Positions 1-64,000 of a DNA stretch of 64,000 nucleotides are shown here, piece after piece. Under the pieces are notes generated by a model. The model was not told where the DNA came from. It saw nothing but the letters and a program-made list of their open reading frames with translations, and did no database searches. A program made the translations under genes and the position numbers. Position 1 is the stretch's first letter. Each line of letters opens with the position of its first letter. The DNA is from an uncultured Erythrobacter sp. (GTDB taxonomy: Bacteria; Pseudomonadota; Alphaproteobacteria; Sphingomonadales; Sphingomonadaceae), in assembly GCA_913055155.1 (NCBI GenBank), contig CAJXJR010000012.1, positions 62,001 through 126,000 of the forward strand. The letters are read 5' to 3'.

Positions 1-1191
1 GGCCTGATGGACACGCTGTGGCAGGGACTGCTGGTTGTACTCGTGATGATGGTAGCAGGCAGGCTGCTGCTGCCACGCCTGTTCGCGCAGGCGGCCCGCA
101 CCAAGAGCCCCGAACTGTTCCTGGCCGCCAGCCTGCTGGTGGTGATCGGTGCAAGCCTGGCTACCGCCTTTGTCGGGCTGTCCCCCATCGTCGGCGCGCT
201 GATTGCCGGCCTGCTGATCGCGGAGACCGAGTACCACACCGAAGTCGAAGGCATCATGGAGCCGTTCAAGGGCCTGGCCCTGGGTATCTTCCTGATCACC
301 GTGGGCATGAGCATCGACCTTGCCACCATCTGGGCCAATCTCTGGCTGATCCTTGGCGCGGTGGTGGGCGTGCTGACGCTGAAAGCGGTGGTCACCGGCG
401 TGCTGCTACGCCTGATGGGCGCGCGGCGCAGCACGGCGACGGAGACGGGCATCCTGATGGCCAGCCCCTCGGAAACCACCCTCATCGTGCTGGCGGCGGC
501 CACCAATGCCCTGCTGATCCAGCCCGGCACCGCGCAGTTCTGGCAGATCGTCACCGCCATCGGCCTCATGGTCACGCCACTGCTGGCGCTGCTGGGCAAG
601 CATGTCGCAGGCCGCGTGGAACCCATGCCCTCGCTTGACGAGGTTGGTGGAGACAAGACGACCCCGCGCGTCATCATCATCGGCTTCGGCCGCGTCGGCA
701 AGCTGGTGGCGCAGATGCTGCAGACTCACGGCAAGGATTACGTTGCGATCGAGGCCGATAGCGACCTGATCGAACAGGCGCGCGCCGACGGCTACAACGC
801 GGTATTCGGCAACGCCATGCGCTCCGACGCGCTGGAACGGCTGGGCATCGACTATGCCCCTGCCGTGATCCTGACCATGGACGAACATATCCTGGCGCAG
901 CGGCTGGTGAAGAAGCTGCGCACCGCGCGCCCGGACATGCCGATCATCGCCCGCGCGCGCGACAGCTTCCACGCGGCCGAGCTTTACCGCGCCGGCGCCA
1001 GCACGGCAGTGCCGGAAACGCTGGAAAGCTCGCTGCAACTCTCCGAAGCTGCACTGGTGGACCTTGGCGTGGCCATGGGGCCGGTCATCGCCAGCATCCA
1101 CGAAAAGCGCGACGAATTTCGCGAGCACATTCGCGAGGAAGGCGCGCTGGAGGAAAAGCCCAAGCTGCGCACCACTGCGGCGGAAAGCTGA
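1..1191 (+). CDS. Kef-type (CPA2) monovalent cation:proton antiporter, 5'-truncated by window edge
   Basis: The reading frame is open at the first base, so the N-terminal part lies outside the window. The visible 397 residues begin with about six hydrophobic membrane segments (roughly residues 5-205) of a sodium/proton-exchanger fold. A cytosolic nucleotide-binding RCK/TrkA-N domain follows from about residue 223, with the Rossmann motif GFGRVG near residue 228. The stretch around GASTAVPETLESS is typical of KefB/KefC-type proteins. The family exports K+ (or Na+) in exchange for protons across the inner membrane, gated by cytosolic ligands. A glutathione-gated role as in E. coli KefC is possible but cannot be shown here. 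The C-terminal tail is charged and probably cytosolic. Confidence 0.9.
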   Translation, partial: GLMDTLWQGLLVVLVMMVAGRLLLPRLFAQAARTKSPELFLAASLLVVIGASLATAFVGLSPIVGALIAGLLIAETEYHTEVEGIMEPFKGLALGIFLITVGMSIDLATIWANLWLILGAVVGVLTLKAVVTGVLLRLMGARRSTATETGILMASPSETTLIVLAAATNALLIQPGTAQFWQIVTAIGLMVTPLLALLGKHVAGRVEPMPSLDEVGGDKTTPRVIIIGFGRVGKLVAQMLQTHGKDYVAIEADSDLIEQARADGYNAVFGNAMRSDALERLGIDYAPAVILTMDEHILAQRLVKKLRTARPDMPIIARARDSFHAAELYRAGASTAVPETLESSLQLSEAALVDLGVAMGPVIASIHEKRDEFREHIREEGALEEKPKLRTTAAES

Positions 1192-1247
1192 CCTTTTTCG
1201 GACACTTGCCACGTCCGGCGCGTTGGTGGGGAAAGGAGGATTTCCCC

Positions 1248-1415
1248 ATGACCAAGAAGAAAGACCCGACCAAGCCGGTTTCCAACGACGAGAAGTTCAA
1301 GCCGAAGAACGTCGCTGCCGACGACGAACACGGCCGTGCCACGCGCAACATGAAGGACGTGCCACGCGGCAGCGAAGGCGACCGCCGCCGCTCTTCGCAA
1401 AACCGCACCGACTGA
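1248..1415 (+). CDS. Small hydrophilic protein of unknown function (55 aa)
   Basis: I do not recognise this protein. The start ATG at 1248 is preceded by a strong Shine-Dalgarno AGGAGG at the right spacing, which is why I prefer it to the upstream in-frame ATG at 1206. The product is very charged (many Lys, Arg, Asp, Glu), has no hydrophobic segment or signal peptide, and is probably a soluble, partly disordered cytosolic protein. It sits 56 bp behind the antiporter gene on the same strand and could be co-transcribed with it. It ends 4 bp before the convergent alaS stop. Confidence 0.6.
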   Translation: MTKKKDPTKPVSNDEKFKPKNVAADDEHGRATRNMKDVPRGSEGDRRRSSQNRTD

Positions 1416-1419
1416 CTGG

Positions 1420-4086
1420 TCAGGCCGTCGCGCCTTCCAGTGCTGCCCGCACGGCAACCAAGGCATCGTCGGCCTTGTCGCCTTCGGGACCACCGCCCTG
1501 GGCCATGTCCGGGCGGCCACCGCCGCCCTTCCCGCCCAGTGCCTGCACACCCGCGCGCACGAGGTCGACGGCGCTGATGCGATCCGTCAGGTCGTCGGTC
1601 ACACCGACGGCGAAGGCGGCCTTGCCGTCATTCACCGCACAGATCGCCGCGACGCCAGAGCCCATCCGGCCCTTGGCTTCGTCCAGCAGGCCACGCAGTT
1701 CCTTGGGATTCATGCCCTGCAGAACCTGGCCGGAGAACTTCACCCCGCCAATCTCTTCGTCGGCCTGCGGCGCACCGCCACCGCCACCGCCCAGCGCAAG
1801 CTGCTTCTTCGCTTCGGCCAGCTCGCGCTCCAGCGCCTTGCGTTCGTCGACCAGCGCGGCGACACGGGCTTCGACTTCGTCAGGCGCGGTCTTCAGTGTT
1901 GCGGCGACGGATTTCAGCGCCTCCTCGCGGCCCACGATCCATTGCCGCGCGGCCTCGCCGGTCAGCGCCTCGATACGGCGCACACCCGATGATACCGCAC
2001 TTTCGGAGATAATGCGAAACAGGCCGATATCGCCGGTGGCGCGCACGTGGGTACCGCCGCACAGCTCGACCGAAAAATTACGGCCCGAACCCTGCCAGTC
2101 AGGGCGCCCCATCGACAGGACGCGCACTTCCTCACCGTACTTTTCGCCGAACAGCGCCATGGCGCCTGCCTCGATCGCATCGTCGGGGCTCATCAGCTGC
2201 GTGCGCACCTCTTCGTTGGCCCGGATCTCGGCGTTCACCTCGGCTTCGATCGCGGCAATCTCTTCCGGCGCGAGCGGCTTGGGATGAGAGAAGTCGAACC
2301 GCAGGCGATCTTCGGCCACCAGCGATCCCTTCTGCGTGACATGCTCGCCCAGGTGATTGCGCAGGGCCGCATGGACCAGGTGCGTGGCCGAGTGGTTGGC
2401 GCGGATCTTGTCGCGACGCTCAGCGTCCACCTTCAGATGCACGGTATCGCCAACCGCGATGGTGCCGGACGTAATCTTGCCGTGGTGCGCGTGCAGGCGG
2501 CCAAGCGGCTTGGACGTATCGGAAACGGCGATCCCGAGGCGATGATCGCCCGTGATCGTGCCGGCATCGCCGGTCTGGCCGCCGCTTTCGCCGTAGAACG
2601 GGGTCTGGTTGGTGAGCACGGTCACCTCCTGACCGGCATCGGCGCGGTCGACTTCCTTGCCGTCGATCACCAGCGCCACAACCCGGCCCTCGCCTTCGGT
2701 GGAGGTGTAGCCGGTGAATTCGGTGGCGCCTTCGCGCTCGGCAATGTCGAACCACACTTCGCTGTCGGCAGAGGCGCCGGAGCCTTTCCACGCAGCGCGC
2801 GCCGCAGCCTTCTGCTGCGCCATCGCGGCATCGAAGCCGTCCTTTTCGACACCGATGCCGCGGTTACGCAGGGCATCCTCGGTCAGGTCGTAAGGGAAGC
2901 CGTAGGTATCGTAGAGCTTGAAGGCGGTTTCACCCGGCAGGCTGTCACCCTCGCCCAGGTTGGCGGCTTCCTCGTCCAGCAGGCAAAGGCCCTTCTCCAG
3001 CGTCTGGCGGAAGCGGCTTTCCTCACGCTCCAGCACTTCGCCGATGAGCGCCTGCGCGCGGCCAAGGTCGGGATAGGCCTGCCCCATTTCGCTCACCAGC
3101 GTGGGCACCAGGCGGTGCATCAGCGGCTTGCCCGCACCCAGCAGGTGCGCGTGCCGCATGGCGCGGCGCATGATCCGGCGCAGGACGTATCCGCGCCCTT
3201 CGTTGGATGGCAGCACGCCGTCCGCGATCAGGAAGCTGGTGGAGCGAAGATGGTCTGCAATCACCCGGTGGCTGGCCAGCGCGTTGCCTTCGGCGCGGGC
3301 GCCGGAAAGGTCTTCGCTGGCAGCGATGATCGTGCGGAAGGTATCGGTATCGAAGACGTTGTGCACGCCCTGCATGACGGTGGAGATGCGCTCCAGCCCC
3401 ATGCCGGTATCGATGCTGGGGCGCGGCAGGTTGCCCACGATCTCGTCGGCCTCCTGCATGTGCTGCATGAACACCAGGTTCCAGATCTCGACGAAACGGT
3501 CGCCATCCTCCTCGGGCGAGCCCGGCGGGCCACCGGCGACATCGGGGCCATGGTCCCAGAAGATTTCCGAGCAAGGGCCGCAGGGACCGTCCGATCCCAT
3601 GGCCCAGAAGTTGTCCTTGGTGGCGATGCGGATGATGCGATCTTCCGGCAGGCCGGCAATGCGCTTCCACAGGTCGAAAGCTTCATCGTCGGTGTGGTAG
3701 ACCGTGGCCGTCAACCGGTTGGGATCTAGGCCGAACTCCTTGGTGACCATCGTCCAGGCGAGTTCAATCGCGCGTTCCTTGAAATAGTCGCCGAAGCTGA
3801 AGTTGCCGAGCATTTCGAAGAATGTCAGGTGTCGCGCTGTATAGCCGACGTTATCAAGGTCGTTGTGCTTCCCCCCGGCCCGCACGCACTTCTGGCTGCT
3901 GGCAGCCCGCGGCGCGGGCGGTGTCTCGACGCCGGTGAACACGTTCTTGAACGGCACCATGCCCGCATTGACGAACATCAGCGACGGATCGTTGTACGGC
4001 ACCAGCGGGGCCGACGGTACCACTTGGTGATCGTTGGCCGCGAAGAAATCCAGGAAGGTGCGGCGGATATCGTTGGTCGAAGTCAT
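1420..4086 (-). CDS. alaS: Alanine--tRNA ligase
   Basis: This class II synthetase charges tRNA-Ala in the cytosol. The 888-residue length matches the bacterial family (E. coli about 876). The N-terminal catalytic domain starts [15 protein letters not shown] and contains the motif [19 protein letters not shown]. The editing domain has the zinc-binding HSATHLVH near residue 564 and CGGTHV near residue 675. The C-terminal C-Ala/DHHA1 part includes a glycine run (GGGGGG) and ends near a [14 protein letters not shown] motif. I start at 4086 because homologues begin at this Met; the frame stays open upstream for 43 codons that look non-coding. No good Shine-Dalgarno is visible. It is convergent with the 55-residue gene. 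Confidence 0.97.
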
Positions 4087-4136
4087 GAAGCGCGAATTAG
4101 GGTGAGAAGTGCGCCCCGGCAAGCCGCGACACGCGA

Positions 4137-4964
4137 CTAAGGCGCCTTCTTTGCCGAAACGATCCACGCAGCGGCAGGCAAGGCGACGATTCCTTCGCGG
4201 CAATTGCGTTCGCACAGGTCGCGCACACGGTCCAGGAAACGCTGTCTCGCGGCATCGTCCATTTCCGCCGCAACACGCGCGGCGGGCCCGATCAGCGAGA
4301 AGTAGGTAACGGCCTCATCGACGGCGTTTTCCCCTGCCCCTGCAATCATGGGAAAATCGAACTTCTCGAAAGCGACATGATCCCATCCACCCGTGCGCAG
4401 GATGGGCACAACCCTGTCTTCGTCCGCAAAGGCAAAGGGGCCGGGCGCTGTAGGGTCGCCCGGTTCGGGCCGTTGCGGCAACAGGCGCAGGATCTCGGTG
4501 AAGAAGGGGTTCTGCGGGACCTCGCGGAAACACGAGAACATCAGCGAAGCCCCCGGCTGCGCCTGCCGCGCGAGGTTGGCGAAGGCGGCGGGCGGATCGT
4601 CGAAGAACATCACGCCGTGGCGCGAAACCAGCATGTCCGGCGCACTGTCGCCATCGCCGGACCATTCCGCTGCATCGCACAGCACAAAGCGCAGGTTCCC
4701 GAGATGGCCGCCGCGTTCACGGGCAGCTTCTACCAACTGCGGCGAAACATCGACGCCGGTCACCGTCACGTCGGGGCGACCGCGGGCAATGGCCATCGAG
4801 AGTTCGCCGGCGCCGCAGCCCACGTCGAGCACGTCGTTGAAGGTGAATTCGCGCGTGCGTTCGAGCAGGCGTTCGGTCAGGCGAGTGAAGCTGCGATCGG
4901 TACGGCGCCACTGCGCTGCCCAGGTTTCGCCGCTGTTGCCTTGCCATTCACTCTTGTCGGCCAA
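4137..4964 (-). CDS. Class I SAM-dependent methyltransferase
   Basis: The 275-residue protein has a Rossmann-type SAM-binding motif [13 protein letters not shown], near residues 46-57, followed by [14 protein letters not shown] (acidic end of strand 2) and a motif IV-like region around [13 protein letters not shown]. The fold is that of small-molecule methyltransferases of the UbiE/Methyltransf_11 type; the substrate cannot be told from sequence. The start is TTG at 4964, supported by a GGGAGA Shine-Dalgarno about 7 nt upstream and no nearby ATG. It is transcribed toward alaS, with a gap of about 50 bp. Confidence 0.85.
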
Positions 4965-5122
4965 TTTCGTTCTCCCGTTTCTTTCCGTGGCTTATCGCCC
5001 GGTACAGCACGAGACAATCGCACAAATGCGAAGAAGCCGGCGGCGGTGGCTGGCATGGCCACCTGGCGCCGGCTCCGGTTTCGCAAGGCCTTTGGGGTCC
5101 GGCGGTTCATGGCATGGCAGGC

Positions 5123-5160
5123 GCTAACCTGGAGCACATGGAGCACAGTCCTGGAGCAAA
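5123..5160. repeat. Interspersed short repeat, copy 1
   Basis: The 38-bp pattern GCTAA-NN-TGGAGCACRTGGAGCAC-AGTCCTGRWGCAAA occurs here between recA and the methyltransferase gene, and again at 44321-44358 with only a few differences and identical internal spacing. The core contains two direct copies of TGGAGCAC. No known element is recognised. Confidence 0.6.
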
Positions 5161-5185
5161 AGGGCTCCGGCGGCCTTCTTGAGGA

Positions 5186-6253
5186 TCAGTCTTCGGGTTC
5201 CGCGTCCGGGCCGGTCATCATCTCCTCGGCGACTTCGTCGGTTTTGCCGCGAATGGCAGCCTCCAACTTGTCGCAAACTTCGGGGTTCTCCTTGAGGAAT
5301 TTCTTGGCGTTCTCGCGCCCCTGGCCGATGCGCACGCTATCGTAGCTGAACCACGAGCCGCTCTTCTCGACCACGCCGGCCTTTACGCCGAGATCGAGGA
5401 TCTCGCCGATCTTGGAAATACCCTCGCCATACATGATGTCGAATTCGACCTGCTTGAACGGCGGCGCGACCTTGTTCTTCACCACTTTCACGCGGGTGCT
5501 ATTGCCGATCACCTCGTCACGGTCCTTGATCTGGCCGGTGCGACGGATGTCGAGGCGGACTGAGGCGTAGAACTTGAGCGCGTTGCCGCCCGTGGTCGTC
5601 TCCGGGTTGCCGTACATCACGCCGATCTTCATGCGCAGCTGGTTGATGAAGATCACCATGCACTTGGACCGGTTGATCGAACCGGTCAGCTTGCGCAGTG
5701 ACTGCGACATCAGGCGGGCCTGCAGGCCGACGTGGCTGTCGCCCATCTCGCCCTCGATCTCGGCACGCGGCACCAGGGCGGCGACCGAGTCGACCACCAG
5801 CACGTCGATCGCGTTGGAACGCACCAATGTATCGGTAATTTCCAGCGCCTGTTCGCCGGTGTCGGGCTGCGACACAACCAGTTCGTCGATATCGACGCCC
5901 AGCTTCCGGGCATAAACCGGATCGAGCGCGTGTTCGGCATCGACGAAAGCCGCGGTGCCGCCGGCCTTCTGCGCCTCGGCAATCACGTGCAGCGCCAGCG
6001 TGGTCTTGCCCGAGCTTTCCGGCCCGTAGACTTCGATCACGCGGCCCTTCGGCAAGCCGCCGATACCCAGCGCGATATCGAGACCCAGCGAGCCGGTGGA
6101 GATCGACTCCACGTTCATCGCTTCCTTCTGGCCCAGCTTCATCGCCGAACCCTTGCCGAAAGCCCGATCGATCTGGGCGAGCGCGGCATCGAGTGCCTTC
6201 TGACGGTCCACGTTGGATTCCTTTTCAACCAATTTCAGATTTGCACCTGCCAT
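5186..6253 (-). CDS. recA: Recombinase RecA
   Basis: RecA forms filaments on single-stranded DNA, drives strand exchange and triggers LexA self-cleavage in the SOS response. The 355-residue length is normal. The Walker A motif GPESSGKT is at residues 77-84, followed by the DAEHALDP region, Walker B ([11 protein letters not shown]), the L2 DNA-binding loop ([20 protein letters not shown]) and an acidic C-terminal tail. The start ATG at 6253 has a GGAGG Shine-Dalgarno. A near-consensus LexA site lies upstream (see 6330-6344). Confidence 0.99.
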
Positions 6254-6329
6254 GACATGGCCTCCGTCAGTTCGCTAGGGTTGCTTTCAACTCTTCAACG
6301 ACTGCGGTTGTACCCCTTTTGTTCCATAA

Positions 6330-6344
6330 GAACAAGAGCGGAGC
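6330..6344 (-). promoter_or_regulatory. Possible LexA (SOS) box upstream of recA
   Basis: The sequence GAACAAGAGCGGAGC fits the alphaproteobacterial GAAC-N7-GAAC SOS box with one mismatch in the second half-site. It overlaps a separate short dyad GTTCCATAAGAAC at 6321-6333. It lies about 80 bp upstream of the recA start, the same distance as the perfect box in front of uvrA. The call is tentative because of the mismatch. Confidence 0.4.
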
Positions 6345-6409
6345 AGAATTTTTGTTGGATTCGCGGTTTTCTGCGGGTTTGCGCCCAGCAAGTGGCTGGA
6401 GAACAAGCG

Positions 6410-8023
6410 TTAACCGGATATCCTGCGCACGCGCCAGCGAACCTCTCGCGTTCCGTTTGCCGGAACATCGAGCTCTATGATTCGCTGTCCATCCTTCAAC
6501 CGTTCGCGCACATCCCGGAATTCCCACTGGCCCGGCGAACCGATGTTGAGGCGCACCGGTGCCGGAGTGGGATTGGCATTGGTTACACTCGCCCGGAACT
6601 CCACCCAGCGCGCCTTGCCATCAAACGGGTCCTCTTCGTCCACAGCGCGGCAGCGGGTGTAGACCTGGTGGCTTTGACCAAGGGCGATTTCGACATCCTG
6701 TCCGCTGGCATAGTCGCGAATGACTTCCTCGCCCACCAGCAGTTCGCCATGTGGTCCGCGCTCGAAAATGGAGACCGTGCCGGTCGGCAGGGCCACGCCA
6801 AGGCCGTGATCCTCGTCGTTCACGGTCTCCAGCGTCATATCGGTGGGGACGAACTGGGTATCGGCGTAATTCCACGGGCTGCAATCGGCCTCGTAGACCA
6901 GTGAACCCTCGACAGCTTCCTCGCGCAGGAAGGCGACCTGCTTCAGCCCCTGCGCATTGACGTCCACCGGCACCGGAACCCGGTAGAGCTTGAGATCGCC
7001 AAGTTGTTCCTCGGCAGCCATGACCTGCGGCAATGCGGCGACAGAATCGGCCATCATCTCGCGGTTCACCACCGCGCCCGACATCATGATCCGCTCTTCA
7101 TCGGCATAGGCCATCGGCGCGGGCGGTGGCGGCGGATAATCCGGGCGCGGCACCGGCGTGCCCGCCGCCGTGCTGCCGATGGGATAGCAGGTAAGGCGCA
7201 AGGGGCGCGCGGTGGGCGGGTCTGCAAGGTCCTCGAAATCGCTGGTGACGTTCAGCGTGCCGGCCACGGCCATCAGCTCCGCGCCCTCGAAGCTCTGGCC
7301 GTTGTCGTTGAGGATCGTCAGCCAGCTTGTCAGGTCGAAACGCACGTCGCCGGCGTCGCGCCCTTCGTGCATGGTGGCGACATAGCTGGCCTCCCAATCG
7401 AAGCCCCAGGCAAGGTAAGTGAGCGTGACGGTATAGGTGCCGCCGCTGGCATCGCGGGTGTCGATGGAAAAGATCGGATCGGAGGAAAGCCCGTCGGGCA
7501 CGCGGTCGAAAGTCAGCCGCTCGGGCAGGCCGGAACAGCGTACCACCTCGTACCCTTGTGCCGTTTGCAGCACCAGGCCGCCATCGGCGCGGGTGCGGAC
7601 GATCGCCTCTTCGCTCGCCGCTTCGCCCGTGCCCGGATTGGTGCGGGTGATGGTCACCCGGTTGCCCAGCGTGCCGTCCACCAGTGCGGCGGGGCTGAGC
7701 AGGTCGGCATTGCGGTTCTTCTCGATGGTGCCGCCGGGCAGGCCGGTGACGATGGCGGAAACCGAAACCATGCCTTCCGCCACGCCTTCGAAGCGGATGC
7801 GCGATTCGCCCGGTGGCAGGTTGACGGTGCGGGTTTCGGAAATCATCGCGAAACCGCGCGGCCAGTTGGCGTCCATCGCCTGCCCTTCGCGGCGGTTCGG
7901 GTCACGGTAGACCGTCACTGCCAGGCTCTCCGGCGCGGAGGCTTCGACAACGGGGCGCTCCTGCGCCAGCGAGGGGCTCGCCAGCGCCAGCAGGGGCAGG
8001 AAAAGGAGGGCCGAACGGGCCAT
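6410..8023 (-). CDS. Secreted DUF4139 domain protein (second of a tandem pair)
   Basis: The 537-residue protein starts with a Sec signal peptide (MARSALLFLPLLALASPSLAQ) and is therefore exported, probably to the periplasm or outer membrane. The C-terminal half has the DUF4139 pattern seen in this family, including the segment TLTYLAWGFDWEASYVA and the terminal region NGTREVRWRVR. The molecular role of DUF4139 in bacteria is unknown. It lies 9 bp behind a related DUF4139 gene (8033-9526) on the same strand, so the two probably form an operon. An unusual Pro-rich stretch (PRPDYPPPPPAP) occurs in the middle. Confidence 0.8.
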   Translation of the reverse strand: MARSALLFLPLLALASPSLAQERPVVEASAPESLAVTVYRDPNRREGQAMDANWPRGFAMISETRTVNLPPGESRIRFEGVAEGMVSVSAIVTGLPGGTIEKNRNADLLSPAALVDGTLGNRVTITRTNPGTGEAASEEAIVRTRADGGLVLQTAQGYEVVRCSGLPERLTFDRVPDGLSSDPIFSIDTRDASGGTYTVTLTYLAWGFDWEASYVATMHEGRDAGDVRFDLTSWLTILNDNGQSFEGAELMAVAGTLNVTSDFEDLADPPTARPLRLTCYPIGSTAAGTPVPRPDYPPPPPAPMAYADEERIMMSGAVVNREMMADSVAALPQVMAAEEQLGDLKLYRVPVPVDVNAQGLKQVAFLREEAVEGSLVYEADCSPWNYADTQFVPTDMTLETVNDEDHGLGVALPTGTVSIFERGPHGELLVGEEVIRDYASGQDVEIALGQSHQVYTRCRAVDEEDPFDGKARWVEFRASVTNANPTPAPVRLNIGSPGQWEFRDVRERLKDGQRIIELDVPANGTREVRWRVRRISG

Positions 8024-8032
8024 GGCCCGCTC

Positions 8033-9526
8033 CTAGTACCGCGACTCGTAAGTCACGCGCACCACGCGTTCGCCATTGGCGGGCACGGTGATGCGATAGA
8101 GGCGCGCATCGTAGTTGAGCTGTTCGCCCGGCACGTCTTCCGCCACCACGCGGTAATCCAGCGAGTACCAGCCACGGTTGAGCCCGCGCTGGGTCAGCTC
8201 CACTTCCACCGGCTCGGGCTTCGCGTTGGTAAGCGTGTAGCGCATGGTGGTGCGATAGTAGGTGACCGAGCGATCGACCTCGACCGTGCGCGCCAGTTCG
8301 CCATTCTCGTAGACGCGGAAGCGGGCGCTGCGTTCGTATTCGTCCGGCGTGATCCGCTCGCGGTTCTCGATCTCGCTGCGGCTGTAGATATCGAAGGCAT
8401 CGCCCGTGCGCAGGGATAGCGTGGAGCCCATCGGCGTATGGCCGATGCGATTTTCGCCGATGAACTGCGGATTGCCTTGCTGGTCGCGCTGGTAGAAGCG
8501 CACCGTGCCCGCGGGCAGCGCATCGCCCAGCCCGCCTTCGCGACTGGAATTGAAGGAAATGGAGGTGGTGACCGGCGTCGGGTCTTCCTGGTTGGTCAGC
8601 CAGCCCAGATCGGCGGAATAGACCCGGCGCGCGGGCACGCCCTGCACGTCGAGGAAGCTCACCTGCTTGGTCTGCGCGTTGGCGATCGTGGTGCGCCCCT
8701 CGATCGGGTAGAGGTAGAAATCGCCCAGCCGTTCGCGATCCGCGGTCTGCGTGCCCGCCTGCACAAGGTCGCGGCGCGGGGCCGAGTAGCCGCCGGCATT
8801 GGGATTGCCCGCCACCAGCAGGGTGTCGGTATCGTGGAAAGTGGTGCCGGTGGTGTTGGTCAGCGTCACCCAGCCCTGCATGTCCACCGTCCCTTCGGCT
8901 TCGTCGAACAGCGCGACATAGTCCGCCGTCCAGCCAAGGCCGGGGGTGAGATAGCGGATGGAGGCATCGCGCGTGCCATTGCGACTGGAATTGAGCGTGA
9001 CGGAGAGCGTGGGGCGGGCGCGCAGGTTGGGCGGTACCTCGTCGAACACCACGCGCACGGGCAGGCCGTCGTCGCGCAGCACCTCTATGCGGTCGCCGAT
9101 GCGCACCACCACGCCGCCGGCGGTGGAGAGCACTTCGGCGCGCTCGCGCGTTTCCACGCCGGTGGCGGGATTGGTGCGGATCAGGGTTACGGTCTGGCCG
9201 ATGGCTTTCTCCATCAGCTTGCTGGGGGTCAGCAGGTCGAAATCGAAGTTCTGCTCCACGATCGCGGTATCGGGCGCGTTGAAGCTGAGCGTAGCCGGGC
9301 GGATCTGCGCCGAGACATCGGGAAACTCGATGCGGGTGGTTCCGCGCGGGATGGCCAGGCGGCGCACGTCCTGCACCAGCGACTGGCCGTTCTGGTAGAT
9401 GGTGACGGAGACATCGCCCTGAGAGGTATTATTGGGCGCGCTTTCCTCGTCCTGCTGTGCGGCGGCAGGCATGGCCAGCGTGGCCGTTGCCAGCAGCGTG
9501 GCAGTGATCTTGCGAAGCGTGGTCAT
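8033..9526 (-). CDS. Secreted DUF4139 domain protein (first of a tandem pair)
   Basis: The product has 497 residues when started at the ATG at 9526, which has a GGGAGGGA Shine-Dalgarno; the frame runs 26 codons further upstream without one. A signal peptide ends at AMPAAAQ. The N-terminal domain (DVSVTIYQNGQSLVQDVR) and the C-terminal DUF4139 segment (RYLTPGLGWTADYVALFDEAEG) parallel the downstream neighbour, which suggests duplication and divergence. The family is probably beta-rich and exported; its function is unknown. Confidence 0.8.
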   Translation of the reverse strand: MTTLRKITATLLATATLAMPAAAQQDEESAPNNTSQGDVSVTIYQNGQSLVQDVRRLAIPRGTTRIEFPDVSAQIRPATLSFNAPDTAIVEQNFDFDLLTPSKLMEKAIGQTVTLIRTNPATGVETRERAEVLSTAGGVVVRIGDRIEVLRDDGLPVRVVFDEVPPNLRARPTLSVTLNSSRNGTRDASIRYLTPGLGWTADYVALFDEAEGTVDMQGWVTLTNTTGTTFHDTDTLLVAGNPNAGGYSAPRRDLVQAGTQTADRERLGDFYLYPIEGRTTIANAQTKQVSFLDVQGVPARRVYSADLGWLTNQEDPTPVTTSISFNSSREGGLGDALPAGTVRFYQRDQQGNPQFIGENRIGHTPMGSTLSLRTGDAFDIYSRSEIENRERITPDEYERSARFRVYENGELARTVEVDRSVTYYRTTMRYTLTNAKPEPVEVELTQRGLNRGWYSLDYRVVAEDVPGEQLNYDARLYRITVPANGERVVRVTYESRY

Positions 9527-9616
9527 GGACAGTCCCTCCCTCTGTGCAACGATGATATAGGGTATCACGACCTGTATCGGTCCTGAATGCCCGTATCGTG
9601 GCACCTTGCGGGGAGG

Positions 9617-12082
9617 CTAACCGCCTCTGCGCGGGTTCGCCAGCACTTCGCCTACCTTGTCAGCGATTTGCCTGACGCTGAAGGGTTTGGGGATGAAGTG
9701 CATCGCCTCGATGTCGATCTCGCTGCGCAGCTGGCTTTCGGCATAACCCGACATGAACAGCACCGGCAGGCGCGGCTGCAGCTTGCGGATCTCGCGCGCC
9801 ATGGCCGGCCCGTCCATGCTCGGCATCACCACGTCGGTAACGACGAGGTCGAACGTGTGCTGGCCCGCCTTGACGATCTCCAGCCCCTCGTCCCCGTCGC
9901 TGGCGGTGACGATGGTATAGCCCTGCCGCGAAAGCGCGCGTTCGGCCACGGCGCGGACCATGTCCTCGTCCTCTACCAGCAGGATCGTGCCACCGCCGGA
10001 CCACTCGCTGCCCTTCTCCTCCACTTCGGCACGGGCGAGTTCTTCCTCGCTTGCCTCGTGCACCGGCAGGTAGATGGTGAAGCGCGCGCCCTTGATGCCG
10101 CCGTCGGGCGCCTTGGCATTGCCGGCGAAGATGAAGCCGCCCGACTGCTTGATGATGCCGTAGACGGTGGACAGGCCAAGGCCGGTGCCCTTGCCCTGTT
10201 CCTTGGTGGTGAAAAAGGGTTCGAAGATCTTGCCCAGCACCTGCGGCGGGATGCCGCCGCCGGTATCTTCGGCCACCAGCACGGTATAGTCACCCGCGGG
10301 GATGATCTCGGATCCCATGCGGCGGATATCCTTCGCCTCCACCCGTCGGGTCACGAAGGTGAGCGTGCCCGAGGCCCCTTCGCCGCCGCCCTTGGACTGG
10401 ATCGCATCGCGCGCGTTCACCGCCAGGTTGATGATCACCTGCTCCAACTGGCGCGGGTCTGCCCGCACGGGCCCGAGATCGCGGTCGTGCCGTACGTTCA
10501 GCGTGATCTTCGCGCCCAGCAGGCGTTTCAGCAGGTGGCTGACCTCGCTCAGCACGTCGGGCAATTGCAGCACTTCGGGTTGCAGGGTCTGCTGGCGGCT
10601 GAAGGCCAGCAGCTGCCGCGTCAGGCTGGCGGCACGGTTCGAGTTCGCCTTGATCTGCTGGATATCGTCATAGTCGCTGTCACCCGGCGTGTGGCGCAGC
10701 AGCATGAGGTCGCAATAGCCGATGATGGCGGTCAGCACGTTGTTGAAATCGTGCGCCACGCCCCCGGCCAGCTGGCCCACGGCCTGCATCTTGGTGGCCT
10801 GCGCCACCTGCCGCTTCAGCCGTGCCTCCTCCGTCGTGTCGGCCAGGCTCAGCAGCACCGCCGCCTCTCCCAGCCCGCGCACCCCGGCAAGGCCAAGGCT
10901 GATCGGCTCGTCCGGTTCGTTACGCAGCCGCACGGCGATATCGCCGCTGGAGGCGGGCCCCTGCCCGTGGCGGCGCACGGCGTCGGACATGGCAGTCTTG
11001 TCGCGCGGGACGACAAGGTCCGAAGGGTAAGGTGGCAAGTCCGCACCGATCCCGGCAGCACGGCGGAAGGCCGGGTTGGCGAACAGGAACTTGCCGTCGC
11101 GGTTGGTGGTGGCAAGGCCCAGCGGCAATTGCTCCAGCAGGCTTTCCAGCTGCGCCGCCTGTCCCTTGCTTTCCCCGCCCCAGCCGCCAAGGCCGATGCC
11201 GCTGTCGATCAGCAGCATGATCGAGGGCGCCTCGGCAGCGGCCTGCCCCGGCACTGTCTCCGCCGCGGCCAGGTCAGGATCGACCAGCGGCACCTGCACC
11301 AGCGTCTGCGGAGAGCCCTTTTGCCCTTCGCGGGCGAAATAGATCCGCTCGCGATCGTCGGAGCGCAACAGGCGCACGAATTCCTGGCCCGACATGCTGG
11401 CGTTCTCGTCCCCCAGCGCACGGCGGGCCAGCGCGGGGTTGGCCGCGCGCACCATGCCGTCGGGAGAGACCAGCGCGGCCGCGATTCCCGCCGCGCCCAG
11501 CACCCGCCCGAACAGGCCGGTTAGATGGCCGCCAATCCCCGCCAGCGGATTGCTGCGGGTGACCGGGCTGAACCGCCAGACAAGGTAATCGTCGCCGCTG
11601 CCCGCGCGCACGGCGCGTGCTTCCCAGCTCTTTTCCTCGTCCGCGATGATAACGGATTCGCCGCCTTGCCCGTCGCGCCAGGCAGCGCGTGCCAGCCGGG
11701 TGAGCCTTTCCGCGCTGGTGCCGTCCACCGGCAGGCGCGGCGGTGCGTTGCTGGATCCGAACCACAGTTCGAACGTGGCATTGCCGCAGACCAGCCGGTT
11801 GGCGCGGTCGGTGATGGCCACGGCCTCGTCCGCACGCTCTATCGCAGCGACGGTGACGGTCCAGTCAGGCTGGCCCTGCTCTATCGTGCGCTGCCCGCCG
11901 GTGCGCGCCCGCCCGGCGGCAAAGGCGATCAGGCCCAGCACCACCAGCCCGCCGGCATAGGCCAGCGTAGCGGTAGTGTTCTCGGTGGCGTACTGGATCA
12001 GCGCCATAGAGGCGAGCACGGCGGCGGCCACGGCAATGCCGTCGATCAGTCGCCGTGATTCCTGCGCTTGGACAATCTTCAT
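9617..12082 (-). CDS. cckA: Cell-cycle hybrid sensor histidine kinase CckA
   Basis: In alphaproteobacteria CckA passes phosphate through ChpT to CtrA and CpdR and so controls the cell cycle and motility. The 821-residue protein has two N-terminal membrane helices (about residues 18-62), PAS-like regions, a HisKA domain with the phospho-acceptor His at about residue 444 in GGVAHDFNN, a HATPase domain with GTGLGLSTVYGIIKQSGG, and a C-terminal receiver domain (ILLVEDEDMVRAVAERAL, phospho-acceptor Asp near residue 750 in VVTDVVMP, and the Lys in IPKPFS). Order and motifs are those of CckA. The start is uncertain; an alternative ATG is at 12100. It is the last gene before a short gap to the DUF4139 pair. 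Confidence 0.93.
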   Translation of the reverse strand: MKIVQAQESRRLIDGIAVAAAVLASMALIQYATENTTATLAYAGGLVVLGLIAFAAGRARTGGQRTIEQGQPDWTVTVAAIERADEAVAITDRANRLVCGNATFELWFGSSNAPPRLPVDGTSAERLTRLARAAWRDGQGGESVIIADEEKSWEARAVRAGSGDDYLVWRFSPVTRSNPLAGIGGHLTGLFGRVLGAAGIAAALVSPDGMVRAANPALARRALGDENASMSGQEFVRLLRSDDRERIYFAREGQKGSPQTLVQVPLVDPDLAAAETVPGQAAAEAPSIMLLIDSGIGLGGWGGESKGQAAQLESLLEQLPLGLATTNRDGKFLFANPAFRRAAGIGADLPPYPSDLVVPRDKTAMSDAVRRHGQGPASSGDIAVRLRNEPDEPISLGLAGVRGLGEAAVLLSLADTTEEARLKRQVAQATKMQAVGQLAGGVAHDFNNVLTAIIGYCDLMLLRHTPGDSDYDDIQQIKANSNRAASLTRQLLAFSRQQTLQPEVLQLPDVLSEVSHLLKRLLGAKITLNVRHDRDLGPVRADPRQLEQVIINLAVNARDAIQSKGGGEGASGTLTFVTRRVEAKDIRRMGSEIIPAGDYTVLVAEDTGGGIPPQVLGKIFEPFFTTKEQGKGTGLGLSTVYGIIKQSGGFIFAGNAKAPDGGIKGARFTIYLPVHEASEEELARAEVEEKGSEWSGGGTILLVEDEDMVRAVAERALSRQGYTIVTASDGDEGLEIVKAGQHTFDLVVTDVVMPSMDGPAMAREIRKLQPRLPVLFMSGYAESQLRSEIDIEAMHFIPKPFSVRQIADKVGEVLANPRRGG

Positions 12083-12150
12083 CGCGGGAGGCCTTAGCAT
12101 CGGCTTGCGCCCCGCCCTAGTCGGCAGACCGCGCAAATGCCCGGAACTTT

Positions 12151-12717
12151 TCACTCTGCCGGATATGGCGTCCTGATCTTCGCAGGACGCTTGCCCCACT
12201 TGCGCGCCACCACGAAGCGCCAGACGAAGCCGGCGATCAGGTATCCCAGCGCAGCACCGACCACGGCCAGCACGACAAAGCCGAAGGCGGTCACCCCGGC
12301 AATCTCTGCCCACTGGGCGAATTCCTGGAACCAGCCGCTCTGCACGTGTTCGTTGGCCGTGCCGGTGGTGGCCGCATCGATCTTCAGCACGAATACGCCC
12401 AGCTTGTGCGCAACCACCGCCCAGAAGGCGACGGTGAAGGGGTTGGTGACCAGCGTGGTGACAGCTGCCAGAGGCAGGTTGGCGCGCGAAGGCAGCGCCA
12501 GCAGCACGGCAAGGAAGGTCTGCCCCAGCGGGATGATGAAGGCGGCGAACACGCCCAGTGCCACGCCGCGCGGCACGCTGCGGCGGGTGAAGCGCCACAG
12601 TTCGGAGCGGGCGATGGTTCCGGCGACAGGGGCGAGCCAGCGATTCTTCGCCATCTCGTCCTGTTCGGGCATTTTCGGCATGCGTGCCGAAAGCCACCGT
12701 TTCGCCTTGTCCATCAT
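12151..12717 (-). CDS. DUF2062 membrane protein
   Basis: This protein of about 188 residues has two or three hydrophobic segments, including GVALGVFAAFIIPLGQTFLAVLLALP, the NPFTVAFWAV motif characteristic of DUF2062, and a C-terminal segment near FGFVVLAVVGAALGYLIAG. DUF2062 proteins are small inner-membrane proteins of unknown role. The start is ambiguous: in-frame ATGs occur at 12747, 12729, 12717 and 12714. An AAGGAG at about 12731-12736 best fits the 12717 start, though its spacing is slightly long. It ends about 70 bp before cckA on the same strand. Confidence 0.8.
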   Translation of the reverse strand: MMDKAKRWLSARMPKMPEQDEMAKNRWLAPVAGTIARSELWRFTRRSVPRGVALGVFAAFIIPLGQTFLAVLLALPSRANLPLAAVTTLVTNPFTVAFWAVVAHKLGVFVLKIDAATTGTANEHVQSGWFQEFAQWAEIAGVTAFGFVVLAVVGAALGYLIAGFVWRFVVARKWGKRPAKIRTPYPAE

Positions 12718-12841
12718 GGGATGGCCCATACTCCTTTGCGCTACCATTCCTAGATGGTTTTAGCTCAAGCGAAGACAACCGTCGCTTAACGGCAACAGCA
12801 AAAAAGTCCCGAGCGCGAATTTTCTGCGGCGGCGGTGCCGG

Positions 12842-13324
12842 TCAGCCCTTTTCACGCAGCAGCCTGGCCTTGTCGCGCTGCCAGTCGCGATCCTTGATCG
12901 TCTGGCGCTTGTCGTGCGCCTGCTTGCCCTTGGCCAGCGCCAGTTCCACCTTCGCCCGCCCGCGACTGTTGAAATAGATCGACAGCGGCACCAGCGTCAT
13001 GCCCTTGCGCTCGACAGCGCCGAACAGCTTGTCGATCTCGCGGCTGTGCAACAGCAGCTTGCGTGGCCGCTTGGGCTCGTGGTTGAAGCGGTTGCCGTGG
13101 CTGAATTCGGGGATGTTGGCGTTGACCAGCCAGACCTGCCCGTCCTTAACCTCGGCGTAGCTTTCCGCAATGCTACCCTCGCCCGCCCGCAGCGCCTTCA
13201 CCTCGGTGCCCTGCAAGGCGATTCCGGCCTCGAAGGTTTCCTCGATGAAGTAGTTGTGCCGCACCTTGCGGTTCTCGGCGACAACCTTCTGCTTGTCGAA
13301 CGTGGCATGTTTGGGGCGAGCCAT
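12842..13324 (-). CDS. smpB: SsrA-binding protein SmpB
   Basis: SmpB binds tmRNA and brings it to stalled ribosomes for trans-translation. The 160-residue length is normal. Recognisable parts are the OB-fold core ([18 protein letters not shown]), the KLLLHSREI segment, the [19 protein letters not shown] region and a basic C-terminal tail ([17 protein letters not shown]) that folds into the mRNA channel. The start MARPKH at 13324 agrees with homologues; the upstream frame extension lacks support. The tmRNA gene itself is not in this window. Confidence 0.97.
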
Positions 13325-13378
13325 AAGGTGGCGGCATGTAGGGGGCGGTGTGCCGTAAAGCAATCCTGCCCCCCCTTG

Positions 13379-14692
13379 CTACATCAAATCCTCGGGCAGC
13401 GTCGGCGTGCTGAGGATGCCGATGAACCGCTGCCAGCGCGTGGCCATGTCCGCCGCTTCTCCATTTGGGCCCGCCTCGACAGCCGCGCCGACGATCTGCT
13501 CGCCTAGCCCATAGTTGATCACGTAGCTGCGGTAGGTGTCCATGAAGCGCAGCGACTGTTCGGCGCGTTCGCGGCTCATCAGGCGGTAGCGCATCGAGGC
13601 CTCGATCACCTCTTCGCGGGTCATGGTTTCGTCCAGATAGGCGGCAGCCAAGGTGTAATAGGCGCCCGACAGGCCCTTCAGCGCCTCGCGCAGTTCGTAA
13701 TACTGCTCGATATCGCTGGCATCGATGCCGGCGAGCGGGGCCAGCACGTCGCGTTCGTATTCCATCTGGCTGTCGCCCGGAAAGGCCAGTTTCACGCCGT
13801 ATTCGGCGCTGCCTTCACTGATGATCGCGCGCGGGGAATAGAGCGGCAGCAGGGTGAATTCCACCTGCCCCAGCGCGTTCACCCGGTCACGCTCGATCAG
13901 CGTGGAATAGACGTGGTGGCCGGGATAGGCCTCGTGGCAACCCACATCCACGGCACGGTCCAGCCGTGTGGGCAAGTCGGTGTTGATCTCGATCACCGAG
14001 TGATAGTCGCCCTGGTAGTAGTTGAACCCGCCCCACGGCTTGTCGGTGACCAGCGAGAGATCGAAGCTTTCGCTTTCCGGCAGCGGGATATGCGGCAGGG
14101 TGCGTGCACGGCATTCGGCAACGGCGGCGTCGATCACCGCGCGCAGGCGATTATTGGGGATGATGAAGCGGTCCTGATAGGCGTTCAGCCGCTCGTTCAG
14201 CGGAGCGTCGGACGGATCGCCCGGCACCAGTTCCTCGATCCGCGCCAGCACGGGATCGAGCGTGGAAAGGTCGATCAGCTCGGGGCGAACGCCGAACAGG
14301 CCCTCTGCCTCGTCCTGGAAGGGAATTTCCTCGCCGCGCAGCATGCGCAGGCGCACCCTGGCGCTAGAGAGCATGGCGCGCAGGTAGCGCACGCGTTCTG
14401 CCTCCAGCGTGCCGGGATCGGGGCGGATCAGGCCCAGCGTCGCATCCAGCGCCACCACCCGCGCCTGCAATTCGGCAAGCGTGGTCTCGGCATCGCGCGC
14501 CGCTGCTCGCTCGGCCAGTTCGGGCGGGCCGTAATAGGCATCGACATAGCCGGGGTCTTTCTCCCCGATAGCCAGCTGGATCGCCAGGTAATCGCGCGCC
14601 AGCACGTCGAGAGCAGGCGGCTGGATGCCGGGCACGGTAGCACAGGAGGTAAGCGCGAGGGTGGCTGCAGCCAGGAACGCGCTGCGGATCAC
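13379..14692 (-). CDS. DUF885 family lipoprotein (predicted metal-dependent peptidase)
   Basis: The protein has 437 residues when started at the GTG at 14692, which overlaps the dapA stop as GTGA and so indicates translational coupling. The N-terminus is a lipoprotein signal with lipobox LTSC. The DUF885 signature CHEAYPGHHVY in the middle contains the HExxxGHH pattern thought to bind a metal. The family is related to M3-like metallopeptidases, but its substrates are not known. It is likely anchored in the envelope. Coupling to dapA may reflect shared transcription rather than shared pathway. Confidence 0.85.
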   Translation of the reverse strand: MIRSAFLAAATLALTSCATVPGIQPPALDVLARDYLAIQLAIGEKDPGYVDAYYGPPELAERAAARDAETTLAELQARVVALDATLGLIRPDPGTLEAERVRYLRAMLSSARVRLRMLRGEEIPFQDEAEGLFGVRPELIDLSTLDPVLARIEELVPGDPSDAPLNERLNAYQDRFIIPNNRLRAVIDAAVAECRARTLPHIPLPESESFDLSLVTDKPWGGFNYYQGDYHSVIEINTDLPTRLDRAVDVGCHEAYPGHHVYSTLIERDRVNALGQVEFTLLPLYSPRAIISEGSAEYGVKLAFPGDSQMEYERDVLAPLAGIDASDIEQYYELREALKGLSGAYYTLAAAYLDETMTREEVIEASMRYRLMSRERAEQSLRFMDTYRSYVINYGLGEQIVGAAVEAGPNGEAADMATRWQRFIGILSTPTLPEDLM

Positions 14693-15573
14693 GCCGAAAT
14701 CCCCGCCAGGTCCATCGCCTCGTCGACCGCTGCCTTGGCCGCGTCGGAGCACTCCACAATGGGCAGGCGCACGCTCGGCGAGAACCAGTCGAACAGCTTG
14801 CTGAGCGCATACTTGGCCGGCGCGGGCGAAGCGTCGGCGAACATGGCCTTGTGCAGCGGGTAAAGCCGTTCGTTAAGCTCGCGCGCGGTGGCGAAATCGC
14901 CCGAAGCAGCAGCCGCATGGAAATCGGCGCACAGTTTCGGTGCGACGTTGGCGGTTACCGAAATGCAGCCCACCTGGCCCAGCGCATAGCCTGCCAGAAC
15001 CAGCGGGTCGTCGCCCGACAGCTGGCAGAAATCGGGCCCTGCGCCCATGCGCTGGGTTACCACGCGCGACAGGTCGCCGCTGGCATCCTTCAGCGCCACG
15101 ATCTTTTCCGGGAAGCGGCGGTGCAGTTCGATCACCGTTTCGGGCAGGATGTCGGTTACCGTGCGGCCGGGCACGTTGTAGAGCACGATGGGCAGTTCGG
15201 ACCGTTCCGCCAGGTAGCTGAAATGCGCCAGCAACCCGGCCTGGCTGGGCCGGTTGTAGTAGGGCGCGACCAGCAGCAGCGCGTCGGCGCCGGCGGCTTG
15301 CGCTTCCTTGATGTGCCACAGCGCGGTCTGCGTGTCGTTGCTGCCTGCCCCTGCGATCACCGGAACGCGCCCCTTGGCCACGTCCGCGCAGACGGCGATC
15401 ACCTTGTGATGCTCGTCATTGTCCAGCGTGGCGCTTTCGCCCGTGGTGCCGCAGGGCACCAGCGCGGAGGAACCCTGCTCGATCTGCCAGTCGATAAAGC
15501 GGCGATAGGCCTCCTCGTCGAAATCATCGCCTGCAAAGGGGGTGGCCAGCGCGGGTATCGATCCTGAGAACAT
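14689..15573 (-). CDS. dapA: 4-hydroxy-tetrahydrodipicolinate synthase
   Basis: DapA condenses pyruvate with aspartate semialdehyde in the diaminopimelate/lysine branch, which also feeds peptidoglycan. The 294-residue TIM-barrel protein has the GTTGE motif at residues 42-46, the catalytic Tyr132 in LYNVPGRT, and the Schiff-base Lys162 in VALKDASGD. The ATG at 15573 is preceded by GAAGG. The stop overlaps the GTG of the downstream DUF885 gene. It is divergent from the lytic transglycosylase gene, with a gap of about 130 bp. Confidence 0.96.
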   Translation of the reverse strand: MFSGSIPALATPFAGDDFDEEAYRRFIDWQIEQGSSALVPCGTTGESATLDNDEHHKVIAVCADVAKGRVPVIAGAGSNDTQTALWHIKEAQAAGADALLLVAPYYNRPSQAGLLAHFSYLAERSELPIVLYNVPGRTVTDILPETVIELHRRFPEKIVALKDASGDLSRVVTQRMGAGPDFCQLSGDDPLVLAGYALGQVGCISVTANVAPKLCADFHAAAASGDFATARELNERLYPLHKAMFADASPAPAKYALSKLFDWFSPSVRLPIVECSDAAKAAVDEAMDLAGISA

Positions 15574-15706
15574 TGTTCGCCTTCCATGCGTTCCGTTCTT
15601 GCGGTGAAGGGTTGGGAATTGGCGTTGAAAAATCGCGGTTTCCAAATAGCCTTAGCGGCAAGAACAATCTATCTATTCAGCGCCTGATAAGGATGCGCCC
15701 CACACA

Positions 15707-17650
15707 ATGTCCAGCATGGTTCGACTGCCGCTTCTCTCTCTTGCAGCCGTGATGGCCGCTTCTCCCGCCGCTTTTGCGCAGGATGCTGCCGAATGGGATC
15801 GCAACCGCGCGCAGCTGGTGGCGCAGCAGCCCGGGCCGATGGCCGCAGAGATCACCCGCTGGGAACGCCTGTACGAAGACCGGCAGGCGCAACTGCCCTT
15901 CACCGACTACGCCACTTTCCTGCTGGCGAATCCCGGTTTCCCCGACGAGACCACGCTGCGCGCCCGCGCCGAACAGCGCCTGCGCGAGGAATTTATCGAG
16001 CCCGGCCTGCTGATGCAGTTCTTCGAGCAGCACGAACCGGTCACCAACTATGCCAAGGCGCACTATGCGCTGGCATTGATGGGGCAGGATCGCGCGGCGT
16101 CCGAACGCTGGGCACTGGCCGCGTGGCGCGGCGGCGAGATGAGCCCCACGGCGGAGGCCGCGCTGTTCGCCAACTTCGGCCGCAACTTCACCCAGGCCGA
16201 CCAGGATGCGCGCATGAACGCCCTGCTGTGGCAGCGCGATGGCGATGCCGCCGCACGCCAGCTGGACCGCGTTTCTCCCAACAAGCGCCGCGTGTTCGCC
16301 GCGCGCCTGGCTATCCTGCAGGGCGGCGACGGGGCGACCGATGCGCCCGGCGCTACCGCCGATCCGGGATATCTGTACAACCGCAGCCGCGAACTGCGGC
16401 AGGAAGGGCGCAGCACGCAAGCCGTGCGCATGATCGTGGACGGGCCTTCTCTGGACCACCTGCCGTTCGACCAGACTGCCTGGATCACCGAACTGCTGGC
16501 CGTGGCCCGCGCTGCCGGCACGCGCGACAGCGTGCGCGTGGCAGAGCGCGCGATCGAAGCGTTCGAGCCCGGCTACGATATTTCCACCGGTGAATACCGC
16601 CTGCGCGACGACTACACCTCGCTGATGTGGCTGGGCGGCACCAATGCCCTGTGGCAGCTGGGCGACGGCGCCACGGCCGCGCCGCTGTTCTACCAGTACG
16701 GCGCTGCCGCGCGCACGCCGCAGACCCGCTCCAAAGGCTTCTTCTGGGCAGCCGAAGCCTATCGCCAGGCCGGCAACGTCGCCGAGGCAGAGCGGCATTA
16801 CGAAATGGCTGCCGCCTATCCGGACCGCTTCTACGGCCTGCTGGCGCTCGACCGCCTTGGCCGCGACGTGCCCGGTTTCGATAGCCAACCGGACGCAGAA
16901 CCGACGGACGAACAGCGCGAGGCCTTCCTGGACCAGCCGATCACTCGCGCCGTATCCGAAGTGGCACGCGATGCGCCGTGGAGCACGGGCATCCGGTTTT
17001 ACCGCGCCATAGCCGACCAGGCCGAAACGCCCGCCGAGCACGTGCTGGTGGCAGAACTGGCGCGCGATATCGGGCGCCGCGACCTTGCGGTAAACCTTGC
17101 CGATGCCGCCATGGCGCATGGGCACGAAGGCTTCACCCGCATCGGCTATCCCACCGTGCAGACCCCTGCGGGCACCAACTGGACGATGATCCACGCCCTC
17201 GCCCGGCAGGAAAGCCAGTTTGCCGAAAACGCCATCAGCCATGCTGGCGCGCGCGGCATCATGCAGTTCATGCCCGCCACCGCGCGCGAGGAAGCGCGCC
17301 TAGCCCGCGTGCAGTATTCCGCCAGCCGCCTGATCGACGATCCGCAATATTCGATGCAGCTGGGCTCCAACCACATCGAGCGGCTGATCCGCTACTACGA
17401 TGGCTCCATCCCGCTGGCCATCGCGGCCTATAACGCCGGCCCCGGCAACGTGAACCGCTGGCTGCGCCAGAACGGAGACCCGCGCACCGGCGAAGTCGAC
17501 TGGCTGCGCTGGATCGAGGAAATCACTTTCTTCGAGACCAAGAACTACGTGCAACGTGTGGTCGAAAACGCCGTTGTCTACGAACACCTCTATCCCGACC
17601 GGCACGGTCGCGTTGGCGAATCGCGCCATGTGACGGATTTCCTGCGATAG
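15707..17650 (+). CDS. Periplasmic soluble lytic murein transglycosylase (Slt-type)
   Basis: The protein cleaves the MurNAc-GlcNAc bond of peptidoglycan to give 1,6-anhydro-MurNAc ends. It has 647 residues with a Sec signal peptide (cut near AFAQ), a long alpha-helical superhelical region as in Slt70, and a C-terminal SLT domain. The catalytic Glu is near residue 502 in ALARQESQF, followed by SHAGARGIMQFMPATA and the AAYNAGPGNVNRW motif. A second Met three codons downstream could be the true start. It stands alone in its orientation. Confidence 0.92.
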   Translation: MSSMVRLPLLSLAAVMAASPAAFAQDAAEWDRNRAQLVAQQPGPMAAEITRWERLYEDRQAQLPFTDYATFLLANPGFPDETTLRARAEQRLREEFIEPGLLMQFFEQHEPVTNYAKAHYALALMGQDRAASERWALAAWRGGEMSPTAEAALFANFGRNFTQADQDARMNALLWQRDGDAAARQLDRVSPNKRRVFAARLAILQGGDGATDAPGATADPGYLYNRSRELRQEGRSTQAVRMIVDGPSLDHLPFDQTAWITELLAVARAAGTRDSVRVAERAIEAFEPGYDISTGEYRLRDDYTSLMWLGGTNALWQLGDGATAAPLFYQYGAAARTPQTRSKGFFWAAEAYRQAGNVAEAERHYEMAAAYPDRFYGLLALDRLGRDVPGFDSQPDAEPTDEQREAFLDQPITRAVSEVARDAPWSTGIRFYRAIADQAETPAEHVLVAELARDIGRRDLAVNLADAAMAHGHEGFTRIGYPTVQTPAGTNWTMIHALARQESQFAENAISHAGARGIMQFMPATAREEARLARVQYSASRLIDDPQYSMQLGSNHIERLIRYYDGSIPLAIAAYNAGPGNVNRWLRQNGDPRTGEVDWLRWIEEITFFETKNYVQRVVENAVVYEHLYPDRHGRVGESRHVTDFLR

Positions 17651-17689
17651 GGGACGGCAAAAGCTGGGGTGGAAAGCCGACATTGCCAG

Positions 17690-17733
17690 TCGTCTGAAAA
17701 AGCAAGCGGCGGCGCCATTGCTGGCACCGCCGC
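17690..17733 (-). terminator. Intrinsic terminator of the first UrcA gene
   Basis: An 11-bp stem with one wobble (17706-17716 with 17723-17733, loop of 6) lies about 20 bp past the UrcA stop. On the minus strand it is followed by TTGCTTTTTC. Confidence 0.65.
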
Positions 17734-17753
17734 CCGGACCGGGAGCATGGTCC

Positions 17754-18101
17754 TTACTGGTTGCTGGTCTCGCTGTTTTCCGGGGCGCGCACCGCGAGGA
17801 TCTCGACGGAGCCGCGGCGCAGTTGCCCAATCTGCTGCTGGGCATCGGCGTTCGCTTCTTCCCGGCAATTGAGGAAGTCCATCTGCTGGCTGATCGGACG
17901 AACAGTTTCGGGACGCGGGCAGACCTTGCGAACAGCAGCCCGCACACGGTTCTGAAGCGTTTCCATGCCCTGCTCACTCGCGATGTTGAGATCGGCATGT
18001 TCGACAAAAGCTGTCTGCACCTGATCCTGGGCAGTGGCTGAGGTGGAGGTGGCGGCCAGGGCAAAGGTGGCCAGGGCGGTGGTGATGATCGTGTTACGCA
18101 T
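17754..18101 (-). CDS. UrcA family secreted protein (module A)
   Basis: The 115-residue product has a Sec signal peptide (cut near SATAQ) and a small mature domain with the UrcA pattern: VEHADLNIASEQGMETLQNRV, then two conserved Cys residues (VRKVCPRPE and NCREEA) that probably form a disulphide in the periplasm. UrcA is a family of short exported proteins of unknown function in Sphingomonadales and Caulobacterales. It is divergent from a winged-helix/TM/TPR regulator at 18450, and the same pairing recurs at 51583-54444. Confidence 0.85.
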   Translation of the reverse strand: MRNTIITTALATFALAATSTSATAQDQVQTAFVEHADLNIASEQGMETLQNRVRAAVRKVCPRPETVRPISQQMDFLNCREEANADAQQQIGQLRRGSVEILAVRAPENSETSNQ

Positions 18102-18449
18102 GTCAAAGTTCCTTTCCGTTCGGTTTCGTGATGGCGACTTGCGCCGCCTCTGGACCTTGGGAGCGGGTCTGGAAGAGAGCCGTGCCCCGTTGGCAAAACC
18201 GTTTTGTGCCGGACTGGAATTTTGTGCCTTGGCGTTTTGGTGAATCTTTCGTCAGTTGTGCCTGAAATCTGATTTTCACCTGAATTGCGGGTTTATCCTC
18301 ATTGGATTGCAGAGGCTTAAGAGAACAGCAGTCTTTGCAAAATTAGCTTGCGAGCAGCCCACATGCTGTCCTTGCTGGCCATCGGGCGTGACAATTTCAG
18401 CTTCGCCTGAGATAGTCAGGTGCAGCCCGCATTCGAGGAGGGGACCTCG
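18102..18449. promoter_or_regulatory. Divergent intergenic region of module A with TTTTGTGCC repeats
   Basis: This 348-bp gap separates the starts of the UrcA gene (minus) and the winged-helix regulator (plus). It holds two exact copies of TTTTGTGCC at 18202-18210 and 18220-18228 (18 bp apart) and a third partial copy GTTGTGCC at 18255-18262, all in one orientation. These are candidate operator sites for the adjacent OmpR-type DNA-binding protein. No coding sequence is convincing here. Confidence 0.4.
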
Positions 18450-20363
18450 ATGGACGAAATCCGTATTGGATCACACATCCTGCAGCCGAATCGCCAACTG
18501 CTGGCGGACGGTGAGCACGTCCATCTGGGAGCGCGAGCGCTAGAGATCCTCTCAGTTCTTGCCGAAGCAAACGGAGAAATCGTCACCAAGGACGAATTGT
18601 TCGAAGCCATCTGGCCGGGACAGGTGGTCGAGGAAAACGCACTGCAAGCCCACATCGCCGCGATCCGCAAGGCGCTGGGTGAGGATGCCAATAGGCTGAA
18701 GACGATGCGGGGCGTGGGCTATCAGCTAGAAGTCTCTGGACCATCGAAGGAAGCTGGCAACGGTGGGGAGGAAGACGAAGACACCGAGGATGAAACCTCG
18801 CCCATCGAGACAGAGGCGCACGAACCGGCTGCTGCGATTACTGGGCGTAAGCCGCTTCGCCTGATCGGCACCTTTCTTGCCATCCTCGCTGCAGTCGCGG
18901 TAGTCGCCTACCTCACCGGTTGGGCAAACAGCAACGATGATGTCGCGGCGGAAAATAGTGCTGAAGTAACAGTTTATCCTTTTGCCCCCACAAGCGACGA
19001 TCCGCAGGATAATGCACTCGCGGCTGGAATCACCGAGGAACTGATCACCCGTCTGCGCCGGATACCCGAACTGCGGGTTCTGACTGGCAACGATCAGTCG
19101 CAAAATGCCCAGAACGCCATCCATGGCACGATCCGCACCGATGGCGACCGGCTTCGCGTTTCCGCCAGGTTGGAGGACGCAAACGGCGCGGTGATTTGGT
19201 CGGATAATTTCGACCGCGAGCTGAACGATCTGCTGTTCGTTCAGGAAGATATTGCAGCTTCTGTTGCAGACACGCTTAGCGTGTCGCTTGATGTTGGCGT
19301 GGCTTCACGTCGGCATGGAGGCACCGATAATCCGGAAGCCTATGTAAACTTCGTGCGAGGGCGTGCGGCCCGCTACAATTTTGATCCAAGAGAGGCCATC
19401 TCATACCTTGAGCGCGCCGTCGCGCTTGATCCCGAATACCCGCGCGCAAATGCAGAACTGATCTTTGCGTACGGTTTTCGCATTTTCTCGGCGACCGACG
19501 AACGAGAGGTCGCCGAACTCATAGACAAGATGGATCGCGCTTCTTCCAAAGCGATGGAATCAGCCCCCGATCTAGCGGTCAGCCATGTCGCTCGTGCCTG
19601 GTATCACCTAGCCGTGAACGACTTCGTTTCCGCTTCTCGCAGAATGATGCGTGCGGAAGAATTAGATCCTGGCAATGACCCTGACCTGAAGGAGCGTATG
19701 GCTGCTTTTGCAAGCCAATTCGGAAGGCATGAACGGCAAAAGGGGCTTCTCCGCCAGCGTGGCTTGATTGATCCCGTGCTTGCTGGGGAAGAACGCCCTG
19801 GCGTCCTTGCAGGGCAACTGCTTTACGCCGGAGATATTGCCGAGGCGCTTGAGGCCTATCGGTCAACGCAAGCCAGCGGTGCATTCATCATTCCGCTTGA
19901 GGTGAGCGTTGGATATTGGGCCAACATGCTGAGCGGCAACGGAGACGCGGCGCGTTCTCTTCCCGAGCTTGCCAATTTCCCCGATAACGCACCAGTCTAT
20001 CGCGAGTATCGACCAGGATGGCACGATGCGGAACTCTTCCCTGACCTTGCATTCCCTGAGCTGGAGCAATGGGCCAACGAGCGTTTCGGTCAGGGCGGTG
20101 CATTCGGCATCGCACAATTGGCCGTGTTCGCCGGCCATTCTGGAGAACACCAGCTCGCTATCGACTACATGCGTCTTGCGGCACAGCGCCCCAATGTCAG
20201 TGGCTATTTCTGGTTTTGGCATCCGGCGCTGAGTGAAACGCGCCGCACAGACCTGTTCGAGCAATTTCTGGTCGATGTTGGGATGGCCGAGGCTTTCCGC
20301 ATCAGCGGTGATTGGGGTGATCACTGTCGCCCGATCTCGGAGATCGAGATCGCTTGCGAATAA
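18450..20363 (+). CDS. Membrane-anchored winged-helix (OmpR-type) regulator with TolB-like and TPR domains (module A)
   Basis: The 637-residue protein has an N-terminal OmpR/CadC-type winged helix (residues 1-95, ending in the RGVGYQL wing), an acidic linker, one membrane helix (about 136-158), and a periplasmic part. That part begins with a TolB-like domain (VYPFAPTSDDPQDNALAAGITEELITRL...) and continues with TPR-like helices (AVALDPEYPRANAEL). The topology suggests a CadC-like one-component sensor that binds DNA from the membrane. The ATG at 18450 has a GGAGG ribosome site, which I prefer to the ATG at 18420. By eye the gene is less GC-rich than its neighbours, a possible sign of transfer. 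The likely target is the divergent UrcA gene. Confidence 0.85.
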   Translation: MDEIRIGSHILQPNRQLLADGEHVHLGARALEILSVLAEANGEIVTKDELFEAIWPGQVVEENALQAHIAAIRKALGEDANRLKTMRGVGYQLEVSGPSKEAGNGGEEDEDTEDETSPIETEAHEPAAAITGRKPLRLIGTFLAILAAVAVVAYLTGWANSNDDVAAENSAEVTVYPFAPTSDDPQDNALAAGITEELITRLRRIPELRVLTGNDQSQNAQNAIHGTIRTDGDRLRVSARLEDANGAVIWSDNFDRELNDLLFVQEDIAASVADTLSVSLDVGVASRRHGGTDNPEAYVNFVRGRAARYNFDPREAISYLERAVALDPEYPRANAELIFAYGFRIFSATDEREVAELIDKMDRASSKAMESAPDLAVSHVARAWYHLAVNDFVSASRRMMRAEELDPGNDPDLKERMAAFASQFGRHERQKGLLRQRGLIDPVLAGEERPGVLAGQLLYAGDIAEALEAYRSTQASGAFIIPLEVSVGYWANMLSGNGDAARSLPELANFPDNAPVYREYRPGWHDAELFPDLAFPELEQWANERFGQGGAFGIAQLAVFAGHSGEHQLAIDYMRLAAQRPNVSGYFWFWHPALSETRRTDLFEQFLVDVGMAEAFRISGDWGDHCRPISEIEIACE

Positions 20364-20432
20364 ACGTCCGCAATCGGGTCGTTAGCGGACATCCAAACTA
20401 GCCCGATTATCCGACTCCGCTATAAGGTCGGC

Positions 20433-20930
20433 ATGTCCCCTCCCGACAAGACCAACCCCATCACGCCCGCAGGGCTAGCCGCGCTGAAGGCGCGTTACGA
20501 CCACCTGCTGGGCAAGGAACGGCCCGAGATCGTGGAGATCGTCAGCTGGGCCGCGGGCAACGGCGATCGCAGCGAAAACGGCGACTACCTCTACGGTCGC
20601 AAGCGCATGCGCGAAATCGACCGCGAGCTGGCCTTCCTCGCCAAGGTGATGAAGCACGCCAAGGTCGTCGATCCCAGCCAGCAGCCGGACAAGGGCCGCG
20701 TGTTCTTCGGTGCCACGGTTACCATCGCGGACGAAGACGACGACGAACGCACGCTGACAATCGTGGGCGACAAGGAACAGGATGCCGGCGCCGGAAAGGT
20801 CGGCTGGTCCAGCCCCATCGCCCGTGCGCTGCGCGGGGCGGAAGTGGGCGACCTGCGCACCGTACGCCTGCCCGGCGGAAGCAAGGAATGGGAAGTCGTG
20901 GCAATCAGCTATCCGGGAGGGAATGCCTGA
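20433..20930 (+). CDS. greB: Transcription elongation factor GreB
   Basis: Gre factors rescue backtracked RNA polymerase by stimulating transcript cleavage through its secondary channel. The 165-residue protein has the N-terminal coiled coil with the acidic tip and the GreB-type YLYGRKRMREIDRELAFLAKVM segment, followed by the C-terminal FKBP-like domain (VFFGATVTIADED ... SSPIARALRGAEVGD). It heads a tight cluster with two small genes (3-bp gap, then 1-bp overlap). Confidence 0.93.
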   Translation: MSPPDKTNPITPAGLAALKARYDHLLGKERPEIVEIVSWAAGNGDRSENGDYLYGRKRMREIDRELAFLAKVMKHAKVVDPSQQPDKGRVFFGATVTIADEDDDERTLTIVGDKEQDAGAGKVGWSSPIARALRGAEVGDLRTVRLPGGSKEWEVVAISYPGGNA

Positions 20931-20933
20931 ACC

Positions 20934-21116
20934 ATGGCCGAGGTGGTCAACCTGCGCATGGTCCGCAAGCGGCGCGAGCGGGCGGAGAAGGAAAAGTCCG
21001 CATCTGCCGCCCGCGCCCGGCACGGTGCGACCAAGGCCGAGCGGACGGTAAGGGAGGCGCAGGAAGCCCGCGAGCGCCGTAACCTCGACGGGGCAAAACG
21101 GGAGCGCGAGGACTGA
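20934..21116 (+). CDS. DUF4169 family protein
   Basis: This 60-residue, very basic and charged protein matches the DUF4169 pattern: an N-terminal VVNLRMVRKRR core, then an Ala/Arg/Glu-rich helix. Members are small alphaproteobacterial proteins of unknown function. It lies 3 bp behind greB, and its stop overlaps the next ATG by one base (TGATG), so the three genes are probably co-translated. Confidence 0.8.
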   Translation: MAEVVNLRMVRKRRERAEKEKSASAARARHGATKAERTVREAQEARERRNLDGAKRERED

Positions 21117-21319
21117 TGCGCACCACCTATCAGGATGCGACTGTGCGGCTCTATCACCTCGACGGCGGACCCGAGGGCGGCGCAGCGAACACGCTGTTCT
21201 ACGGCCCGCTGTCCGAAGCAATGCAGATCGCCGCGCAACAAAGCGAAGAGGTGCAGCAAGGCCTCTACCTGGCCACCGACAACGACGTGGTGGCTTGGCT
21301 GGACCTGATCGAGGGTTGA
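21116..21319 (+). CDS. Small conserved-looking protein of unknown function (67 aa)
   Basis: I do not recognise this protein. It is acidic, soluble, lacks a signal peptide, and reads MRTTYQDATVRLYHLDGG at the start. Its ATG overlaps the DUF4169 stop by one base, which strongly suggests real translation as the last gene of the greB cluster. It ends 7 bp before the convergent EAL gene stop. Confidence 0.7.
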   Translation: MRTTYQDATVRLYHLDGGPEGGAANTLFYGPLSEAMQIAAQQSEEVQQGLYLATDNDVVAWLDLIEG

Positions 21320-21326
21320 TGCGGTT

Positions 21327-22088
21327 CTAGGCCGCGCGGGCCAGCTGCGTATCTTCGGGCCATTGCGCCAGGCCATCCAGCGTGGGGCGTGCCAGCAGGA
21401 AGCCCTGCATCAGGTGCACGCCGATGTCGGCCAGCGCATCCATTTCGCCGCGCGTCTCTATCCCTTCGGCAACGACCGTACGGCCCATGTCTTCCAGCAG
21501 GCGGACCATGGCATAGACGATCTGCCGGCGCGGCTGCGAGCTGTCGATCCCGCGGATCAGGTCCATGTCGAGCTTCACGATATCGGTCTGCAGGTCGGCC
21601 AGCAGGTTCAGCCCGGAATAGCCGGCGCCGAAATCGTCGAGCGCGGTGGCAAAGCCCAGCTTGCGATAGGCCTCCACGATGGAACGCACGTGGCCGGTAT
21701 CAAGCCGCTCGTTCTCGGTGAATTCGAAGATCAACCGGTCCTCGGGCATGCCCACCTGTCGCGCGGTTTCCAGCGTCAGGCGAATGCAGGCCAGCGGCGA
21801 GTATACGGCATTGGGCATGAAATTGATCGACAGCCGGGCGCCGGTCTCCAGCAATCCGGCCGCAGCCGCATTCTTGATCGCCGCCACGCGGCAGGCCTGG
21901 TCGAAACTGTAGAGCGTGTCCTCGGTCACGCGCGACAGAACCTGCGGCGCGCTTTCGCCCGCATCCCCGCGCACAAGCGCTTCGTAGGCGAACACCTCGC
22001 CGCTGCGCACGTCGAAGATCGGCTGGAAAGCCGTGCTGATCCCGAAGTCGAGACCCTTCCCCGATCTGCATGCACTGCAAGCCGTCAC
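21327..22088 (-). CDS. EAL domain cyclic-di-GMP phosphodiesterase
   Basis: The 253-residue protein is an essentially stand-alone EAL domain that should hydrolyse c-di-GMP to pGpG. Catalytic signatures are present: EALVRG, the Asn of NFMPNA, the Glu residues in FEFTEN, DDFGAGYS, KLDMDLI, AEGIE and MQGFLLARP, so it looks active. A short CxxC element (TACSACRSG) precedes the domain and may sense redox or metal. The start is GTG at 22088, chosen because AGGAGG lies 6 nt upstream; the ATG 12 codons further upstream lacks a ribosome site. Confidence 0.88.
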   Translation of the reverse strand: MTACSACRSGKGLDFGISTAFQPIFDVRSGEVFAYEALVRGDAGESAPQVLSRVTEDTLYSFDQACRVAAIKNAAAAGLLETGARLSINFMPNAVYSPLACIRLTLETARQVGMPEDRLIFEFTENERLDTGHVRSIVEAYRKLGFATALDDFGAGYSGLNLLADLQTDIVKLDMDLIRGIDSSQPRRQIVYAMVRLLEDMGRTVVAEGIETRGEMDALADIGVHLMQGFLLARPTLDGLAQWPEDTQLARAA

Positions 22089-22184
22089 CGGCCACCTCCT
22101 TTGGCAAACCCGCGCATACCGCACAGGGGCTTAACCATTCGTTGTCATCCAGTCCCGGAATGCCCGCGCCGCGGTTGCCCATGC

Positions 22185-22218
22185 AAAAGGGCGGGCGCAG
22201 CAACTGCTACGCCCGCCC
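22185..22218 (-). terminator. Intrinsic terminator of the flotillin operon
   Basis: A perfect 8-bp stem (GGGCGGGC/GCCCGCCC) extended by an inner 4-bp stem lies about 25 bp after the flotillin stop and is followed by TTTT on the minus strand. Confidence 0.75.
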
Positions 22219-22241
22219 CGTGCGGCCCCGTTGGGGCGTGC

Positions 22242-23981
22242 CTATTCGGCGGCTTCCGCCTCTTCGCCGTCCTTCTCGAACAGCGAGGGCGTGCCTTCCT
22301 CGTCGGAAAGCTCCGACATGGCGCCAAAGTCCCCGGAAGCATGGCCATTGGCCGCGCCTTCCACCAGCTTGCCCAGCGAACTGCCGTCGAGGCCGAGTTC
22401 CTTCATCAGCCCGTCGAGCACCGGCGCCTGCGCGCGGTAGGCCAGCGCGGCTGCAACGGCATCGTTGGCAAGGTTGCCCGATCCGCCAGTCCCGGCGCCG
22501 CCACCATTGGTGGTGCCCGGCGCGCCGGACTTCTGGGTAAGGCCATCGACCTGCACGATCTTGATCGAATCGATCGCTTCCATCGGCTTGGCGCTTTCGC
22601 GGATCACCTCCGGAAGCACCTTCAGCAGCGCCAGCTTGATCTGCAGGCTGATCTGGTCCATCGACAGGATGTTCGCCGCTTCGTTGACGGCGCGCTGGCC
22701 GGCAGCTTCCACTTCGAACTTCACCCGGTCGGCCTCGGCCAGCAAGCGGGTCGCGTCGGCTTCACCCTCGGCAGCCCGGCGAGCGGCTTCGGCGCGGTTG
22801 ATCGCGGCGTCCTTGTCGGCTTCGGCGTCGACCTTGATCTTGATCGCGTCACGCTCGGCCTGCTTGGCCGCCTCGATCAGCTCGATCTTTTTCTGACGCT
22901 CGGCGATCTCGCTTTCGCGGCTGGTGACCACGCGTTCTTCGGCTTCGACCGCCTTGGCGCGGGCCGCGTCGGCTTCGGCCTTGGCCTGGCTTTCCTCGCG
23001 CGACTTGTTCTGCACCGCGATCTGCTGTTCCTGGCGGGCGATCTCCAGCGCGCGCACCTGGTCGATGCGGGCTTCTTCCACCAGCCGGTCGGCCTCGATC
23101 TGCTGCGCGTCGACCTGCTTCTTCGCCTCGATCCGCGCCGCTTCGGCTTCGCGGTTGCGCTCGGCCTGTTCGCGGGCGATCTCGGACATCTGCGAGGCGC
23201 GCCGCACTTCGACTTCGCGTTCCTGCTGCAGGCGGGCGTATTCCTTGTCGCGCCCAATCTCGAAGCTCTTCTGGTCGGCCTCGAGGTTCTTGGTCTCCAT
23301 CTGCACGCGGGTGTCCTGCTCGATATCGTTGCGCAGCTTCTTGCGCGCCTCGATCTGCTCGGTCAGCTTGGTCAGGCCCTCGGCGTCGAAGGCGTTGTTG
23401 GCGTTGAAATGCTCGATGCTGGTCTGGTCGAGACCGGTCAGCGACACGGACTCAAGCTCCAGGCCGTTCATCGCCAGGTCGTTGGACGAGACCTGCTGCA
23501 CCTTCTGCACGAAGTCCGCACGCTGTTCGTGCAGTTCGTTCATGGTCATGCCGGCCGCCACAGAGCGCAGCGCATCGACGAACTTGCCTTCGACAAGGTC
23601 CTTCAGCGCCTCTGGCTGCATGGTGCGCTGGCCCAGCGTCTGCGCGGCCATGGCGATGGCTTCGGCATCGGGCTTCACGCGGACGTAGAACTCCGCCTTC
23701 ACGTCGATCCGCAGGCGATCGAGCGTGATCAGCGCCTCGCCATCGCGGCGAATGACGCTGAGCACCAGCGTGTTCATGTTGACGGGCATGGTTTCGTGGA
23801 AGATCGGGAACACCAGCGCGCCCCCGTTCATCACCACCTTCTCGCCACCCACACCGGTTCGCACGAAGGCGATTTCCTTCGAGGCGCGGCGATACATCTT
23901 CAAAAGGAAGATGATGATGACGAGGACGGCAATCGCACCCCCCGCCAGCGTGACAAGGCCAAGGTCCAGAAAACTCTCCAT
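22242..23981 (-). CDS. Flotillin-like SPFH/band-7 membrane protein (YqiK type)
   Basis: The 579-residue protein has one N-terminal membrane helix (about residues 8-28), an SPFH domain starting near RASKEIAFVRTGVGGEKVV, and a very long Glu/Ala/Arg-rich coiled coil (about 220-430) typical of flotillins. Such proteins oligomerise in membrane microdomains and affect membrane fluidity and signalling. The C-terminus is Gly- then acidic-rich. It follows a YqiJ-like OB-fold membrane protein by 24 bp; the yqiJ-yqiK pair is a known arrangement. Confidence 0.92.
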   Translation of the reverse strand: MESFLDLGLVTLAGGAIAVLVIIIFLLKMYRRASKEIAFVRTGVGGEKVVMNGGALVFPIFHETMPVNMNTLVLSVIRRDGEALITLDRLRIDVKAEFYVRVKPDAEAIAMAAQTLGQRTMQPEALKDLVEGKFVDALRSVAAGMTMNELHEQRADFVQKVQQVSSNDLAMNGLELESVSLTGLDQTSIEHFNANNAFDAEGLTKLTEQIEARKKLRNDIEQDTRVQMETKNLEADQKSFEIGRDKEYARLQQEREVEVRRASQMSEIAREQAERNREAEAARIEAKKQVDAQQIEADRLVEEARIDQVRALEIARQEQQIAVQNKSREESQAKAEADAARAKAVEAEERVVTSRESEIAERQKKIELIEAAKQAERDAIKIKVDAEADKDAAINRAEAARRAAEGEADATRLLAEADRVKFEVEAAGQRAVNEAANILSMDQISLQIKLALLKVLPEVIRESAKPMEAIDSIKIVQVDGLTQKSGAPGTTNGGGAGTGGSGNLANDAVAAALAYRAQAPVLDGLMKELGLDGSSLGKLVEGAANGHASGDFGAMSELSDEEGTPSLFEKDGEEAEAAE

Positions 23982-24005
23982 TTCTTCTCCTATTCTTATC
24001 TAAAA

Positions 24006-24665
24006 TCAGGACATTGGCGCCAGCTTGCGCTCTGCCAGGGGCACGCCGAAAAACGTGTTCCCCTCGCGGCGCACGAGCAATACCTCGTCCCCCTGGTGAA
24101 TGATGCTCGCATCCTCATGTGGCTCGAGCATGACGTAGTGCGCATGGCCATGGCGGTCGCGCACTTTCGTTCTGGCCGGCGAGCCGCGGGCGGCCTTGCC
24201 GGTAGTCACGGTGCCGCGGCGCCCGACGAGGCTGGCAAGCCCCACGGCGCTGGTTTCGTCCTGCGGCAACAGGTGGCCCAGCGGGCGCACCAGCACGGCG
24301 GTTGCGGGCACACTCGCCCCGCCTGCCAACAGCGCGGCCAGCCAAGGGTACAGCGGCGCGCCCGCCATGTCGGCGGCAAACAACTGGATCCCCATGCCCA
24401 CCACGGTGAACAGCAGCAGGAACACCATCAGCCACACCATCAACGGCACCCGGCCCAGCCCCAGCAGGGTCAGCAAGGCGCCGCCAAGGCCCGCTTCGGG
24501 CACTTCGATGGCATCGGCATCGATATCGCCATCAAGGTCGATATCGAGTTCCACATCGCCGCCGAAATCGAAATCGCCAAGGCCGATCACCTGCAACACG
24601 AGTGCAAGCACCATCAGGCCGAAGGAAATGGCAAATGGCAGGTTGTATTCGGCAAGCAGGCTCAT
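24006..24665 (-). CDS. YqiJ-like membrane protein with OB-fold (flotillin partner)
   Basis: The 219-residue protein has membrane segments near residues 10-27, 70-100 and 108-128, and a C-terminal soluble OB-like domain (LVGRRGTVTTGKAARGSPARTKVRD ... GDEVLLVRREG) of the NfeD/YqiJ class. These proteins assist their neighbouring flotillin. An acidic repeat (LDIDLDGDIDADAIE) sits between the first two membrane parts. The ATG at 24665 is preferred over that at 24677 by homologue pattern. It is the first gene of the pair with the flotillin. Confidence 0.8.
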   Translation of the reverse strand: MSLLAEYNLPFAISFGLMVLALVLQVIGLGDFDFGGDVELDIDLDGDIDADAIEVPEAGLGGALLTLLGLGRVPLMVWLMVFLLLFTVVGMGIQLFAADMAGAPLYPWLAALLAGGASVPATAVLVRPLGHLLPQDETSAVGLASLVGRRGTVTTGKAARGSPARTKVRDRHGHAHYVMLEPHEDASIIHQGDEVLLVRREGNTFFGVPLAERKLAPMS

Positions 24666-24847
24666 CGTATCGCGCACCGCCCGGCAAGGTGCCGAGGGTG
24701 TCCTTTTCTATTGGGGCCAATTTTTCCGGTGTCCCTTCCCGTGGGCATTATTTGCCAGAAATCGTGGAAATAATCCAGAAAAACCGGATTCAGATGATAC
24801 GATTTTCGGGATTCCATCCGCCGGGAAAAGCCGCCTATATAAGTGGT

Positions 24848-25336
24848 ATGAAACGGCTTGCCTTGCTCCTTATATTTCTTGCGCTGGCCGCGCCGCTGGC
24901 GGCGAAAGACAGCCTGGGCGTGTTCGGCCAGTGGGGGGCCTTCCGCGATGCGGACGTGCCGCGCTGCTATGCCATCGCGGCGGCGAACGAGAGCCGCAAC
25001 CGGCGCGATTTCGATCCCTATGCCAGCGTCGGCACCTGGCCGGATCGGCAGGTGCGCGGGCAAGTGCATTTCCGCCTCAGCCGCGAACTGTCGGCCAGCC
25101 CGCGGCTGCGCCTGGCGATTTCGGGCCAGCGGTTCGATCTGACAGGCGGCGGCAGCGATGCATGGGCGGCAAGCGCACAGGACGACGCCGCCATCGTCGC
25201 GGCCATGCGCGCGGCCTCTTCGATGACCATCAGCGCCACCGACAACCGGGGCAACCGCTTCACCGATCGCTATTCTCTGGCAGGGGCCGCCACCGCAATC
25301 GATGCCGCCGTGGTAGGGTGTGCCGCAGCCGGATAG
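24848..25336 (+). CDS. Secreted protein, possibly invasion-associated locus B (IalB)-like
   Basis: The product has 162 residues with a clear Sec signal peptide (MKRLALLLIFLALAAPLAA). The mature part begins SLGVFGQWGAFRD and has two Cys residues (PRCYAIAA and VVGCAA) that may form a disulphide. The overall plan resembles the IalB family of small periplasmic proteins, but the match is loose and no function can be assigned. It is followed by a bidirectional hairpin and converges on an outer-membrane protein gene. Confidence 0.65.
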   Translation: MKRLALLLIFLALAAPLAAKDSLGVFGQWGAFRDADVPRCYAIAAANESRNRRDFDPYASVGTWPDRQVRGQVHFRLSRELSASPRLRLAISGQRFDLTGGGSDAWAASAQDDAAIVAAMRAASSMTISATDNRGNRFTDRYSLAGAATAIDAAVVGCAAAG

Positions 25337-25341
25337 CAGAA

Positions 25342-25369
25342 GGGCCGGAAGGATCGCTCCTCCCGGCCC
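25342..25369. terminator. Hairpin between convergent genes (putative bidirectional terminator)
   Basis: A 12-bp stem with one mismatch (GGGCCGGAAGGA ... TCCTCCCGGCCC) and a TCGC loop lies just past the IalB-like stop and about 25 bp past the outer-membrane protein stop. No strong T-run follows on either strand. Confidence 0.5.
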
Positions 25370-25393
25370 GCTCATTGCGTTCGGCGCTTGCGA

Positions 25394-26083
25394 TCAGAAG
25401 CGCAGGCCGAACCCGACTGCCACCTGGTGACGATCAAGGTCGGCGTCGAAACGGTCGCTTTCGCCCGTGTCATCGTCGAAGAAGTCGTCGTCGTTGAAGT
25501 CGAATTCGCCTTCGGTGTAGTTGGAATAGCGGTACTCCAGCTTCACGAAGCTGTTCTCGCTGACTGCATATTCCGCGCCCGCGCCCACGCGCCAGCCATC
25601 GAGGTCGACGTCGGTTTCGAGCTCGGTCGTGCCATCGTCGGCCAGCAGGTTGTAGCGAGCGTTGGTGTAGCCACCCTTGGCATAGAGCAGCAGGTTCGGG
25701 CTGACGACATAGCCGGCACGCGCGCCGACGTAGATGTCGCGCCCCGTATCCAACTGTGCGCCGAAGCCGATATCCTCCAGGTCGCCATCGACGACCTCGG
25801 TATCGGCGGTGGAACCGGTCAGTTCGGCTTCCACGCCCAGCACGCCGCGCTCACCCATACCGATGTCGTAACCCGCGCCGACGCCGTACATGAAGCCGTC
25901 GATCGACTGGTCTTCTTCGTCGTTCAGGTCGTTATCGACATCGCTGCCGGCCTTGCTGATGTCGAACCCGGCGATGCCTTCGACGCGCGGGCCGGTGAAG
26001 GCCGAATTGTCCTGGGCGGCGGCAGGCACCGTCAGCGCCGTTGCCGAAGCCGTTGCGAGAATGAGTGCGATACCCTTTTTCAT
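25394..26083 (-). CDS. Outer-membrane beta-barrel protein (Omp25/OmpA-like N-terminal barrel)
   Basis: The 229-residue protein has a signal peptide (cut near VPAAAQ) and alternating beta-strand repeats such as GFMYGVGAGYDIGMGERGVLG, VYVGARAGYVVSPN-like and YAKGGYTNARYN, ending in the aromatic HQVAVGFGLRF expected for Bam-dependent insertion. This is the opacity-type eight-stranded barrel. The ATG at 26083 has an AAGGAGA Shine-Dalgarno; the longer frame starting at 26164 lacks support. A structural or adhesion role is likely but unproven. Confidence 0.85.
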   Translation of the reverse strand: MKKGIALILATASATALTVPAAAQDNSAFTGPRVEGIAGFDISKAGSDVDNDLNDEEDQSIDGFMYGVGAGYDIGMGERGVLGVEAELTGSTADTEVVDGDLEDIGFGAQLDTGRDIYVGARAGYVVSPNLLLYAKGGYTNARYNLLADDGTTELETDVDLDGWRVGAGAEYAVSENSFVKLEYRYSNYTEGEFDFNDDDFFDDDTGESDRFDADLDRHQVAVGFGLRF

Positions 26084-26452
26084 TGTGCTCTCCTTGGTCG
26101 TTTGCAGCACGGTTTCGCCCGTGCGTGGACAGCCAGAATGAGGCGCGGGCGGGGTTCGTTTCATGAACCTCGTACAACAATCAACATGTTGTTTTCATGC
26201 AACAAAACGGGTCGACGAAACGTGAATGGCGGTCGATGAACGACGGGAACCTTTGCTGCCGGGCCGGTGCGCGCGCCAGACGCTCTCGGTTTGTCCCACA
26301 GGCCCCCCGGCCCGACGTGAAAAATCCGGTTTCCCGCGTCTCGTCGCCCCTCTGGCCCATCCTGTCGGCCCGGCCGTGAAAGCGCCGCGAGCGGGCATCG
26401 CCAACGCGCCCGCTTCCCAAATGGCGCGCGTGTGCCTATATGCGCGGCTCCC
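26084..26452. other. Divergent intergenic region between outer-membrane protein gene and rlmN
   Basis: This 369-bp gap holds no convincing gene. It contains a perfect 10-bp palindrome CAACATGTTG at 26182-26191 within an AT-richer patch that also has CATGCAACAAAAC, plausibly the promoter/operator zone of the outer-membrane protein gene. The half near rlmN is GC-rich and featureless. Confidence 0.35.
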
Positions 26453-27697
26453 ATGGCCGATACGACACTGATGAGCATCCCCGGGCAGGTAGACCCGGTT
26501 CCCGTCGCGCGTGACATTACGCCGCGTGAGGACGGACGCGTGGACCTGATCGGTCTGCCGAAAAAGGATATTGCCGCGCTGTTCGAAGCCGCCGGGCTGG
26601 ACCAGCGACAGGCCAAGCTGCGCGCCAAGCAGGTGTTTCACTGGCTGTACCATCGCGGCGTCACCGATTTCGAGGCGATGACCGATATCGCCAAGACCAT
26701 GCGCCCGTGGCTGGCCGAACGCTTCGTGATCGGTCGCCCCGAGGTGGTGGAGGCGCAGCACAGCACTGACGGCACGCGCAAGTGGCTGCTGCGCACGGCC
26801 GACGGGCACGACTTCGAAATGGTCTTCATTCCCGATGCCGACCGCGGGACGCTGTGCGTCTCCAGCCAGGTCGGCTGCACGCTCAACTGTCGGTTCTGCC
26901 ACACCGGCACGATGCGACTGGTGCGCAACCTGACGCCGGGCGAAATCGTGGGCCAGGTGATGCTGGCGCGCGATGCGCTGGGCGAATGGCCCAAGGGCCG
27001 GATGGACATGCCGGACGAGGAAACCGCCGCCGAATATACCGCCGACGGTCGCCTGCTGACCAACATCGTGATGATGGGCATGGGCGAGCCGCTGTACAAT
27101 TTCGACAACGTGAAAGGCGCGCTGCAACTGGTTATGGACGGCGACGGCCTGGCCCTGTCGAAGCGTCGCATCACCTTGTCCACCAGCGGCGTGGTGCCCG
27201 CCATGGCGCGCTGTGGCGAGGAAATCGGCGTGAACCTTGCTGTCTCGCTGCACGCGGTGACCAAGGACGTGCGCGACGAGATCGTACCGATCAACAAGAA
27301 GTACGGGCTGGAAGAGCTGTTGCAGGCCTGCGCAGACTATCCCGGCGCCAGCAACGCGCGGCGCATTACCTTCGAATACGTGATGCTTAAGGACAAGAAC
27401 GACAGCGACGAAGACGCGCGCGAGCTTGTTCGCCTTATCAAGAAGTACAAGCTGCCGGCCAAGGTGAACCTCATACCCTTCAACCCATGGCCGGGCGCCG
27501 CTTACGAGTGCTCGACGCCGGAACGGATCAAGGCCTTTTCCAACATCGTGTTCGAAGGCGGTATCAGCGCCCCGGTTCGCACGCCGCGCGGCCGCGACAT
27601 CGATGCAGCCTGTGGCCAGCTGAAAACCGCCGCCGAAAAGAAGAGCCGCGCCCAGCTGGACCGCGAGGCGGCGGAAGCAGCCGCCGCGCAGGCATGA
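26453..27697 (+). CDS. rlmN: Dual-specificity 23S rRNA/tRNA adenine C2-methyltransferase RlmN
   Basis: RlmN is a radical-SAM enzyme that methylates A2503 of 23S rRNA and A37 of some tRNAs. The 414-residue protein has the cluster-binding CX3CX2C at Cys142, Cys146 and Cys149 (GCTLNCRFC), the preceding TLCVSSQVG, the MGMGEPL motif and the C-terminal [10 protein letters not shown] and [12 protein letters not shown] segments; the latter replaces the catalytic Cys of many RlmN proteins with Ser-Ala context that should be checked. The stop overlaps the next ATG (ATGA), coupling it to a methyltransferase. An alternative start is at 26471. Confidence 0.94.
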
Positions 27698-28296
27698 GCG
27701 ACGAGGCAACCCTCGCCTTCTACGACCGCGAGGCGAGCGAGTATGTGAAGCACTTCGTGATGGGCAGTGCGCGTTGGCTCGATCCCTTTCTCGACCGACT
27801 GAAACCGGGGTCGCACGTCATCGAACTGGGTTGCGGCGGCGGGCGCGATGCGCAGCACATGCTGGAACGCGGCTTCAGCGTCGACATGACCGATGGCTCT
27901 GCCAGCATGGCCGCAGAAGCCCGTAAACGCACCGGGCAGGACGTACGCGTGCTGCGCTTCGAGGATCTCGACGCAGCGGATGCATATGACGCGGTGTGGG
28001 CCCATGCCTCGCTGCATCACCAGCCGCTGGCCGGGCTTGGCGACGTGCTGCAGCGCGTCTTTCGCGCCACGCGTCCTGGCGGGCTGTTCTTCGCCAACTA
28101 CAAGCTGGGCCAGGGCGACGATCGCGACAGTTTCGGGCGCCTGTACAGCTTTGCCCCGCGCGAGCAGCTGCTAGATCTCTATCGCCAGGCGGGCTGGGAG
28201 CTCGACACGATAGAGGACTATCGCGACGGCGGGCTGGACAAGGTCATGCGCGACTGGATCGCCATCACGGCCCGCAAGCCGGGCAAGAACGGCTGA
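27694..28296 (+). CDS. Class I SAM-dependent methyltransferase (TehB/Methyltransf_11 type)
   Basis: The 200-residue protein has SAM motif [15 protein letters not shown] near residues 45-58, [15 protein letters not shown] as motif II, and [10 protein letters not shown] as motif IV. It resembles small cytosolic methyltransferases of the TehB-like group; the substrate is unknown. Its ATG overlaps the rlmN stop as ATGA, so it is translationally coupled to rlmN, though a shared pathway is not implied by the fold alone. Confidence 0.85.
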
Positions 28297-28378
28297 CCGA
28301 GGCTGCAAAACGGCTGGTCGCAATTTGATGCGTCCAACGAGTTGTTCATCTTCAGTATCACCTAAATGAACGAAAACC

Positions 28379-28414
28379 CCTTTCCGACACCAGAGAGATG
28401 TCGAATCGGAAAGG
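28379..28414 (+). promoter_or_regulatory. 5'-leader hairpin covering the ribosome site of the glycine-zipper gene
   Basis: The arms CCTTTCCGA (28379-28387) and TCGGAAAGG (28406-28414) pair perfectly over 9 bp, and the last AAAGG sits about 10 nt before the ATG at 28424. The hairpin could hide the Shine-Dalgarno and control translation. Confidence 0.4.
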
Positions 28415-28423
28415 TAGGACGCC

Positions 28424-28900
28424 ATGAAAAAGACACTGCTTGCATTCGCCGCCGCCACCACGCTGGCCCTCCCCGCAGCGCCTGCCATGGCGCAGGACGG
28501 CCCGCCCCCCTGGGCGCCTGCTTACGGCCATCGCGACCACGATCGCCACGACAGGTACGATCGCCATGACCGGTACGACGTACGCTATGACCGCGACGAC
28601 CGGCGCGAGCGCCGCCGCTATCGCGAACACCGCCGCCACCGCGTCTATGATGACCGGGGCCGCTACTACGAACCGCGCCGCGTGCGTCGGGGTGACCGGG
28701 TGTGGCAGGGCCATGACGGGCGGTATTACTGCGAGCGCGACAATGGCACGACCGGCCTGATTATCGGCGCTGCCGGTGGCGCGCTGATCGGTCGCACCAT
28801 CGACACCCGCGGAGATCGCACGGTCGGTACCGTGCTGGGCGCAGCGCTGGGCGCTGTCCTCGGCCGCGAGATCGACCGTGGCGAGGCACGCTGCCGCTAG
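28424..28900 (+). CDS. Glycine-zipper 2TM domain envelope protein
   Basis: The 158-residue protein has a Sec signal peptide (cut near APAMAQ), then an extraordinary Arg/Asp/His/Tyr-rich repeat region (about residues 35-80: RHDRYDRHDRYD...), and a C-terminal glycine-zipper (GLIIGAAGGALIGRTID ... GTVLGAALGAVLGREID). Such proteins are envelope-associated, often stress-induced, and of unclear function. The ATG is preceded by TAGGA. A strong intrinsic terminator follows. Confidence 0.85.
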   Translation: MKKTLLAFAAATTLALPAAPAMAQDGPPPWAPAYGHRDHDRHDRYDRHDRYDVRYDRDDRRERRRYREHRRHRVYDDRGRYYEPRRVRRGDRVWQGHDGRYYCERDNGTTGLIIGAAGGALIGRTIDTRGDRTVGTVLGAALGAVLGREIDRGEARCR

Positions 28901-28925
28901 TCCTGCGGCACGCGTAGCCCCCCGG

Positions 28926-28964
28926 AAACGCCGTCGCTCCTTGTCCCCGGAGCGGCGGCGTTTT
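28926..28964 (+). terminator. Strong intrinsic terminator after the glycine-zipper gene
   Basis: A 15-bp stem with one G:T (28926-28940 with 28949-28963, 8-nt loop) is followed by TTTT. Because the left arm begins AAA, it may also stop the convergent permease transcript. Confidence 0.85.
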
Positions 28965-28969
28965 GCCGT

Positions 28970-30190
28970 TCACATCCCGGCCGACCAAAGGACGACTTGG
29001 CCAATGATGGTGAGCACGCAGAACACCAGGCCGATGATTGGCACCGCCTGCCACATGTTCGGCACGTCTTCTGGCTGGTTGCGCGTCTTGAGCCGCCACA
29101 GCGCTGCATTGACCATGGCGAAGACGATGAGGATGGCCAGGCTCGTCCCACTTGCCAGGGTGCCCAACGGAATGAAAAGCGCTAGCACGAGAACCACGCC
29201 GACTGTCAGCAACGTGGAGAAAACGGGGGTCCCGGTCGTCTCGCTCACTTGGCCAAGCCATGCCGGCGTGCCGGCGCGGCGGTCTCGACCAAGGTCCATC
29301 AACAGGCGACTTGCCGCAACCATCTGCGTCAGCGCGCCGTTGGCGATAACCAGCAGGCTGGCCAGCACCAATGTCATTTGCAGCATCCCGGAATCGCCCG
29401 CTGCTGCATAGACCAGCGGTGCATCGGCCTGGGCGATACCGTCAATATCGGCGCTGCCGCCGAGTGCTGCAGCGATCGCGAGATAGAAAGTGAAGACCAG
29501 CAGGATGGTGATTACGATGCCGCGCGGCAACGTACGCCTGGGTTCATCCAGTTCCTCCGCAGTGGGCGCCATATCCCCGAAACCAATGAAGGAATAGATC
29601 GCCAGGAAAGCGCCAGCGAAAATGCCGGTCCATGCACCGGTTCGCGAAAATACTCCTTCGTCGGCCAATCTGGCAGGCCAGGCCAGGAGGCTATCGCGCA
29701 TCAACCACATGATCACGAGTAGGGTGATGATACCCAGTGTCGTGGTGACAGTCATGAACCAGGCACTGTGCTTCATCCCGGCCAGGGCTACTGCGCCTAC
29801 CAGGCCGACGATCCCCAAGACGCCGGCCCAGTGCGGGATCTCAACAAAGCTTTCCAGATAGCTCACGAAGCCGGTCGCGATCGTGGCGCTCGACACGATA
29901 TTGGCAATGATAAGCAGCCATCCGGCCATGGCCGGCACCCCGCCCCGGTCGCCAAAGGCCTCCTCCACATAGTCGATCGGGCCGCCTGCCGTGGGAATGC
30001 GCGCACCGATTTCGGCGAAGGAAAGCGCAGTGAAGACCGCCACCAGCCCGGCAACGGCATAGGCCAACGGGGCACCGGGCCCCGCCTTGCCCATCACCTC
30101 GCCGATCACCACGAAAATGCCTGCGCCCAGGATGGTGCCCGTGCCGTAGAAGACGAGTCCCCACAGACCCATCGAGCGTCTCAGCGCCAT
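28970..30190 (-). CDS. APC-superfamily amino acid permease
   Basis: The 406-residue protein is an inner-membrane amino acid/polyamine/organocation transporter with about 11-12 hydrophobic helices. The first helix carries the family motif GTGTILGAGIFVVIGEV, and the ARIPTAGGPIDYVEEAFGD loop and FAMVNAALWRLK region also fit. The substrate is not predictable. The ATG at 30190 (MALRRSMGLWG) has an AAGGGGA ribosome site; upstream frame extension to 30358 is not needed. Confidence 0.88.
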   Translation of the reverse strand: MALRRSMGLWGLVFYGTGTILGAGIFVVIGEVMGKAGPGAPLAYAVAGLVAVFTALSFAEIGARIPTAGGPIDYVEEAFGDRGGVPAMAGWLLIIANIVSSATIATGFVSYLESFVEIPHWAGVLGIVGLVGAVALAGMKHSAWFMTVTTTLGIITLLVIMWLMRDSLLAWPARLADEGVFSRTGAWTGIFAGAFLAIYSFIGFGDMAPTAEELDEPRRTLPRGIVITILLVFTFYLAIAAALGGSADIDGIAQADAPLVYAAAGDSGMLQMTLVLASLLVIANGALTQMVAASRLLMDLGRDRRAGTPAWLGQVSETTGTPVFSTLLTVGVVLVLALFIPLGTLASGTSLAILIVFAMVNAALWRLKTRNQPEDVPNMWQAVPIIGLVFCVLTIIGQVVLWSAGM

Positions 30191-30290
30191 GAAAATCCCC
30201 TTGTTGCCTTGCACAGCCAATGGGCCGGGAGGAGCCCGGTTCCGCAACGGGAATTCCCTTCCGTAACCAAAACAGGCTATGGCGCGCAAC

Positions 30291-32348
30291 ATGAGCGCAG
30301 AAACGCACCCGTTCTTCGACATGCACACGCACGGTTTCGTGCGCGTGGCTACCAGCACGCCGAAGGTCCGTACGGCCGATATCGCCTACAACGCGGCAGG
30401 CATAATCGAGCAGGCGCGGATGGCGCATGAGCGCGATGTAGACCTGCTGCTCTATCCGGAAATGTGCCTGTCCTCCTACGCGCTGGATGACCTGCACATC
30501 CAGGCCGCCCTGCTGGACAGCGTGGAGGCGCATATGGAGCATATCCGGGCAGCCAGCGAGGCGCTGACCCCGGTGCTGGTAATCGGCGCCCCGCTGCGCC
30601 GCGCGGGCCGCATCTACAATTGCGCGATAGTGATCGCCCATGGCGAGGTACTGGGCGCGGTGCCCAAAAGCTACCTGCCCAATTACCGCGAATTCTACGA
30701 GAAGCGCTGGTTCGCGCGCGGCAACAATTGCCGCGACCTGTGGATCGGGGTGAACGGAACGGAGATACCCTTCGGCGTGGACCTGATCTTTTCCGCACAG
30801 AACCTGCCCGGCTTCACTTTCGGGATAGAGATCTGCGAGGATTACTGGAGCCCCACCCCGCCCGGCACCATGGCGGCGCTGGCGGGCGCCACCATCCTGC
30901 TGAACCTGTCTGCCAGCAACATCACCATCGGCAAGTCGGACGAGCGGCACATGCTGTGCCAGGCAAGTTCCAGCCGCTCTGTCTGCGCCTATGCCTATTC
31001 CGCCAGCGGTTTCGGCGAGAGCACGACAGACCTCTCGTGGGACGGCCAGGGCATGGTCTACGAACTGGGCGACCTGATGGTGGAAAGCGTGCGGTTCGAA
31101 CTGGAGCCGGAACTGTGCCTGGTCGATGTCGATACCCGCCGCATTCTCAATGAACGCATGCGCATGGGCACCTTCAACGATGCGGCGGAGGACGCCGGGC
31201 GGCCCGAGGACAGCTTCCGCACGATCGCTTTCGACCATGCCTACCAGCCCGGCGACATTGGCCTGGTCCGCCCCATTCGCCGCTTCCCCTTCGTGCCCAA
31301 CCGGCAGGACATGCTGGACCACGACGCCTACGAGGCATTCAACATCCAGGTCGATGCGCTGATGCGGCGGATCCAGGCGACGAAGCCGGAAAGCCTGGTG
31401 ATCGGAATCTCGGGCGGGCTCGATTCCACTCATGCGCTGATCGTGGCGGCCAAGGCCTGCGACATGCTGGGCCTGCCCCGGTCCACCATCCGCGCCTACA
31501 CCATGCCGGGCTTCGCCACATCTGACGAGACCAAGAGCAACGCCTGGAAGCTGATGGAAGTGTTCGGCACCACGGCGGAGGAAATCGACATCCGCCCCGC
31601 CGCGCGGCGCATGCTGGAAGACATGGGCCACCCTTTCGCCGAAGGAGAGCCGCATTACGATGTCACCTTCGAGAACGTGCAAGCGGGCCTGCGCACGGAC
31701 TACCTGTTCCGCCTGGCTGGCCATCACAAGGGCTGGGTGATCGGCACGGGCGACCTGTCCGAGCTGGCGTTGGGCTGGTGCACCTATGGCGTGGGCGACC
31801 ACATGAGCCACTATGCCGTCAATTCGGGCGTCCCCAAGACGCTGATCCAGTACCTGATCCGCTGGGCAGTGCGCACCAACCAGTTCGATGCCGCCAGCGA
31901 CGAGGTGCTGGAGGCCGTGCTCGATACCGAGATCAGCCCCGAACTGGTGCCTGCCGATGCCAAGGGGCAGATCCAGTCCACGCAGAGCATCATCGGGCCC
32001 TACGAGCTCAACGATTTCTTCCTGCACCATACCATCCGCTGGGGGCAAAAGCCCAGCCACGTGGCCTTCCTGTGCTGGCACGCCTGGCGCGATATCGAGG
32101 AGGGGCTGTGGCCGCACGCCTTCCCGCAGGACCAGAAGAACGCTTACGACCTGCCTACCATTGGCCGCTGGCTGGAGAATTTCGTGCGGCGGTTCTTCCA
32201 GTTCAGCCAGTTCAAGCGCAGCGCCATTCCCAACGGCCCGAAAGTCAGCGCCGGTGGCGCGCTGTCGCCGCGTGGAGACTGGCGCGCGCCCAGCGATGCC
32301 GTGGCCGACGTATGGCTGGCCGACCTGCGCGAGAACCTGCCGGAGTGA
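30291..32348 (+). CDS. nadE: Glutamine-dependent NAD+ synthase
   Basis: The enzyme makes NAD+ from deamido-NAD+ using glutamine as nitrogen donor. The 685-residue protein joins an N-terminal nitrilase-type glutaminase (Glu in LLYPEMCLSSY, Lys in VPKSYLPNYREFYE, nucleophile Cys near residue 182 in GIEICEDYW) to a C-terminal synthetase with the ATP pyrophosphatase loop SGGLDS near residue 374. Length and order are typical of the long glutamine-dependent form. The start is either 30291 (MSAETHPFF, matching homologues) or 30279; neither has a clear ribosome site. It is divergent from the permease gene. Confidence 0.96.
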   Translation: MSAETHPFFDMHTHGFVRVATSTPKVRTADIAYNAAGIIEQARMAHERDVDLLLYPEMCLSSYALDDLHIQAALLDSVEAHMEHIRAASEALTPVLVIGAPLRRAGRIYNCAIVIAHGEVLGAVPKSYLPNYREFYEKRWFARGNNCRDLWIGVNGTEIPFGVDLIFSAQNLPGFTFGIEICEDYWSPTPPGTMAALAGATILLNLSASNITIGKSDERHMLCQASSSRSVCAYAYSASGFGESTTDLSWDGQGMVYELGDLMVESVRFELEPELCLVDVDTRRILNERMRMGTFNDAAEDAGRPEDSFRTIAFDHAYQPGDIGLVRPIRRFPFVPNRQDMLDHDAYEAFNIQVDALMRRIQATKPESLVIGISGGLDSTHALIVAAKACDMLGLPRSTIRAYTMPGFATSDETKSNAWKLMEVFGTTAEEIDIRPAARRMLEDMGHPFAEGEPHYDVTFENVQAGLRTDYLFRLAGHHKGWVIGTGDLSELALGWCTYGVGDHMSHYAVNSGVPKTLIQYLIRWAVRTNQFDAASDEVLEAVLDTEISPELVPADAKGQIQSTQSIIGPYELNDFFLHHTIRWGQKPSHVAFLCWHAWRDIEEGLWPHAFPQDQKNAYDLPTIGRWLENFVRRFFQFSQFKRSAIPNGPKVSAGGALSPRGDWRAPSDAVADVWLADLRENLPE

Positions 32349-32486
32349 CGGGGATTGCTGCGCGGGATGCGGGCGAGCGTTAAGGGCCTGCGTTGACGCC
32401 CGAGGGGGCGACACGTAGACTCCACCCATGATAGAACTTTGCCGGTTTGACCGGACAATGCCGATACCACGAATAGGGCAGGCAGC

Positions 32487-33095
32487 ATGAAATCGATCAT
32501 CCGCCTCATGGGCGTAATCACCGTGCCGCTGGCGCTGGCAGGAATGGCCGTGCCGGCGCAGGCGCAATTCGGCGGGCTCGGTCGCATTATCAACGATGCG
32601 CGCAATGCCGCCGAAAACGACGACGACGAAGACGATGCCGAGCAGATGCCGGAGGAATGCCGCGAGGATTCCAGCCCCAGCGTGGGCCGCGCGGTGCTGG
32701 GCGGCATCCTTGGCCGCGCCAGCCGCGATGCGGCGAACCGCGCCGGAATCGGTTCCTTCGTGCCCGTCAGCGAGTTTTCCGACCAGATCAGCGCCGCCAT
32801 CGCCTGCCAGCTGGACCCCGACGAGCAGCGCCAAGCCGCCGACGCCACGCTGGAGGCCACGCGTGGCACCGGCGAGGATGGCGGCGCAGAGGTGGGCGCC
32901 AGCGCGGCGTGGACATCCGAAACGCGCGAAGGCGTGTCGGGCCGATCAACCGTGACCGGGCGGCAGGCGGAACCCGGCGACGGGATGGACTGCATCTTCG
33001 TGACCGACGTGATTATCGTCGAAGGCGAGGAAACTCGCGCCGACAAGCGCATGTGCCGCCGCCCGCCCTCGCCGCGCTATTCCATCCGCGCATGA
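32487..33095 (+). CDS. Secreted protein with 17-kDa-surface-antigen-like C-terminus
   Basis: The 202-residue product has a Sec signal peptide (cut near PAQAQ), an acidic stretch (ENDDDEDDAEQ), a short glycine-containing segment (VGRAVLGGILGRASRD), and a C-terminal part (QISAAIACQLDPDEQRQAADATL ... CIFVTDVIIVEGEETRADKRMC). This order resembles surface-antigen-like proteins of alphaproteobacteria; function is unknown. Its stop overlaps the ATG of the ClpP-like gene (ATGA), so both are made together. Confidence 0.7.
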   Translation: MKSIIRLMGVITVPLALAGMAVPAQAQFGGLGRIINDARNAAENDDDEDDAEQMPEECREDSSPSVGRAVLGGILGRASRDAANRAGIGSFVPVSEFSDQISAAIACQLDPDEQRQAADATLEATRGTGEDGGAEVGASAAWTSETREGVSGRSTVTGRQAEPGDGMDCIFVTDVIIVEGEETRADKRMCRRPPSPRYSIRA

Positions 33096-33799
33096 GACGT
33101 CTGCCGCGCATAGGCCTGGCGCTTGGCGCCTTTGCCGCGCTGTCGGCGCAGAGTGCGATGGACCCGGACAATCCCACCTGTCCGGCAGAGCCCGACTGGG
33201 GGCCGGCAGAGCGCATGGTCCTTTCCACGCGCGAAGGCGAACACATGAACGTGCTGGTGGCCGAGGGGATCGTCGATTCCACTTTCCCCCAGCGCCTGCA
33301 GGAAGCCATCGATGCAGATCCGATGATCGGCGAAGTATGGCTGCGCTCGCGCGGGGGCGATGCCCGCGCCGGGAACGAGGCGGGGCGCATCATCCGCAAC
33401 TATGCCCTCGCCACCCGCATCCCCTCCGGCTGGACCTGCTTTTCCGCCTGCAACTTCGTTTTCATGGGCGGACTGACCCGCAACGTGGAGCCGGGCGGGA
33501 TCTTCATGGTGCACATGTTCACCCATACCGGAGACCGCTCGCTGATTGCCGAAACGCGCCTTGACGGCACGCAGGCGACCGCAGAACTGATCGGCGAGAT
33601 CGAGCAAAGTTCAGCCCTGCTGGCGACGGAGGACAACGACTTCCTTATCCGCATGGGCATCAGCCGCGACCTGCTGACCGAGATCATGTACCAGGTGCAG
33701 GCCGTGGGCACGGACGAGAACCCCAGCACCCGCTATTGCCTGAGCGACGAGGAAGTGGTGCGCTACAACGTCAAGGCCCTGCCGCGGCCGGCGCAATAG
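33092..33799 (+). CDS. Secreted ClpP-like serine protease-fold protein
   Basis: The 235-residue protein begins with a signal-like segment (MRRLPRIGLALGAFAALSAQS) and then has a ClpP/crotonase-fold pattern: LRSRGGDARAGNEAGRIIRN, a candidate nucleophile Ser in CFSACNFVFMGG, and a candidate His in GGIFMVHMFTH. This matches the predicted periplasmic ClpP-like class (COG3904 type), whose substrates are not known. Paired Cys residues flank the active-site region. Translational coupling to the upstream secreted protein suggests a partner or substrate relation, which is inference. Confidence 0.75.
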   Translation: MRRLPRIGLALGAFAALSAQSAMDPDNPTCPAEPDWGPAERMVLSTREGEHMNVLVAEGIVDSTFPQRLQEAIDADPMIGEVWLRSRGGDARAGNEAGRIIRNYALATRIPSGWTCFSACNFVFMGGLTRNVEPGGIFMVHMFTHTGDRSLIAETRLDGTQATAELIGEIEQSSALLATEDNDFLIRMGISRDLLTEIMYQVQAVGTDENPSTRYCLSDEEVVRYNVKALPRPAQ

Positions 33800-33802
33800 C
33801 CA

Positions 33803-33837
33803 TAAAAAAGGGCGCCGCTCCCGCAGGAACGACGCCC
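33803..33837 (-). terminator. Intrinsic terminator of the 33861-34289 gene
   Basis: On the minus strand a 12-bp stem (two G:U pairs, loop TGCG) is followed by six T. It lies about 25 bp past the stop of the minus-strand gene. Confidence 0.85.
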
Positions 33838-33860
33838 TCCCCCCAGTCGATCTGTCCCGC

Positions 33861-34289
33861 TTACGGGTGCGTGTGCGTGTACAGCGTGGTGGTCCGCTTC
33901 TCGAGGCTGTCCAATTCGTCGAACATTGCGCGGGCCGCTTCTTCCGACCCTTCCTGGGCAACCATGGCTTCCCAGATCGCCCGCCGTTCGGGATTGTCGT
34001 GCGTGTCGAAGGTACCCATGCCGCGCGGCATGGTGTTGATCACCACGTAATCCCAATCGTTGTTGGCCATCACCCAGTGCAGTTGCGGGCGGTCCAGCCC
34101 GGCGGCATCATAGGCCGGCATCAGATGGTCCATGATGATCTCTTCCCAGCGTCCCCCGGCGCCGTCATTCAGTTCGATCGCGGTCACAGTCCAGGTGGTG
34201 CGTGCTTCTTCCTCTTCTTGCGCTGCGGCCGGAACGGCAAGTACAGCAAGAGACACCGCGGCCAGCGCGGTAGTAAAAAGTGCTTTCAT
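33861..34289 (-). CDS. Small secreted protein of unknown function (142 aa)
   Basis: The product has a Sec signal peptide (MKALFTTALAAVSLAVLAVPAAA) followed by a mature domain with no recognised family; it contains TWTVTAIELNDGAGGRWEEII and a Trp/Tyr-rich middle (LHWVMANNDWDYVVINTMP). The ATG at 34289 has GGGAAGAG upstream. It lies about 120 bp behind the sugar dehydrogenase gene on the same strand and ends in a strong terminator. Confidence 0.7.
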   Translation of the reverse strand: MKALFTTALAAVSLAVLAVPAAAQEEEEARTTWTVTAIELNDGAGGRWEEIIMDHLMPAYDAAGLDRPQLHWVMANNDWDYVVINTMPRGMGTFDTHDNPERRAIWEAMVAQEGSEEAARAMFDELDSLEKRTTTLYTHTHP

Positions 34290-34406
34290 GTTCTCTTCCC
34301 CCATTGGTGTCACAAGTGGAACTTACGACCCACCCACAGGATACACCTCGGGCGCTTTCAGGGGAAACCAAATCACTCCCGCCATTTCAGCGAGTTGTGA
34401 AATGAA

Positions 34407-35654
34407 TTACGGGGCGCTCAGCCGCAATACTGCGCCTTCGACCTGATCGGTAAGCAGGTAGATGGAGCCGTCGGGCGCTTCCTGCACGTCGCGCCAGCGC
34501 TGGCCGAGCGAGCGCAGCAGGTGTTCTGGCTCGCCGATGGGAACGCCGGTGTTGTCGGTATCGTACCGCAGCAGGCCCTGCGTGAAGCTGCCCAGCAGCA
34601 TGTCGCCGTCCCAGCCGGGAATGGCGTCGCCCGAATAGAACATCAGATTGCCGGGATTGAAGCTGGGCGGCCCGTAGACCAGCACCGGATCGATCATGCC
34701 GGGCACGTTTCGCAGGTGTTCGGCCTGCTCGCCATTGTAGTGCATGCCCTGCGTCACCGGGATCCAGCCATAGTTGCCGCCCCGCAGGATACGGTTCACC
34801 TCGTCACCGCCGCGCGGGCCGAACTCGCTTTCCCAGATTTCGCCGGTGTCGGGATTGATGGCCAGGCCCAGCGGGTTGCGGTGGCCGGTGGACCAGGTCA
34901 GCGGCTCGTGCCCGTCCATGCCGACCCACGGGTTGCCCGGCGGCACTTCACCCGTATCGGTCATGCGAAAGATCTTGCCGTAGTGAGAGGCAGGATCTTG
35001 CACCATCTCGCCATAGTTGCGATCGCCGCTGGTGACGAACAGGTAGCCATCGGCATCGAACAACAGGCGCCCGCCGTAGGAGCCGAAGGCCGGCCCCTGG
35101 CCGCAACACCGCTCCGGCAGCGGCATGGCGCCATACCAGGTGTCGGCCACGAAGATGTCCTCCACGTCGGTCAACTCATGCGAACCCGGCGCCCAGCGCC
35201 CGCGCATCACCGCGAGGGTAGAGACGTTCTCGTCCTCCGGATCGATCTTGGAATAGGCCATGTAGACCAGCCGGTTGGTCTCGAAATCGGGATGCAGCGC
35301 GATGCCCTTGAGCCCGGCAATGCCGAAGGTGTACATTGCCGGCAGGCCCGCGATGGGCGTGGGGTCGAGCATGCCGTTCGCATCGATATGGCGCAGGCGC
35401 CCCACCCGCTCTGTCACCAGCATGCCGCCTTCGGGCAGGAAGGCGACGCCCCAGGGCCGCTCCAGCCTGGCGACCACTTCGACATGGATCGGTCCGTGTT
35501 CGGTGTGGAAGTCCCACGGGCCTTCGCCCAGTTCGGTGCCACCGAAGGGCGGTGGTGCGGGTGGGTCATCCTGCGCCTGTGCAGAAACCGGTGCAACTGC
35601 CGCCGTCAAAGCCAATGCCGCCAGCCCCGTGGCCAGCCCCAAGCGCAAACCCAT
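34407..35654 (-). CDS. PQQ-dependent sugar (aldose) dehydrogenase, periplasmic
   Basis: The 415-residue protein has a signal peptide (cut near VSAQAQ) and the six-bladed beta-propeller pattern of soluble glucose/aldose sugar dehydrogenases (GDH/YliI type): ARLERPWGVAFLPEGGMLVTER, GLKGIALHPDF, TSGDRNYGEM, WSTGHRNPLGLAINPDTGEIWESEFGPRGGDEVN and NYGWIP. Such enzymes oxidise sugars in the periplasm with PQQ as cofactor. No PQQ synthesis genes are present in the window. The ATG at 35654 has GGGGAGA upstream. Confidence 0.9.
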   Translation of the reverse strand: MGLRLGLATGLAALALTAAVAPVSAQAQDDPPAPPPFGGTELGEGPWDFHTEHGPIHVEVVARLERPWGVAFLPEGGMLVTERVGRLRHIDANGMLDPTPIAGLPAMYTFGIAGLKGIALHPDFETNRLVYMAYSKIDPEDENVSTLAVMRGRWAPGSHELTDVEDIFVADTWYGAMPLPERCCGQGPAFGSYGGRLLFDADGYLFVTSGDRNYGEMVQDPASHYGKIFRMTDTGEVPPGNPWVGMDGHEPLTWSTGHRNPLGLAINPDTGEIWESEFGPRGGDEVNRILRGGNYGWIPVTQGMHYNGEQAEHLRNVPGMIDPVLVYGPPSFNPGNLMFYSGDAIPGWDGDMLLGSFTQGLLRYDTDNTGVPIGEPEHLLRSLGQRWRDVQEAPDGSIYLLTDQVEGAVLRLSAP

Positions 35655-35753
35655 TATCTTCTCCCCGTACCAAAAGCCCGGTTGTGTCCCCGGTACTCGT
35701 CCCTATCGTAGGTGCATGCGAGCGTTCTCACAATTGACTTTGTCCATTTTTTC

Positions 35754-36512
35754 GTGACGCGCAAGTCCGTCCTTGTCACCGGCGGCGCGAAACGCGTGGG
35801 CGCGGCTATCAGTCGGCGGTTTGCCGAGGCGGGCTGGCACGTGGTGATCCATTGCAACACTTCGGTGGAAGCGGCTGAAAAGCTGGCCTCCAGCCTGCCC
35901 AGCGCACAGGTGGTGCAATGCAACCTGGTGGACCTGGATGCCGCCAGCGCGATGGTGAAGAAATTGGCGCAGGACCTGGAAGACTGGCGCTGCCTCGTCA
36001 ATTCCGCATCGGTTTTCGAGCCCGACGATGTAACCGTGCTGGATATCGAGACGAACCGCAGGGCAATGCGAGTGAATGCCGTCTCTCCCGTCCTGCTGGC
36101 GCAGGTCTTCCTTGCTCACGCGCGCAGCCAGGCAGGGCGCCGCGTGGTGCAGGTGACGGACCAGAAGCTGGCCAACCTCAACCCCGATTTCTTCAGCTAC
36201 ACCATGAGCAAGGCCGCCGCCGACACTGCCGCGCGGATGCTGGCCATGGTGCATGACGCGGCAGACCGGGTCTACACGCTGGCCCCGGGCGCCATCCTGC
36301 CCAGCCACGACCAGACCAGCGCCGAGGCGGAGCGTTCGCACCGGCTCAACCTGCTGGAGCGGCACACGCAAGCCCGCGAAGTGGCCGACGGCGCGCTGTT
36401 CCTGGCCGAAGGCCCGCTGGCCAGCGGCCAGTCGCTATACGTCGATTCCGGCCAGCACCTGTTGTCGCAACCGCGCGACGTGATCTATCTGGAGCGCGAG
36501 GGAGAAGGCTGA
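35754..36512 (+). CDS. Short-chain dehydrogenase, pteridine reductase/FolM-like
   Basis: The 252-residue SDR has the N-terminal motif VTGGAKRVGAAI, which matches the TGX3RXG signature of pteridine reductases and FolM rather than the common TGxxxGIG. The catalytic YxxxK is Tyr149/Lys153 (FSYTMSKAA), and the C-terminus LYVDSGQHL parallels the DGGRHL of FolM. It may reduce dihydropterins such as dihydromonapterin. The start is taken as GTG at 35754; an in-frame ATG at 35712 is an alternative. The stop overlaps the next ATG by one base (TGATG), making it the first gene of a three-gene operon with cytochrome b and a molybdoenzyme. Confidence 0.75.
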   Translation: MTRKSVLVTGGAKRVGAAISRRFAEAGWHVVIHCNTSVEAAEKLASSLPSAQVVQCNLVDLDAASAMVKKLAQDLEDWRCLVNSASVFEPDDVTVLDIETNRRAMRVNAVSPVLLAQVFLAHARSQAGRRVVQVTDQKLANLNPDFFSYTMSKAAADTAARMLAMVHDAADRVYTLAPGAILPSHDQTSAEAERSHRLNLLERHTQAREVADGALFLAEGPLASGQSLYVDSGQHLLSQPRDVIYLEREGEG

Positions 36513-37186
36513 TGGCCAAACCGGTAAAGCGGCACGCACTGTCCACCCGACTGTGGCACTGGATCAACGCGCTCAGTGTCGCGGTGCTGTTCATGAGCGG
36601 GCTGAACATTTCCAACGCGCACCGCCGCCTGTACTGGGGCGACCAGGGATTCGCCCCGTCGCAGGCCTGGCTGGAAGTGCCGCGTTTTCCCGGCTGGATG
36701 ACCATCCCCGACTACTACAGCCTGGCCGTGGCGCGGGACTGGCACGTGGTGTTCAGCCTGGTCTTCGCCTTTTCGCTGCTGGCGTTCCTGATCGTGGCGA
36801 TCGCTAATTGCCACCTGAAGCGCGATATCTTTGCCCGCGCGCGGGAATGGAAGCCGTCGAACATCGGGCGCGACGTGCGCGAGCACTTGAAGTTCAATTT
36901 CGAGCACGGCGGAGCGAAGTACAACGTGCTCCAGAAGATTGCATATTCCGGTGTGATCCTGGTGCTGATCCCGCTGATGATCCTTACCGGCATGGCGATG
37001 AGCCCCGGCATGGAAGCCGCCTGGCCGTGGCTTAGCGAAGTGTTCGGCGGGCGCCAGAGCGCGCGTTCGATCCATTTCCTGGCCGCCTGGGGATTGTTCG
37101 CCTTTTTCGTGATCCACATCCTGCTCGTCCTCGCCTCCGGCCCTGCGCGGCAGGTGCGCGACATGATTACCGGGGGGAAAGGGTGA
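36512..37186 (+). CDS. Membrane cytochrome b (b561/FdnI-like) subunit
   Basis: The 224-residue protein has four hydrophobic helices and His residues expected for two b-type haems: TRLWHWINALSV in helix 1, DWHVVFSLVFAFSLL in helix 2, and SIHFLAAWGLFAFFVIHILLVL in the last helices. It is the type of membrane subunit that passes electrons between the quinone pool and a periplasmic partner. Here the partner is the molybdopterin enzyme whose gene overlaps its 3' end, so it probably feeds electrons to that enzyme in the manner of MsrQ, though it is not an MsrQ sequence. Confidence 0.82.
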   Translation: MAKPVKRHALSTRLWHWINALSVAVLFMSGLNISNAHRRLYWGDQGFAPSQAWLEVPRFPGWMTIPDYYSLAVARDWHVVFSLVFAFSLLAFLIVAIANCHLKRDIFARAREWKPSNIGRDVREHLKFNFEHGGAKYNVLQKIAYSGVILVLIPLMILTGMAMSPGMEAAWPWLSEVFGGRQSARSIHFLAAWGLFAFFVIHILLVLASGPARQVRDMITGGKG

Positions 37187-37929
37187 TGCAGCGCCGCAAT
37201 TTCCTGGTCGCCGCAGGGGCCGCCTTCCTTGCCGGGTGCAACGAGATCGGCAAGTCCGAATGGTTCGGCAAGCTGGCCGAGGGCGCGCAAGGCTGGCACC
37301 GCGGCCTGCACCGCGCGCTGGGCGGCGGGCGCATCTCGATGGCGCCTGAATACACCCGCGCCGACCTGTCCCCATATTTCCGCGGCAACGGCAGCCTGAC
37401 CGTCGATACCGACGCCTATCGCGCGGCGGAGGCGGAAGGTTTTGCCAATTGGCGCCTTGCCGTCAGCGGGCTGGTGGACAACCCGCTGGACCTGTCGATG
37501 AACGATATCCGCGCCCTGCCGCAGCGCACCCAGATCACCCGCCACGACTGCGTGGAAGGGTGGAGCGCGATCGGCGAATGGACCGGCCCGCAGCTGTCTC
37601 ACCTGCTGCAGGCTGCGGGCGTGCAGGACGGGGCGAACTACGTCGTCTTCCGCTGTGCCGACAACCTGAACGGACAGGACTATTACGAAAGCTGCGACAT
37701 GGACGATGCCCTGCACCCGCAGACCATCGTTGCCCACCAGCTGAACGGCGAAGCCCTGCCCGTGCGCAACGGCGCGCCGCTGCGGCTGCGGATCGAACGG
37801 CAGCTTGGCTACAAGCACGCCAAGTACCTGACCGGCATCGAAGTGGTCGCCAGCCTCGACGACATCGGCGAAGGCAAGGGCGGCTACTGGGAAGATCGTG
37901 CGGGCTACCAGTGGTACGCCGGGATATAG
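37186..37929 (+). CDS. Sulfite-oxidase-fold molybdopterin enzyme (MsrP/YedY-like)
   Basis: The 247-residue protein has an N-terminal twin-arginine-like signal (MQRRNFLVAAGAAFLAGC) that also contains a lipobox, so it may be exported folded by Tat and lipidated. The molybdenum ligand is probably Cys122 in ITRHDCVEGWSAIGEWTG, and GAPLRLRIERQLGYKHAKYL is the sulfite oxidase-family C-terminal pattern. MsrP-like members reduce methionine sulfoxide, but this branch is shorter and its substrate is unknown. The ATG at 37186 follows a possible GTG start at 37183 and overlaps the cytochrome b stop. Confidence 0.85.
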   Translation: MQRRNFLVAAGAAFLAGCNEIGKSEWFGKLAEGAQGWHRGLHRALGGGRISMAPEYTRADLSPYFRGNGSLTVDTDAYRAAEAEGFANWRLAVSGLVDNPLDLSMNDIRALPQRTQITRHDCVEGWSAIGEWTGPQLSHLLQAAGVQDGANYVVFRCADNLNGQDYYESCDMDDALHPQTIVAHQLNGEALPVRNGAPLRLRIERQLGYKHAKYLTGIEVVASLDDIGEGKGGYWEDRAGYQWYAGI

Positions 37930-38046
37930 GCGGACTTGCCACCCCGCCCCCGCATTGGGGTGAATTCTAGCCCGGAATTGACTCATCGCCAAACGGTCCG
38001 CAAACCCCTGTGCGGACTCAATCAAGGAGCGGGGGACTTCACGCCG

Positions 38047-39360
38047 ATGTGGCTGCTCGACAAGATGCTGAAGAAACTGATCCGGGCGGGCAAGCTCGTG
38101 ATCACCGATTACGATGGCAAGGTTTACGAATACGGCCCCGGCGGGGATGTGAACGGGGAATATGGCGAACCGATCAAGGTGCGCCTCACCAGCAAGAAGG
38201 CCAGCAGCCACATCGCCCGCTATCCGCAGGTGGGCGCGGGCGAGGCCTATATGTGGGGCTGGCTGGAAGTGGAGGAGCCGCACGATATCCGCGACATGGT
38301 GCTCTACGTCACCAGCCAGGCGAAGGCACACGGCGACAAGGCGCTGCAACCGCAGGGGCCGCTGAAGCGGCTGGCGCAGAAGACCGCGGCGAAGATCGAC
38401 AGCGTCAACCTGAAGAGCAAGGCGCGCAAGAACGCCGAGCACACCTATAACCTGACGCGGCGCCTGTACGAGCTGTTCCTCGACGAGGACCGGCAATACA
38501 CGATGGGTTATCACCGCACGCCCGACGTCAGCCTCGAGAAAGCCCAGCTCGACAAGAAGGCGCATATCGCCGCCAAGATGTACATGCAGCAGGCGCGCGA
38601 GATGGATCGCCCCTTGCGCGTGCTGGATATCGGCTGCGGCTGGGGCGGCCTCGCGCTTTACCTGCACAAGCATTACGGCGCCGAAGTGCTGGGCGTTGCC
38701 CTGGCGCCCGACCAGATCGCCTTCTGCAAGGAGCGGGCGAAGGAAGCGGGCGTTTCCGACAAGGTGAAGTTCGCGCTGATGGACTATCGCGACGTGGAAG
38801 GCACGTTCGACCGCATCAGCTCGGTCGGCCTGCTGGAGCATGTCGGCACGCCGCACTACCCGCAGTTCATGAAGAAGACCTTCGAACTGCTGGCACCCAA
38901 GGGCGTGATGTTCAGCCACTGCTGCGGCCGTGCGGGCCCTCCCGGCTTCACCGACGCCTGGACGCGCAAGTACATCTTCCCCGGCGGCTATATCCCCGCG
39001 CTGAGCGAGCTCGTGACCGAAAGCGAGAGGGCCGGCTGGCAGGTGATGGACGTGGAGGCCATGCGCTTCCACTACAGCTACACGCTGGAGGAATGGTACA
39101 AGCGCACCACCATGCACCAGGAAGAGCTGGAGGAGCTTTACGATCCGGAATTCTTCCGCATGTGGCAGTTCTACCTCGCCGGCGCAGAGCAAAGCTTCCG
39201 CCACGGCACGCTGGTGAACTGGCAGATCCAGTACGTGAAGGAACGCGACGCCATCCCGATGACGGGCGACTATGTCTACGAGGAAAGCGCCCGCCTGCGC
39301 AGCATCGAGGAACCGCCGCAATGGCACCTCGACCCGGCCCTGAAGGAAGCGGCGGAGTAG
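38047..39360 (+). CDS. Cyclopropane-fatty-acid synthase-family SAM methyltransferase
   Basis: The 437-residue protein adds a methyl(ene) group from SAM to unsaturated acyl chains of membrane phospholipids. It has an N-terminal lipid-binding-like region (GKVYEYGPGG, then VGAGEAYMWGWLEVEEPHDI), SAM motif LDIGCGWGGLALYL near residues 197-210, and the CFA-type segments VGLLEHVGTPHY and YIFPGGYIPALSE, plus the C-terminal LEEWYKR. It uses ATG at 38047 with a GGAGCGGGGG ribosome site. Its upstream gap of about 115 bp separates it from the molybdoenzyme operon. Confidence 0.92.
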   Translation: MWLLDKMLKKLIRAGKLVITDYDGKVYEYGPGGDVNGEYGEPIKVRLTSKKASSHIARYPQVGAGEAYMWGWLEVEEPHDIRDMVLYVTSQAKAHGDKALQPQGPLKRLAQKTAAKIDSVNLKSKARKNAEHTYNLTRRLYELFLDEDRQYTMGYHRTPDVSLEKAQLDKKAHIAAKMYMQQAREMDRPLRVLDIGCGWGGLALYLHKHYGAEVLGVALAPDQIAFCKERAKEAGVSDKVKFALMDYRDVEGTFDRISSVGLLEHVGTPHYPQFMKKTFELLAPKGVMFSHCCGRAGPPGFTDAWTRKYIFPGGYIPALSELVTESERAGWQVMDVEAMRFHYSYTLEEWYKRTTMHQEELEELYDPEFFRMWQFYLAGAEQSFRHGTLVNWQIQYVKERDAIPMTGDYVYEESARLRSIEEPPQWHLDPALKEAAE

Positions 39361-39366
39361 ACGTAA

Positions 39367-39510
39367 CTCCTCCCTGTTGCGCAGCAATGGGGAGGTGGCA
39401 GCGACGCAGTCGCTGACGGAGGGGCAAGACGTGAAACGGTTCACCATCGCCCCTCCACCACGCTTCGCGCGGTCCCCCTCGCCAATCCCGGCGGGAACGG
39501 GGAGGACAAA
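39367..39510. repeat. Palindromic intergenic repeat (REP-like)
   Basis: The gap between the CFA-synthase and MATE genes is built of nested inverted repeats: CCTCCC/GGGGAGG around 39370-39394, GCGACGCAGTCGC at 39401-39413, and GAGGGGC (39419-39425) pairing with GCCCCTC (39449-39455) around an inner GTGAA/TTCAC. Such GGGGAGG-type palindromes occur as dispersed intergenic repeats in related genomes from general knowledge; only one copy is in this window. No gene is present. Confidence 0.5.
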
Positions 39511-39516
39511 CTTGTC

Positions 39517-40866
39517 ATGACCACCCCTGCCCCTCTCACCCGCCGCGCCATTTTCGCGCAGGCCTGGCCGATCATGCTCGGGCAGGCATCGGTGCCGCTG
39601 GTGGGCATTGTCGATACCGCCGTGATCGGGCGCACCGGCGATGCCACGGCGCTGGCGGGCGTCGCGCTGGGGGCGACCATCATCACGCTGGTGTTCTGGA
39701 CCTTCGGCTTCCTGCGTATGGGCATGACAGGCCTTACCGCGCAGGCCGAAGGATCGGGCGACCGCGCCGAGGTGGAGGCGCTGCTGCTGCGCGCGCTGGC
39801 CATCGGCATCGCGCTTGGCCTGGTGCTGCTGGCGATCAGCTGGCCCGTGCGCGAGGCGGCATTGGCGATCATGTCGGGCACGCCGCCTGTGAATGCAGAG
39901 GCTGGCGGCTACATGCAGGGCCGCTTCCTCGGCGCGCCTGCCGCGCTGGCGGTCTACGCCATCAACGGCTGGCTGCTGGGCCTTGGCCGTACGCGCGAGG
40001 CACTGGCCCTGCAGATCGTGATGAACCTGGCCAACATCGGCCTCGATATCTGGTTCGTCTGGGGCATGGGCTTTGGCGCCTATGGCGTTGGCCTGGGCAC
40101 CGCCTGCGCCGAAGCCGTGGCCTTGCTGCTGGGCCTGCTGCTGGTGGGACGCGTGGCCGGGGCGAGCGTGCTTAAGATCATCGGGCGCACCCCGCGCCGC
40201 CTGCTGACAGACCGCGCACGGCTGGCAAAGCTGTTCGCCGTCAACCGCGACATCATGATCCGCACCGTGGCGCTGCTGATCCTGTTCACCTGGTTCGCCA
40301 ATGCCGGTGCGCGGCTTGGGGCGGAGACGCTGGCGGCGAACCACGTGCTGCTGCAATTCGTCAGTTTCTCTGCCTTCATCCTCGATGCCTTTGCCTTCAC
40401 CGCAGAACAGCGGGTGGGCAGCGCCTACGGGCAGGGGGACAGGCGGCGCTTCCTGCGCGCCATCCGCCTGACAGGGGAGTTCTCGCTGCTGAGCGGCGCG
40501 CTGCTGGCGCTGGCCTTCCTGCTGGCAGGCGGGTCGCTGATCGACTTTCTCACCACCGATCCGCAAGTGCGCGAGGTGGCCCGTACCTACCTCCCCTTTG
40601 CCGCGCTGATCCCGCTGGTCGGCATGCCCAGCTGGATGCTTGACGGGGTGTTCATCGGCACCACGCGCGGCACCGCGCTGCGCAATGCGGGCGTGGCAGC
40701 GACGGTGCTGTACATCGGCCTCGACCTGCTGCTGCGCCCGGCGGGCAACATGGGCGTGTGGATCGCCATGAGCGCCAGCTACCTCTTGCGTGCAGGCGGG
40801 CTGGCATTGTATTTTCCAAGCCTGCTCAGGGATGTCAGCCAGACAGGAACCAACGAACCGACATGA
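39517..40866 (+). CDS. MATE family multidrug/Na+ efflux transporter (DinF-like)
   Basis: The 449-residue inner-membrane protein has about 12 hydrophobic helices in two halves and the MATE signature region QAWPIMLGQASVPLVGIVDTAVIGRTGDATALAGVALG at the N-terminus. This DinF branch exports organic cations in exchange for H+ or Na+. The ATG at 39517 is preceded by GGGGAGG. The stop overlaps the ATG of the next gene (ATGA), so the small secreted protein downstream is co-translated. Confidence 0.92.
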   Translation: MTTPAPLTRRAIFAQAWPIMLGQASVPLVGIVDTAVIGRTGDATALAGVALGATIITLVFWTFGFLRMGMTGLTAQAEGSGDRAEVEALLLRALAIGIALGLVLLAISWPVREAALAIMSGTPPVNAEAGGYMQGRFLGAPAALAVYAINGWLLGLGRTREALALQIVMNLANIGLDIWFVWGMGFGAYGVGLGTACAEAVALLLGLLLVGRVAGASVLKIIGRTPRRLLTDRARLAKLFAVNRDIMIRTVALLILFTWFANAGARLGAETLAANHVLLQFVSFSAFILDAFAFTAEQRVGSAYGQGDRRRFLRAIRLTGEFSLLSGALLALAFLLAGGSLIDFLTTDPQVREVARTYLPFAALIPLVGMPSWMLDGVFIGTTRGTALRNAGVAATVLYIGLDLLLRPAGNMGVWIAMSASYLLRAGGLALYFPSLLRDVSQTGTNEPT

Positions 40867-41408
40867 TTGTCCGCAGCCTCTCACGCATGGTCTCCGCGCT
40901 GCTGCTGGCGCTGTGCACCCTGGCTGTCGCCGCCCCTGCCCAGGCAGAGGTGCAGGTGCATTTTCATTCGATCAACGGCAGCATGTTCGGCGGACGCTAT
41001 CCCCACGCCTTCGTGGTGTTCGAGGGGACCTTGTCGAACGGGACCGAAGTAAAGCAGAATTACGGTTTCTCGGCTCGCTATACCTCGCAGGTCATTGCGC
41101 GCGGCCCTGCCGAGCACCTGATCCAGACCGAGACCGACCGCACGGTCGCCAACACCAACCGGCATTTCACCGTTACCGTGTCCGACCAGACCTATCGCCG
41201 CCTGCTGGCCACCGTGCTGGCCTGGCGCGACTATCCGGGGCGCTACTACAACCTCGACGAGAACAACTGCATCCATTTCGTCGCCGCGCTGGCGCGTGTT
41301 GCCGGGCTGCAGGCCGATGTGCCGGAGGAATACGTCCACCAGCCCAAGGACTGGCTCAACTACATAGCCCGCACCAATCCGCAGCTGGACGCGCGCGAAA
41401 TTCCGTAA
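40863..41408 (+). CDS. Secreted protein of unknown function with possible papain-like His/Cys motif
   Basis: The 181-residue product has a Sec signal peptide (cut near APAQAE). The mature part has RYPHAFVVFEG early and DENNCIHFVAALARVAGL later, an order of His then Cys that is reminiscent of permuted NlpC/P60 or LRAT-like hydrolases, although the family is not recognised with confidence. It overlaps the MATE gene stop by ATGA. A periplasmic hydrolase is a guess. Confidence 0.7.
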   Translation: MIVRSLSRMVSALLLALCTLAVAAPAQAEVQVHFHSINGSMFGGRYPHAFVVFEGTLSNGTEVKQNYGFSARYTSQVIARGPAEHLIQTETDRTVANTNRHFTVTVSDQTYRRLLATVLAWRDYPGRYYNLDENNCIHFVAALARVAGLQADVPEEYVHQPKDWLNYIARTNPQLDAREIP

Positions 41409-41477
41409 AGCCGGTTTGCGGTAACCCGATTGCGCTGCTAACCGCCGCCGCGCAATTTGTGTGAACGGGATTCGCCC

Positions 41478-42692
41478 ATGTCTGAAATCAAACGAGTCGT
41501 CCTCGCCTATTCCGGCGGGCTGGATACCAGCGTCATCGCCAAGTGGCTGGAAAGCGAGCGCGGCCTCGAAGTCGTCACTTTCACCGCCGACCTTGGGCAG
41601 GGCGAGGAGATCGAGCCAGCCCGCACCAAGGCGCGCGCCATGGGTATCCCCGACAAGCACATCTATATCGAGGATCTGCGCGAGGAATTCGTGCGCGACT
41701 TCGTGTTCCCGATGATGCGCGCCAATGCCCGCTACGAGGGCGACTACCTGCTCGGCACCTCGATCGCGCGCCCGCTGATCTCCAAACGGCTGGTGGAGAT
41801 CGCGCACGAGACCGGTGCCGATGCCATCGCCCACGGCGCCACCGGCAAGGGCAACGATCAGGTGCGCTTCGAACTGTCCGCCTATGCGCTCGACCCCGAT
41901 ATCAAGGTGATCGCCCCCTGGCGCGAGTGGGACCTGACCAGCCGCACCGCGCTGATCGAATGGGCCGAGGCGCACCAGATCCAGGTACCCAAGGACAAGC
42001 GCGGCGAAAGCCCCTTCTCCACCGACGCCAACCTGCTCCACACCTCGTCCGAGGGCAAGGTGCTGGAAGATCCGTGGCAGGAGACGCCCGACTACGTCTA
42101 TTCGCGCACGGTCAACCCGGAGGATGCGCCGGACGAGCCGGAATACATCGAGATCGGCTTCGAGAAAGGCGACGGCGTGTCGCTCAATGGCGAGGCGATG
42201 AGCCCGGCCACCCTGCTCACCGCGCTCAACGAGCTGGGCCGCAAGCACGGCATCGGCCGGCTGGACCTCGTCGAAAACCGCTTCGTCGGCATGAAGAGCC
42301 GCGGCATGTACGAAACGCCGGGCGGCGAGATCTACGCCCGCGCCCATCGCGGGATCGAACAGATCACCCTCGACCGCGGCGCCGCGCACCTGAAGGACGA
42401 GCTGATGCCGCGCTATGCCGAGCTCATCTACAACGGCTTCTGGTTCTCTCCCGAGCGCGAGATGCTGCAGGCGGCCATCGACCTTTCCCAGGAGAAGGTG
42501 AACGGCACCGTCCGGCTGAAGCTGTACAAGGGCCAGGCCGGCGTGGTCGGCCGCAAGTCGCCGAACTCGCTCTATTCCGAAGCGCACGTCACCTTCGAGG
42601 ACGATGCCGGCGCTTACGACCAGGCCGATGCCGCGGGTTTCATCAAGCTCAACGCCCTGCGCCTGCGCCTGCTGGCGAAGCGCGACAGCTGA
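41478..42692 (+). CDS. argG: Argininosuccinate synthase
   Basis: ArgG joins citrulline and aspartate with ATP in arginine synthesis. The 404-residue protein has the N-type ATP pyrophosphatase motif AYSGGLDTS near residues 10-18, the TADLGQGEE and [10 protein letters not shown] segments, [14 protein letters not shown], and the C-terminal [22 protein letters not shown]. The start ATG at 41478 agrees with homologues; the frame is open 7 codons upstream. An unusual 827-bp stretch without a clear gene follows. Confidence 0.97.
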
Positions 42693-42794
42693 AAAGCGCC
42701 CCCAACAAGCACCGGCAAACCATTGTGCACATGCGGCAATTTCGTCACATCCATGCTGCAATGGCGAGATAGTTTCACCCTTTGCGGCAGGCCG

Positions 42795-42823
42795 TTGACT
42801 TATCCACCCTTGTCCACTGGCAT
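42795..42823 (+). promoter_or_regulatory. Possible promoter of the structured-RNA candidate
   Basis: A good -35 element TTGACT (42795-42800) is followed after 17 bp by TGGCAT, a weak -10. A start near 42830 would place the first nucleotides just in front of the long-range helix of the RNA candidate. The TTGACT also belongs to a 14-bp dyad (42794-42807 with 42835-42848). Confidence 0.35.
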
Positions 42824-42829
42824 TTCGCC

Positions 42830-43370
42830 ACAAAGTGGATAAGTCGACGCTCGCGCCCTTGCCCGACTCGGCCAACCCGCGCATTCTTCAGACATCGAGA
42901 GCGAAAACGGATCGCTTCCCTGGATCGCCTGCCGAGACAGGAAAGTCGAAAACCGAGACGAACTCGACGCGATGACAGCAAGATCGCGGAGTAGGAAAGG
43001 CAAGACAGCCCCCTCGGGGAATGACGAGCCGGACTGTTGAGACCGCGAAGGAACTGACATCGGTTGGTCGGAGCGATGAGCCCCGGCGTCGATGGGAAGA
43101 AGCGCAGCTTGCTGCGTGGTCGAACCGCTCGAGACGCCAAGGTTACAGCCCCGGCTGCGGACAGGCCGCCAGACCTGTCGGGACCGGCCTTCGGGCCCCC
43201 TGATGTGTCCAGGCACCGGTTCGGCACCGGCGCGAGCGCCGGGCGACTTATCCGGATGGCCAAACCCTTCGGGGGGCGGAACAGAAGGAGACACGCCAGG
43301 CGATAAGCGTTTCTTCGGAAACCCACCGCCGGTGAGAGTGGGGTCGGTAGCAATACCGACCCCATTTTTC
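42830..43370 (+). ncRNA. Candidate large structured non-coding RNA between argG and rlpA
   Basis: No credible protein gene fills this region. Two collinear blocks pair exactly over about 400 nt: 42837-42846 (GGATAAGTCG) with 43244-43253, and 42848-42857 (CGCTCGCGCC) with 43229-43238, with a further 4 bp at 42860-42863/43223-43226, so the ends form one long closing helix. Inside are many local stems joined by purine-rich linkers (for example 43085-43090 with 43133-43138, and 43058-43062 with 43074-43078). Three C(TTCG)G tetraloop hairpins occur at 43186-43197, 43265-43274 and 43309-43322, and a perfect intrinsic terminator ends it. It lacks RNase P, tmRNA, SRP and 6S hallmarks that I know. Strand and ends are inferred. 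Confidence 0.55.
43339..43369 (+). terminator. Very strong intrinsic terminator ending the RNA candidate
   Basis: A perfect 11-bp stem (TGGGGTCGGTA, 43339-43349, with 43354-43364) closed by a GCAA tetraloop is followed by TTTTT. It is about 650 bp past argG, so it most likely ends a separate transcript. Confidence 0.9.
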
Positions 43371-43519
43371 GTATGGGCGCCGCCCTTTCGCATCGCCTCC
43401 GGACCCGTTCCGCATTTCATCGCGTTTTCCTGTCATTTTGCGCCGGATCGCTCCGCCTTCGCGCCGATATCCACCGCCGGATTGGCCGTTTTTGCCGTTT
43501 TGCGGTAAGAGCGGGCTCC

Positions 43520-44098
43520 ATGACCGGGATCGAATTCCCTCGCGCCGTCACGCGCTGGCTGGCCCCTGCCGCTGCCCTGGCCCTGCTTGGCGGGAGCGGT
43601 GCGGGCCTGGCGCAGGATGCGCAGGACATGCGCGCCGACTATGCCGCCAACCGCGCGGCAGAGCCCGAAGGCCCCGCCTTCCAGCCCAGCACGCAGGCCC
43701 AGTTCGAAGCCGCCTTCGCCGCCTATGCCGAGCCGGTAGCGCCCGCCCTGCCCGATCACGCAGTGGACATCACCACGATCGAGCCTGCCGAACCCGCCGC
43801 CACCCCGCTGGGCCCGGGCGTTGCCAGCTATTACGGCCGCCGCTTCCACGGCCGCCGCACCGCCAATGGAGAGCGGTTCGACATGAACGCGCTCACCGCC
43901 GCGCACAAGACGCTGCCCTTCGGCAGCCGCGTGCGGGTGACCAACCCGCGCAATGGACGATCCGTCGTGGTGCGCATCAACGATCGCGGGCCCTTCGTGC
44001 GCGGACGGCATATCGACCTGTCGCGCGCCGCCGCCGAACAGATCGGCATCATCCGCTCCGGCCACGGCACGGTGGAGCTGGAACTGCTGGAGAGCTAG
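43520..44098 (+). CDS. rlpA: Septal ring lytic transglycosylase RlpA family protein
   Basis: The 192-residue protein has a signal peptide (cut near GAGLAQ), a Pro/Ala-rich linker, and the RlpA double-psi beta-barrel: [39 protein letters not shown], then [28 protein letters not shown] with the active-site Asp in NDRGPF. RlpA cleaves peptide-free glycan strands during cell separation. There is no C-terminal SPOR domain, so septal targeting is not evident. It overlaps the convergent 44095-44889 gene by 4 bp. Confidence 0.9.
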
Positions 44099-44889
44099 GC
44101 GCTACCCGCCAGCCACCATTGCGGCTCTCCCGCCTCGAAAGCGGCCAGCCGATCCTCCTCCGCGCGCAGCCAGTCGACTTCGCTCAGCCCGCTCTGCCCT
44201 TGCGCGTGCGGCGGCAAGGCCGCCTCCATCGCGCGCAGGCGGCGCTCGAGCGGCGGGCAGTCGTCCGCGTCCTCCTCCTCCGCGTGCCCCGGCGCGGCGT
44301 CGGCCGGAGCGGTGCGCGCGGCTAATGTGGAGCACGTGGAGCACAGTCCTGATGCAAATTCCGGCGGCGCAGCGCGGCCTTCCCCGGCCTCGCCCGATTC
44401 CAGCGCCTCCACGGCGGCGTCAAAGCCGTGCTCGACCGCCATTTCCGCATCGCAAGCGGCGCAGCGCGCCAGAACCTCGGCCCGCTTGTCCAGCCGCGCG
44501 AGGTGCGCCAGCAACAGCCGCGCGTCATAGCGCCGCCGCGTGGCAACCTCCTCGCCGTGGTAGAAGACCTGCTCCTCCACCCCGTTCAGCGCGCGATCGG
44601 CCAGCACCTCCTCGGCATGCTGGCGCGCGATCACCAGCGCCGCATCCCAGCAGCGCGCGAATACGGGAGAAGCCCGCCGCGCGCGATAGGCCGTCTGCGA
44701 AGACACCTGCACCGCCCGGCACGCGAGCCTTACGTTACCGTGAGTGGCCAGCGCCCTGGCGAAGGCAGCTTGCTTGGGCGGGGTGAGCAAGTGCTGCGGG
44801 CCGGTCCGCGGCGGCGCGCCTGTGGGGCGCAGGGGGACGAGCGCGGTGGTGTCGGGGGTGTGCGGAGTTGTGTGAGCGTTGGCAGACAT
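44095..44889 (-). CDS. Protein with helix-turn-helix, phage terminase small-subunit-like
   Basis: The 264-residue protein has a middle region ([38 protein letters not shown]) that looks like a helix-turn-helix of the kind found in phage terminase small subunits, followed by a helical stretch with [19 protein letters not shown]. The C-terminal third is acidic and Ala-rich. The short interspersed repeat at 44321-44358 lies within its reading frame and encodes the Cys-rich [14 protein letters not shown] chose the ATG at 44889. Function is not known; it borders the restriction-modification island. Confidence 0.6.
44321..44358. repeat. Interspersed short repeat, copy 2 (inside a gene)
   Basis: This is the second copy of the 38-bp element seen at 5123-5160, with the same spacing between GCTAA and the two TGGAGCAC units. 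It is in frame with the 44095-44889 gene and appears as extra Cys/Ser residues in that protein. Confidence 0.6.
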
Positions 44890-44970
44890 TGGGCAGCCTC
44901 GGTGCGTGGTTTGCAGGACCGCGCAGGGAGGCATGGATTGGGGGGTGTAGGGAAGGCGTAGTTTTATCCA

Positions 44971-45017
44971 ATTGGTACTTCGATTCCGTGGACTCAAGTT
45001 CAGTGATCATACCAAAT
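44971..45017 (+). promoter_or_regulatory. Possible C-box operator of the restriction-modification control gene
   Basis: Upstream of the HTH gene are a central dyad ACT-CAAGTTC-AGT at 44992-45004 and outer inverted arms TTGGTA (44972-44977) and TACCAA (45010-45015). Controller proteins of this class bind paired dyads just before their own start. The match is by pattern only. Confidence 0.3.
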
Positions 45018-45023
45018 GCCTGA

Positions 45024-45236
45024 ATGGAACCGCTCCAGATTCTTGGCAAGAACATTAGGCGATTGCGTCTAGCAAAAGGCTTTTCACAGGAAGAGTTCGC
45101 CCTTACCGCAGACATTGACAGGTCATACGTCGGACAAGTCGAACGAGGGCGACGCAATATAGCCTTTGAGAACATCTTGAAAATTGCCCGACCCCTCGAT
45201 GTCTCTGTCTCTCAGTTGGTGGAGGGCATTCGGTGA
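45024..45236 (+). CDS. XRE-type HTH controller protein of a restriction-modification system
   Basis: The 70-residue protein is a single HTH_3 domain (NIRRLRLAKGFSQEEFALTADIDRSYVGQVERGRRNIAFENILKIARPL) of the size and pattern of C proteins that control type II systems. These dimers first activate and then limit the restriction gene, delaying it until the host is methylated. The stop overlaps the GTG of the endonuclease gene (GTGA). No ribosome site is clear, as is common for leaderless C genes. The region is AT-richer than the host sequence. Confidence 0.75.
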   Translation: MEPLQILGKNIRRLRLAKGFSQEEFALTADIDRSYVGQVERGRRNIAFENILKIARPLDVSVSQLVEGIR

Positions 45237-46082
45237 AGGCCAATCCACTCTTTGCGAAACAAGACCTCGGTTTTTGGGCGATGGTGAAGTTCGTTTCTGA
45301 ACGTGCGGTATACACCAACATGAAGACCAAGAAGAACCCCGTTTCGACCCTGAAGGCTTTGACTCCCGACGAGGTACGAGGGACGTTGGAGAAATGCGAT
45401 ATCGATCAAGAGTCGATCTCAAACCAGCAATGCAAACTGGTAAGTGATTACCTGAAATATCGTGCCGAGACGCTGACGACTAAGGTCGAGCCGGTCCTGA
45501 TGAACCGCGACGAAGCACGCGCATTCTTCGAAGAGATCAAGGAGCGCGTTAAACCGATCCATCCTATCCCAATGAATCGCCAGAAGGGCGAAAAGCGCCA
45601 TGAGGCCTATCTTGCAGCAATGGTCGGGATGCTTGCCGAAGAAGCCGTGGGTGCAGAGAATTTGGTAAATGACTCACAGAAGCTCGCCATCCTGACAGAG
45701 AATGGGACGTTGAAAGGTATCTTTTTCACGCCGTTTTGATGGAGCAATACCCGACACTCGCGATCCGATCGCCATCTGGGAGATCAAGGAATACTACGGC
45801 ACAACCTCCTTCGGCAGCCGTGTTGCCGATGGTGTCTACGAGACGCTCCTAGATGGTTATGAGATAAACACCTTTGAAGCTGCCTTCGGCCGCCGCATCG
45901 CGCATTACCTCTTCGTCGACGATCGATTTACATGGTGGGAATGCGGAAAATCATATCTGTGCCGCCTAATTGACATGCTCCATACTGGACATGTCGATGA
46001 GATCTTCTTTGGTCGCCAAGTTATCGACCAGTGGCCGCAAACTCTTGCCGAACTCCAAAAAGATCCAGTTCTTGCGGGGTAA
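45233..46082 (+). pseudogene. Type II restriction endonuclease, frameshifted at a T5 run
   Basis: The first frame (GTG at 45233) runs to a TGA at 45737-45739. Removing one T from the five-T run at 45722-45726 joins it to a second frame that continues ...RRFDGAIPDTRDPIAIWEIKEYYGTTSFGSRVADGVYETLLDGYE... to a TAA at 46080-46082, giving about 282 residues. The joined part has a PD-(D/E)XK-like pattern (Asp then IWEIKEYY), expected for the nuclease core. The gene overlaps the controller gene upstream and the convergent methylase downstream. It is either a real inactivating mutation, a phase-variable site, or a sequencing error. Specificity is unknown. Confidence 0.75.
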
Positions 46083-46909
46083 CATCGTGTGAAAGGAGCA
46101 ACCGATCTTTTACGTGTTCATCCACCACGTCACCTCCTCCACGCCAGAAACGTTTTAGCATCGAGCCGCCAAGTTTGAGATAGGCCTCAACCTCGAAAAG
46201 GTCTTGCGGCGGCATAATGCTAATCACTTTGCCACCGGACCTCTTCATGCCGTCAATTGATAGAGCAATGAAGGCTCCTCGGGCCTTTGCATCTCTCAAG
46301 TGTCCGCACATCTCGGCAAAATCAAACGCTTGTGCCCCATAAAGAATCTTCTGCGTATCGACGTGAGGAGGATCGCAATAGACGATATCGTCCTCACCAG
46401 CTTCGGCAACAATCTCCGAATAGTCGGCTTTGACGAAGACAGTCTCGCTTACAAGGTCGCGCCAGACTGCAAGGCGCTTTGCAAACGTCGAAGGATGGAT
46501 GATTTTGTGCGGACCAATCGGAGTGCTCAGGTAACCGTCTCGTCTAAAACGGATGACCCCACCATAGCAGGATCTTGAAATAAATAAGAAATCGTGAGGG
46601 CTCTGGCGCTCATTGAAGCGATCCTTGGCCCTATCGTAGGCAACTTGCCGATCTTCCTGATAGGCTTCCCAATTGGCCGTGTAACTCTCGACAAGCGATT
46701 GAGGATCAGTCTGCACCAGCTTCCATAGGTCGACTAGTGGAGCGCATGCGTCGGATGCGACAGAACGGTGGGGGGGCAAGCCTCCCCAGAACCGCGCCAG
46801 AGCCAAAGAATGGTTCGAAATATGTCCGATATTCTCTGGGAAACGATTGGACTATCCGATCCGCAGATCGGTACTTGTTGCCGATATATTTGAAGAGCGG
46901 CTGTGGCAT
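46021..46909 (-). pseudogene. D12-class adenine-N6 DNA methyltransferase, frameshifted at a C7 run
   Basis: The N-terminal frame from ATG 46909 reads MPQPLFKYIGNKYRSADRIV and contains motif I (YFEPFFGSGAV), but turns to nonsense after RLAP. Deleting one base of the seven-base homopolymer at 46770-46776 restores ...APHRSVASDACAPLVDLWKLV, the body of the enzyme, with motif IV VYCDPPH. The repaired protein has about 295 residues and is Dam-like. It should protect the sites of the adjacent endonuclease. The last 62 bp overlap the endonuclease end on the opposite strand. As with the endonuclease, the shift may be real or an error. Confidence 0.75.
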
Positions 46910-46989
46910 GTACCTTGGCTAGGTCGCTCCGGAACATATTGCAAACAGCAATGCACCGATTTGCACCATTTTGGATGCATCTCCCCCCA

Positions 46990-47229
46990 TCAATACCCAA
47001 ACCGCTCACAAAACGCCGCCACTTGCGCGTCGCCGTCCAGCAGGCCGCGCTCTACCTCGCCCAGGTCCTCGTCTCGCACCTCGGCCCTGGCCGGGTCGAA
47101 GGCGCGGCGGACACCGGTTTCCCAGTCGATGGCGGTGGTCCACAGGAAGCGGCAGGGGAACAGCCTTTCGAACCCGTCCATGAACCGCTCTGAGTATTCC
47201 AGCCCGCAGTGGCTGTAGATCGCGCACAT
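46990..47229 (-). CDS. Small protein of unknown function, perhaps a remnant (79 aa)
   Basis: I do not recognise this protein. It begins MCAIYSHCGLEYSERFMDGFERLF and has a Trp/Asp-containing middle (LWTTAIDWETG). Its base composition is like the host chromosome, unlike the adjoining restriction-modification genes. The frame looks coding by residue use, but the ribosome site is weak, and it may be the N-terminal piece of a longer protein cut by the island boundary. Confidence 0.4.
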   Translation of the reverse strand: MCAIYSHCGLEYSERFMDGFERLFPCRFLWTTAIDWETGVRRAFDPARAEVRDEDLGEVERGLLDGDAQVAAFCERFGY

Positions 47230-47256
47230 CGCCCTGCAATGCGGGCCCGCTCTCCC

Positions 47257-47985
47257 CTACTCCCCCGCCACCAGCACCGCACGTTGCAGCAGGTCCACAT
47301 CGCCCGCGGCGGCGCGGACGATTTCGGCCAGGCGTGCCACGTCGTTCATCGCGAAGCTGCGGCCTTCGCGCACCACGATGCCTTCGGCTTGCAGGTATTG
47401 CAGTTCCCGCGTCACCGCCTCGCGGTGGGAGCCGATGCGGCCCGCCAGTTCGGCGTGTGTGGGTGCGGGCGCGATTTCGGCGCGGTTGTCCTCCACCCCG
47501 GCATCGATGCAGAGGCGCAGCAGTTCGCAATGCAGGCGGTTGCGCACGGCCAGCGCGTTCAGTTCGAACACCCGTTCGGTCAGCAGGCGGATGTGGCCGA
47601 CCAGCCTCCGCGCCATCCAGTCTGCCGTCTCCGGGTTGGAATTTACCGTTTCGCGGAACAGGTCGCCGGGCACGCTGGCCAGCACGCTTTGCCCCACGGC
47701 AGTGACACTGGCGGAGCGCGGCTGCCCGTCGAGCGCGGCGAATTCGCCCACCAGACCGCCCTTGCCCACGTCGGCCAGGAACACGTCGCGCCCGTTCAGC
47801 GAGTGCAGTTCCACCCGCACGCTGCCCTCCAGCACGACAAAGGCATCGGTGGTGCGATCCTGGTGGCCGATCACGATCTGCCCCGCCCGCAGCGGCACGA
47901 ACCGCGCGTGCGGGGCCAGCAGCGTGCCCAGCGGATCGGGCAGCACTTCTGCCAAAGCTTTCAGGTACGTATCGGCCTTGCCCAT
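47257..47985 (-). CDS. Crp/Fnr family transcriptional regulator
   Basis: The 242-residue protein has an N-terminal cyclic-nucleotide-binding beta-roll (VVLEGSVRVELHSLNGRDVFLADVGKGGLVGEFAALDG), a dimerisation helix, and a C-terminal winged helix with recognition helix in GRIGSHREAVTRELQYLQAEG. There is no N-terminal Cys cluster as in oxygen-sensing Fnr, so a cyclic nucleotide or other ligand is more likely. The ATG at 47985 is preferred over longer frames. An 11-bp perfect dyad lies 59-108 bp upstream. Confidence 0.9.
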   Translation of the reverse strand: MGKADTYLKALAEVLPDPLGTLLAPHARFVPLRAGQIVIGHQDRTTDAFVVLEGSVRVELHSLNGRDVFLADVGKGGLVGEFAALDGQPRSASVTAVGQSVLASVPGDLFRETVNSNPETADWMARRLVGHIRLLTERVFELNALAVRNRLHCELLRLCIDAGVEDNRAEIAPAPTHAELAGRIGSHREAVTRELQYLQAEGIVVREGRSFAMNDVARLAEIVRAAAGDVDLLQRAVLVAGE

Positions 47986-48043
47986 GGTGCATCCCTTTGT
48001 CGCGGCACAGTGCCGGATCGGTGTTGGCACCATAGGCGGAACC

Positions 48044-48093
48044 GGCCCGGAACCACAATCGCCCAAGGGTCGGTGAGCGATGGGTTCCGGGCC
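48044..48093. promoter_or_regulatory. Long inverted repeat upstream of the Crp/Fnr gene
   Basis: GGCCCGGAACC (48044-48054) and GGTTCCGGGCC (48083-48093) are exact complements; inside, ATCGC and GCGAT pair as well. It could be an operator, a leader hairpin, or a terminator for the upstream peptide gene, although no T-run follows. Confidence 0.45.
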
Positions 48094-48157
48094 GCAGACC
48101 GCCAATGCCTGGCAGCTCTAACCCCCTGTTGAACCTGCCAGGCAGCCGGGAGAGACG

Positions 48158-48376
48158 TTAGCGGGCGGCTTCCCGTGCGGCCTGGACGGCCGGCAAGAGC
48201 AGGGAGATAATGAAACGGACGGGATCGGTGGTGAAGCTGCCTCCCGTCACCTGGGCGGGCGGCAGCGATGCCAGATCGCTCCACTGGTCGTGGCGCGCGT
48301 CGCCCGCATGAGCCGGGGCGCTGATGCCGGTGGCAAGGGCCAGGGCGATGGCGGCGGCAAGAACGGTCTTCTTCAT
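48158..48376 (-). CDS. Tiny secreted peptide with pseudopilin-like C-terminal tail (72 aa)
   Basis: The product has a Sec signal peptide (MKKTVLAAAIALALATGISAPAHA) and a mature part of about 48 residues. It ends in an amphipathic or membrane-active helix, PVRFIISLLLPAVQAAREAAR. That tail is strikingly like the hydrophobic N-terminal helix known from planctomycete DUF1559 pseudopilins (LLLPAVQAAREAAR), although the context here is different. A GGAGAC ribosome site lies before the ATG. Function is unknown; it sits between the Crp/Fnr gene and uvrA on the same strand. Confidence 0.6.
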   Translation of the reverse strand: MKKTVLAAAIALALATGISAPAHAGDARHDQWSDLASLPPAQVTGGSFTTDPVRFIISLLLPAVQAAREAAR

Positions 48377-48501
48377 CTCGGGTCTCCTCGATACGAGCCC
48401 TGGTGGGCGTCGTGCTTCGATGGACCCGTTCTAGCCGCCTCCCCCGCCACGGTCGGTGAGGGAAGTCACCGGCGCGATGTGATAAAACTCACAACGGCAA
48501 A

Positions 48502-51423
<2,922 letters not shown>

Positions 51424-51505
51424 GGCGGGTCACTTGGGGGCTGCGGGACGATGAGTCCAGTGGGGCTTTGGACCGTGCGGATGCACAGTCTTGCAGGCGC
51501 CTCCT

Positions 51506-51520
51506 GTTCACCAAATGTTC
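51506..51520 (-). promoter_or_regulatory. LexA (SOS) box of uvrA
   Basis: GTTCACCAAATGTTC is an exact GTTC-N7-GTTC alphaproteobacterial LexA site, 83 bp upstream of the uvrA start. Confidence 0.8.
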
Positions 51521-51582
51521 GATGCGGTCAAGGGGCCAGCGTAAAGCCAGCCTCTCGGGCCAGGCCACTCAATCAAGCCCCC

Positions 51583-53895
51583 TCAGTCCAGCCCCAGCGC
51601 CAGCGCCTCCTGCCGCTCGCGTGCGATGTGTTCGCGGATGGGGCCAAGCACGGCACGCACATCGGGCAGGTCGCGGATTTCGTCATACAGCGGATCGTCG
51701 AGCAACAGGCCAAGGTTCTGGTTACCGAAATGGCTCAACTGCAGGGGCCATCCATAATCCGGCAACAGGCGCACAAGGTCGCTGGCGCTCTGGGCGTCGC
51801 CTTCGATCGCGGCGAACTGGAGCCGGTACAGGATCGACATCACGGAGACGTGCTGCGTGTTGCGCCAGCGGTCGGTCCATTCGCGCGCAATCGCGACATG
51901 CTGGCGCGCTTCCTCCAGCCGTCCGACGCGGCGCATGGCAAGCGCGACATAGGATGACACATAGGGCAGCACCTGCGCCGGGCGGCCGACCTCGTGCGCC
52001 CACGCGACATAGTCCTGCGGCGAGGCGAATTTTGCGTCGTAATAGGCCAGGAATTCTGCGGTGCGGCCATTGCGCAGCAGCATGGGCATGGCTTCGCTGA
52101 CAATCGAATCGTCATCCCAGAAGCGCGCTCCCGCAACTCCCGCCGCCACGAAATCCGCCCGCGGCGGCAAGCTGTGCCGGCGCAGCTGCTCCAGCAGGCG
52201 GTCACGCGGACCGATGCCCTGGCCGGTGTAGAAATCCACCGGATCCAGGCCGAGCAGCAAGCGGGTGAAGCGCAGCTGCGCATGGGCACCCCGGCGGCGC
52301 TCGGCTTCGGTCAGCCCGGGGCTGCTTTCATTCACCAGGCGCAGGAATTCGGAAAGGTCGCCGTCGATCCGGGCCAGGCGCGCGCGGGCCAGTTCGCGCT
52401 GCGCATCGTTGGCGGCAGCAGCGATGATCCGCTGTTCCAGCTCGCGTGCCAGTGCGAAATCGCCGAATTCGACGGCGGCATCGGAACCCCGCCAGCTTGC
52501 CGGCCACAGCGGATCGACCGCCACCAGCCGCTCTACGGTTGCCAGCATGTCGCCGCCATCCGGCTGCGCCTCGCGCTGCACGACACCCAGCCAGAACCAT
52601 GCCTCCGCATCGCCGGGATCGATCTCGGTCGCCCGGGTCAAGCGCTGCAGCTGCAGTTCCATGTCGTCTTCGTGCAGCATGGCGGAGACCTTGAGAGCGT
52701 CCACCGACCGCGGGTCGAGTTCGAGCGCGGCCTCTGCCTGCTCGAGCGCAAGCGCCTGCCGCGCTTCCAGTTCCGCGCGATCCACTGTGGGATAAAGGTA
52801 GTTCGCCTTGGCCAGCCCGGCCAGGCCATTGGCAAAGCGCGGATTGCGCGCATTGACCTGCTCGAGAATCTCCAGCGCGGCCTCGCGCTGTTCGAACCCG
52901 CGCCCGCGCAGCAGGCCCATGGCGGTGAGATACAAGGCATAGTCGCCGCTGGACACCGAGCGATCCTCGACTCCGGCGGTGAGCGGCCGCCCGAGCGCCT
53001 CGAGCACTTCACGCGCTGCCCTGAGAGGCAGGAACTCCGCGTCATTCGGCGCCGCCTGCAGCTGGTTCGACCAGGCCACGTCGCCGCTCTCTACCTCGAT
53101 CAGGCGGGCATCGAGTGCCACGTTTTCAGCCGAATTCGACAATTCGCCTTGCCAGACGAGGTCGGCACCAAGGGCACGGCCGATCTGTTCGGGCGTCTGG
53201 CCTTGTTCGGCAAGCTGGCGGGCGCTGTCGCCAGCGGTCACCTCGAGGTTGACGCTTTGCCCCAGCTGCGAACGGATTTCGCCCTGCATGCCATTGGCAT
53301 ACAGCGGGTCGACCCCTTCGCTCGCTTCCAGCGGCAGCATCACGATGGCCAGCGGCTGGGTATTCGTCCGGCCGGACCACCACCAGGCTAAGGTTGCAGC
53401 CAGCACGGCAAGGCATATGGCCGCCAAGATCACCACCCGGCGCGGCGAGGCTGCAGGCTCGGCCGGCGCTGCTGCGCCCTCGCCATCCTGCGGCTCCTCC
53501 ACGGCGCCGGGCGCCACCAGCACGCGATAGCCGACGCGCGGCACCGTCTCGATGGTCACGGCATCGCCGCCCGGGTCGCGCAAGGCCGTGCGCAAGAGCG
53601 ACAGCACCCGGTTGACGGAGGCATCGCCCACGATGCGGCCATCCCAGCAGCAATCGATCAGGTCGTCGCGCGACAGGATCCGGCCCTCGGCGCGCACCAG
53701 CGCCACCAGCACCTGCATCAGCTTGGGCTCGACCAGCCGCTCCTCGCCGTCCTTCGGCAGGCGGCGCAGCGATGGTTCCACGCGGATGCCGCCCAGCATG
53801 AACGGCGCCTCGCGCGCCAGGTCGATCCTGGGCACCAGCATGTCGCCGGCGTTCTCAACGTTCACCTTCGCCCCCGCGTTTTGATGGTCGCTCAC
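51583..53895 (-). CDS. Membrane-anchored winged-helix (OmpR-type) regulator with TolB-like and TPR domains (module B)
   Basis: The 770-residue protein repeats the architecture of the 18450 gene. A winged helix spans about residues 32-128 (ending VPRVGYRVLV), a linker follows, then one membrane helix (about 153-173), a TolB-like domain (VMLPLEASEGVDPLYANGMQGEIRSQL) and TPR-like helices in the rest. It probably acts as a CadC-like membrane-bound activator that reads an envelope signal. The start is GTG at 53895 without a clear ribosome site; ATG 53841 is an alternative. It is divergent from the second UrcA gene. Confidence 0.85.
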   Translation of the reverse strand: MSDHQNAGAKVNVENAGDMLVPRIDLAREAPFMLGGIRVEPSLRRLPKDGEERLVEPKLMQVLVALVRAEGRILSRDDLIDCCWDGRIVGDASVNRVLSLLRTALRDPGGDAVTIETVPRVGYRVLVAPGAVEEPQDGEGAAAPAEPAASPRRVVILAAICLAVLAATLAWWWSGRTNTQPLAIVMLPLEASEGVDPLYANGMQGEIRSQLGQSVNLEVTAGDSARQLAEQGQTPEQIGRALGADLVWQGELSNSAENVALDARLIEVESGDVAWSNQLQAAPNDAEFLPLRAAREVLEALGRPLTAGVEDRSVSSGDYALYLTAMGLLRGRGFEQREAALEILEQVNARNPRFANGLAGLAKANYLYPTVDRAELEARQALALEQAEAALELDPRSVDALKVSAMLHEDDMELQLQRLTRATEIDPGDAEAWFWLGVVQREAQPDGGDMLATVERLVAVDPLWPASWRGSDAAVEFGDFALARELEQRIIAAAANDAQRELARARLARIDGDLSEFLRLVNESSPGLTEAERRRGAHAQLRFTRLLLGLDPVDFYTGQGIGPRDRLLEQLRRHSLPPRADFVAAGVAGARFWDDDSIVSEAMPMLLRNGRTAEFLAYYDAKFASPQDYVAWAHEVGRPAQVLPYVSSYVALAMRRVGRLEEARQHVAIAREWTDRWRNTQHVSVMSILYRLQFAAIEGDAQSASDLVRLLPDYGWPLQLSHFGNQNLGLLLDDPLYDEIRDLPDVRAVLGPIREHIARERQEALALGLD

Positions 53896-53933
53896 CCGGG
53901 AGGATTGCCATTAGCATGAGCGGAGCAGCTTTT

Positions 53934-53982
53934 GCGCAATTTTCGACCGAAAATGCGCTTCATAAGGAAATCATAAGCAAAT
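53934..53982. promoter_or_regulatory. Candidate operator in the module B divergent region
   Basis: An imperfect dyad GCGCAATTTTCG-AC-CGAAAATGCGC (53934-53958) is followed by two tandem 11-bp direct repeats, CATAAGGAAAT (53961-53971) and CATAAGCAAAT (53972-53982). An 11-bp tandem layout is what OmpR/PhoB-type winged helices bind. It lies between the regulator and the UrcA gene. Confidence 0.5.
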
Positions 53983-54090
53983 GATCGGGCGCGCTTGGTA
54001 GCGCCATAAGCCGGAACGCCCGCATTTCTCCTCTCGTCCGATGGGGACGCAACACGACGCCGCACGGCGCCTCACTTCAGGAGAACTGCC

Positions 54091-54444
54091 ATGATCAAGA
54101 CTTTCGCTTTCGCCGCCGCCGCCACCGCGGCCGCTCTCGTCGCCTCGCCCGCGCTGGCACAGGACAGCCACCACACGGCAGAGGTCGTCTATGCCGATCT
54201 CGACCTGACCAGCGATGCCGGGGTCGATCGGCTCGATGCGCGCATCCGCAGCGCGGTCAACCGGGTGTGCACCACCACCGCCACGCCCGACCGGATCGAG
54301 CAGCGCTGGGTCAACACCTGCCGCCGCGAAACCACCGCGCAGGTGAACCAGGCACGTGACGAGGCCGTGCGCATTGCCCGCAGCGGGGAGCGCCGCGCGC
54401 CCGAGCTGGCGCGCCTGCAGGTCGCCGCGCCCAGCCGCAACTGA
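54091..54444 (+). CDS. UrcA family secreted protein (module B)
   Basis: The 117-residue product has a Sec signal peptide (cut near SPALAQ) and the UrcA pattern: VVYADLDLTSDAGVDRLDARIRSAVNRVCTT, with a second Cys in NTCRRETT. It parallels the UrcA protein at 17754-18101 in length, Cys spacing and position next to a winged-helix/TPR regulator. The ATG has AGGAGA 7 nt upstream. Function of the family is unknown. Confidence 0.85.
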   Translation: MIKTFAFAAAATAAALVASPALAQDSHHTAEVVYADLDLTSDAGVDRLDARIRSAVNRVCTTTATPDRIEQRWVNTCRRETTAQVNQARDEAVRIARSGERRAPELARLQVAAPSRN

Positions 54445-54663
54445 TCCAGACCGAACCCGTGCGGCGTTCCAAACCGCCGCGCGATTCTGGTGCCGGGCCC
54501 GACTGGTAAGAGGGAGGCCCGGCACCTTTCTGCGCGTTCGCGCGATAGCCAATCCACAACCGCTCATCGCGGACGACAACCATTTCCGGTTGGCCTGTGT
54601 GAACTGTGCACTCGCTAGGCCGTTATCAGTTGGCCAACATGGCAAGGGCCGAAAGAGAGATGA

Positions 54664-55168
<505 letters not shown>

Positions 55169-55208
55169 CGCGCTGGACGCTGCGCGGCGTTGCTGCCATG
55201 CGGGGTAC

Positions 55209-55754
55209 ATGTCCAGTCGCCGCTTGTTCGTTGCCATCCGCCCTCCCGAGTCGGTGGCAGAAGCCCTGCTCGACACCATGGAAGGCATTGCCGGTGCACG
55301 CTGGCAGGATGCGGACAACCTGCACATCACGCTGCGCTTCATCGGCGAGGTGGACCGGCACACTGCTTCCGATATCGAAAGCGCGCTGGAGAGCGTGGAC
55401 TTTGCCCCCTTCCCCTTGCGCATTTCGGGCGTGGGGCAATTCGCGGGCAAGCATCGCCCCAATGCAATCTGGGCGCGGATAGAGCCTTCGCCCGCCCTGG
55501 ACGAGCTGCAGATGCGCGTGGAAATGGCCTGCCGCCGCGCCGGGCTGGAGCCGGTTACGCGCAAGTTCGTGCCGCACATCACGCTGGCGCGGCTCAATTC
55601 CGGCAGCGGCCCGATCGACGCATGGTTGCAGGGGCACGGCACGCTGGCGCCTGTTCCGTGGAACGTCGATCATTTCGCGCTGTTCGAAAGCGACCTGACG
55701 CCCAATGGCGCGATCTATTCGGAACTGACCCGCTTTCCCACGATCGCGCGCTAG
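55209..55754 (+). CDS. thpR: RNA 2',3'-cyclic phosphodiesterase (2H family)
   Basis: The 181-residue protein is a LigT/ThpR-type 2H phosphoesterase that opens 2',3'-cyclic phosphates, historically called 2'-5' RNA ligase. Both HxTx motifs are present: HITLRF in the first half and HITLAR in the second. The N-terminus RLFVAIRPPESVAEALL is characteristic. It is a cytosolic enzyme. It starts 40 bp after the serralysin remnant and about 115 bp before the M3 peptidase gene. Confidence 0.92.
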   Translation: MSSRRLFVAIRPPESVAEALLDTMEGIAGARWQDADNLHITLRFIGEVDRHTASDIESALESVDFAPFPLRISGVGQFAGKHRPNAIWARIEPSPALDELQMRVEMACRRAGLEPVTRKFVPHITLARLNSGSGPIDAWLQGHGTLAPVPWNVDHFALFESDLTPNGAIYSELTRFPTIAR

Positions 55755-55871
55755 CTCGTTCAGGCTCTTGGCAGCTTGGAACGGTATCCCTATGGCACCC
55801 GTTTCATAAGTAACAACCTTCGGGCACAGCCCGGGTCGCCCTGACAACACTTCTGAGGAAGATACGCCGCA

Positions 55872-58079
55872 ATGCGCAAATCCACCCTGCTTGCCACCAC
55901 CATGATCGCCGCACTTGCCAGCGGCTGCACCACGATGAACGAGGGCGATATGACCGCCACCGCTGCCTTGCCAGACAGCGTAGAATACGATCCCGAGATT
56001 CCCGAAGCGACGAGCATCTTCGCGGAGCCTTCGCCGCTGTACATGCATGCGCCGCAATTCGACCAGATCGACGACGGCGACTGGCAGGGCATCATCGAGG
56101 AAGCCATTGCCATCCAGCTGGCCGAGATGGAGGCCATTGCCAACAACCCCAACCCGCCCACCTTCGACAACACGCTGGTGGAGATGGAGCGTTCGGGCCA
56201 GGTCTTTGCCCGTGCCTATGGCGCGTTCAGCCAGGTGGTATCGGCCAATATCAACGATACCATCGCCGCGACCGACGAGGCGCTGGCCCCGCAGATCGCC
56301 GCCATGAGCGATGCGATCTACATGAACCCGCAGCTGTTCGCCCGCGTGCAGGCGATCTATGACAACCGCGCCGCCATGAGCATGACGCCCGAAGACGCCA
56401 TGCTGCTGGAAACCACCTACGCCCAGTTCGTGCACCGCGGCGCGCTGCTGGGTGACCAGGCCCAGGCCGAACTGCGCACGATCAACGAGCGGCTCAGCTC
56501 GCTCTCGGCGCAGATCTCGCAGCGCATCACCACCGGCCAGAACGAAGCCGCCATCGTGATCGACACGCGCGAGAAACTGTCGGGCCTGTCCGACGGGCAG
56601 ATCGCCGCTGCCGCCGCGCTGGCGACCGAGCGCGGGCACGATGGCAAGTACATGCTGGGCGTCAGCAACACCTCCGGCGTGCCCATGCTGAGCCAGCTGG
56701 ACAACCGCGACGTGCGCGAACGGTTGCTGATGGCCAGCCTGGGCCGCAACCAGACGGGCGACGCGGAAACGCTCAGCCTTATCCAGGAAGTGATCCGCCT
56801 GCGCAATCGCCGCGCGCAGCTGTTCGGCGAACCGAGCCACGCCGCCTGGCAGATGTACGACCGCATGGTGTCCGATCCGGATGCCGCCATCGGTTTCATG
56901 GAGGAAATGGTCCCCGCCCTGCGCGCCACGCAGGAACGCGAGGCAGCCGTGCTGCAGGCCCGCATCGAGGCCGACGGGCATGACTTCACCCTCGCCCCGT
57001 GGGACTGGCAGTACTACGCCGAGAAGGTGCGGCAGGAGCGCTACGCCCTCGATAACGAGGAGATCAAGCAGTACTTCGTGGTCGACCGCGTGCTGGAAGA
57101 CGGTGTGTTCTACATGGCCGAGCAACTCTATGGCCTGACCTTCGAGAAGCGCGACGACATCCCCACCTACCACCCCGACGTGAGCGTCTATAACGTCTAT
57201 CACGACGGGGAGCCGATCGCGCTGTTCTACTTCGATCCGTTCAGCCGCGATTCCAAGCGCGGCGGTGCGTGGATGAGCAACTTCATCGAACAGAGCCATC
57301 TGCTGGGCATGCGCCCGGTGGTCACCAACACGCTGAACGTGGCGCCGCCGGCTCCGGGTGAACCCGCGCTGGCAACCTGGGACGACGTGGAAACCATGTT
57401 CCACGAATTCGGCCACGCGCTGCACGGCATCTTTGCCGACCAGCGTTACCCCTCGCTGTCGGGCACCAACACCGCGCGCGACTGGGTGGAATTCCCCAGC
57501 CAGTTCCACGAGAACTTCGCCGCCCTTCCGGAAGTGCTGCAGCGCTATGCCCGGCACCACGAAACCGGGGAGGTGATCCCCGACGAGCTGATCGAGGCGA
57601 TCGACCGGGCGAGCAAGTTCAACCAGGGCCACAGCTTCGGTGAGGTAATCGCCGCCTCGCTGCTGGACATGGAATGGCACTCGCTCGACCCCAGCCAGAC
57701 GGCCCCCGCCGACGTGATGGCCTTCGAGGCCGAGGCGCTGGAGCGGATCGGCCTGCGCAGCGACCTGGTGCCGCCGCGCTATCGCACGCCCTACTACCGC
57801 CACATCTTCGAACACGGTTATGACGCGGGCTATTACGCCTACACCTGGACGGAAATGCTGCACCACGATGCCTACAGCTATGTCGAGGCCAACGGCGGCA
57901 TGACCCGCGAGATGGGCGACCACATCGTGGCGACCTTCCTCGGCCAGGGCCATTCGAAAACCTACGAACAGATGTTCCGCGATTTCACCGGTCGCGACCC
58001 ACGGGTGGAGCCGCTGCTGGAAGCACGTGGCCTGGTTCCGGGTGACACCGAACCCGCCGGTGCCGAGGGCGTCCAATAA
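55872..58079 (+). CDS. M3 family metallopeptidase lipoprotein (peptidyl-dipeptidase Dcp-like)
   Basis: The 735-residue protein has a lipoprotein signal (lipobox LASGC) and the thimet-oligopeptidase fold. The zinc site is HEFGH at residues 511-515 in MFHEFGHALHGIF, with the third ligand Glu expected in the downstream helix (SLLDMEWHSLD region). Other family motifs include FDPFSRDSKRGGAWM, and GFDAGYYAYTW-like YDAGYYAYTWTEML. Dcp-like enzymes trim dipeptides from short peptides; here it is probably envelope-anchored. It is convergent with the btu operon and ends one base before it. Confidence 0.93.
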   Translation: MRKSTLLATTMIAALASGCTTMNEGDMTATAALPDSVEYDPEIPEATSIFAEPSPLYMHAPQFDQIDDGDWQGIIEEAIAIQLAEMEAIANNPNPPTFDNTLVEMERSGQVFARAYGAFSQVVSANINDTIAATDEALAPQIAAMSDAIYMNPQLFARVQAIYDNRAAMSMTPEDAMLLETTYAQFVHRGALLGDQAQAELRTINERLSSLSAQISQRITTGQNEAAIVIDTREKLSGLSDGQIAAAAALATERGHDGKYMLGVSNTSGVPMLSQLDNRDVRERLLMASLGRNQTGDAETLSLIQEVIRLRNRRAQLFGEPSHAAWQMYDRMVSDPDAAIGFMEEMVPALRATQEREAAVLQARIEADGHDFTLAPWDWQYYAEKVRQERYALDNEEIKQYFVVDRVLEDGVFYMAEQLYGLTFEKRDDIPTYHPDVSVYNVYHDGEPIALFYFDPFSRDSKRGGAWMSNFIEQSHLLGMRPVVTNTLNVAPPAPGEPALATWDDVETMFHEFGHALHGIFADQRYPSLSGTNTARDWVEFPSQFHENFAALPEVLQRYARHHETGEVIPDELIEAIDRASKFNQGHSFGEVIAASLLDMEWHSLDPSQTAPADVMAFEAEALERIGLRSDLVPPRYRTPYYRHIFEHGYDAGYYAYTWTEMLHHDAYSYVEANGGMTREMGDHIVATFLGQGHSKTYEQMFRDFTGRDPRVEPLLEARGLVPGDTEPAGAEGVQ

Positions 58080-58805
58080 TCAGGTGACCAGCGCGCGCTG
58101 TCCGGGTTCGCCCAGCCAGCGCGCCTGCACGCCCCAGACCTGTTCGATGATATCGAGCGACAGCGCCTCTTCCGGGGCGCTGTCTGCTTTCAGGCGTCCT
58201 GAATCGAGCACCAGCACGCGGTCGGCATGGTTCATGGCCAGCGCCAGGTCGTGCAATACCAGCACCACGCCGGTGCCATTGTCGGCCTCGGCGCGCAGCA
58301 CTTTCAGCAAGCTGAGTTGGTGCGCCAGGTCCAGCGCGGCGAGCGGTTCGTCGGCGAGGACCCAGCGCGGCGTGCCCGCCAGTACGCGCGCCAGCAGCGC
58401 GCGCGCCTTTTCGCCGCCGGACAAGGTGGAGACCGGACGCTGGGCGAAGTCCGACAGCTGCGTTGCCGCGAGCGCGCGAGCGACGGCGAACTTGCCTTCG
58501 TCGCCATGCGGCAGCCGCCCCAGCGCGACGAGGCTGGCGACCGATACATCCCACGCCACTTCACCCGATTGCGGCAAGTAGCCGATGACTTGCGCTCGCC
58601 GACGCGGGTGGATCGTGCCGAGCGGCTGGTCGTCCAGCAGCACTGAGCCTGCAGCAGGCTCAAGCAGCCCCGCCAGTACCGAAAGCAGCGTGGACTTGCC
58701 CGCACCGTTGGGGCCGCAGATGACCGTGATCCGGCCGGGCTGGAGCGCGGCGGTCACGCCATCCAGTCGCTGGTCGATCACAAGGTCTTGCGCCTTCAGG
58801 GTCAC
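58080..58805 (-). CDS. btuD: Cobalamin ABC transporter ATP-binding protein
   Basis: The 241-residue ATPase drives substrate import through the BtuC-type permease. It has Walker A GPNGAGKS, the Q-loop YLPQSG, signature LSGGEKARALLARVL, Walker B WVLADEPLAALD and switch His in VLHDLALAMNHADRV. The start is GTG at 58805, which overlaps the permease stop as GTGA and has GGAGGG upstream. It is the last gene of the riboswitch-controlled operon. Confidence 0.88.
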   Translation of the reverse strand: MTLKAQDLVIDQRLDGVTAALQPGRITVICGPNGAGKSTLLSVLAGLLEPAAGSVLLDDQPLGTIHPRRRAQVIGYLPQSGEVAWDVSVASLVALGRLPHGDEGKFAVARALAATQLSDFAQRPVSTLSGGEKARALLARVLAGTPRWVLADEPLAALDLAHQLSLLKVLRAEADNGTGVVLVLHDLALAMNHADRVLVLDSGRLKADSAPEEALSLDIIEQVWGVQARWLGEPGQRALVT

Positions 58806-59761
58806 GCCGCCCTCCGCATGCGCAGCAGCAGCATCAGGAAGAACGGCGCACCGATCAGGCTGAGGGCGATACCCAGGCGCAGTTCGGTCACCAGCGGCAG
58901 GATGCGGCACACCACGTCTGCCACCAGCACCAGCAGGGCGCCCGCCAGCACGCTTGGCACGATCAGGCTGGAAGGCCGCCGGTCGGTCAGCGGGCGCACC
59001 AGGTGCGGCACGATAAGGCCGACAAAACCGATGATGCCCGCCACCGCCACGCCGCTGCCCACGGTCAGGCCCGTGCCCAGCACCAGCAGCGCCATCAGCC
59101 ACCCCGGCTGCACGCCCACGGAGCGCGCGGCACTCTCGCCCAGTGTCATCGCATCGAGATCGCGCCCCGCCAGCCGCAGCACGACCAGCCCGGCCAGCGT
59201 CAGCGGCGCGGCCAGCGCGACGTCGGCCCAGCTGCGATCGGTCAGCGCGCCCATCAGCCAGGTGACGATGCTGCTCATGGCAAAGGCATTGGGGGCAAGG
59301 CTGATGGCGAGGCTGGTTAGCGCGCCCGCAAGGCTGGCGATCATCATGCCCGCCAGCGTGAACAGCGCAATGCCGTTTGCAGGATTGGCCGTGCGTCCGG
59401 CGATCAGCGCCAGCAGCGCCATCGCCCCGCCCGCACCCAGCAGCGCGAACAGCGGCAGCAGCCAGGCACTCGCCACGCCGATGTAGAGCGCCACCACCGC
59501 GCCCAGCGCAGCCCCCGGAGCAATGCCGAACAGGCCGGGGTCTGCCAGCGGGTTGCGCAGGTATCCCTGCATCGCCGCGCCCGCTGCGCCAAGGCCAGCG
59601 CCCACCACTAGCGCCAGCACCGTTCGCGGCAGGCGCAATTCGGCAAGGATGAAGAGGGCGTTGGGCGTTACCTCGGGATCGACCCAGACCCGTCCCGCCA
59701 GCAGCGACAGCGGCACGGCAACCAGCAACAGCATCGCGAAGGTGAAGCTGGCGCGGTTCAC
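58802..59761 (-). CDS. btuC: Cobalamin ABC transporter permease (FecCD type)
   Basis: The 319-residue protein has about ten hydrophobic helices of the FecCD/BtuC family, including LRLPRTVLALVVGAGLGAAGAAMQGYLRNPLADPGLFGIAPGA and GFVGLIVPHLVRPL. It forms the channel for B12 import with BtuD and BtuF. The start is GTG at 59761, overlapping the btuF stop as GTGA. The frame is open upstream, but the longer form would lie inside btuF. Confidence 0.9.
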   Translation of the reverse strand: MNRASFTFAMLLLVAVPLSLLAGRVWVDPEVTPNALFILAELRLPRTVLALVVGAGLGAAGAAMQGYLRNPLADPGLFGIAPGAALGAVVALYIGVASAWLLPLFALLGAGGAMALLALIAGRTANPANGIALFTLAGMMIASLAGALTSLAISLAPNAFAMSSIVTWLMGALTDRSWADVALAAPLTLAGLVVLRLAGRDLDAMTLGESAARSVGVQPGWLMALLVLGTGLTVGSGVAVAGIIGFVGLIVPHLVRPLTDRRPSSLIVPSVLAGALLVLVADVVCRILPLVTELRLGIALSLIGAPFFLMLLLRMRRAA

Positions 59762-60561
59762 GGCACCTGCCGCCTGATTTCGCCCAGCCGATCCAGCGCG
59801 CGCGGGATGGTAGGCCCGCCGCAATAGAGCAGTGCAGGATCGAGGTCGTAATGCTCGATGCCCGATGCCAGTTGCATGGCCGGGTGATCGAACATGCGTT
59901 CGTCCCCTGCGGTGATGACCACCCGTGGCGGATCAGCCAGCACGTTTTCCAGCGGCACATAGGCCCCCTGCCCCAGCCCGCGTGCGGCGGCATGGCTGGC
60001 AAAGCCGCTGTGTTCCAGCAGCGCGTGGGCCAGCGAGCCTTCGCCGGCCACAATCCCGCCCTGCTGCCAGAGAAGCGCGGTGACCGGCTCGCGCTCCCAG
60101 CGATGTGATTGCCAGCTGGCCTCGATCTCGCGCGACAGGCGTTCTGCCCGTGCGGGATTGCCAGTCGCCTCGCCCAGTGCCGCGATCTGGGCAAGGCTCT
60201 CCTCCAGCGTGCTCACCATGCCCAGGGTCTGCACCGCTATACCCGCCTGCTCCAGCGCACGGCGGGTGGCAGGCTGGATGAAGGGATCGGCCACGACCAT
60301 GTCCGGCGCCAGCGCCAGCACTTCCTCCGCCGTGCCCCCGCTGGCGGGATAGTGCGCGGCCTTGTCTGCGGGCATCGAACTGGCGGCAGGATCGTGGCTG
60401 TAGTGCGAAATGGCCAGCAGCTGGCCCGGCGCGGCAATCGCGGCCAGGATCGCGTCGCCACAGGGGTTGAGGCTGACGATGCTCGGGTGATCGCGCACCT
60501 CGCGAGGCGCCTGGCCGGAGCAGGCGGCAAGGACCAGAGCAAGGGTGAGCACGAGCCTCAC
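59758..60561 (-). CDS. btuF: Cobalamin ABC transporter substrate-binding lipoprotein
   Basis: The 267-residue protein has a lipoprotein signal (VRLVLTLALVLAAC) and the two-lobed helical-backbone binding-protein fold of BtuF/FhuD: HPSIVSLNPCGDAILAAIA, then GGTAEEVLALAPDMVVADPF and VVITAGDERMFDHPAM. It binds B12 in the periplasm. The start is GTG at 60561, overlapping the btuB stop as GTGA. Substrate is inferred from the riboswitch and the linked TonB receptor. Confidence 0.87.
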   Translation of the reverse strand: MRLVLTLALVLAACSGQAPREVRDHPSIVSLNPCGDAILAAIAAPGQLLAISHYSHDPAASSMPADKAAHYPASGGTAEEVLALAPDMVVADPFIQPATRRALEQAGIAVQTLGMVSTLEESLAQIAALGEATGNPARAERLSREIEASWQSHRWEREPVTALLWQQGGIVAGEGSLAHALLEHSGFASHAAARGLGQGAYVPLENVLADPPRVVITAGDERMFDHPAMQLASGIEHYDLDPALLYCGGPTIPRALDRLGEIRRQVP

Positions 60562-62495
60562 AGCGCCATCCGTGCGCCGAAGTACGCATCGGTGCCCGGC
60601 GTGCCATAGCCCGCGGCGGTCTGGTAATGCTCGTCCCACAGGTTCTCGACCCGTCCGAACAGTTGCACCCGCTCGCTCACGTCCCAGCTGGCGCGCAAGG
60701 TCAGCGTGGCATAGCCGTCCAGCCGCACCATGTTGAAGGCATCGTCGAAGCTGGATGAAACAACTCGCAGATCCGCGCCCAGCCGCACTCCCGCCGCTGC
60801 TTGCCAGTCACCTGTCAGCGTTGCGGCATGGCGTGGGCGGCGGGCAAGCGTCAGCCCGGTGTCGCGGTTCTCGGCATCGGTGAAGGTATAGACCGCGCCC
60901 AGCGTGACCGATTGCGCAGGCCGTGCCCACAGTTCCGCTTCCACACCGCGTGCGCGGGTGCGGGTGACGTTGTCGTAGGTGCCGAAGGGGCGATCGGTGC
61001 AAATGCCGGTCGTATCACCGAAGCAGCTCACATAGGCGATCTGATTGTCGGTATTGCGCTGGTACAGGGTTAGCGCGCCATGGAGCCGCCCATAAGCGCG
61101 TTGGCCATAGGCCACGCCCAGGTCGAAACTGGTGCTCTGTTCGGGCCGCAGCAGCAGGTTGCCATAGTCCGAATGCAGCTGGAACAGCGTGGGCGCCTTG
61201 AACCCCTCGCCAATACTCCCCCGCAGTCGCCAGCCGGGCGAAAACTCGTAACTGGCGTCGGCGCCAAAGCTCAGCTCGGTGCCGAAGTCGGCATGATTAT
61301 CCACCCGCGCGCCGATATGGCCGGACAGCGCGTTGTATTCGATGCCCAGCTGCGCATAGGCGCCGGTGCTGCGGGTATCCTCGCCTGCATCGAAAAGGGT
61401 GCGATAGCTCGTCCACTCGTTCTCCGCCCCGAAATGCAGCAGCAGCGGGCCGAAGAAGCGCCACTCGCCGCGCAGGTTCACCCGGTCGGAGCGACCCTGG
61501 CCGGTGAAGGTTGCCGCGCCTTGTCCGTCGAGATTGTCCCGGTCGGTGTCGGCAAAGCTGTAGGCGGCAGAGAGGAACAGGCCGCCTGTATCGAGCACAG
61601 CGCCGGTAGACCCGGAGAGCTGGCGCGTGTCCTGCCGCTCGTCGGTATCGGCCAGCGTGAAGGCGGGCGCGGGAAAGCCGTCGATATCGAGCTCTCCTTC
61701 TGCGTATCGCGCGCGGGCGAAGACTTCAAAGCTGTCGCTGAAGTAGTAGCGCGCGTGGCCGTTCAGCGCCCATTGTTCGAACCCGTCGGCTTCGCTGCCC
61801 GCTTCGGCGGCGGAAATTCCGTCTGTCGAAAACCACGTGCCCGAGAACCCAAGGAAGCCGGTGTCAGGATCGCTCAACCCGCCAGAGACCATGGCGCTGG
61901 CGGTTTCGCGCGACCCATATTCGGCCATGCCGCGAAGCCCGCTTTGCGCGCGGGTGGAGGCAACCACCACACCGCCCACGGCGTCCGAGCCCCATATCGT
62001 GGAGTTGGAGCCGCGCAGGATCTCCAGCTTGGCCAGATCGAGCGCCAGCAGGGTGCCGAAATCGAACCCACCCGATGGCGCGGCGGGGTCGGCCATGCGC
62101 ACGCCATCGACAATGGTCAGCACCTGCTCCGCCTCGCTGCCACGCAGGCGCAGGCCGGTGAAACTGCCGGTGCCGCCGTTGCGTGTCAGCGTAACGCCGG
62201 GCGCGCGCTCAAAGACACGGGTGAGGTCTGCGCCCTGCACCGCCTCGATCTCGGCCTCGCCCATCACGGTCACGGCTTGCCCGGTGTCTTCCACCTCGAT
62301 CCGCGTGCCCGTGGCGGTGACGGTGATCGTCGTCTCGGGATCGGGACAAGGGCCATGCACGGTGGAAACAGGGTTTCCATCGTCATCGAAGACAGTCTCG
62401 ATGCAGCCCTGCCCTCCAGACTGGGCCAGGGCCGCGCTCGAAAAAGATCCCAATAACAGTAACGAAAGCAGATATTTATACAAAAAACCTCCCAT
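60558..62495 (-). CDS. btuB: TonB-dependent outer-membrane cobalamin receptor (BtuB-like)
   Basis: The 645-residue protein has a signal peptide (MGGFLYKYLLSLLLLGSFSSAALAQ), a TonB box-like TITVTATGTRIE, a plug domain (GADLTRVFERAPGVTLTRNGGTGSFTGLRLRGSEAEQVLTIVDG...) and a 22-strand barrel, ending YQTAAGYGTPGTDAYFGARM. The small size and position behind a cobalamin riboswitch support B12 uptake. The ATG at 62495 is chosen; the open frame upstream lies in the riboswitch. A Cys pair (QGCIE and HGPCPD) precedes the TonB box. Confidence 0.92.
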   Translation of the reverse strand: MGGFLYKYLLSLLLLGSFSSAALAQSGGQGCIETVFDDDGNPVSTVHGPCPDPETTITVTATGTRIEVEDTGQAVTVMGEAEIEAVQGADLTRVFERAPGVTLTRNGGTGSFTGLRLRGSEAEQVLTIVDGVRMADPAAPSGGFDFGTLLALDLAKLEILRGSNSTIWGSDAVGGVVVASTRAQSGLRGMAEYGSRETASAMVSGGLSDPDTGFLGFSGTWFSTDGISAAEAGSEADGFEQWALNGHARYYFSDSFEVFARARYAEGELDIDGFPAPAFTLADTDERQDTRQLSGSTGAVLDTGGLFLSAAYSFADTDRDNLDGQGAATFTGQGRSDRVNLRGEWRFFGPLLLHFGAENEWTSYRTLFDAGEDTRSTGAYAQLGIEYNALSGHIGARVDNHADFGTELSFGADASYEFSPGWRLRGSIGEGFKAPTLFQLHSDYGNLLLRPEQSTSFDLGVAYGQRAYGRLHGALTLYQRNTDNQIAYVSCFGDTTGICTDRPFGTYDNVTRTRARGVEAELWARPAQSVTLGAVYTFTDAENRDTGLTLARRPRHAATLTGDWQAAAGVRLGADLRVVSSSFDDAFNMVRLDGYATLTLRASWDVSERVQLFGRVENLWDEHYQTAAGYGTPGTDAYFGARMAL

Positions 62496-62589
62496 CAGAA
62501 GCGAACTTGTCGCCAATGACGGAGGGAGCGCCGCAACTGGCGCTCTCCCGCATGCGTCCGGTACACCCCGCCCGGCAGCAAAAGCGACC

Positions 62590-62745
62590 ATCGCAGGCAG
62601 GTCTCCTGGCTCCCGGATCGTCGCGCCCTGCCCGCCTTCCCGCTTAACGCAGTGGCATGTGGACAGTTTGCTCCCCGGTCACAGTTGCGGGGGCAGCGGA
62701 GGTCTTGCACCTCCTTCCCTCTTAGGCTCGCTCTCACGAACAACC
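62590..62745 (-). promoter_or_regulatory. Cobalamin (AdoCbl) riboswitch controlling the btu operon
   Basis: On the minus strand the B12 box AGCCAGGAGACCTGCCTGC is at 62593-62611. Upstream core elements are GGTGCAAGACCTCC, GCAACTGTGACCGGGGAGC and GCCACTG, in the order seen in cobalamin riboswitches. It lies about 95 bp before btuB and should lower its expression when B12 is plentiful. Confidence 0.95.
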
Positions 62746-62891
62746 CGTGACGTCGCCGCCGCCATATGCCCCGCACTGCCGCGGCGCAAGCGCAGCGACG
62801 CATGGTTAACGGCTCGGTAAGCGCCGTCCCGCGGTGAGACGACCGCGCCAGCACGGATGATTGCGCAAGCTGTTCGCCCTAGACGGGATGC

Positions 62892-63950
62892 GTGGACCAG
62901 TCTGCCCGCCTTACCCCGCACCAGCTGCTTGCCCGGCGTCGCCGCGAACGCGCGTCGCGCCGCTGGATGCTGGTGCGCAAGCTGGGCGCGCTGGCCGCCG
63001 TGCTGGCGGTGCCTGCCATCGCGGCAGAAACCGCGTTCGAACCGGATATTCCGCAAGCGCCGGCGACTGCGGTAGAGCCGATGGGCTTCGAAACTCCGGG
63101 AGAGAGCTTTCCCGGCTCGGCCTTCTATTACCTGGAGGATACTCCGCAGGTGGCCGCGGCCTTCATGGCGGAAGACACCGCCGAGCCCGAGATCCAGTCC
63201 GCCACTTTCACCCAGCCGCAAGTCGGTCCGGCGGCAGCCGCCATGGTAGCGTTGGGAAGCGGTAGCGACATTGCCCGCGCGCAGGACTGCCTGACCACGG
63301 CGATCTATTACGAAGCCGCCAGCGAAAGCGAAGCCGGACAGCGCGCCGTGGCACAGGTGGTGCTGAACCGCGTGGCGCACAGCGCCTGGCCCGATACCGT
63401 GTGCGGCGTGGTCTACCAGGGGTCTGCGCGCAGCACCGGCTGCCAGTTCAGCTTCACTTGCGACGGATCGCTGGCGCGGCGCCCGTCACGCGGGGGTTGG
63501 GAACGCGCCGGTCGGATTGCCCGCGCCGCACTGGCGGGCACGGTCTACGAACCGGTCGGCCTTTCCACCCACTACCACACGCTGGCGGTGCATCCCTACT
63601 GGGCACCCAGCCTGACACGCACGGCGGTAATCGGCGCGCACGTATTCTATCGCTGGCCGGGCGCTGCGGGCGAGCGGGCAGCGTTCGCCTTCGATTACGA
63701 CGGCGGCGAACCGGCGCCAGCGCGCGCGGCCACTGGCGCAGGGGCACCGGACCCGGTGGCGCTGGCCCGCGTCGAATCACTGGCCGAGGTTCCGGGGATC
63801 GAAGCGTCGGTTGCCCCCGCCCCGCAACCGACTGCCACGCCCACCACCGCGCCGGCCGCACCGGGCGCCTCGTCCGGGAACCGGCTGCCGTCCTCTGGCA
63901 GCGTGCGCAGCGAATATGCCAATGCCGGGCGCTGGATCGAACGGCCCTGA
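62892..63950 (+). CDS. Cell wall hydrolase, SleB-type
   Basis: The 352-residue protein has an N-terminal membrane or signal segment (LVRKLGALAAVLAVPAIAA), a linker, and a SleB/CwlJ hydrolase domain: CLTTAIYYEAASESEAGQRAVAQVVLNRVAHSAWPDTVCGVVYQG, with the catalytic Glu in YYEAASE, then CQFSFTCDG and GLSTHYHTLAVHPYWAPSL. The C-terminus is Pro/Ala-rich. Such enzymes cleave peptidoglycan during growth or remodelling. The start is taken as GTG at 62892; ATG 62967 is an alternative. It is divergent from the riboswitch leader. The last 50 bp of the window hold no gene start I can support. Confidence 0.85.
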   Translation: MDQSARLTPHQLLARRRRERASRRWMLVRKLGALAAVLAVPAIAAETAFEPDIPQAPATAVEPMGFETPGESFPGSAFYYLEDTPQVAAAFMAEDTAEPEIQSATFTQPQVGPAAAAMVALGSGSDIARAQDCLTTAIYYEAASESEAGQRAVAQVVLNRVAHSAWPDTVCGVVYQGSARSTGCQFSFTCDGSLARRPSRGGWERAGRIARAALAGTVYEPVGLSTHYHTLAVHPYWAPSLTRTAVIGAHVFYRWPGAAGERAAFAFDYDGGEPAPARAATGAGAPDPVALARVESLAEVPGIEASVAPAPQPTATPTTAPAAPGASSGNRLPSSGSVRSEYANAGRWIERP

Positions 63951-64000
63951 GGCCCGCACACCCCTTCCGCGCGCAACAGCGACAATATTTCGGAAACCAT

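What the first reader, a model, noticed from the sequence alone, without database searches (positions are those of the whole stretch)
42693..43519. Possible undescribed large structured RNA between argG and rlpA
The sequence shows two exact, collinear 10-bp complementary blocks (42837-42846/43244-43253 and 42848-42857/43229-43238) closing a domain of about 400 nt, many internal stems with purine-rich joints, three C(TTCG)G tetraloop hairpins and a perfect GCAA-loop terminator with T5. A TTGACT box lies just upstream. Adjacent exact blocks in the right order are unlikely by chance. I do not recognise RNase P, tmRNA, SRP, 6S or a group I/II intron in it.
Basis: partly seen in the sequence, partly recalled or inferred. 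Interest (0 to 1): 0.85.

Follow-up and report, generated by a model that had tools for sequence, protein, structure and literature searches.

The report
Structured RNA with cell-cycle-type promoter
Between two ordinary genes, many bacteria of the family Erythrobacteraceae appear to carry a roughly 480-letter folded RNA gene that matched no catalogued RNA family, with a promoter that looks like those switched on by the chromosome-replication cycle, so it could be a new replication-timed RNA.

Summary
In 157 distinct homologues (argG directly upstream in 154), compensatory changes are clear: 15 of 107 and 24 of 129 tested pairs are significant in two subgroups. Rfam has no match at gathering score.

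Its 5' arm, the 5' hairpin and the TTGACT box lie upstream of the RNA, in a promoter region: three TTWTCCAC/TCCAC boxes resembling DnaA boxes, then TTG-N17-CANYYT with TTG, A and T almost invariant. A GANTC methylation site lies in the promoter spacer of 129 of 157 homologues.

The inferred RNA is 42894-43369, about 476 nt. The promoter resembles DnaA/CcrM-GcrA cell-cycle promoters of Caulobacter (PMC4287350, passages). Some close relatives lack RNA and boxes together, so the unit is dispensable.

Best reading: a replication-timed, free-standing structured RNA acting in trans. Shown: conservation, covariation, promoter pattern. Inferred: transcription, timing, trans action. Target unknown.

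The parts
41457..42692 (+). argG (argininosuccinate synthase), upstream neighbour
   Evidence: Pfam Arginosuc_synth / Arginosuc_syn_C; found in 154 of 157 homologous loci, on the same strand in all 154, ending an estimated 6-189 nt before the aligned block, which begins near 42792
42800..42807 (+). box 1, TTWTCCAC, DnaA-box-like (about -94 to -87)
   Evidence: exact TTWTCCAC in 133 of 157; G at the third position in 17
42812..42818 (+). box 2, TCCAC/TCCACA, DnaA-box-like (about -82 to -76)
   Evidence: TCCAC in 156 of 157, TCCACA in 94 of 157; window copy is GTCCACT
42835..42842 (-). box 3, TTWTCCAC on the minus strand, DnaA-box-like (about -59 to -52)
   Evidence: 155 of 157; distance to the -35 constant in 150 of 157, 11 bp shorter in 6, 1 bp longer in 1; short form needs two changes on the tree
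42859..42864 (+). -35 hexamer TTGCCC
   Evidence: T 157, T 154, G 157 of 157
42865..42869 (+). GANTC (CcrM-type methylation site) in the promoter spacer
   Evidence: GANTC within 42862-42881 in 129 of 157; six control patterns 1 to 23 of 157; 1.6% of window 20-mers; YGAKTCK on one strand in 112 of 157
42882..42887 (+). -10 hexamer CATTCT
   Evidence: C, A and T at positions 1, 2 and 6 in 157 of 157; spacer 17 nt in 156 of 157
42894..43369 (+). structured non-coding RNA, about 476 nt, inferred start A42894
   Evidence: purine at 42894 in 156 of 157, with 6 nt between -10 and 42894 in 157 of 157; covariation; conservation ends just after 43369
42895..42967 (+). first domain: helices 42895-42898/42964-42967 and 42901-42910/42952-42961
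   Evidence: 1 significant pair in the first and 3 in the second (restricted test)
42970..43062 (+). second domain: helices 42970-42977/43055-43062 and 42985-42994/43038-43047
   Evidence: 5 of 8 and 3 of 10 pairs significant; pair 42973-43059 in the global list of subgroup A; the inner helix is only 61% paired in subgroup A, 82% in B
43067..43156 (+). third domain: helices 43067-43072/43151-43156 and 43080-43090/43133-43142
   Evidence: 2 pairs significant in the inner helix, none in the outer
43183..43197 (+). short hairpin
   Evidence: 2 of 4 pairs significant; 62% paired in subgroup A, 88% in B
43225..43334 (+). most conserved 3' domain: 43225-43234/43325-43334, 43236-43244/43294-43303, hairpin 43307-43314/43317-43323
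   Evidence: the tested parts of the first two helices are 79-99% paired in both subgroups against 16-38% when slid; they vary little, so covariation says little there; hairpin with 4 significant pairs
43336..43367 (+). 3'-terminal hairpin, terminator-like (GCAA loop here, then ATTTTT)
   Evidence: 99.8% of cells paired in both subgroups; 2 significant pairs; U-tract short in many of subgroup B
43520..44098 (+). rlpA-like gene (DPBB_1, lytic transglycolase family), downstream neighbour
   Evidence: Pfam DPBB_1, 99.5 bits; found in 149 of 157 loci, same strand in 148

Best explanation
The stretch 42800-43369 is one genetic unit: a promoter with upstream regulatory boxes driving a free-standing, about 476-nt, multi-domain non-coding RNA that ends in a terminator-like hairpin. 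Sigma-70-type RNA polymerase starts at about A42894 from TTGCCC-N17-CATTCT. Three DnaA-box-like sites lie at about -94 to -52. A GANTC site in the spacer would let DnaA and the CcrM/GcrA methylation switch restrict synthesis to the period around replication. The RNA folds into covarying domains plus a highly conserved 3' core. It most likely acts in trans, as a regulator or RNP scaffold tied to the replication/division cycle. Shown: conservation, covariation, promoter-pattern conservation, GANTC and box conservation, presence of GcrA and of a CcrM-type RAMA domain. Inferred: that it is transcribed, which proteins bind the boxes, cell-cycle timing, trans action, and any target.
For: Covariation: with structures predicted without covariation terms, 15 of 107 pairs (44 sequences) and 24 of 129 pairs (113 sequences) pass a tree-based null. 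In the global test, all 16 pairs listed with E up to 0.5 (4 + 12) lie in the structures predicted with covariation terms, which contain 107 of those 107 and 128 of those 129 pairs. Consensus energy is -165.5 against -99.7 to -110.0, and -172.2 against -71.9 to -86.3, in 6 simulated alignments each. Promoter: in 42843-42899 the only columns above 97% conserved are TTG, the C, A and T of the -10, and the two bases after +1; the spacer is 17 nt in 156 of 157. Boxes: two arm positions vary independently (42799/42843: CG 56, GG 35, CC 31, GC 26; 42802/42840: AT 88, AA 43, GT 14), as protein sites would and a stem would not. The box-to-promoter distance is constant in 150 of 157, and about one helical turn (11 bp) shorter in 6. 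GANTC: in the spacer of 129 of 157 (control patterns at most 23), and depleted in the RNA body (0.2 per RNA, 1.6 in mononucleotide shuffles). GcrA and RAMA domains are present in 12 of 12 genomes tested. Caulobacter comparison (PMC4287350, passages): DnaA motifs CTCCACA at -82 of podJ P2, and ATCCACA and GTCCACA at -52 and -83 of mipZ P2; GANTC at -24 of podJ P2; GANTC between -10 and -35 going with activation at 40-60 min. Unit behaviour: behind argG of G346, G340, G019, G519 and G325 neither an RNA match nor a box was found.
Against: No expression data. The -10 (CANYYT) is far from TATAAT, and a mechanical E. coli-type scan of the region found neither promoter nor terminator. The DnaA identity is by resemblance only: box 1 has G at the W position in 17 of 157, and in 440 kb of G009 that include the lowest point of the skew sampled there (about 1.46 Mb) no cluster of more than two TTWTNCAC sites per 600 bp was found, so I could not show that the lineage's origin uses the same boxes. 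28 of 157 homologues lack GANTC in the spacer, and in 24 of 134 occurrences it lies further down the spacer than right behind the -35. PMC7987155 warns that an extended GANTC motif alone is a poor sign of GcrA control (passages), and PMC4287350 that only 31% of GcrA-enriched cell-cycle promoters have GANTC (passages). A separate cross-subgroup alignment of one domain (68 sequences) gave no RNAalifold structure at all; I attribute this to misalignment, which I did not prove. Two earlier covariation passes on poorer alignments were weaker. Some helices are poorly paired in one subgroup (61-63%). Dispensability argues against an essential cell-cycle role.
Confidence: 0.55

Rival explanations
1. 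Same free-standing structured RNA, but the promoter is an ordinary constitutive or otherwise regulated one: the boxes bind some other protein and the GANTC has no regulatory role.
For: The box protein is not identified; TTWTNCAC clusters were not seen in the sampled G009 origin region; 28 of 157 lack GANTC; box 1 has G instead of W in 17 of 157.
Against: Box 3 varies only between A and T at the W of the DnaA consensus TTWTNCACA (A/T in 157 of 157); box 2 variants GTCCACA, CTCCACA and ATCCACA are the DnaA motifs named for Caulobacter podJ and mipZ; GANTC is in the spacer of 129 of 157, in most directly behind or overlapping the end of the -35.
Confidence: 0.27
2. A long leader (attenuator) controlling rlpA: the RNA folds around the 3' hairpin and lets or stops read-through into rlpA.
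For: rlpA follows on the same strand in 148 of 149 loci where it was found.
Against: One locus (L037) has rlpA convergent; L090 and L147 have more than 5 kb downstream with no rlpA match; three relatives without the RNA keep an rlpA-like frame behind argG, read by eye in the printed sequence (L289, L295, L296); the 3' hairpin is 99.8% paired and I noticed no alternative anti-terminator, though I ran no search for one.
Confidence: 0.08
3. A 3' untranslated element of argG mRNA, processed or stabilising, without its own promoter.
For: argG is upstream on the same strand in 154 of 154 loci where it was found, ending an estimated 6-189 nt before the aligned block.
Against: Promoter-like columns TTG, A, T are almost invariant with fixed spacing, in a region that is otherwise variable; argG exists without the element in close relatives.
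Confidence: 0.06
4. A DNA element (replication origin or DnaA-titrating site) rather than an RNA.
For: Three DnaA-like boxes in 43 bp.
Against: In G009 the sampled cumulative skew has its minimum between about 1.34 and 1.48 Mb and its maximum between about 2.78 and 2.92 Mb; the RNA lies at 2.44 Mb; base-pair covariation over the following 476 nt.
Confidence: 0.02

Closest known systems
CcnA, cell-cycle non-coding RNA of Caulobacter crescentus (PMC8959179; passages read)
   Same: An alphaproteobacterial non-coding RNA whose synthesis follows the cell cycle (here only inferred from the promoter).
   Different: CcnA lies in the replication origin and is putatively activated by CtrA; this RNA is far from the origin in the one genome sampled (G009), with DnaA-like boxes and GANTC. 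No sequence or structure comparison between the two was made.
OLE, GOLLD and ROOL large ornate RNAs (PMC12286853; abstract and outline)
   Same: Several hundred nucleotides, multi-domain, conserved structure, no evident protein product.
   Different: This region has no Rfam match at gathering score; no hit in phage or plasmid collections at blastn sensitivity; different hosts.
podJ P2 / mipZ P2 promoters of Caulobacter (PMC4287350, passages; PMC3667746, passages)
   Same: Upstream DnaA motifs of the NTCCACA type at -52 to -83; GANTC at -24 of podJ P2; GAnTC in the mipZ promoter, bound by GcrA.
   Different: Those drive proteins of division and polarity; here the product is a structured RNA. 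Binding of DnaA, GcrA or CcrM is untested here.
CsrB/RsmZ-type GGA-rich sponge RNAs (recalled)
   Same: Many GGA motifs (18.6 per RNA, 14.2 in mononucleotide shuffles).
   Different: No CsrA in 12 of 12 genomes tested.

Membership tests
Any of 4227 Rfam 15 families | covariance-model score at or above gathering | tested here: not met
   only the cobalamin riboswitch elsewhere in the window; in the region four hits, all below gathering
RNase P RNA (type A) | RF00010 match | tested here: not met
   no match in the window; genome's copy is at C20
alpha tmRNA | RF01849 match | tested here: not met
   no match in the window; genome's copy is at C1
6S RNA | RF00013 match | tested here: not met
   no match in the window; the genome hit is at C3, 45.8 bits against a cut-off of 46.4
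CsrA-sponge RNAs | CsrA present in the host | tested here: not met
   0 of 12 genomes
Structured non-coding RNA (general kind) | compensatory base changes beyond phylogeny | tested here: met
   15 of 107 and 24 of 129 pairs, on another alignment, gave no structure
Structured non-coding RNA (general kind) | no conserved reading frame | tested here: met
   + strand only: the most shared start of an ORF of 35 aa or more occurs in 51 of 157, and it is the -35 TTG; the next in 12 of 157
Structured non-coding RNA (general kind) | discrete transcript | not testable with these tools
   no RNA-seq available
DnaA/CcrM-GcrA cell-cycle promoter | GANTC within the -35/-10 spacer | tested here: met
   129 of 157; present in the window
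DnaA/CcrM-GcrA cell-cycle promoter | DnaA-box-like sites upstream | tested here: met
   match to the motif only, not confirmed at an origin
DnaA/CcrM-GcrA cell-cycle promoter | GcrA and CcrM encoded by the host | tested here: met
   GcrA 12 of 12, RAMA domain 12 of 12; RAMA as the CcrM mark is recalled
DnaA/CcrM-GcrA cell-cycle promoter | binding and cell-cycle dependence | not testable with these tools
   needs ChIP, footprints or synchronised cells

The most novel reading that the evidence does not exclude
A new class of large structured bacterial RNA whose synthesis is gated by the replication initiator DnaA and by the methylation state of its own promoter, so that an ornate RNA or RNP is made once per replication round and acts on replication, segregation or division in Erythrobacteraceae and some related sphingomonads.
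Probability: 0.35. Interest if true: 0.88.

Novelty: new variant of a known kind. Interest (0 to 1): 0.7.

Why it matters
Large structured RNAs of bacteria are few and most lack a known function (general knowledge); each new class may hide a ribozyme, an RNP or an RNA-only assembly. Here the promoter offers a concrete handle on function, timing by DnaA and CcrM/GcrA. The patchy presence within one genus gives natural with-and-without pairs for genetics. If the timing holds, it adds a large RNA to the alphaproteobacterial cell-cycle circuit, where CcnA is the example I found.

Tried and rejected
Replication origin: rejected by sampled GC skew of G009. A strict TTATCCACA...TGTGGATAA pattern was in 0 of 8 genomes. 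CsrA sponge: GGA enrichment modest and CsrA absent in 12 of 12. TTGACT as -35: no conserved -10 at the right distance, and the two g110 genomes read have GGG, not TTGAC, before the TTATCCAC box. Conserved small protein on the + strand: rejected. Phage or plasmid origin: no blastn match. Wider spread by covariance model R1 of the 3' domain: by my count of the printed rows 95 of 346 genomes of the order score 66.4 bits or more, then there is a gap to 43.4 bits. I did not examine most of the lower hits; G423 (40.3 bits) is real because it sits behind argG and nhmmer agrees, and G532's copy behind argG was found only by nhmmer. Literature: searches (open-licence PMC only) showed no paper on this RNA in their listings; that does not prove it unpublished.

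Negative or weak results kept: weaker covariation on first alignments; no structure on a cross-subgroup short alignment; mechanical promoter/terminator scan empty; the rlpA reading used a wrong frame; repeated correctly. Rows dropped before counts: 14 loci without a full-length match (three of them the RNase P, tmRNA and 6S loci), then near-identical duplicates, leaving 157 of 224 full-length loci. L046 was left out of the 63-sequence set. A1 used 65 of 93 and A2 68 of 126 selected sequences. The two subgroups were split by a sequence motif of the 3' domain, not by the tree.

Full report
What is there. The region lies between argG (41457-42692) and an rlpA-like gene (43520-44098; DPBB_1), both on the + strand. 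The region folds better than shuffles (z -3.07, 0 of 20). Rfam 15 has no match here at gathering score; the four hits up to E 10 are all below gathering. RNase P, alpha tmRNA and a borderline 6S hit are elsewhere in the same genome.

Conservation. blastn found the element in 23 of 25 same-genus genomes (own included) and 0 of 16 others of the order, in 94 of 298 genomes and 33 of 96 genera of the GTDB family, and in 34 of 40 genomes of the genus. The 80 printed carry names such as Qipengyuania, Erythrobacter, Altererythrobacter, Croceibacterium, Aurantiacibacter, or MAGs named only to a higher rank. Two genera were checked as Erythrobacteraceae (Qipengyuania and Alteraurantiacibacter); for the rest I rely on recall. 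In 39 loci fetched around matches, 38 have the element behind argG, and rlpA was found in 37. Among 157 distinct full-length copies, argG was found in 154, always upstream on the same strand, ending an estimated 6-189 nt before the aligned block (which begins about 100 nt before the inferred RNA start). rlpA was found in 149, on the same strand in 148.

Patchiness. Of the six genus members without a blastn match, I examined four behind argG; G338 and G343 (84% and 86% complete) were not examined. Behind argG of 16 genomes, nhmmer found full or long copies in G423 and G532 (a different genus, g110), a shortened copy in G020, and none in 13 (two of these with marginal hits, E above 1). The 13 include G346, G340 and G019 of the same genus and G519 and G325 of g110. 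In those 13 the box patterns are missing too from the roughly 1.5 kb read behind argG. G020 keeps the boxes, a TTGCACCGACTC stretch and the 3' hairpin around a shorter middle. So the unit is dispensable and appears to come and go as a whole. The covariance model of the 3' domain scored 66.4 bits or more in 95 of 346 genomes of the order, then dropped to 43.4 bits.

RNA structure. I tested covariation with a G statistic (APC-corrected) against alignments simulated on the inferred tree. The first passes were weak or moderate. A restricted test on the joint structure supported several helices. Splitting the copies into two subgroups by a motif of the 3' domain and realigning gave the clearest result. 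With structures predicted without any covariation term, 15 of 107 pairs (44 sequences) and 24 of 129 pairs (113 sequences) are significant. All 16 pairs listed in the global test (E up to 0.5) lie in the structures predicted with covariation terms, which hold nearly the same pairs. Consensus energies are far below those of six simulated alignments each (-165.5 against -99.7 to -110.0; -172.2 against -71.9 to -86.3). Broadly the same order of domains appears in both subgroups, but 42985-42994/43038-43047 and 43183-43186/43194-43197 are only 61-62% paired in subgroup A, and the part 43085-43090/43133-43138 only 63% in B. A separate MAFFT alignment of one domain across both subgroups gave no structure, a negative result that I blame on misalignment but did not resolve.

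The long-range stem. It is exact in this genome and improbable by shuffling (0 of 2000). Pairing is 0.90 in six near relatives, 0.75 in one subgroup and 0.48 in the other; slid controls are 0.30-0.44. Its 3' side belongs to the best-conserved 3' domain and hardly varies, so no compensation can be seen. Its 5' side lies upstream of the inferred start. A lineage-specific alternative pairing in a longer transcript is not excluded, but the stem does not define the RNA.

Promoter. In 42843-42899 the only columns above 97% conserved are 42859-42861 (TTG), 42882, 42883 and 42887 (C, A and T of the -10) and 42895-42896. The spacer is 17 nt in 156 of 157; a purine stands at 42894 in 156 of 157, always with 6 nt between it and the -10. 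This is the conservation profile expected of a sigma-70-type promoter (established knowledge), although the -10 is not TATAAT-like and a simple consensus scan misses it. The RNA therefore most likely runs from 42894 to about 43369. Lengths in the homologues are 378-604 nt, median 497. The 3' hairpin has a short U-tract in many of subgroup B (CCCCATTTGC), so the 3' end may need more than intrinsic termination.

Upstream boxes. Three sites lie at about -94, -82 and -59: TTWTCCAC (133 of 157), TCCAC (156 of 157; TCCACA in 94) and TTWTCCAC inverted (155 of 157). What looked like a hairpin in one sequence behaves as independent sites: the S and W positions vary on each arm without matching the other. 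The distance from the last box to the -35 is constant in 150, 11 bp (about one helical turn) shorter in 6 and 1 bp longer in 1; the short form needs two changes on the tree. In g110 the order of the boxes differs. These fit DnaA boxes (TTWTNCACA, recalled; TTATCCACA in PMC8203912, passages), with box 1 carrying G at the W in 17 of 157. In Caulobacter, the DnaA motif CTCCACA is placed at -82 of podJ P2, and ATCCACA and GTCCACA at -52 and -83 of mipZ P2 (PMC4287350, passages). I could not confirm the motif at the origin of G009.

GANTC. 129 of 157 copies carry GANTC in the spacer stretch 42862-42881, against 1 to 23 of 157 for six control patterns and 1.6% of 20-mers in the window; the RNA bodies are depleted of it. 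Of 134 occurrences, 83 start right behind the -35 hexamer, 27 one base to either side, and 24 further down. In 112 of 157 it fits YGAKTCK on one strand, the extended motif given for GcrA in Caulobacter (PMC7987155, passages); the same paper warns that the motif alone is a poor sign of GcrA control but that its conservation across species could be one. In Caulobacter, promoters with GANTC between -10 and -35 switch on at 40-60 min of the cycle (PMC4287350, passages). GcrA and a RAMA-domain protein, taken as the CcrM mark (recalled), are in 12 of 12 genomes tested, including genomes without the RNA.

How it most likely works. DnaA, and GcrA through methylated GANTC, set the time of transcription; the RNA folds into its domains and acts in trans through its conserved 3' core on an unknown partner. 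Steps up to the promoter pattern are shown by comparison; regulation, transcription and function are inferred. Leader, 3'UTR and DNA-only models fit less well (see rivals). It is not a member of any tested family; it resembles large ornate RNAs in kind and CcnA in its inferred timing.

Noticed in passing
62579-62763 (-): Cobalamin riboswitch, 121.8 bits, the only Rfam match at gathering score in the window.
   Followed up: no
45024-45736 (+) and 46021-46909 (-): HTH_3 regulator followed by a DUF7690/DUF7687 protein, and a D12-class adenine methyltransferase whose two parts lie in different frames: perhaps a small restriction-modification locus with a broken methylase. Described only.
   Followed up: partly
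L290 (G020), 2754-3170: Shortened copy of the RNA that keeps the boxes, a GANTC and the 3' hairpin: a natural deletion variant.
   Followed up: partly
L293 and L294 (G423, G532): In two genomes of another genus a TGTCCAC box lies upstream of the TTATCCAC box instead of between the two strong boxes.
   Followed up: no
L037 (G131): The only locus of 149 where the rlpA-like gene is convergent to the RNA.
   Followed up: no
43361-43370 and relatives: The 3' hairpin's U-tract is short (CCCCATTTGC) in many of subgroup B although the hairpin itself is almost invariant, suggesting a role beyond termination.
   Followed up: no
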